Shown: positions 1 through 23,459 of the stretch, in pieces
Position numbering within the stretch: the first letter of the stretch is position 1
Layout: every line of letters starts with the position of its first letter
IMG/VR virus record: IMGVR_UViG_3300025098_000302
Location: 1 to 23,459 of that record
Direction: 5' to 3' (one strand)
From: a virus
Length of the DNA: 23,459 nt
Translations under genes and position numbers: made by a program
Notes under the pieces: model-generated
Databases searched by the model: none
What the model saw: the letters and a program-made list of their open reading frames with translations, nothing else
Told to the model about the DNA's origin: nothing

Positions 1-2043
1 ACAGCTATAGGTGATCAAGCTCATTATAGTGCAACAATAGGTAGCAATAATATAAGCATTGGGTATAATGCTCAACCATCAGCTTTAAATGCTTCAAATC
101 AAATAACTTTAGGTAATTCAAATATAAGCCTTTTAAGAATACCAGGATTAGGTTCAACAGATGGACATGTATTACAATATTCAAGCTCTTCTGGAGGAAT
201 TGTTCTAGCTGCAGCTGGTGGTGGTGGAGCAACAGATTTAAATGGGTTAAGTGATTGTTTAGTTGATACTGCTTCTTTATATGTTGGAGAAGTGCCAAGT
301 GGCTTATCTGGAAATCCACAGTCTAATACTGTTCTTGGTATTGATGCTGGGGATTCTTTAACAAGTGCAGCTGGTAACACTTTATTAGGAAATCAATCTG
401 GTAAAACCTTAACTGTTGGTGCTTATAATACATTTATTGGTATGCGTGCTGGTGGATTAGGTTATTCATCAGTTAGTAATGTTGTTGCGATAGGAGCAAG
501 CGCTGGTAGAAGCACTAATAGTGGTAACGATTCTGTGTTAATAGGAAATGAGGCTGGGGTATCAAATACTGGAACATCTGCAATAGCTATTGGCCTTGAA
601 TCAGGTAGAGTTAATAGTGCAACAGGAACTATTTCAATAGGACATCAAGCAGGTTACTCAAACACTTCTGGTTTAGGCAACATAAACATAGGCTACCAAG
701 CTGGATATTCTAATACAACCAACGCAGATAGAACTATAATTGGTTACGAAGCTGGGGAATTTAACACTGGCGCTGCAAACACATTTTTAGGATTAGCTGC
801 TGGTAAAGGTTCTTCTGGTAGTAGTACTGGTTCTTACAATACAGCTATGGGTAAAGAAGCTGGTTTATCACTTACCTCTGGTGGTCAAAATGTATTAATA
901 GGTAGTTCTGCGGGAGACAGTATTACATCAGGTAATAATAATATTGTTATCGGTTACGAAGCTGATACTAGTGCTGGAAATGTTTCTAACACAATAACAT
1001 TAGGTGGAGCGAGTAATAATTTACTTAGAATACCAGGTCTTGGATCTACAGATGGCCATGTGCTTACATATGAAGCTTCTTCAGGTGGTATTGTATTAAA
1101 AGCCGCTGGCGGTGGAGGTATAGATGGTAGTGGAACAGCAAGTTATATTCCAAAGTGGAGTGATTCAGATACTTTGACAGATAGTGGTATTTATGACTCT
1201 GGAACTAACATTGGTATCGGTACAGCAACTCCAAGCGCAAGGTTACAAGTAATTGGAACTAGCACACCTGCTAAATTTTATTACAATAGTAGTTTTACAA
1301 ATGCTCAATACACCGCGGTCAATATTGGTATGATGACTAGTGGTACAATAGCTGATGGTTTCGGACCTAAACTTACATTTAGGACGGGTGGTAATGGTTT
1401 TGATGGTTATGCAGCTGCGGATATTGGAACAAAAAGAAATGGGGCTGATAACACGCATGATCTTACTTTTGCTACAAGCACAGGTGGTTCAATGACCGAT
1501 AAAATGATTATAAAAAACAACGGTTACGTTGGAATAGGTACTACTAGCCCTTCAGCTAAATTAAGTATAGAAGGTACTACCGGTACAACAAGTAGTAATT
1601 TGTTGACAATAAAGTCTAATACTTCTTTTCCTTTTGGACCTATTCATATTGTAGATTTTATAAACAGCTCTGGTTCAACTGTAGGAAGAATTCTTATGAA
1701 TACTTCGTCAGTAACATACTCTACCTCTTCTGACTATAGATTAAAAGAAAATATAGATGAAATATCTAACAGTATTAATAGAGTTAAGCAATTAAAACCT
1801 AAAAGGTTTAACTTTATAGGCGAAGCAGATAGAACTGTTGATGGATTTTTAGCGCATGAAGTAGCTGAAGTAGTCCCACACGCTGTTGACGGAGAAAAAG
1901 ACGCTATAGATTCAACGGGTAAACCTATTTACCAAGGTATTGATCAAAGCGCTATTGTACCTCTGCTAACAGCAGCATTACAAGAAGCAATAGCTAAAAT
2001 AGAAGATTTAGAAACAAGAATACAAGAACTAGAAAATAAATAA
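1..2043 (+). CDS. Tail fibre with beta-roll repeats and S74 auto-chaperone domain (5' partial)
   Basis: The reading frame is open from base 1, so the gene begins upstream of the window; the ATG-like start at 292 is internal. The visible protein has about twelve degenerate xIGxxAG repeats at roughly 370-970 (for example SIGHQAG, NIGYQAG, IIGYEAG), as in trimeric beta-roll fibres and YadA-like heads. A RIPGLGSTDGHVL module occurs twice (near 127 and 1018). A later region carries two VGIGT/IGIGTATPSA-type motifs. The C-terminus from about 1729 (Ser-Asp-Tyr-Arg-Leu-Lys-Glu-Asn) matches the peptidase S74 intramolecular chaperone, including the FLAHEVAEVVPHAVDGEKD motif and a final coiled coil. In that family the domain trimerises the fibre and is then cut off at the conserved serine. 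Role: host receptor binding. The S74 call is firm; the receptor is unknown. Confidence 0.9.
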   Translation, partial: TAIGDQAHYSATIGSNNISIGYNAQPSALNASNQITLGNSNISLLRIPGLGSTDGHVLQYSSSSGGIVLAAAGGGGATDLNGLSDCLVDTASLYVGEVPSGLSGNPQSNTVLGIDAGDSLTSAAGNTLLGNQSGKTLTVGAYNTFIGMRAGGLGYSSVSNVVAIGASAGRSTNSGNDSVLIGNEAGVSNTGTSAIAIGLESGRVNSATGTISIGHQAGYSNTSGLGNINIGYQAGYSNTTNADRTIIGYEAGEFNTGAANTFLGLAAGKGSSGSSTGSYNTAMGKEAGLSLTSGGQNVLIGSSAGDSITSGNNNIVIGYEADTSAGNVSNTITLGGASNNLLRIPGLGSTDGHVLTYEASSGGIVLKAAGGGGIDGSGTASYIPKWSDSDTLTDSGIYDSGTNIGIGTATPSARLQVIGTSTPAKFYYNSSFTNAQYTAVNIGMMTSGTIADGFGPKLTFRTGGNGFDGYAAADIGTKRNGADNTHDLTFATSTGGSMTDKMIIKNNGYVGIGTTSPSAKLSIEGTTGTTSSNLLTIKSNTSFPFGPIHIVDFINSSGSTVGRILMNTSSVTYSTSSDYRLKENIDEISNSINRVKQLKPKRFNFIGEADRTVDGFLAHEVAEVVPHAVDGEKDAIDSTGKPIYQGIDQSAIVPLLTAALQEAIAKIEDLETRIQELENK
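94..228 (+). repeat. Fibre internal repeat, copy 1
   Basis: This stretch encodes a 45-residue module running from SNQITLG through LLRIPGLGSTDGHVL to AAAGGGG. An equally long copy lies 891 bases downstream at 985-1119. The protein copies are much more alike than the DNA copies, which differ at many third positions, so the duplication is old and kept by selection on the protein. Confidence 0.85.
985..1119 (+). repeat. Fibre internal repeat, copy 2
   Basis: This is the second 45-residue module, from SNTITLG through LLRIPGLGSTDGHVL to KAAGGGG. It closes the block of xIGxxAG repeats just as copy 1 closes the repeat block that runs in from before base 1. The fibre therefore looks built from at least two repeat-block-plus-cap units. 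Confidence 0.85.
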
Positions 2044-2046
2044 ATT

Positions 2047-2385
2047 ATGATTACATATAGTTGGAATTGTAAAACAGTAGATTGTTATCCTCAACAAGAC
2101 AACGAAAATAATGTAGTATATAAAGTACACTGGCGAGTAACTGCCATTTCAAGCGAATTAAATACTGAAGGTCAACCTTATTTAGCGGATAGTATTGGTA
2201 CACAAACGTTAGACACTGGTGATATTACAGATTTTATACCTTTTGAAGAGTTAACAAATGATGAAGTTACTGCTTGGACTAAATCAGCAATTGGAAATGA
2301 GCAAGTTGAGCAAATTGAATCTGGGCTTGAATATGAAATAAACTCTTTAATTACACCTAAAAGCATTACTCTTACTATAGAGTAA
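2047..2385 (+). CDS. Small fibre-associated protein (DUF7936-like)
   Basis: A 112-residue protein begins 4 bases after the fibre stop, on an ATG preceded by the A/T-only sequence aaataaatt. It opens MITYSWNCKTVDCYPQ, continues with VVYKVHWRVTA, and has a conserved-looking TNDEVTAWTKSAIGNEQVEQIE segment. I recall small phage proteins with the same Tyr-x-Trp ... DCYPQ ... VVxxVHWR pattern next to tail fibre genes in cyanophages and other marine phages (DUF7936 type). No signal peptide or membrane segment is visible. Its position suggests a fibre cap, a fibre assembly helper or a minor tail protein, but the function is not established. The family match is from memory and moderate. Confidence 0.65.
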   Translation: MITYSWNCKTVDCYPQQDNENNVVYKVHWRVTAISSELNTEGQPYLADSIGTQTLDTGDITDFIPFEELTNDEVTAWTKSAIGNEQVEQIESGLEYEINSLITPKSITLTIE

Positions 2386-2491
2386 CTATTACTTATAACA
2401 TAATAACAAGGGTAAAAAAACAAAAAAACGAGTAATAATACAAACATACCAATTAAATATATTATTAAGTTAAATTAAATTAAATTAAATT
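2386..2491 (+). promoter_or_regulatory. AT-rich leader of the chaperonin genes with TAAAT repeats
   Basis: This 106-base gap is the largest non-coding stretch in the window. It has four tandem TAAAT units at 2471-2490, directly against the groEL ATG at 2492. There is no Shine-Dalgarno sequence and no clear Bacteroidota TAnnTTTG -7 box. A short inverted repeat, ttactc / gagtaa (2366-2371 and 2380-2385), overlaps the end of the previous gene but has no T-run after it. The gap probably holds a promoter or a translation-enhancing leader, but I cannot locate a start site. Confidence 0.4.
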
Positions 2492-4048
2492 ATGTCAGAC
2501 AAAATTGTCAAGAACCTTAATTTTGGTGAAAACGCCAAAAACACGGTTTTTAAAGGTATAGAAAAACTAACAAAAGCTGTTAGTTCTACATTAGGCGCAA
2601 GCGGTAAATGCGTTATTTTAGAAGACGGTAGTGGTAAACCTGTTATTACTAAAGATGGTGTAACAGTTGCAGATTCTATCGTTTTATTAGATCCAGTAGA
2701 AAATATGGGTGCAACGCTTTTGAAAGAAGCAGCTCGTAAAACAGTAAAAGAAGCTGGTGACGGAACAACAACAGCAACAGTGTTAGCTCATTCAATACTA
2801 AAGGAAGCTTACAAGTTAAACAATGAATATAATAGTAGAGATTTAAAAAACGGTATTAATAATGCTACAGAAAGAGTAGTTAAGTACCTAGAAAAAAACT
2901 CTATAAAAGTTACAGGAGACATGATTGACTCTGTAGCTACTATATCAACAAATAACGATCCAGTTTTAGGGAAAGTTATTGCAGATGCTTTTAGATCTGT
3001 AGGTGAAACAGGTGTAGTAATAATGGAACCTACTAGCGAATCTGAAACCTACGTAGACGTTGTAGAGGGTATACAGTATGATAAAGGACTTACAAACTCT
3101 AACTTTGTAACAAACAAAGCTAATAAAACAGCTGAACTAGAAAACCCATTAGTTTTGTTAATTGATTCACCTGTTGAAAGCATTAGACAAATACAATCAG
3201 TATTAGAGTATGTAATTAAAAACAACAAACCTTTATTGATTATAGCAGACATAGAGCAACCTGTTCTATCTGCATTAGCTATGAACAAAGTAAAAGGTAA
3301 TATAAAAGTAAACGTTATAAACGCACCTACTTTTGGTATAAGTAAAAAAGACATGTTAACTGATTTGTCTATGCTTACTGGAGCTACAATCATAAATGAA
3401 GATCTTGGAGATGATCTTGATTTAATATCTGTAGATAAGTTAGGTGAATGCGTAAAGAGTATTACTAGTGATCAAGAAACTATTATACAGGTTAAAGAAG
3501 TATCTGAAGAAGTAAACGAGATTATTAGTAAAATAAAAGAGCAATTAGAAACTGAAAAATCTCCTGCTCAAGTTATAAGACTTGAAAAACGTCTTGCTCG
3601 TTTATCTGCTAAAGTAGCAGTTGTTAAGGTTGGAGCAAATTCAGAGATCGAACTTAAAGAAAAAACAGATAGAGTAGAAGATGCTATCTGTGCTACTAAA
3701 GCCGCAATAAAAGAGGGTATAATACCAGGTGGAGGTATTGCTTTGCTTAACGCGTCTACTAATACAAAAGCTAAAAATGAAGGTGAAGAAGTTTTGCTTA
3801 ACGCTATAAAAGCACCTTACGAAACTATTTTAACTAACGCAGGTCTTGAAGTTGTTTATCCTCAAATAAAAAATAGAGGTTTAAATGTGGTTACAGGAAA
3901 AGACGTGAATATGGTACGAGCAGGTATTATTGACCCATTACTGGTTACTAAAAGTGCTCTTAGAAACGCGGCTTCAGTAGCAACTACAATATTATCTACA
4001 GATTGTGTAATCAATAATTTAAGAGTTGGAGATGAAAGCAATAGGTAG
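2492..4048 (+). CDS. groEL: Phage chaperonin GroEL (Cpn60)
   Basis: This 518-residue protein aligns by eye along the whole length of group I chaperonins. The ATP site is intact: TKDGVTVA (Asp55, equivalent to E. coli Asp52), AGDGTTTATVLA at 88-99 (Asp90, equivalent to Asp87), RVEDA (Asp397, equivalent to Asp398) and GIIPGGGIALL at 409-419. The apical domain is present, with GIQYDKG, NKPLLIIADIE and LSMLTGATI, so the fold appears complete and active. It differs from cellular GroEL in two ways: the Gly-Gly-Met tail is missing, and two apical residues of the usual YLSPYF segment are changed (LTNSNF at 200-205). It would form the folding ring that uses ATP to refold trapped proteins, here most likely virion proteins given the late-gene neighbours. 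The groES start lies inside its 3' end. Very firm as a Cpn60; dependence on a particular cap is inferred. Confidence 0.97.
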   Translation: MSDKIVKNLNFGENAKNTVFKGIEKLTKAVSSTLGASGKCVILEDGSGKPVITKDGVTVADSIVLLDPVENMGATLLKEAARKTVKEAGDGTTTATVLAHSILKEAYKLNNEYNSRDLKNGINNATERVVKYLEKNSIKVTGDMIDSVATISTNNDPVLGKVIADAFRSVGETGVVIMEPTSESETYVDVVEGIQYDKGLTNSNFVTNKANKTAELENPLVLLIDSPVESIRQIQSVLEYVIKNNKPLLIIADIEQPVLSALAMNKVKGNIKVNVINAPTFGISKKDMLTDLSMLTGATIINEDLGDDLDLISVDKLGECVKSITSDQETIIQVKEVSEEVNEIISKIKEQLETEKSPAQVIRLEKRLARLSAKVAVVKVGANSEIELKEKTDRVEDAICATKAAIKEGIIPGGGIALLNASTNTKAKNEGEEVLLNAIKAPYETILTNAGLEVVYPQIKNRGLNVVTGKDVNMVRAGIIDPLLVTKSALRNAASVATTILSTDCVINNLRVGDESNR

Positions 4049-4292
4049 AAACTTAATAATAAAAAAGATAAAAGAAGGGACCACTAAAACAAAAGGTGGT
4101 CTGCTTCTTGCTGAATCTCATAGAGATGATATAAGATATATAGAAGCTAGTGTAACCTCTATTGGAAATGATGTAGTGGGTGTAAAAGAAAATGATAGAA
4201 TATTTTTTGACAAACACGCTGGTCATAAAATAGAAATAGGTAAAGACATTTATCACGTTATTAAGCTAGAAGATATAGTTGTTGTTTTATGA
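4032..4292 (+). CDS. groES: Phage co-chaperonin GroES (Cpn10)
   Basis: I chose the ATG at 4032 (86 residues) over the in-frame TTG at 4026, because MKAIGRNLIIKKI matches the usual Cpn10 opening. It overlaps groEL by 17 bases. Family features in order are the first strand with RNLIIKK, a mobile loop around residues 17-33 containing GGLLLAES (GGIVL in E. coli), ASVTSIGND, a roof-region segment, VKENDRIFFDKHAG, and the C-terminal strand YHVIKLEDIVVVL. Cpn10 caps the Cpn60 ring as a heptamer and closes the folding chamber. The length is slightly below the usual 95-100 residues. The tight overlap with groEL implies translational coupling and a matched pair. Confident. Confidence 0.92.
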   Translation: MKAIGRNLIIKKIKEGTTKTKGGLLLAESHRDDIRYIEASVTSIGNDVVGVKENDRIFFDKHAGHKIEIGKDIYHVIKLEDIVVVL

Positions 4293-4735
4293 AAAGGCTA
4301 GAAGCAAGAGATGTAAAAGATATGAACTTGCTAAAACATTACCGTATAATACGCAAATGGGCTTGCAAAAACAACAACCTTAATGATGCTGAGTTAGAGC
4401 TTCTAATATATCTTGATTGTATGGAATATTTTTCTAAACAAGACTTTAAAATAGGTACTTATTCTTACAGCTGGGATAATAGACGTTGGAATAAGCTTTT
4501 AAAATCTGGTTGGATAAAGGTTTGGAGACATAGAAATAGAACTACTCAAAAATATAATATATATCAAGTTTCTTTTCAATGTAAACAACTTATAAATAGA
4601 ATGTACAGGATAATGCTAGGCGAAGAAGATATACCGACTAGTTCAAGAAGAAACAAAATAATAAGCGGTAATAGTTATACGGATAAAGTTTTAACTACGG
4701 CCATATATAACGTTAACAAAGATAAAAAAAGATAA
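4289..4735 (+). CDS. Winged-helix-like putative DNA-binding protein
   Basis: This 148-residue basic protein starts on an ATGA overlap with groES, so it is probably translated from the same message. Residues about 15-100 read like a winged helix: helices around LLKHYRIIRKWACKN and LNDAELELLIYLDCMEYF, a probable recognition helix around WDNRRWNKLLKSGWI, then a wing-like strand pair VWRHRNRTTQKYNIYQVS. This layout resembles MarR-type replication or transcription regulators found as small proteins in phages. The C-terminus is lysine- and arginine-rich. It could regulate late transcription or bind DNA during packaging. The fold is inferred from pattern, not from an identified family. Confidence 0.5.
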   Translation: MKRLEARDVKDMNLLKHYRIIRKWACKNNNLNDAELELLIYLDCMEYFSKQDFKIGTYSYSWDNRRWNKLLKSGWIKVWRHRNRTTQKYNIYQVSFQCKQLINRMYRIMLGEEDIPTSSRRNKIISGNSYTDKVLTTAIYNVNKDKKR

Positions 4736-4737
4736 CT

Positions 4738-5070
4738 ATGCCTACTTATAAGCAAGATTTAAAAGCTACAACAGGTAATGCACCTACAATGTATATTGAC
4801 CCTGTTACTGGACAAGAGATTCCAAACCAACAATTAACTTATGCTACACCTGTTCCAGGAAATCAAATGGGTGTTGCTAAACCATTATTTAACGACTCAG
4901 TTACGGCTGCAGGTAATAAAATTTTTGGTAACGTAGATCAAAGACAAAGATCTCTACAAAATCAAGCAGGTGTTATTCAATCTCCAATGTATTTTAAAGA
5001 TCAAACAGGTGATGGTAAAATAACGAAAGCTGATGTTATAAAAGCTAGAATAGAAGGATATAAAAAATAA
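4738..5070 (+). CDS. Small protein with one EF-hand-like loop
   Basis: This 110-residue protein begins 2 bases after the previous stop. Most of it is low in structure signal: polar, with many Gln, Pro and Gly residues, and a YIDPVTGQEIPNQQ segment near residue 20. At residues 88-99 is DQTGDGKITKAD, which fits a calcium-binding EF-hand or dockerin-type loop (Asp at 1 and 5, Gly at 6, Ile at 8, Asp at 12), followed by the helix VIKARIEGYKK. No signal peptide or membrane segment is seen. It may be a minor virion protein whose C-terminal loop binds calcium, as phage particles often need this ion. The gene is clear from packing and codon pattern; the function is unknown. Confidence 0.55.
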   Translation: MPTYKQDLKATTGNAPTMYIDPVTGQEIPNQQLTYATPVPGNQMGVAKPLFNDSVTAAGNKIFGNVDQRQRSLQNQAGVIQSPMYFKDQTGDGKITKADVIKARIEGYKK

Positions 5071-5081
5071 ATAAATAAATT

Positions 5082-5276
5082 ATGGCAAAAAAAGCAACAA
5101 AAGCTGATACTAACGCTGGTGGCGTAGTTGGTGAAAATACAATATGGGACGGTCCATTAAGTCAAGTTGGTAGACCTCACGGTAAAGGATCTAGTAGTGG
5201 TATTAATGGTATGAAATTAAAGTTGGATAGTGTAAACTATTCCGCTGGACCTATTACACAAAAAGCAAAAAAATAA
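5082..5276 (+). CDS. Small basic protein of unknown function
   Basis: A 64-residue protein follows an A/T-only leader ending in aaattATG. Both ends are lysine-rich (MAKKATKAD and QKAKK) and the middle is glycine-rich, with ENTIWDGPLSQVGRPHGKG. No domain, signal peptide or membrane segment is recognisable. It is the first of a run of short, basic proteins ahead of the lysis genes. The composition would suit a small DNA-associated or internal virion protein, but that is a guess. I accept it as a gene because of the tight spacing to both neighbours (11 and 3 bases) and its start context. Confidence 0.55.
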   Translation: MAKKATKADTNAGGVVGENTIWDGPLSQVGRPHGKGSSSGINGMKLKLDSVNYSAGPITQKAKK

Positions 5277-5279
5277 AAG

Positions 5280-5438
5280 ATGGGTTCTTTCAGCGATATA
5301 AAACTTTATACATTAAACACAAGTGTATTAGCTATTTCGCTAGCCAATGTTGATGTAGTATTAAAGTTAGCTTTATTATCTATATCTATTGGTTACACCG
5401 TGCAAAAATGGTATTACTTGAATAAAAATAAAAAATAG
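5280..5438 (+). CDS. 52-residue membrane protein, possible accessory holin
   Basis: An ATG at 5280 opens a 52-codon frame closed by TAG at 5436-5438, exactly filling the gap between two other genes; the next gene starts at the following base. The protein has a short polar N-terminus, then one long hydrophobic stretch from about residue 14 to 40 (including SVLAISLANVDVVLKLALL and SISIGYTV), and a basic tail KWYYLNKNKK. This is the pattern of a single membrane helix, or a tight hairpin, with its positive end in the cytoplasm. Small proteins of this shape occur in the lysis regions of phages, and the holin candidate lies about 850 bases downstream. It is easily missed because it is under 60 codons. 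The gene is likely real; the lysis role is inferred. Confidence 0.65.
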   Translation: MGSFSDIKLYTLNTSVLAISLANVDVVLKLALLSISIGYTVQKWYYLNKNKK

Positions 5439-5711
5439 ATGGCAAAGTTAGATAAATCTAAAATGGCTTGTAATAAGCCAAAGAAAACTTCTAGTCACCC
5501 TACTAAATCACACGTCGTTAAAGCTTGTGAAGGCGGTAAGGAGAAAATAATTAGATTTGGACAACAAGGAGTTACAACTGCAGGTAAACCTAAAAAAGGT
5601 GAATCAGCTAAGCAGAAGGCTAGACGTGCTAGTTTCAAAGCTAGACACGCTAAAAATATTAAAAAAGGTAAAATGTCTGCCGCTTGGTGGGCTGATAAAG
5701 TTAAATGGTAA
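5439..5711 (+). CDS. Lysine-rich protein (DUF6321-like)
   Basis: This 90-residue, very basic protein starts directly after the previous stop codon. Key segments are SKMACNKPKKT, HPTKSHVVKACEGGKEKII, FGQQGVTTAGKP and, at the C-terminus, SFKARHAKNIKKGKMSAAWWADKVKW. I recall the same order of motifs in DUF6321, a short domain widespread in cyanophages and other marine phages. Two Cys and several His are present (Cys11, Cys29), without a clear zinc-binding spacing. Its function is unknown. The charge suggests contact with nucleic acid or an internal virion position. The family call is fairly confident, though from memory. Confidence 0.75.
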   Translation: MAKLDKSKMACNKPKKTSSHPTKSHVVKACEGGKEKIIRFGQQGVTTAGKPKKGESAKQKARRASFKARHAKNIKKGKMSAAWWADKVKW

Positions 5712-5723
5712 AATTAAAAAGTC

Positions 5724-5978
5724 ATGAACAAAGGTAGAAAATACGATTACAAAGAAGCTTATAACAAAAATCTAACAGCTAAAGCTAGGTTACATTATTT
5801 AGAGAACGCTAGACACGATGCTGATTCTCCTGCAAAGATGGAATCTGCTAAAACAGAAAAAAAGAACTTACTTAAATACAACCCAGTTGTAAACAAAGCA
5901 TCAGGATCTTTTATGTCTAAACACTCTCAGTCAGGTTTTGCTTCTCCAATTAAGAAAAAAGGCTGCAAAAAGTACTAA
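5724..5978 (+). CDS. Small basic protein of unknown function
   Basis: This 84-residue protein has an A/T-rich leader (aaattaaaaagtc) and a normal ATG. It is rich in Lys, Ala and Tyr: a helical N-terminal half (YDYKEAYNKNLTAKARLHYLENARHD), a polar linker, and a C-terminus ending FASPIKKKGCKKY. No family is recognised with certainty. Together with the genes at 5082 and 5439 it makes a set of three short basic proteins between the EF-hand-like protein and the lysis genes. Such sets are often minor virion or scaffolding-type proteins, but no specific role can be supported. Confidence 0.55.
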   Translation: MNKGRKYDYKEAYNKNLTAKARLHYLENARHDADSPAKMESAKTEKKNLLKYNPVVNKASGSFMSKHSQSGFASPIKKKGCKKY

Positions 5979-5979
5979 T

Positions 5980-6285
5980 ATGAGTTTTAAACTTAAACCA
6001 CCATTTGAGTGTGATAATACTCCCATATATCAAACCGATATGGAAGAAGGTGTTTTAGGTATGGCTAATAATAATGGTACTATACTAATAAATAAATACT
6101 TGAGTCCAGCTAAAGCCAAGGAAGTTATAAAACATGAAAAAGTACATATTGATCAGATAAAACGTGGAGATCTTAATTATGACGATAATAATGTTTATTG
6201 GAAAGGTAAAAAGTATTCTAGAAAAAATATGAAAGAAGGGGCTAAAAATTTGCCCTGGGAAAAAGAAGCATATAATAAGGTATGA
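5980..6285 (+). CDS. Small HExxH putative zinc metallopeptidase
   Basis: I chose the ATG at 5980, one base after the previous stop codon, rather than the earlier in-frame TTG at 5938 that would overlap that gene. The product is 101 residues. It has HEKVH at 52-56, with the Glu and both His residues of a zincin active site, and the conserved-looking LPWEKEAYNK at 91-100, which could supply the third zinc ligand (Glu94 or Glu96). Between them is a short strand region with VYWKGKKYSR. There is no signal peptide. The gene overlaps the holin start by ATGA, so it may act in lysis as a cell-wall peptidase, or in maturation of virion proteins. The zincin pattern is seen directly; the substrate is inference. 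Confidence 0.6.
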   Translation: MSFKLKPPFECDNTPIYQTDMEEGVLGMANNNGTILINKYLSPAKAKEVIKHEKVHIDQIKRGDLNYDDNNVYWKGKKYSRKNMKEGAKNLPWEKEAYNKV

Positions 6286-6686
6286 AAAAAATATTCGAAT
6301 GGCTAACAGGTGGTGTTATTAAGGAAGTTGGTAATGTAATCGATAAAATTACAACTACGAAAGAAGAAAAACTAGAGGCTCAAAGAAAAATACAAGAAAT
6401 ATTAGAGAAAGCTGATAACGAAGCTCAATCACAAGTAACTGATCGTTGGAAAGCTGATATGGCTAGCGATAGCTTTTTATCTAAAAATATAAGACCTATA
6501 GTTTTAATATATTTAACTTTTATATTTACGGTTTTATCTTTTGCTGATGGTAATATAGGTGGTTTTAAAGTAGATGAAGCTTATACACCTATTTTTCAGT
6601 CTTTACTGATAACAGTATACGGTGCTTATTTTGTAGGTCGTACCTGGGAAAAGAATAAAAAATCAAGTGATAATAGTAATAAATAA
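6282..6686 (+). CDS. Holin, GTA-type 3TM family (GTA_holin_3TM-like)
   Basis: This 134-residue protein starts on an ATGA overlap with the HExxH gene. The N-terminus (KKIFEWLTGGVIKEVGNVIDKI) is amphipathic. A charged helix follows at about 28-58 (KEEKLEAQRKIQEILEKADNEAQ), then the family-like segment DRWKADMASDSFLSKNIRP. Two clear hydrophobic helices lie at about 71-88 and 103-120, with a lysine-rich tail (EKNKKSS). This matches the holin family with a helical head and membrane hairpin found in gene transfer agents and many phages. Holins make holes in the inner membrane at a set time so lysis enzymes can reach the wall. The family call is fairly confident. Confidence 0.8.
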   Translation: MKKIFEWLTGGVIKEVGNVIDKITTTKEEKLEAQRKIQEILEKADNEAQSQVTDRWKADMASDSFLSKNIRPIVLIYLTFIFTVLSFADGNIGGFKVDEAYTPIFQSLLITVYGAYFVGRTWEKNKKSSDNSNK

Positions 6687-6694
6687 ATAAAAAA

Positions 6695-6940
6695 ATGTAC
6701 AAAAACGTAATTACATCAGAAAATACTTCAAATAATCATAAGGAGGTTATTACTTCACAAGTACCAGATCAATTATTAAAGATAGGTTCTGATGAAAACG
6801 TAGAAGCAATCAAAGAACACTTTAAGTGGGTTTTAGCAAATGACTTTTATAAAGATGAGTTAAGTGCTGAACAAATTGCAGAAATGGAAAGCTATCTACC
6901 AAGTAATTATCAAGATGAATACGAAGATTTACCGGTGTAG
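6695..6940 (+). CDS. Small acidic protein of unknown function
   Basis: An 81-residue protein follows the holin gene after 8 bases, on an ATG with an all-A leader (aaaaaATG). It is acidic, with a helical central part (ENVEAIKEHFKWVLANDFYKDELSAEQIAEMESYL) and an acidic end (DEYEDLPV). No motif, signal peptide or membrane segment is recognised. An AGGAGG string at about 6741 lies inside it with no start codon after it. It is the last gene before a 54-base gap and may close the lysis group. The function is unknown. Confidence 0.6.
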   Translation: MYKNVITSENTSNNHKEVITSQVPDQLLKIGSDENVEAIKEHFKWVLANDFYKDELSAEQIAEMESYLPSNYQDEYEDLPV

Positions 6941-6994
6941 AAAAGTAAAATATAGTGTAACTATATAACTGTACAATAATTAAATTAAATCAAA
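6941..6994 (+). promoter_or_regulatory. AT-rich leader with two TAAAT units
   Basis: This 54-base gap has a short inverted repeat (tatag / ctata) and, near its end, two TAAAT units at 6981-6990 just ahead of the ATG at 6995. This resembles the longer TAAAT run in front of groEL. It may be a promoter or a translation leader; no standard promoter box is clear. Confidence 0.3.
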
Positions 6995-7267
6995 ATGAGT
7001 AAAATCAAAAAAGAACAATTAGAAAAAATTCAAGAACAACAAAGTAGGTTGCAAAGTATTTTAGTCGAGATAGGTGTAATGGAAGTTCGTAAACACGAAG
7101 CTACACACGCACAATCTGTTTTATCTCAAGAAATAGAGGCAACTAAAAAAGAACTTGAAGAAGAATATGGAGCTATTAACATTAATATGCAAGATGGCTC
7201 TTACACTATTATTGAAAAAGAAGAAGACGATGACACAGATCTAACTGTGGTTAAATCTGAGAACTAA
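6995..7267 (+). CDS. Short coiled-coil protein
   Basis: This 90-residue, highly charged protein is mostly one predicted coiled coil: residues about 4-55 are rich in Glu, Gln, Lys and Leu with heptad-like spacing (KEQLEKIQEQQSRLQSILVE and later QEIEATKKELEEEYG). The C-terminal part turns into a short strand region (NINMQDGSYTIIEKE) and an acidic tail. The stop codon overlaps the next start as TAATG, so the two are coupled. Similar short coiled-coil proteins occur near packaging genes in phages, but the role here is unknown. Confidence 0.6.
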   Translation: MSKIKKEQLEKIQEQQSRLQSILVEIGVMEVRKHEATHAQSVLSQEIEATKKELEEEYGAININMQDGSYTIIEKEEDDDTDLTVVKSEN

Positions 7268-7494
7268 TGAGTAGTGTAATTAGAAAAATAAGTATAGGTT
7301 CTGATTACAAAAATGATGCAATGCATTATGCTGTAGGTCAACAGGTTTATGGAGGTCATGAAATATCTCATATACTTCATAATGAATCTAATGACTCTTA
7401 CAGTATTCACATCAAGAAAAACAACGAGATATTGCCATGGAAGAAGTTTAATTCTAACATGGCTGTATCTGTTGAGTATGATTTAACATATTAA
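7267..7494 (+). CDS. Small conserved-looking phage protein
   Basis: This 75-residue protein is coupled on both sides by TAATG overlaps. It opens SSVIRKISIGSDYKNDAMHYAVGQQVYGG and then has strand-like segments ISHILHNESNDSYSIHIKKN and MAVSVEYDLTY. I have an impression of similar small proteins upstream of terminase genes in marine phages, but cannot name a family. It contains several His residues without a metal-site pattern. No membrane segment is seen. Its place between the coiled-coil protein and the tandem GroES-like protein suggests a shared expression unit. Confidence 0.55.
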   Translation: MSSVIRKISIGSDYKNDAMHYAVGQQVYGGHEISHILHNESNDSYSIHIKKNNEILPWKKFNSNMAVSVEYDLTY

Positions 7495-8099
7495 TGAAAA
7501 GTTTATTTGACTTTATCGTAAAGCCAGTTAATAAACGTTACGATACTGAAATTAAAATAGGTGACAAAAGCCTTATAACTAATACTAATACAGAAGACTT
7601 TAGAGCGGTAAGTAATACAGCAGAGGTTATATCTACACCATCTGCTTATTCTACTTCAATTAAAAAAGGTGATATAATAATTATACATCACAACGTTTTT
7701 AGAAGTTTCTTTGATATTAGAGGTAAACGAAAAGATAGTAGATCTAAATTTATTGATGATTTATATTTTTGTTCACCTGACCAAATCTACTTGTATAAAA
7801 GTGATAGTAATTGGAAAGCCTTTCAAGATAGGTGTTTTATAAAACCCTTATTAGATAACAATGATCTAACGCTTGACAAAGAGAGAAAGCTTATAGGAAT
7901 ACTAAAATATGGTAATAGTTCCTTAGAAGCTATTAAAATCGTTCCTGGTGACCTAGTAGGTTACACACCTTATGGTGAGTTTGAATTTATAATAGACGAC
8001 GAGCGATTGTATTGTATGAAATCAAATGATATTGTAATTAAGTATGAACGTAAAGGAGACGAAAAAGAGTATAATCCAAGCTGGGCAAAGAGCAGTTGA
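7494..8099 (+). CDS. Tandem GroES-like (Cpn10-fold) protein, putative
   Basis: This 201-residue protein seems to hold two Cpn10-like beta-barrels. The first half (about 9-118) has VNKRYDTEIKIGDKSLIT, then NTAEVISTPSAYST, then IKKGDIIIIHHNVFR, then YFCSPDQIYLYK. These follow the order of GroES strands: a loop, a valine-rich turn, KxGDxVxF, and the late xxxxxDIxAx strand. The second part (about 133-184) has IGILKYGN, IVPGDLVGYTPYGEFEF and DDERLYCMKSNDIVIKYE, close to the GroES end pattern GDxVxF ... xxEYLxMxxxDIxAxxE. No classical GGIVL mobile loop is seen in either half. It could be a second cap for the phage chaperonin, or a structural protein that borrowed the fold. Its last 56 bases overlap the next gene. 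The fold is inferred from motif order. Confidence 0.5.
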   Translation: MKSLFDFIVKPVNKRYDTEIKIGDKSLITNTNTEDFRAVSNTAEVISTPSAYSTSIKKGDIIIIHHNVFRSFFDIRGKRKDSRSKFIDDLYFCSPDQIYLYKSDSNWKAFQDRCFIKPLLDNNDLTLDKERKLIGILKYGNSSLEAIKIVPGDLVGYTPYGEFEFIIDDERLYCMKSNDIVIKYERKGDEKEYNPSWAKSS

Positions 8100-8316
8100 A
8101 GAATTAATAAAAGTAGCTAAAGAAGCTATTGTTGATTCTGATGATGATATTTCTGCAGATAGATTAAAAAATGCTGCAGCTACTAAAAAGCTAGCTATAT
8201 TTGATGCTTTTGAAATACTCAAACGCATTGAAGATGAAGAAAACATACTTAATGATAGACCTAGTGAAAAGAAAGAAAAAGCTTTCAAGGGGTTTGCTGA
8301 AGGAAGATCTAAGTAA
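8044..8316 (+). CDS. Possible small terminase subunit
   Basis: This 90-residue, helical, charged protein lies directly before the large terminase, whose ATG overlaps its stop as TAATG. Its only Met is the start at 8044, so it overlaps the end of the previous gene by 56 bases in another frame. Visible helices are AGQRAVEELIKVAKEAI, SADRLKNAAATKKLAIFDAFEILKRIEDEENIL and a lysine-rich tail EKKEKAFKG. The position and the all-helical character fit small terminase subunits, which recognise phage DNA and feed it to the large subunit. No helix-turn-helix can be pinned down, and the length is short for that role. Moderate to low confidence in the function. Confidence 0.45.
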   Translation: MNVKETKKSIIQAGQRAVEELIKVAKEAIVDSDDDISADRLKNAAATKKLAIFDAFEILKRIEDEENILNDRPSEKKEKAFKGFAEGRSK

Positions 8317-10526
8317 TGTACGAGCAATCATTATATAAAATATTACCTGATTATATTAAGCCTAAAATAATAAATAAAAAAAATAGGTATAATAAGTGGG
8401 AGTACGGCTACAACGAGGAGTTTGATATTGTTGTAATAAGTAAAACTGGTAAGATCGGTGATATATACGAGATACAAAACTTAAAAATAGCTTTACCAAA
8501 ACAAAAAGATGTTCACGAGTTTGAAGAAAATAAATGGAAACCTTTTGAATATCCTAAAGAACTACAGAGAATAAAAACTATATTTGATTGGAAAACATAC
8601 GACGAAAGTTTTAAAGAAAAATGGTACGATTATATAGATAATGAGTTTAAACGTCGTGAACAAGGTTTTCATTTTAAAAACAATAATAAACCTACTTATA
8701 TTACTGGTACTCATTATATGTATTTACAATGGAGTAAAATAGATGTAGGTAATCCAGATTTTAGAGAGTCAAATAGGTTATTTTTTATTTTTTGGGAAGC
8801 TTGCAAAGCTGATAAAAGATGCTTCGGTATGTGTTATTTAAAAAATAGACGTTCTGGATTTTCTTTTATGGCGTCTGGAGAAACAGTAAACGAAGCAACA
8901 ATATCTAGTGATTCAAGATTTGGTATATTATCAAAATCAGGTCCTGACGCAAAGAAAATGTTTACAGATAAAGTTGTGCCAATATCAGTTAATTATCCTT
9001 TCTTTTTTAAACCTATACAAGATGGTATGGATCGTCCAAAAACAGAGCTTGCTTATAGAGTTCCAGCATCAAAGCTTACAAGACGAAACATAACCTCTAC
9101 AGATAGACCAGAAGAATTACAAGGACTTGACACAACTATAGATTGGAAAAACACAGGTGACAACTCTTACGATGGTGAAAAACTAAAGCTATTAGTTCAC
9201 GATGAAAGCGGTAAGTGGGAAAAACCTAACAATATACTAAATAATTGGCGAGTAACAAAAACTTGTTTACGATTAGGTTCTAGAATTATTGGTAAGTGTA
9301 TGATGGGTTCAACATCAAACGCTTTAGATAAAGGAGGTGATAACTTTAAAAAACTTTATTATGCTTCAAACGTCGAAAAAAGAAACCGTAACGGACAGAC
9401 TAGTTCGGGATTATATTCTTTGTTCATACCTATGGAATGGAATTACGAAGGATTCATCGATTCTTATGGCTTACCTGTATTCGAAACACCAACTAAAAAA
9501 ACATATGGACCATTCGGCGACGAAATAACTCAAGGTGTTATTGAGCATTGGCAAAATGAAGTTGAAGGTTTAAAGGAAGATCAAGATGGATTAAATGAAT
9601 ATTATAGACAGTTTCCAAGAACAGAGGAACATGCTTTTAGAGACGAGGCAAAAGAGTCTATTTTTAATCTAACTAAAATATACGAACAAATAGATTATAA
9701 CGCTGATTTACATAATACATCAGCGGTAACAACTGGTAGTTTTCAATGGGAAAATGGTATTAAAGATACAAGGGTTTTATTCTACCCTAATAAAGATGGT
9801 AGATTTAAAATATCTTGGATTCCTCCAGCAAATTTACAAAACAAAATAGCTATTAAAAACGGTATTAAATATCCTGCTAATGATCACTGTGGTGCTTTTG
9901 GATGCGATAGTTATGATATATCCGGTACAGTTGATAAAAGAGGTTCTAATGGATCTCTACATGGATTAACAAAGTTTTCAATGGAAAACGTACCACCAAA
10001 TTTATTTTTTTTAGAGTATATAGCTAGACCACAAACAGCTGAAATATTTTTTGAAGACGTTTTAATGGCTTGCGTATTTTACGGCATGCCAATATTAGCC
10101 GAAAATAATAAGCCTAGATTATTGTATCACTTTAAGAGAAGGGGTTATAGAGGTTACTCAATGAATAGACCAGATAAAATATATAATAAACTATCTGTAA
10201 CAGAAAAAGAAATAGGTGGAATACCAAACTCTAGTGAAGATATGAAGCAAGCCCATGCTGCAGCAATAGAGTCTTACGTTGAGGAATATGTTGGTAACAC
10301 ACCTAATGGGTATGGTAATATGTATTTCCAAAGAACACTAGAAGATTGGGCTAAATTTAATATTAATAATAGAACTAAACACGATGCATCTATTAGTTCT
10401 GGTTTAGCTATAATGGCTTGTAACAAAAATAGGTATACACCTGTTGCTAAAAAAGAATACAAAAAAATAGACTTAGGTATAAAACGATACGATAACAGTG
10501 GAACATCGTCAAAAATTATAAGATAA
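8316..10526 (+). CDS. terL: Terminase large subunit (packaging ATPase and nuclease)
   Basis: This 736-residue protein couples to its neighbours by TAATG at the start and a direct stop-to-start join with the portal gene. ATPase: the Walker A position is LKNRRSGFSF (about 175-184), which keeps the Arg-rich lead and Gly-x-Ser but lacks the classical GKT/GKS lysine. Walker B is KLLVHDE (about 291-297), with Asp296 and Glu297. The coupling motif is MGSTSN (about 330-334). Nuclease: GAFGCDSYD (about 527-534, Asp531) is the usual first metal-binding Asp, EDVLMAC (about 580-586) the second acidic site, and KHDASISSGLA near 690 the third. It cuts concatemeric DNA and pumps it through the portal using ATP. 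The order terL-portal-scaffold-capsid supports the call. Variant Walker A sequences of the R-x-G-F-S type are known in terminases, so an active enzyme is likely. Confidence 0.9.
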   Translation: MYEQSLYKILPDYIKPKIINKKNRYNKWEYGYNEEFDIVVISKTGKIGDIYEIQNLKIALPKQKDVHEFEENKWKPFEYPKELQRIKTIFDWKTYDESFKEKWYDYIDNEFKRREQGFHFKNNNKPTYITGTHYMYLQWSKIDVGNPDFRESNRLFFIFWEACKADKRCFGMCYLKNRRSGFSFMASGETVNEATISSDSRFGILSKSGPDAKKMFTDKVVPISVNYPFFFKPIQDGMDRPKTELAYRVPASKLTRRNITSTDRPEELQGLDTTIDWKNTGDNSYDGEKLKLLVHDESGKWEKPNNILNNWRVTKTCLRLGSRIIGKCMMGSTSNALDKGGDNFKKLYYASNVEKRNRNGQTSSGLYSLFIPMEWNYEGFIDSYGLPVFETPTKKTYGPFGDEITQGVIEHWQNEVEGLKEDQDGLNEYYRQFPRTEEHAFRDEAKESIFNLTKIYEQIDYNADLHNTSAVTTGSFQWENGIKDTRVLFYPNKDGRFKISWIPPANLQNKIAIKNGIKYPANDHCGAFGCDSYDISGTVDKRGSNGSLHGLTKFSMENVPPNLFFLEYIARPQTAEIFFEDVLMACVFYGMPILAENNKPRLLYHFKRRGYRGYSMNRPDKIYNKLSVTEKEIGGIPNSSEDMKQAHAAAIESYVEEYVGNTPNGYGNMYFQRTLEDWAKFNINNRTKHDASISSGLAIMACNKNRYTPVAKKEYKKIDLGIKRYDNSGTSSKIIR

Positions 10527-12932
10527 ATGAAAGTATACACTAATACTAACAGCTCTTTTCCTAGCCAAGTAGTTAGCGATGAAGTAAAAGCAAGTTTAGA
10601 CTACGGGATTCAAGTTGGTAGAGCTATTGAAGGAGAGTGGTTTCAAGAGGGTCGTTCTGGAAACAGATACGCTCAAAGTTATAGTAATTTTCATCAATTA
10701 AGATTATATGCTAGAGGTGAACAGTCAATAGCTAAGTACAAAGATGAGTTGTCAATTAACGGTGATTTGTCTTATTTAAATTTAGACTGGAAACCAGTAC
10801 CTGTTATACCTAAGTTTGTAGATATAGTTGTAAACGGTATGTCCAATAAGTCTTATGATATTCAAACAGTAGCACAAGATCCTTTTTCTATAGAACAAAA
10901 AACTAAGTATGCTACTGCTGTTGCTAGAGATATTAATATGAATCAAGTTTTACAAGGTTTTAAAGATAACCTAGGTATAGACCTGTATAATGTTCCAGAC
11001 CCAGTAGATTTACCATCAAGTAAAGAGGAACTTGATTTGTATATGCAAATGAGTTATAAGCAAACAGTTGAAATAGCTGAAGAAGAGCTTATAGATAACA
11101 CATTAGCGTTAAACAGATATGATGAAACAAAAAGAAGATTAGCTTATGATTTAACAGTACTAGGTATATGTGCTACTAAAACAAGTTTTAATCAAGCTGA
11201 AGGTATTAAAGTAGAGTATGTAGATCCAGCTTATATGGTTTACTCATACACAGAAGATCCAAACTTTGAAGATATATATTATGTCGGTGAGGTTAAATCC
11301 ATAACAATACCTGAACTAAAAAAACAGTTTCCAAATATATCCGATGAAGAACTTGAAGCTATTCAAGAAATGCCTGGTAATTCTCAGTATATAACAGGTT
11401 GGGGTAATTATGACTCTAACACTGTACAAGTAATGTATTTTGAATATAAAACATACCAAGATCAAGTTTTTAAAATAAAGAAAACTGACAATGGTTTAGA
11501 AAAAGCTATAGAAAAATCAAGCGATTTCAACCCACCAGCTAATGATAATTTTGAAAGAGTTTCTAGAACTATAGAGGTTTTATATACTGGAGCTAAAGTG
11601 TTAGGAAATAATCACATGCTAGAGTGGAAGCTTGCTGAGAATATGACAAGGCCAGCTGCTGATTCTACAAAAGTAGAAATGAATTATTGTATTTCAGCTC
11701 CTAGAATGTACAAAGGTAGAATTGAGTCTATTGTTAGTAGAATTACTGGTTTTGCTGATATGATTCAATTAACTCATTTAAAGCTACAACAAGTAATGTC
11801 TAGAATAGTACCTGATGGTGTATTTTTAGATATGGATGGTTTAGCTGAAGTAGATCTAGGTAATGGTACAAATTATAATCCAGCTGAAGCACTAAATATG
11901 TATTTCCAAACAGGTAGCGTTGTAGGTAGATCACTTACACAAGATGGTGGTATGAATGCTGGTAAAGTTCCAGTTCAAGAACTAGCTTCATCATCTGGCC
12001 AAGGAAAAATACAAAGTTTAATTGGCACTTATGAGTATTATTTAAAAATGATCAGAGATGTCACTGGACTTAATGAAGCAAGAGATGGTTCTATGCCTGA
12101 TAAAGATGCTTTACTTGGTTTGCAAAAATTAGCTGCTAACGCTTCTAACACAGCAACTAAACATATACTAAATTCTTTATTATATGTTAGTCTTAGAGTT
12201 TGTGAAAATATTAGTTTAAAAGCTGCAGACGTTCTAAAAAACCCAATGCTTAGAAACTCTATGGCTAATTCTATAAGTACATTTAATGCTAATACGTTAG
12301 AAGAGCTTGTTAATTTACAACTACATGACTTTGGTATATATTTGCAATTAGAACCTGAGGAAGAAGATAAAGCTAAGTTAGAACAAAATGTTCAGATGGC
12401 TATACAAACTGGAGCTATATCTTTGTCAGACGCTATAGATATTAGAGAGATTAAAAACATAAAATTAGCTAACAAGTTTTTAAAACTTAGACAACAGCAA
12501 AAAATACAACTTGAACAACAACAAGCACAAGCTAACATACAAGCACAAGCGCAAGCAAACGCTCAAGCTAGTGAAGCCGCTGCTATGGCTGAAGTTCAAA
12601 AGCAACAAGCATTAACCCAAGAAAAAGTCAGTATAGAGCAAGCTAAATCTCAATTCGAAATACAACGTATGCAGACTGAAGCTCAAATAAAAAGAGAGTT
12701 AATGGCTGAAGAGTTTAATTACCAAATACAATTAGCACAAGCAAGAGCTAACGCTGAGAGAGAAAAAGAAAAAGAAATAGAAGATCGCAAGGACGAAAGA
12801 ACAAGAATACAAGCAACACAACAATCTGAAATGATAGCTCAAAGACAAAACGATGAGCTACCTAAAAACTTTGAATCCGCTGGATTTGATAATCTCGGAG
12901 GTTTTGGACTAGAACAGTTTGAACCTCGTTGA
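10527..12932 (+). CDS. Portal protein with long Gln/Ala coiled-coil C-terminus
   Basis: This 801-residue protein starts at the base after the terL stop. Its N-terminal half has the style of large portals of Bacteroidota podoviruses: LDYGIQVGRAIEGEWFQEG, then NFHQLRLYARGEQSIAKY and LNLDWKPVPVIPKFVDIVVNGM. The central part has a helical wing-like region with MIQLTHLKLQQVMSRIVPDG and VTGLNEARDGSMPDKDALLG. The last 170 or so residues are a long helix rich in Gln, Ala and Glu (for example QANIQAQAQANAQASEAAAM), probably the barrel or a scaffold-contact arm. Twelve copies normally form the ring at one capsid vertex, through which DNA passes. Its place between terL and the scaffold is classic. High confidence from context and pattern. 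Confidence 0.85.
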   Translation: MKVYTNTNSSFPSQVVSDEVKASLDYGIQVGRAIEGEWFQEGRSGNRYAQSYSNFHQLRLYARGEQSIAKYKDELSINGDLSYLNLDWKPVPVIPKFVDIVVNGMSNKSYDIQTVAQDPFSIEQKTKYATAVARDINMNQVLQGFKDNLGIDLYNVPDPVDLPSSKEELDLYMQMSYKQTVEIAEEELIDNTLALNRYDETKRRLAYDLTVLGICATKTSFNQAEGIKVEYVDPAYMVYSYTEDPNFEDIYYVGEVKSITIPELKKQFPNISDEELEAIQEMPGNSQYITGWGNYDSNTVQVMYFEYKTYQDQVFKIKKTDNGLEKAIEKSSDFNPPANDNFERVSRTIEVLYTGAKVLGNNHMLEWKLAENMTRPAADSTKVEMNYCISAPRMYKGRIESIVSRITGFADMIQLTHLKLQQVMSRIVPDGVFLDMDGLAEVDLGNGTNYNPAEALNMYFQTGSVVGRSLTQDGGMNAGKVPVQELASSSGQGKIQSLIGTYEYYLKMIRDVTGLNEARDGSMPDKDALLGLQKLAANASNTATKHILNSLLYVSLRVCENISLKAADVLKNPMLRNSMANSISTFNANTLEELVNLQLHDFGIYLQLEPEEEDKAKLEQNVQMAIQTGAISLSDAIDIREIKNIKLANKFLKLRQQQKIQLEQQQAQANIQAQAQANAQASEAAAMAEVQKQQALTQEKVSIEQAKSQFEIQRMQTEAQIKRELMAEEFNYQIQLAQARANAEREKEKEIEDRKDERTRIQATQQSEMIAQRQNDELPKNFESAGFDNLGGFGLEQFEPR

Positions 12933-12966
12933 GAATAAATTTTTAACTATTTAATTATATTATATT
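12933..12966 (+). promoter_or_regulatory. A/T-only leader of the scaffold gene
   Basis: The 34-base gap ends in attatattatattATG. The last 16 bases, including the ATG, are the same as those in front of the gene at 15743. There is no Shine-Dalgarno sequence. The match suggests a shared translation leader or the end of a shared promoter. Confidence 0.4.
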
Positions 12967-14187
12967 ATGTCACAAGAAAAACAAGAGGGAGAGTTTTCTT
13001 TAAAAGGTAAGAAAACTAAACCGAAAAATTTAGGTAAAACACAAGAAGGACCTATTAAAGTAAACTTATCTACTCCAGTTGAAAAACAAGTAGCAGAAGA
13101 AGAAAAAGATGTTACTAGAGTAGTAATTGGTTCTGAAGAAAAACAACCAGAAGAAAATGCCAATACAGAGCAAGAAACAACAGAAGTGGTTGCAGATAAA
13201 CAAACCGGAGTTGTACAAGAAGTGGGTGAAGAAGTATCATCAGGGGAAAGCACCGTTCAAGATGAAGGTCCAATCATCCAAGAAATAACTGAGGAAGAAG
13301 TAGAGAAAGTTGAAAAACTAGAAAACGAATTAGATAAAGCTATAGACAATAAAGATAATAGTGGAACAAAACTACCTGAAAATATTGAAAAACTAGTTTT
13401 ATTTATGGAAGAAACTGGTGGTAGTATCAGCGACTATGTTAGACTAAACGCTGACTATTCTAATGTTGACAACAATACACTACTTAAAGAATATTACAAA
13501 AAAACAAAACCTTACTTAGACAGTGAGGATATAAGTCTCTTAATTGAAGATTTTTCATATGATGAAGATATAGATGAAGAAAGAGATATACGCAAGAAAA
13601 AACTTGCATTTAAAGAAGAAGTTGCAAAAGCCAAAAACTTTTTAGAGGAAACTAAGAGTAAATATTACGATGAGATCAAGTTGAGACCAGGCGTAACTCA
13701 AGACCAACAAAAAGCAATGGACTTTTTTAACAGATATAATGAACAACAAACAGTAGCTGAGCGACAGCATGAAGAATTTAAAAACCAAACTAAAAAACTT
13801 TTCAACGAAGACTTCAAAGGTTTTGATTTCAATTTAGGTGAAAAAAAATTTAGATATGGTGTTAAAGATCCTTCAAAAGTTGCAGAAAGACAATCAAACA
13901 TTAATAATCTTGTAGGGAAGTTCCTTAATGAAGATGGTAGTGTAAAAGATCCGATTGGCTATCACAAGGCTATGTATGCTGCTTCAAATGTTGACACTAT
14001 TGCAAATCATTTTTACGAACAAGGTAAAGCTGACGCTGTAAAAGAAGTTATTAGTAATTCTAAAAACCCTAGTTCAGCGCCTAGACAAACACCTCAAGGT
14101 GAGTTTAAAAATGGTATAAAAGTAAAAGTGTTAAACAACGATGCACTTAGCGCATCAAAACTAAAGATTAAAAAAATAAAAATTTAA
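12967..14187 (+). CDS. Capsid scaffold-like protein
   Basis: This 406-residue protein sits between portal and major capsid genes, where scaffold proteins lie. Residues 1-130 are strongly acidic and probably disordered (Glu-, Val-, Gln- and Thr-rich). The centre is helical and charged (SYDEDIDEERDIRKKKLAFKE, then AKAKNFLEETKSKYYDEIK). The C-terminal part has FKGFDFNLGEKKFRYGVKD and a basic tail (KLKIKKIKI), a common place for a scaffold to grip capsid subunits. No protease motif is seen. It would guide assembly of the empty shell and then leave. Some phages place an internal head protein here, which is the main alternative. Confidence comes from position and composition, not from a family match. 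Confidence 0.65.
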   Translation: MSQEKQEGEFSLKGKKTKPKNLGKTQEGPIKVNLSTPVEKQVAEEEKDVTRVVIGSEEKQPEENANTEQETTEVVADKQTGVVQEVGEEVSSGESTVQDEGPIIQEITEEEVEKVEKLENELDKAIDNKDNSGTKLPENIEKLVLFMEETGGSISDYVRLNADYSNVDNNTLLKEYYKKTKPYLDSEDISLLIEDFSYDEDIDEERDIRKKKLAFKEEVAKAKNFLEETKSKYYDEIKLRPGVTQDQQKAMDFFNRYNEQQTVAERQHEEFKNQTKKLFNEDFKGFDFNLGEKKFRYGVKDPSKVAERQSNINNLVGKFLNEDGSVKDPIGYHKAMYAASNVDTIANHFYEQGKADAVKEVISNSKNPSSAPRQTPQGEFKNGIKVKVLNNDALSASKLKIKKIKI

Positions 14188-14208
14188 CATTTAAAACTAT
14201 TTAAAAAA

Positions 14209-15651
14209 ATGGCTTTATCACCAACATTCGGTTCAATTAAACCGAGTCAAAAACAACAATTATTGTCTGACAACTATTTAAGTTTTACAGACGGATCAGG
14301 TAACGACTTTGCACAACAATATCTACCTGAAATATATGAACAAGAAGTAGAGCGTTACGGAAACAGAACTCTTTCTGGATTCTTACGCATGGTAGGAGCT
14401 GAAATGCCTATGACTTCTGACCAAGTAGTATGGTCTGAGCAAAATAGATTACATGTAGCTTATGACAATGTAACTAAAACTGCTGCAGGAAATACTTTAA
14501 CTTTCGCTTTAAACGCTACTGCTGGTAATAGCTTTGTTGCTAATGTAATTTCACCAAACCAAACTATCGTAGTTTTAGATCCTGCTACAGGAGCTGAAGT
14601 AACTGCTTTAGTTGAATTAAGTGTTAACACATCAGCTGTCCTAGCTACACTTACAGTTGCTACTTATACAGGTGCTGATCTTGACGCTACTTTTGGCGCT
14701 GGTGCAGTAACTGGTCTTAAAATCTTTGTTTATGGTTCTGAATTCAAAAAAGGAACTGGAGACGTAGATCTTAAATCAATTACTCCTTCTTTCACTCAAT
14801 TTTCTAATTCACCTATCATCATCAAATCTAAATACGCTATTTCTGGATCTGATGCTGCACAAATTGGTTGGGTTGAAGTTGCTACTGAAGATGGAACAGG
14901 AGGTTATTTATGGTACTTAAAAGCTGAGTCTGAAACTAGACTACGTTTTGAAGACTATTTAGAAATGTCTGTAGTTGAAGGAACTAAAGCTGCTGCTGGA
15001 TCTGGTGTTGCTGCTATTGCTGGAGACGTTAAGTACAAAGGAACTGAAGGTCTTTTCGCTGCTATCAAATCAAGAGGAAACACTTTCTCTGCGTTTGCAC
15101 CTGCTGCTGGAGTTTTAACTGACTTTGATGCTATTCTTAAAAATCTTGATACTCAAGGAGCTATTGAAGAAAACATGCTTTTCGTAAATAGACAACTTTC
15201 TTTAACTATCGACAACATGTTAGGTGGTGTATCAAGTGGAGCTAACGGTGGTGTTGCTTATGGATTATTTGAAAATTCAGAAGATATGGCACTTAACCTT
15301 GGTTTCTCTGGATTTAGAAGAGGTTCTTATGACTTCTATAAAACTGACTGGAAATACTTGAACGATGCTTCAACTCGTGGAGCTGTTGCAGATGCAGGTA
15401 TCGAAGGTGTATTAGTACCAGCTGGAACTTCTACAGTTTATGACCAAATTTTAGGAACTAACATCAGACGTCCATTCTTGCACGTACGTTATAGAGCGTC
15501 TCAAACTGATGACAGAAGAATGAAATCTTGGTTAACTGGATCTGTTGGAGGAGCTTACACTTCTGATCTTGATGCAATGGAAGTACACTTCCTATCTGAA
15601 AGATGTTTATGTGTTCAAGGTGCTAACAACTTTGTAATCTTTACTGACTAA
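14209..15651 (+). CDS. Major capsid protein
   Basis: This 480-residue protein follows the scaffold gene after 21 bases. The sequence has the style of HK97-fold capsid proteins of Bacteroidota podoviruses, including crAss-like phages as I recall them: LPEIYEQEVERYGNRTLSGF near the start, GAIEENMLFVNRQLSLTID in the centre, LGFSGFRRGSYDFYKTDWKY, and a C-terminal block with NIRRPFLHVRYRAS, QTDDRRMKSWLTGSVGG and LSERCLCVQGANNFVIF. An inserted domain with many Thr and Ala residues lies at about 95-180. It forms the shell. Its codons end in C more often than those of its neighbours (TTC, AAC, GAC, ATC), as in highly expressed genes. A strong terminator follows. No cleavage site for a protease is obvious. 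High confidence. Confidence 0.9.
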   Translation: MALSPTFGSIKPSQKQQLLSDNYLSFTDGSGNDFAQQYLPEIYEQEVERYGNRTLSGFLRMVGAEMPMTSDQVVWSEQNRLHVAYDNVTKTAAGNTLTFALNATAGNSFVANVISPNQTIVVLDPATGAEVTALVELSVNTSAVLATLTVATYTGADLDATFGAGAVTGLKIFVYGSEFKKGTGDVDLKSITPSFTQFSNSPIIIKSKYAISGSDAAQIGWVEVATEDGTGGYLWYLKAESETRLRFEDYLEMSVVEGTKAAAGSGVAAIAGDVKYKGTEGLFAAIKSRGNTFSAFAPAAGVLTDFDAILKNLDTQGAIEENMLFVNRQLSLTIDNMLGGVSSGANGGVAYGLFENSEDMALNLGFSGFRRGSYDFYKTDWKYLNDASTRGAVADAGIEGVLVPAGTSTVYDQILGTNIRRPFLHVRYRASQTDDRRMKSWLTGSVGGAYTSDLDAMEVHFLSERCLCVQGANNFVIFTD

Positions 15652-15663
15652 GAGTAAATTATT

Positions 15664-15720
15664 GTAATTACTACCCTCGTTGAACTGACGGGGGTAATAA
15701 TTACTCTTATATTTTTTATT
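15664..15720 (+). terminator. Intrinsic terminator after the capsid gene
   Basis: Two 16-base arms (15664-15679 and 15689-15704) pair with one mismatch and one G-U pair around a 9-base loop. The loop end of the stem is GC-rich (ccctcg / cggggg), which stands out in this AT-rich DNA. The stem is followed by tcttatattttttatt, a T-rich run. This is the clearest terminator in the window and ends transcription after the major capsid gene. Confidence 0.85.
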
Positions 15721-15742
15721 AACATTTTTATTATATTATATT
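15721..15742 (+). promoter_or_regulatory. A/T-only leader after the terminator
   Basis: Following the terminator, the sequence ends in attatattatattATG at 15743, a copy of the leader in front of the scaffold gene. Since transcription should largely stop just upstream, a promoter for the next genes, or partial read-through, is needed. None is recognised with certainty. Confidence 0.35.
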
Positions 15743-16576
15743 ATGGCTACAAAAGCTAAACAAGCAACAGAAAAAATTGAGGTTGCGCCTCAAACAGTTA
15801 GTGCTAAAAAAGTACAAACAAAACAAGAACCTGCTAAACCAAAGTGGGAAATTAAAGATAGAACCTATATTTTAAAAGGTGCATACACTCCATTAACTCA
15901 TACTTTAGCATCGAGACATTCTGCTAGATTTCCTTTGTTATGGTTTGATGAAGAAACTGGAGAACAAAAAGAATTAAGATATGCTACAAATCAAAACTCA
16001 CCACTTGTAGAAGAACAAAAAGGTGAAGCAACTCTTGGGCATATTATATTTGATAACGGTACTTTATTTGTACCTAAGCAAAAACAAAATTTACAAAAAC
16101 TTTTATCTATTTACCATCCAGCGTTAAACAAAAAATATTATGAGTTTAATAAGGTTGAAATAGCTGAAAATGAGCTAGATGATTTAGAGCTAGAAATAGA
16201 TGCTTTAAATGCTGCAAAATCTATGGATATAGATCAAGCTGAAGCTATATTAAGAGTAGAGATTGGATCTGAAGTAACTAAGATGACTAGTAGAGAAATA
16301 AAAAGAGACTTACTTATGTTTGCAAAACACAATGCGTCTTTATTTCTTGATTTAGCTAACGATGAAAACGTACAACTTAGAAACTTTGCTATTAAAGCCG
16401 TAGAAGCTAATATAATTAACTTAGCTGGTGACCAAAGAACATTTACTTGGGCTACAAACGGTAAAAAATTAATGACAGTTCCATTTGATGAACATCCATA
16501 CTCAGCTATGGCTGCTTTCTTTAAAACAGATGAAGGTTTAGAAGTTTTTAAATCTATAGAGAAAAAACTCTCATAA
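15743..16576 (+). CDS. Head-module protein of unknown function
   Basis: This 277-residue protein lies between the capsid protein and the adaptor genes. The first 35 residues are Lys-, Gln- and Ala-rich and probably disordered. Next comes a compact region with KWEIKDRTYILKGAYTPLTH, FPLLWFDEETGEQKELRYATN and TLGHIIFDNGTLFVPKQKQN. The second half is helical (ENELDDLELEIDALNAAKSM, then SREIKRDLLMFAKHNASLF) and ends with a segment carrying RTFTWATNGKKLMTVPFDEH. I recall similar unnamed proteins in Bacteroidota phage head modules. It may be a head decoration, vertex or internal protein, but no function is assigned. It is bounded by the capsid terminator and a hairpin, so it may form its own small transcription unit. 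Confidence 0.65.
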   Translation: MATKAKQATEKIEVAPQTVSAKKVQTKQEPAKPKWEIKDRTYILKGAYTPLTHTLASRHSARFPLLWFDEETGEQKELRYATNQNSPLVEEQKGEATLGHIIFDNGTLFVPKQKQNLQKLLSIYHPALNKKYYEFNKVEIAENELDDLELEIDALNAAKSMDIDQAEAILRVEIGSEVTKMTSREIKRDLLMFAKHNASLFLDLANDENVQLRNFAIKAVEANIINLAGDQRTFTWATNGKKLMTVPFDEHPYSAMAAFFKTDEGLEVFKSIEKKLS

Positions 16577-16580
16577 CATG

Positions 16581-16626
16581 TAATACTAATATATAGGAGA
16601 TCACTTATGTGGTCTCCTCTGTATTA
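16581..16626 (+). terminator. Hairpin after the 277-residue protein gene, possible terminator
   Basis: Arms aggagatcac (16595-16604) and gtggtctcct (16609-16618) form a 10-bp stem with one G-U pair and a TTAT loop. An outer stem of 6 bp (taatac 16581-16586 with gtatta 16621-16626) extends it across an internal loop. It is not followed by a T-run on either strand; the downstream bases are A-rich. It could be a weak terminator, an RNA processing or stability element. Confidence 0.5.
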
Positions 16627-16643
16627 TAATAAAAAAATAACAA

Positions 16644-17336
16644 ATGGCAATAAATGTAGATACGGTTTACAAAACAGTCTTATTGATATTAAATAAAGAA
16701 CAAAGAGGTTATATGACACCTGATGAGTTTAATAAGATAGCTACTCAAGTTCAACTTGAAACTTTTGAAAATTATTTTGAGAGTTTAAACCAACAACTAC
16801 GAGTGCCAGATAACGACAGTGAATATGCTGATCGTATAAAAAACATTGAAGAAAAAATATCTATATTTAAAAAATATGCAGCTACTACTTATTCAGTAGA
16901 TCACTTCACTTTACCTGCAGATTTATATAGACTAGGTACAGTTGTGTATAAAGACGAAACAGAAGCTCAACTAATTCAAAGAAATGATCTTCTATACGTC
17001 AACCAATCACCATTAACAAAACCCACAGACAAATATCCATTGTATTTATACGAAGATAATAAGCTATATTTAAAACCAGCTAGTATAAATTCTAATATTA
17101 GTGTTTCTTATGTAAAAAAACCTGCTGATGTTATATGGAATTTTACGATACCTCAATTTCAAAACTATTATCAGTTTGACGCGGCTAATTCAACTAATTT
17201 TGAGTTAGATGTATCAGAGCAACCTGAAGTAATTGTAAAAATACTATTGTACGCGGGAGTTGTTGTAAAAGATTATAACTTAGTAAACTTAACAGCTCAA
17301 GAAATACAATCAGAAGAAATAAATCAAAAAAGCTAA
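16644..17336 (+). CDS. Head-to-tail adaptor (connector) protein
   Basis: This 230-residue protein begins VDTVYKTVLLILNKEQRGYMTPDEFNKIATQ, a helical opening that I associate with adaptor or ring proteins just below the portal in Bacteroidota podoviruses, including crAss-like phages. The middle has HFTLPADLYRLGTVVY and LYEDNKLYLKPAS, a strand-rich region. The end is helical (EQPEVIVKILLYAGVVVKDYNL). These proteins bind under the portal and seal the packed head before the tail parts attach. The gene lies in the usual place, after the capsid genes and before a larger adaptor and the hub. No membrane segment is present (LLYAGVVV is short). Good confidence in the class, low on the exact ring. Confidence 0.7.
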   Translation: MAINVDTVYKTVLLILNKEQRGYMTPDEFNKIATQVQLETFENYFESLNQQLRVPDNDSEYADRIKNIEEKISIFKKYAATTYSVDHFTLPADLYRLGTVVYKDETEAQLIQRNDLLYVNQSPLTKPTDKYPLYLYEDNKLYLKPASINSNISVSYVKKPADVIWNFTIPQFQNYYQFDAANSTNFELDVSEQPEVIVKILLYAGVVVKDYNLVNLTAQEIQSEEINQKS

Positions 17337-17342
17337 TAAACT

Positions 17343-18566
17343 ATGCCTACACCTAATGGAGGTTTAATAACCGAAAACAATCGCCAATATTACGCTGGAT
17401 CGCAAAGCTTCTTAAGTGTTAGTGGATCAGGGCAAGCATTTACTACCACTTTTGATACAGATTTAGTTTTTGGTAGTTACAATCCTACAGAAACTAATTA
17501 CGCTTTAAACAACTTTAAATTATATACAGCTGCTGCTGGTGCTTTAGTTTATACTGAATATACTTCAGCTTACACAGTTGTTGGTAACACTATAACCATA
17601 ACAGGTGCTTTATCCGCTAACACTGCTGTTGTAGTTCAATTAAAATCAGTTGAAGGTGGAAATTATGGTAATAGAGATGCTTATGGTAATACTGTTGAAG
17701 AAAACTGGGGATCATACTCTTATACTAAGCTAGACGATGTAATAACTAACTTTATGGTTGCTTATGTTGGTACTGGTAAAATTATATCAGATGTAAAAAG
17801 AACTGATGTAGTTTTCTTTGCAAAAAGAGCAATGCAAGAATTTAGTTATGATACGTTAAAAAGTATAAAGTCTCAAGAATTAACTATACCACCTAGTCTT
17901 AGCGTGCCTATGCCACAAGATTATGTGAATTATGTTAACATGTCTTGGGTTGATAATTCAGGTATAAAACATATAATATATCCTACCACATTAACAAGCA
18001 ATCCTTATGAAAATCCAGTGCAAGACGCGCAAGGCATCCCTACTCAAGGAAACTTTAACCAAAACTTAGAAGGAACATCGTTAACTGAAAAACGTTGGGA
18101 CGAAAACGGAATTGGTGTTATAAATAACCAAATACAAGATGGATCACCCGTTTGGGCTAATATATATGGTGGAGGCTTTGGTCAAGGATTTGCTTGGCAG
18201 AGTGGTTTTTATGGTATACAACCAGAAGTTAGTCAAATCAATGGTTGGTTTACTATTAACGAAAGAGAAAATAAGTTTTCCTTCTCTAATGATTTAGTTG
18301 ATCGCTTAATCATTTTAGAGTATATTTCTGATGGTTTAGCATATGATCTAGACACTAGAGTACCGAAAATGGCAGAAGAAGCTATGTATGCTTATATACT
18401 ACATGCTATTGTTTCTACTAGAGCTAATCAACCGGAATATCTAGTACAAAGACTACGTCAAGAAAAAAGTGCTAAATTAAGAAATGCTAAAATAAGATTA
18501 TCTAATATCAAGCTTAACGAATTTGTTCAAGTTATGCGAGGTAAATCTAAATGGATAAAATCATAA
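17343..18566 (+). CDS. Second adaptor/tail structural protein
   Basis: This 407-residue protein starts 6 bases after the previous gene. Residues about 27-102 form a strand-rich domain (FTTTFDTDLVFG, YTEYTSAYTVVGNTITITGAL, TAVVVQLK), like the small beta domains that decorate phage structural proteins. Residues about 129-175 are helical (LDDVITNFMVAYVGTG, VFFAKRAMQEFSYDTL), typical of the helical core of head-to-tail adaptors. The rest mixes strands and loops (PQDYVNYVNMSWVDNSGIKH), then a long aromatic and glycine-rich section near GGGFGQGFAWQSGFYG, and ends with a basic helical tail. Together with the 230-residue protein it would make the neck or short tail tube. Confidence in a structural role is high; the precise position is inferred. 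Confidence 0.65.
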   Translation: MPTPNGGLITENNRQYYAGSQSFLSVSGSGQAFTTTFDTDLVFGSYNPTETNYALNNFKLYTAAAGALVYTEYTSAYTVVGNTITITGALSANTAVVVQLKSVEGGNYGNRDAYGNTVEENWGSYSYTKLDDVITNFMVAYVGTGKIISDVKRTDVVFFAKRAMQEFSYDTLKSIKSQELTIPPSLSVPMPQDYVNYVNMSWVDNSGIKHIIYPTTLTSNPYENPVQDAQGIPTQGNFNQNLEGTSLTEKRWDENGIGVINNQIQDGSPVWANIYGGGFGQGFAWQSGFYGIQPEVSQINGWFTINERENKFSFSNDLVDRLIILEYISDGLAYDLDTRVPKMAEEAMYAYILHAIVSTRANQPEYLVQRLRQEKSAKLRNAKIRLSNIKLNEFVQVMRGKSKWIKS

Positions 18567-18571
18567 ATTAA

Positions 18572-21500
18572 ATGGCTGAAATTAAAAATACTTTTCTAAG
18601 GTCCAAAATGAATAAAGATTTGGACGATAGATTAATACCAAACGGTGAGTATCGTGATGCGCAGAATATATCTGTAGGTAAATCAGAAGATGCTGATGTA
18701 GGTGCTTTAGAAAATATTATAGGTAACGCTAATATAACTAGTTCATTACCGTATGATTCTAGTTGTGAAATTATAGGTTACTTTTCTGACAATAGTAATA
18801 ACAAAATAATAACTTTTGTAACTAACTATACAGATCCTAATCCATCTAGTCCAACATATGTATCTGATGCTAATAAAGCAACACCGACTCCTAGCCCACT
18901 TAACGAGTGTCATATATGTATTTATGACCAAAATAATCCTGGTTATCAAAAAATAGTAAGTGGAGAGTTTTTAAACTTTTCTACAACTAATAAAGTTTTA
19001 GGTGTTAGTTTAATAGAAAACTTATTATTTTTTACAGATAATAGAAATCAACCTAGAAAAATAAATGTTGAAACAGCTATAAGTAATCCTAGTTATTATA
19101 ATACTGAAGATACTATATCTGTAGCTAAGTATAATCCATACGAGTCTATAAGTTTACTAAAAAAAGTAAAGGGTAAAACTACCGCTGCTACAACTAGTGG
19201 GTCTACTATAACTCTAGAAAGTGTTGACGGTATTGAGCAAGGTATGTTTGTTACAGCTGTTAATGATGATGAAAGTATAGCGATACAAGGTTTAGATTTT
19301 GTAACCGTAGCATCTATAAATAGTACAACAAAAGTAGTAACTTTACAAACGCAAGTTGGAGCTACAACAACTCCAGTAAGTGCTAGTGTTACTGTTACTG
19401 ATAACGCTATAGTTACATTTTTAAAGTCTACAATGACTAATGAAGAAAATGTTGCGAGTTGGCCAGGTGATCCCGATTTATTAGAAGATAAATATGTTAG
19501 ATTTTCATATAGATTTAAGTTTGATGATGGAGAGTACTCTTTAATGGCTCCTTTTACTCAAATAGCATATGTACCTAAACAAAAAGGTTATTTTAACAGC
19601 GGAGATGAAGACGCTTCATATAGATCAACAATTTTAGATTTCATGGAAAATGAAATGAATAACATGGAGTTGTTGATACCTTTACCTTCAAAGGGGACTA
19701 ATTTAGAAGAAGAATATAAAATAACCTCTATAGATGTATTATATAAAGAGTCAGACGCTTTAACTGTCAAAGTTTTAGAAACATTACCTATAGGTAAAAT
19801 ACCAGCAACTGACTTACAAACGAACATTTATTCTTATCAATACCAATCAAGAAAACCTTATAAAACATTACCTCAAGCTGAAACAACTAGAGTTTATGAT
19901 AAAGTTCCTGTTAGAGCATTATCTCAAGAAACTTCAGGTAATAGAGTTATGTATGGTAATTTTTATGATAAATACTCCTCACTTGATTCTATTGATTACT
20001 ATGTAGGTTCTAACCAAAAAAATACTACTAGTTTTGATTCTTGGGTAGAATATCCTAACCACACTTTAAAACAAAACAGAAACTATCAAGTTGGTTTTAT
20101 TTTAGCAGATAAATTCGGAAGACAAACACCTGTTATATTATCTCCCGTAGACTTAACTGGTATAAATAGTGGTACTGTAGAATTTAAAGGTGGTTCGACT
20201 ATTTATCATCCTTATTATGATGGCTCTACCCAGCCAAACATTCAACAATGGTTCGGAGATGCTATCCAAGTAGTTGTTCAAAATAAAATATCAAACGGTA
20301 TAAACGATAAAAATACTTTAACCGAAGCAGGTTTATATGCGGTGCAATATCAAGATCCTACTAAAAGCGGTGTTGGTTTTTCTATTAGCTCAGCTACGTT
20401 TAATTCAGTTGACCAAAAAGAGATAACATTTATTTTGAATACTAGTTTCCCAAATAATGCTAGTCTACCTAGAGTTGGTGATTATTTAAGAGGTCAATAT
20501 AGAGATTATGTAAAAGTAACTAATGTTAGTTTAGGCCCAACAATTATCACAGCTGATGGAGCTATAAGCGATAGCTATTTACATAAAGAGTTTTTAACTA
20601 ACGATATAAAATTTGCTTATACTATAAATCAAATTGGTTGGTATTCGTATAAAGTTGTAGTAAAACAAACAGAACAAGAGTATTATAACTGTTATTTACC
20701 TGGAATACTTAATGGTTATCCAAGCCCACAAACTGGTGCTCCAGCATATCCAACAGGTGAAACCAATAAAACTGCTCACATAGTATTATTAAATGATAAT
20801 ATAAATAAAATACCTAGAGACTTATCTGAGGTTGGACCAGATCAAAAGCAGTATAGAAGCTCTGTACAGTTATTTGGTAGAGTTCAAAATAATTCAGCAA
20901 CACAAAATACACAATACTTTCCAGCTAGAACTACAGATACAGTGTCTACAATAGCTACAGCTAGCGATTTAAACATGAGTAGTAGTGATATAAGCAGTAT
21001 TTCTAATTTTTATCAACTAGATACTAACCCGCTTATAGGTAGAATATCTACATTGTCACAGGCAATAGGTGTTACTGAAAGCACTATGGTACCTATATTA
21101 GCTGTATATGAAACAGAACCTGTAAACTCTTTGTTAGATATATTTTGGGAAACCACTACAACTGGATTAATTTCTGATTTAAATGAAGATATTCTAACTG
21201 GATCTAATTCTCCAGTAAGTTTATCACCTATTGGTTTTTCATTTTTAGAAAATCAAGATCCTAATGGTTCTGGAACAGGTACAGGTAGTAGTAATTCTCC
21301 TTATGTAACTGATGTTTTTTATCCTGTATCACCAGAAGGAAATTCTTTAACTAATACTACATATGTTAGTTTTACGGCTACAGATAATAACAACCCAACA
21401 AATAATTTAGGTGAATTTTTTATTATTGAACAAGACACTGTTAGCACTAGTCCTACTTTTGGATCTTATAGAGTTAAATTAAATAATAATCCTTTTTTAA

Positions 21501-23056
21501 ACTTGGGTTATACATATTTTTCTAAAGATTATCTAACTAACAACTCTTATAATTTTTCATTAAGTATACGAGATGCAAGTAACGATATAGTTACATTCAA
21601 CTTTACAGGTTCTTTAACTAACGTTGATCCATACTTATCTCAAGCAACACCACCTTTAATGAACCAACCAACATCGCCTTTATCTTTAATAACTGTGCAA
21701 CAAGTTGGTGATTCTGGAAATAGTTTACAAATTGGAGATTTAGGTTCACCAGTTAATGGAGCTTTTAGATATTCTCCTGAGGCTATAAGTCAAGTTGGTG
21801 TATTTTTTGATAGCGTACCTCCTGTGCCTACTACCGAAATAGCAGAATCTGTAACTATAAATCACGAAACAGCTCTTGCTTTTAGAGGATATGAATGGTC
21901 TGAAGGTTATTACACTTTAGGTTTAAAAGTTAAAGACGCCTTACTAAGTTTTAATTCAGGTCAAAACGGAATTAGTTCGCAACCATTTGTTTCTTCTGGT
22001 ACTAATACTAGTATATTATATGAACAGCCTGTTAGAGTTGTTCCTGGTACATGTAACTTAAATACTAGCTGTCAAGTAGATCCTGCTAGTGGTACTAGAG
22101 AACAATCTTTTGCTACTACTACAACTTTAACACCATATAAGAATTATGGTTGGAGGTTTGGTTCTGCAAGTGGAGGTAACCCTGTTGATCCTAGCGATTC
22201 TCTTGGCTTTACTGATGTTCAAGAGGTTTCGACAGATGGTTTGAAAAATGGTACAGTTCTTTTTGATTTAATGGTAGAAACTGAATCAAATTCTACAACA
22301 ACCTTAAATGGTAATTTTAAATGGAGGATATGGTATAGATCCAATAGTTCTAGTACTTGGACCTTAAATAATGTTATTGATACTAACGGTGTTGATTTAA
22401 ATACTAGTAATGGTACAGTTTCTTCAAACGGCTGGATAGATAACGCTGGACAGGACCTTGAATGTCAATCTACTACTACTTCAGGTAATAAATCACAAAT
22501 ACATATACCTATAGCTTTAAGTAAAAAAGGAGAATACTTTATACAGGTTAGAGGTTATAAAAATGGTGATTATGGTGATGTTACAAGTTGGGTTAATGCT
22601 ACTGATGCTAATTATCCTTCATGTGTGCCTCAAGAAGGAGTTAACACGATAAGCGGTACAGGTAGAGATGCTGATTATTTTGAATACAATTTAACAACTA
22701 ACTCTTCTAGCCTTTCGTGTCCTTCAGACGCTTTGGATAAAACAGCATATGCAAGAACACCTTATGCTCATGTTATTAGTCAGTTGTTCACAGACACTGC
22801 CTTAACAACTGGTGATTCTGGACCGTGGACAAGTAATGAATATAATGCTTATAAATATAATCCTCAAACACCTGCTAATAGTATTACTGCTACTAAATAT
22901 AGTGCTCAGTTCGAAAACGACATAATTAATTCGTCTAATGGTAGAACTATAAAAGGTATTGTTAAGGATATAACTGGTATTGATAGAATAAAATGCGACA
23001 CTGCTGGTGAATTTCAAAATCTTCAATATCAAGTATACTATAATATAAATTATTAA
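18572..23056 (+). CDS. Large tail hub / stabilisation-type protein
   Basis: This 1494-residue protein is the largest in the window. It opens AEIKNTFLRSKMNKDLDDRLIPNGEYRDAQNISVG, an opening I associate with P22 gp10-like stabilisation and 'muzzle' proteins of podoviruses. These proteins form the distal end of the short tail and plug the DNA channel. The first part (about 1-550) is strand-rich and propeller-like, with IIGYFSDNSNNKIITFV and LLFFTDNRNQPRKINVE. An inserted beta region lies near 205-280. The C-terminal half (about 850-1490) is a series of Ser-, Thr- and Asn-rich segments with Ig- or cadherin-like features (YVSFTATDNNNPTNN). The few Cys residues are mostly near the end. Such long C-terminal arms could contact the host. 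Structural role: high confidence. Exact assignment: moderate. Confidence 0.65.
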   Translation: MAEIKNTFLRSKMNKDLDDRLIPNGEYRDAQNISVGKSEDADVGALENIIGNANITSSLPYDSSCEIIGYFSDNSNNKIITFVTNYTDPNPSSPTYVSDANKATPTPSPLNECHICIYDQNNPGYQKIVSGEFLNFSTTNKVLGVSLIENLLFFTDNRNQPRKINVETAISNPSYYNTEDTISVAKYNPYESISLLKKVKGKTTAATTSGSTITLESVDGIEQGMFVTAVNDDESIAIQGLDFVTVASINSTTKVVTLQTQVGATTTPVSASVTVTDNAIVTFLKSTMTNEENVASWPGDPDLLEDKYVRFSYRFKFDDGEYSLMAPFTQIAYVPKQKGYFNSGDEDASYRSTILDFMENEMNNMELLIPLPSKGTNLEEEYKITSIDVLYKESDALTVKVLETLPIGKIPATDLQTNIYSYQYQSRKPYKTLPQAETTRVYDKVPVRALSQETSGNRVMYGNFYDKYSSLDSIDYYVGSNQKNTTSFDSWVEYPNHTLKQNRNYQVGFILADKFGRQTPVILSPVDLTGINSGTVEFKGGSTIYHPYYDGSTQPNIQQWFGDAIQVVVQNKISNGINDKNTLTEAGLYAVQYQDPTKSGVGFSISSATFNSVDQKEITFILNTSFPNNASLPRVGDYLRGQYRDYVKVTNVSLGPTIITADGAISDSYLHKEFLTNDIKFAYTINQIGWYSYKVVVKQTEQEYYNCYLPGILNGYPSPQTGAPAYPTGETNKTAHIVLLNDNINKIPRDLSEVGPDQKQYRSSVQLFGRVQNNSATQNTQYFPARTTDTVSTIATASDLNMSSSDISSISNFYQLDTNPLIGRISTLSQAIGVTESTMVPILAVYETEPVNSLLDIFWETTTTGLISDLNEDILTGSNSPVSLSPIGFSFLENQDPNGSGTGTGSSNSPYVTDVFYPVSPEGNSLTNTTYVSFTATDNNNPTNNLGEFFIIEQDTVSTSPTFGSYRVKLNNNPFLNLGYTYFSKDYLTNNSYNFSLSIRDASNDIVTFNFTGSLTNVDPYLSQATPPLMNQPTSPLSLITVQQVGDSGNSLQIGDLGSPVNGAFRYSPEAISQVGVFFDSVPPVPTTEIAESVTINHETALAFRGYEWSEGYYTLGLKVKDALLSFNSGQNGISSQPFVSSGTNTSILYEQPVRVVPGTCNLNTSCQVDPASGTREQSFATTTTLTPYKNYGWRFGSASGGNPVDPSDSLGFTDVQEVSTDGLKNGTVLFDLMVETESNSTTTLNGNFKWRIWYRSNSSSTWTLNNVIDTNGVDLNTSNGTVSSNGWIDNAGQDLECQSTTTSGNKSQIHIPIALSKKGEYFIQVRGYKNGDYGDVTSWVNATDANYPSCVPQEGVNTISGTGRDADYFEYNLTTNSSSLSCPSDALDKTAYARTPYAHVISQLFTDTALTTGDSGPWTSNEYNAYKYNPQTPANSITATKYSAQFENDIINSSNGRTIKGIVKDITGIDRIKCDTAGEFQNLQYQVYYNINY

Positions 23057-23090
23057 TGTAATATATTAATAAAATAAGTGATAATAAAAT
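23057..23090 (+). promoter_or_regulatory. A/T-only gap before the last gene
   Basis: This 34-base gap is almost entirely A and T and ends aataaaatATG. There is no Shine-Dalgarno sequence, no hairpin and no recognisable promoter box. It is probably only a translation leader. Confidence 0.25.
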
Positions 23091-23459
23091 ATGTCAGCAA
23101 CTTTAGAAGTAAAATATTTTAACTCTTTCTGGATAAAGAAAATGAAGTCTATAACCGACGCGGCTACAGTATATGAAGATATTGTACCTGGTGGTTATGC
23201 TGCTAGTACGTCTAGTCCAAATGAAGACTGGTATATAGAAGAAGCTAGAATAAGAGGTGGTTATAATAATACTTCAGTAGATTTTGGTGTAAAAGCATAT
23301 TTAGTTGAAGAGAATATTCAACAACAGCATAGATTTAATTCTATTATATATTCTGACGTATTTAATTCCAGAACAGGTATAAATAGAACTAATGTATTTT
23401 CTGTTGGTGAAGACATAATTAAATCAGCAGACCCTGCTAATGGCTCTATACAAAAATTA
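23091..23459 (+). CDS. Tail protein, 3' partial
   Basis: The frame opens at the ATG at 23091 and is still open at the end of the window (123 codons seen). The visible protein includes FWIKKMKSITDAATVYEDI, DWYIEEARIRGGYNNTSVDF and FNSRTGINRTNVFSVGEDI, then DPANGSIQK. I recall similar segments in long structural proteins of Bacteroidota podoviruses, where the next part is propeller-like. It is likely a further tail-hub or stabilisation-type component, following the 1494-residue protein. No signal peptide is present. The gene is real; the role is inferred from the neighbourhood. Confidence 0.6.
   Translation, partial: MSATLEVKYFNSFWIKKMKSITDAATVYEDIVPGGYAASTSSPNEDWYIEEARIRGGYNNTSVDFGVKAYLVEENIQQQHRFNSIIYSDVFNSRTGINRTNVFSVGEDIIKSADPANGSIQKL

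What the first reader, a model, noticed from the sequence alone, without database searches (positions are those of the whole stretch)
2492..4292. A complete phage-encoded GroEL-GroES pair in reversed order
Seen: a full-length Cpn60 with all ATP-site motifs, then a Cpn10 whose ATG lies inside the 3' end of groEL. Known: bacterial operons place groES first, and most phages carry at most a GroES replacement, while full GroEL genes are known only in some phages, including marine ones. Inference: the pair is a self-contained folding machine for virion proteins, since it lies between tail fibre, lysis and head genes.
Basis: partly seen in the sequence, partly recalled or inferred. Interest (0 to 1): 0.75.

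Follow-up and report, generated by a model that had tools for sequence, protein, structure and literature searches.

The report
Phage chaperonin pair in reversed order
A virus of marine Bacteroidota bacteria carries its own two-part protein-folding machine with the two genes in the opposite order to all bacteria examined here; such pairs are already known in related phages, but the fixed reversed order and an unusual repeated leader shared with capsid-region genes are worth following up.

Summary
groEL is at 2492-4048 (518 aa, Pfam Cpn60 E=8e-56). groES starts at ATG 4032, 17 nt inside the 3' end of groEL, and ends at 4292 (Cpn10 E=4e-12). Key ATP-site residues and the GroES mobile-loop motif are kept, and both genes are under purifying selection. 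It is not a recent host capture: the closest cellular GroELs are about 45% identical, and the protein sits in a phage-only clade (100/100). The reversed order is fixed in the lineage: 81/81 in the window family, 79/80 and 13/13 in two related phage families, 0/77 in bacterial loci. The kind is known: annotated Elemovirus isolates and MW202828 carry the pair in this order. So this is a new member of a known kind. I also found: a second, long GroES-like gene two genes upstream of the terminase (7494-8099); eroded ring-ring contacts and a lost GGM tail, suggesting a single ring; and a tandem pentamer leader, (TYHAA)n, directly before the groEL ATG. In an unbiased scan of viral contigs that leader sits mostly before groEL and a few late, capsid-flanking genes of this lineage. 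Virion-protein folding is likely but unproven.

The parts
2470..2489 (+). tandem pentanucleotide leader (TTAAA)x4 ending 2 nt before the groEL ATG
   Evidence: found before groEL in 68 of 81 family members and 0 of 78 cellular groELs
2492..4048 (+). groEL, group I chaperonin, 518 aa, without GGM tail
   Evidence: AlphaFold2 model pLDDT 86.5, Z 45.4 to E. coli GroEL 4ki8
4032..4048 (+). 17-nt overlap: groES start codons written in another frame over the last codons (ESNR, stop) of groEL
   Evidence: the overlap is 17 nt in 74 of 81 family members
4032..4292 (+). groES, co-chaperonin Cpn10, 86 aa, with GGLLL mobile loop and a short roof segment
   Evidence: model pLDDT 81.8, Z 12.1 to T. thermophilus Cpn10 1wnr
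4289..4735 (+). conserved neighbour of unknown function (phrog_17028), 148 aa, overlaps groES by 4 nt; possibly a winged-helix protein (by eye only)
   Evidence: next to groEL-groES in 81/81 window-family loci (same strand), 78 of 81 MW202828-family loci and 13 of 15 elemo-family loci (opposite strand); Pfam gives nothing
6980..6994 (+). second pentanucleotide array TTAAATTAAATCAAA directly before ATG 6995
6995..7267 (+). 90-aa gene that shares the pentamer leader; function unknown
   Evidence: no PHROG match
7494..8099 (+). second, long GroES-like protein, 201 aa, two genes upstream of the terminase
   Evidence: phrog_13932 co-chaperonin GroES E=4e-22; GroES profile matches it twice, C-terminal half vs bacterial GroES HHalign E=1.7e-6; annotated as co-chaperonin GroES in Panino, elemo and phi38:1
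8316..10526 (+). terminase large subunit
   Evidence: phrog_6681 E=5e-164; 65% to MW202828
10527..12932 (+). portal protein
   Evidence: phrog_6547 E=1.6e-141
12967..14187 (+). gene before the capsid gene, scaffold-like position; homologues carry the pentamer leader
14209..15651 (+). likely major capsid protein (virion structural)
   Evidence: phrog_13704 E=6.5e-93; assignment as capsid protein is by position and size
15743..16576 (+). gene after the capsid gene; homologues carry the pentamer leader

Best explanation
A lytic-type podovirus of Bacteroidota (probably Flavobacteriaceae) encodes its own group I chaperonin and co-chaperonin as an old, vertically kept phage pair. Shown: both proteins have the conserved sequence and predicted fold of working Cpn60 and Cpn10, they are under purifying selection, and the order groEL then groES with an overlap is fixed in the lineage. 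Inferred: groEL is translated from the pentamer leader and groES by coupling at the overlap, so that GroES output follows GroEL output. GroEL binds ATP, takes up non-native phage proteins, and is capped by its own GroES through the GGLLL mobile loop. The clients are probably virion proteins, since the leader before groEL is shared with late, capsid-flanking genes. Loss of the ring-ring contacts and of the GGM tail suggests a single-ring (7+7) machine with a slightly larger cage.
For: Pfam and PHROG matches; catalytic D52, D87 and D398 kept in 81/81; GroES mobile loop kept; dN/dS 0.06-0.08 for groEL and 0.06-0.20 for groES; models match GroEL and Cpn10 structures; the groEL-groES order is fixed in three phage families and changes once on both trees; 17-nt overlap in 74/81; (TYHAA)n leader shared by groEL with genes 6995, 12967 and 15743; inter-ring residues A109, E434, R452 and V464 eroded and GGM tail absent in 81/81.
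Against: No biochemical or expression data. Substrates are not known. In phi38:1 the genes lie in the replication module, and in the elemo and MW families groEL has its own TAnnTTTG box, so a late-only role is not general. Apical substrate-binding residues differ from E. coli (Y199L, Y203N/H, L234Q), so the client range may differ. The leader's function is unknown.
Confidence: 0.7

Rival explanations
1. The pair is a recently captured host groESL operon kept as an auxiliary gene set, rearranged in this virus alone.
For: The closest cellular relatives are Flavobacteriaceae GroELs, the likely host family.
Against: Identity is only about 45%; the protein belongs to a phage-only clade with support 100/100 and a long stem; the reversed order is shared by hundreds of viral loci.
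Confidence: 0.03
2. The phage GroEL works mainly with host GroES, or the phage GroES mainly with host GroEL (as T4 gp31 does), rather than as a pair.
For: T4 gp31 is the known case; the mobile-loop motif is generic; the GroES roof segment is short (10 residues against 14 in Flavobacteriaceae and 19 in Enterobacteriaceae).
Against: Both genes are always present together with a conserved overlap; apical residues of GroEL and the mobile loop of GroES are each fixed in the family, which suggests co-adaptation.
Confidence: 0.17
3. The chaperonin serves mainly early functions (replication enzymes, or stabilising host proteins during infection), not virion morphogenesis.
For: In phi38:1 the genes lie among DNA polymerase genes; the elemo and MW families have a host-type TAnnTTTG box before groEL.
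Against: In the window family groEL lies in line with tail, lysis and head genes, lacks the TAnnTTTG box (0 of 79), and shares its leader with capsid-flanking genes.
Confidence: 0.2
4. The reversed order and overlap are a neutral historical accident with no effect on stoichiometry.
For: Order varies among Bacteroidota phages and cellular-type order works too; a single ancestral rearrangement explains the pattern.
Against: The 17-nt overlap is kept in 74 of 81 members although sequences have diverged to 70% identity, but overlaps are also simply hard to undo.
Confidence: 0.4

Closest known systems
groEL-groES of uncultured podovirus ctfjg026 (MW202828, Manatee Spring)
   Same: same order with overlap, same neighbours, terminase 65% identical
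   Different: GroEL only about 35% identical; neighbour gene 4289 on the opposite strand; TAnnTTTG box before groEL in that family
Flavobacterium Elemovirus phages (elemo group, e.g. NC_055853)
   Same: annotated groEL then groES, the long second GroES before the terminase, and pentamer arrays before genes in the same late positions
   Different: pair on the strand opposite to the late genes; GroEL 39% identical; no leader array before groEL
Cellulophaga phage phi38:1 and Calle phages (Pervagoviridae)
   Same: related terminase, long GroES and gene-4289 homologue; encode GroES and GroEL
   Different: cell-like order (groES, another gene, groEL) in the replication module
Maribacter phage Panino
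   Same: GroEL upstream of a GroES-like gene; the paper reports phage GroEL and GroES homologues (PMC11590407)
   Different: 135-nt ORF between the two genes; GroEL 40% identical
Pseudomonas phage EL, OBP and Bacillus phage AR9/PBS1 chaperonins
   Same: phage-encoded Cpn60-like proteins; single-ring forms reported
   Different: very distant (22-27% identity), no GroES next door
T4 gp31 co-chaperonin
   Same: phage Cpn10 fold with a short roof
   Different: works with host GroEL; the window GroES model is closer to bacterial Cpn10 (Z 12.1) than to gp31 (Z 9.2-10.0)

Membership tests
Group I chaperonin (Cpn60/GroEL) | full-length Cpn60 domain match | tested here: met
   PF00118 E=8e-56, profile 1-487 of 490
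Group I chaperonin (Cpn60/GroEL) | ATP-binding and hydrolysis residues (D52, D87, D398, GDGTTT, GGG) | tested here: met
Group I chaperonin (Cpn60/GroEL) | GroEL fold with equatorial, intermediate and apical domains | tested here: met
   model pLDDT 86.5, Z 45.4 over 507 residues to 4ki8
Group I chaperonin (Cpn60/GroEL) | staggered double ring with conserved inter-ring contacts | tested here: inconclusive
   contact residues eroded, but oligomeric state cannot be computed here; single-ring group I members exist
Group I chaperonin (Cpn60/GroEL) | C-terminal GGM-rich tail (common, not defining) | tested here: not met
   0 of 81 family members against 75 of 81 bacterial GroELs
Cpn10/GroES | Cpn10 domain and fold | tested here: met
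   PF00166 E=4.1e-12; Z 12.1 to 1wnr
Cpn10/GroES | mobile loop with hydrophobic tripeptide | tested here: met
   KTKGGLLL in the window
Cpn10/GroES | heptamer that caps GroEL | not testable with these tools
   needs biochemistry or cryo-EM
Bacteroidota podovirus group of elemo, phi38:1 and MW202828 | shared terminase, portal, capsid and long GroES | tested here: met
Cpn20-like double Cpn10 (for gene 7494) | two Cpn10 domains in tandem | tested here: inconclusive
   GroES profile finds two weak stretches; only the C-terminal half is clear by HHalign
T4 gp31-type co-chaperonin | acts with host GroEL, no phage GroEL | tested here: not met
   phage groEL is adjacent in 81 of 81 loci

The most novel reading that the evidence does not exclude
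The (TYHAA)n pentamer tract is an undescribed cis-acting expression element of this Bacteroidota phage lineage, forming the 5' leader of groEL and of a small set of late genes around the capsid gene, and it couples synthesis of a phage-specific, probably single-ring GroEL-GroES machine to virion assembly.
Probability: 0.4. Interest if true: 0.6.

Novelty: new member of a known kind. Interest (0 to 1): 0.42.

Why it matters
Phage chaperonins with a private co-chaperonin are a natural test of what GroEL must do for virus assembly. The relatives include cultivated phages (elemo, phi38:1, Panino), so the role, ring state and gene order can be tested directly. The pentamer leader, if functional, would be a new type of leader in bacteria whose ribosomes do not use Shine-Dalgarno pairing.

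Tried and rejected
Recent host capture: rejected by the tree and by identity. A roofless GroES as a special phage trait: tempered, because Flavobacteriaceae GroES also has a shortened roof (14 residues against 10 here and 19 in Salmonella). GroES model as gp31-like: not closer to gp31 than to bacterial Cpn10. phi14:2 g106 as an unannotated GroES: not similar. tblastn of the short GroES against phage records found nothing at E 1e-3, even in relatives that have it, so it says nothing about absence. One strict clade of all reversed-order GroELs: the free tree does not show it, and the AU test neither rejects nor proves it (p 0.143). Rfam: no match in the window. Sigma-70-type promoter and terminator scans: no excess over shuffles. 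Leader as a stable RNA structure: no (z 0.45). Leader as a plain Kozak-like A-3 context: not a full explanation, because the phase of the array to the ATG varies. First dN/dS for groES was out of frame and was redone. A first ATG count in the leader scan missed codons that overlap the last unit and was redone. Marine et al. 2017 on virioplankton chaperonins was not held, so it is cited only through other papers. Searches for a description of such a leader found none, but they were few and narrow.

Full report
OBSERVATION. The window is a 23,459-base virus record. groEL lies at 2492-4048 and encodes 518 aa; groES starts at ATG 4032, inside the last codons of groEL, and ends at 4292. The overlap is ATGAAAGCAATAGGTAG: in the groEL frame it falls in the codons for E-S-N-R-stop, in the groES frame it starts M-K-A-I-G. 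Pfam and PHROGs identify both proteins clearly. The ATP-site residues checked are kept apart from P33A and A480V. D52, D87 and D398 are invariant in all 81 family members, and P33A is fixed. The GroES mobile loop reads KTKGGLLL. AlphaFold2 models built on family alignments match GroEL (Z 45.4, 507 residues) and Cpn10 (Z 12.1). Synonymous changes far exceed non-synonymous ones (dN/dS 0.06-0.08 for groEL; 0.06-0.20 for groES).

RELATIVES AND ORDER. All 80 have groES downstream of groEL, with a 17-nt overlap in 74 of 81 including the window. A family around MW202828 has the same order in 79 of 80 (14 of these with the genes further apart), and the elemo family in 13 of 13 with a detectable groES; 77 of 77 bacterial loci with both genes have groES first. 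Phages phi38:1, Calle, immuto and SJC03 have cell-like order. In an ML tree of 74 GroELs the window family is one clade (100/100), outside cellular GroELs. Gene order needs one change on the GroEL tree and one on the weakly resolved GroES tree. Strict monophyly of the reversed-order set is neither shown nor rejected (AU p 0.143), and the root rests on the very distant EL and PBS1 sequences. So the pair is old in phages and not a recent host capture.

WHAT IS KNOWN. Elemovirus isolates and MW202828 are already annotated with groEL followed by groES. Nishimura et al. 2017 (PMC5332604) found GroEL homologues in 36 environmental genomes of the phi38:1 group, related to those of Cellulophaga phages. 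The Panino paper reports both proteins (PMC11590407), and the phage EL structure paper states that some phages have both (PMC7185714, citing Marine et al. 2017, which I could not read). I found no paper that remarks on the reversed order, but the literature search was limited.

(a) Ring contacts: residues at the ring-ring interface of GroEL that are conserved in bacteria (A109, R452, E461, V464) vary in the window family, and the segment around E434 is deleted in 81/81; the GGM tail is absent in 81/81 against present in 75 of 81 bacterial sequences. This suggests relaxed ring-ring contact and perhaps a single ring; it is a prediction only. (b) A second GroES-like protein, 201 aa, lies at 7494-8099, two genes upstream of the terminase; phrog_13932 (co-chaperonin GroES) E=4e-22. 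It is found in 77 phage records, where several depositors call it GroES or Cpn10. Its C-terminal half aligns with bacterial GroES (E=1.7e-6); the N-terminal half is weaker. (c) The gene after groES (4289-4735) is next to the pair in all three reversed-order families, but on the opposite strand in two of them; phi38:1 has it far from its chaperonin genes. It is probably a core gene of the phage group rather than a chaperonin partner.

THE PENTAMER LEADER. Directly before the groEL ATG lies TTAAATTAAATTAAATTAAA (2470-2489). A tract of at least three pentamers of the form T-Y-H-A-A (or close) is found before groEL in 68 of 81 family members, 19 of 78 in the MW family, and 0 of 78 bacterial groELs. 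In family loci nearly every such array on the coding strand is followed by an ATG (126 of 127). An unbiased scan of viral contigs for AAATYAAATYAAATYAAAT, without asking for a start codon, gave 86 arrays in the loci examined; 69 directly precede an ATG that opens an ORF of at least 40 aa, against 6 with a CAT in the mirror position. Of these 69, 56 fall in six protein families, five of them homologous to window genes: groEL 20, gene 6995 14, gene 12967 12, gene 15743 5, gene 7267 2. In elemo isolates similar arrays stand before the homologues of 12967 and 15743 and before the small gene upstream of the long GroES. In the elemo and MW families groEL has a TAnnTTTG box about 30 nt upstream (15 of 15 and 70 of 77, shuffled 0.5 and 4.4); the window family has none (0 of 79). 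In the first two the tract would thus be the short 5' UTR. In F. johnsoniae, adenines at -3, -6, -12 and -13 and low structure favour initiation (PMC6847099); the phase of the array to the ATG varies, so this alone does not explain the period of five. Whether it acts on translation, transcription or through a bound protein is open.

MECHANISM. Best supported: a working, phage-specific GroEL-GroES machine, with groES translated by coupling at the overlap, made together with late proteins and probably folding virion proteins. Shown: sequence, predicted fold, selection, order, leader. Inferred: activity, coupling, single ring, clients. Against a purely late role stand phi38:1 (replication module) and the separate promoter-like box in the elemo and MW families.

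VERDICT. The finding is real and correctly described, but it is a new member of a known kind. Its interest lies in the fixed reversed order, the extra GroES-like gene and, above all, the unexplained leader.

Noticed in passing
window 2470-2489 and 6980-6994: Tandem pentanucleotide arrays (TYHAA)n directly before ATGs; in an unbiased scan of viral contigs they mark groEL and a few late genes of this phage lineage. Function unknown.
   Followed up: partly
window 7494-8099: Second, long GroES-like protein (phrog_13932) two genes upstream of the terminase, conserved in 77 phage records.
   Followed up: partly
window 4289-4735: Gene of unknown function (phrog_17028) kept next to the chaperonin pair in three phage families, on either strand; far from the chaperonins in phi38:1.
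   Followed up: partly
elemo family (L082, L253-L266) and MW202828 family (L083, L173-L252), about 30 nt before groEL: TAnnTTTG promoter-like box in 15 of 15 and 70 of 77 members, but 0 of 79 in the window family.
   Followed up: partly
L409 3644 (+): A stand-alone GroES-like ORF of another type that also has the pentamer leader.
   Followed up: no
window 14209, and the capsid genes of elemo, Panino, phi38:1 and MW202828: The capsid gene itself has an A-rich upstream stretch without the pentamer period, unlike its neighbours on both sides.
   Followed up: no
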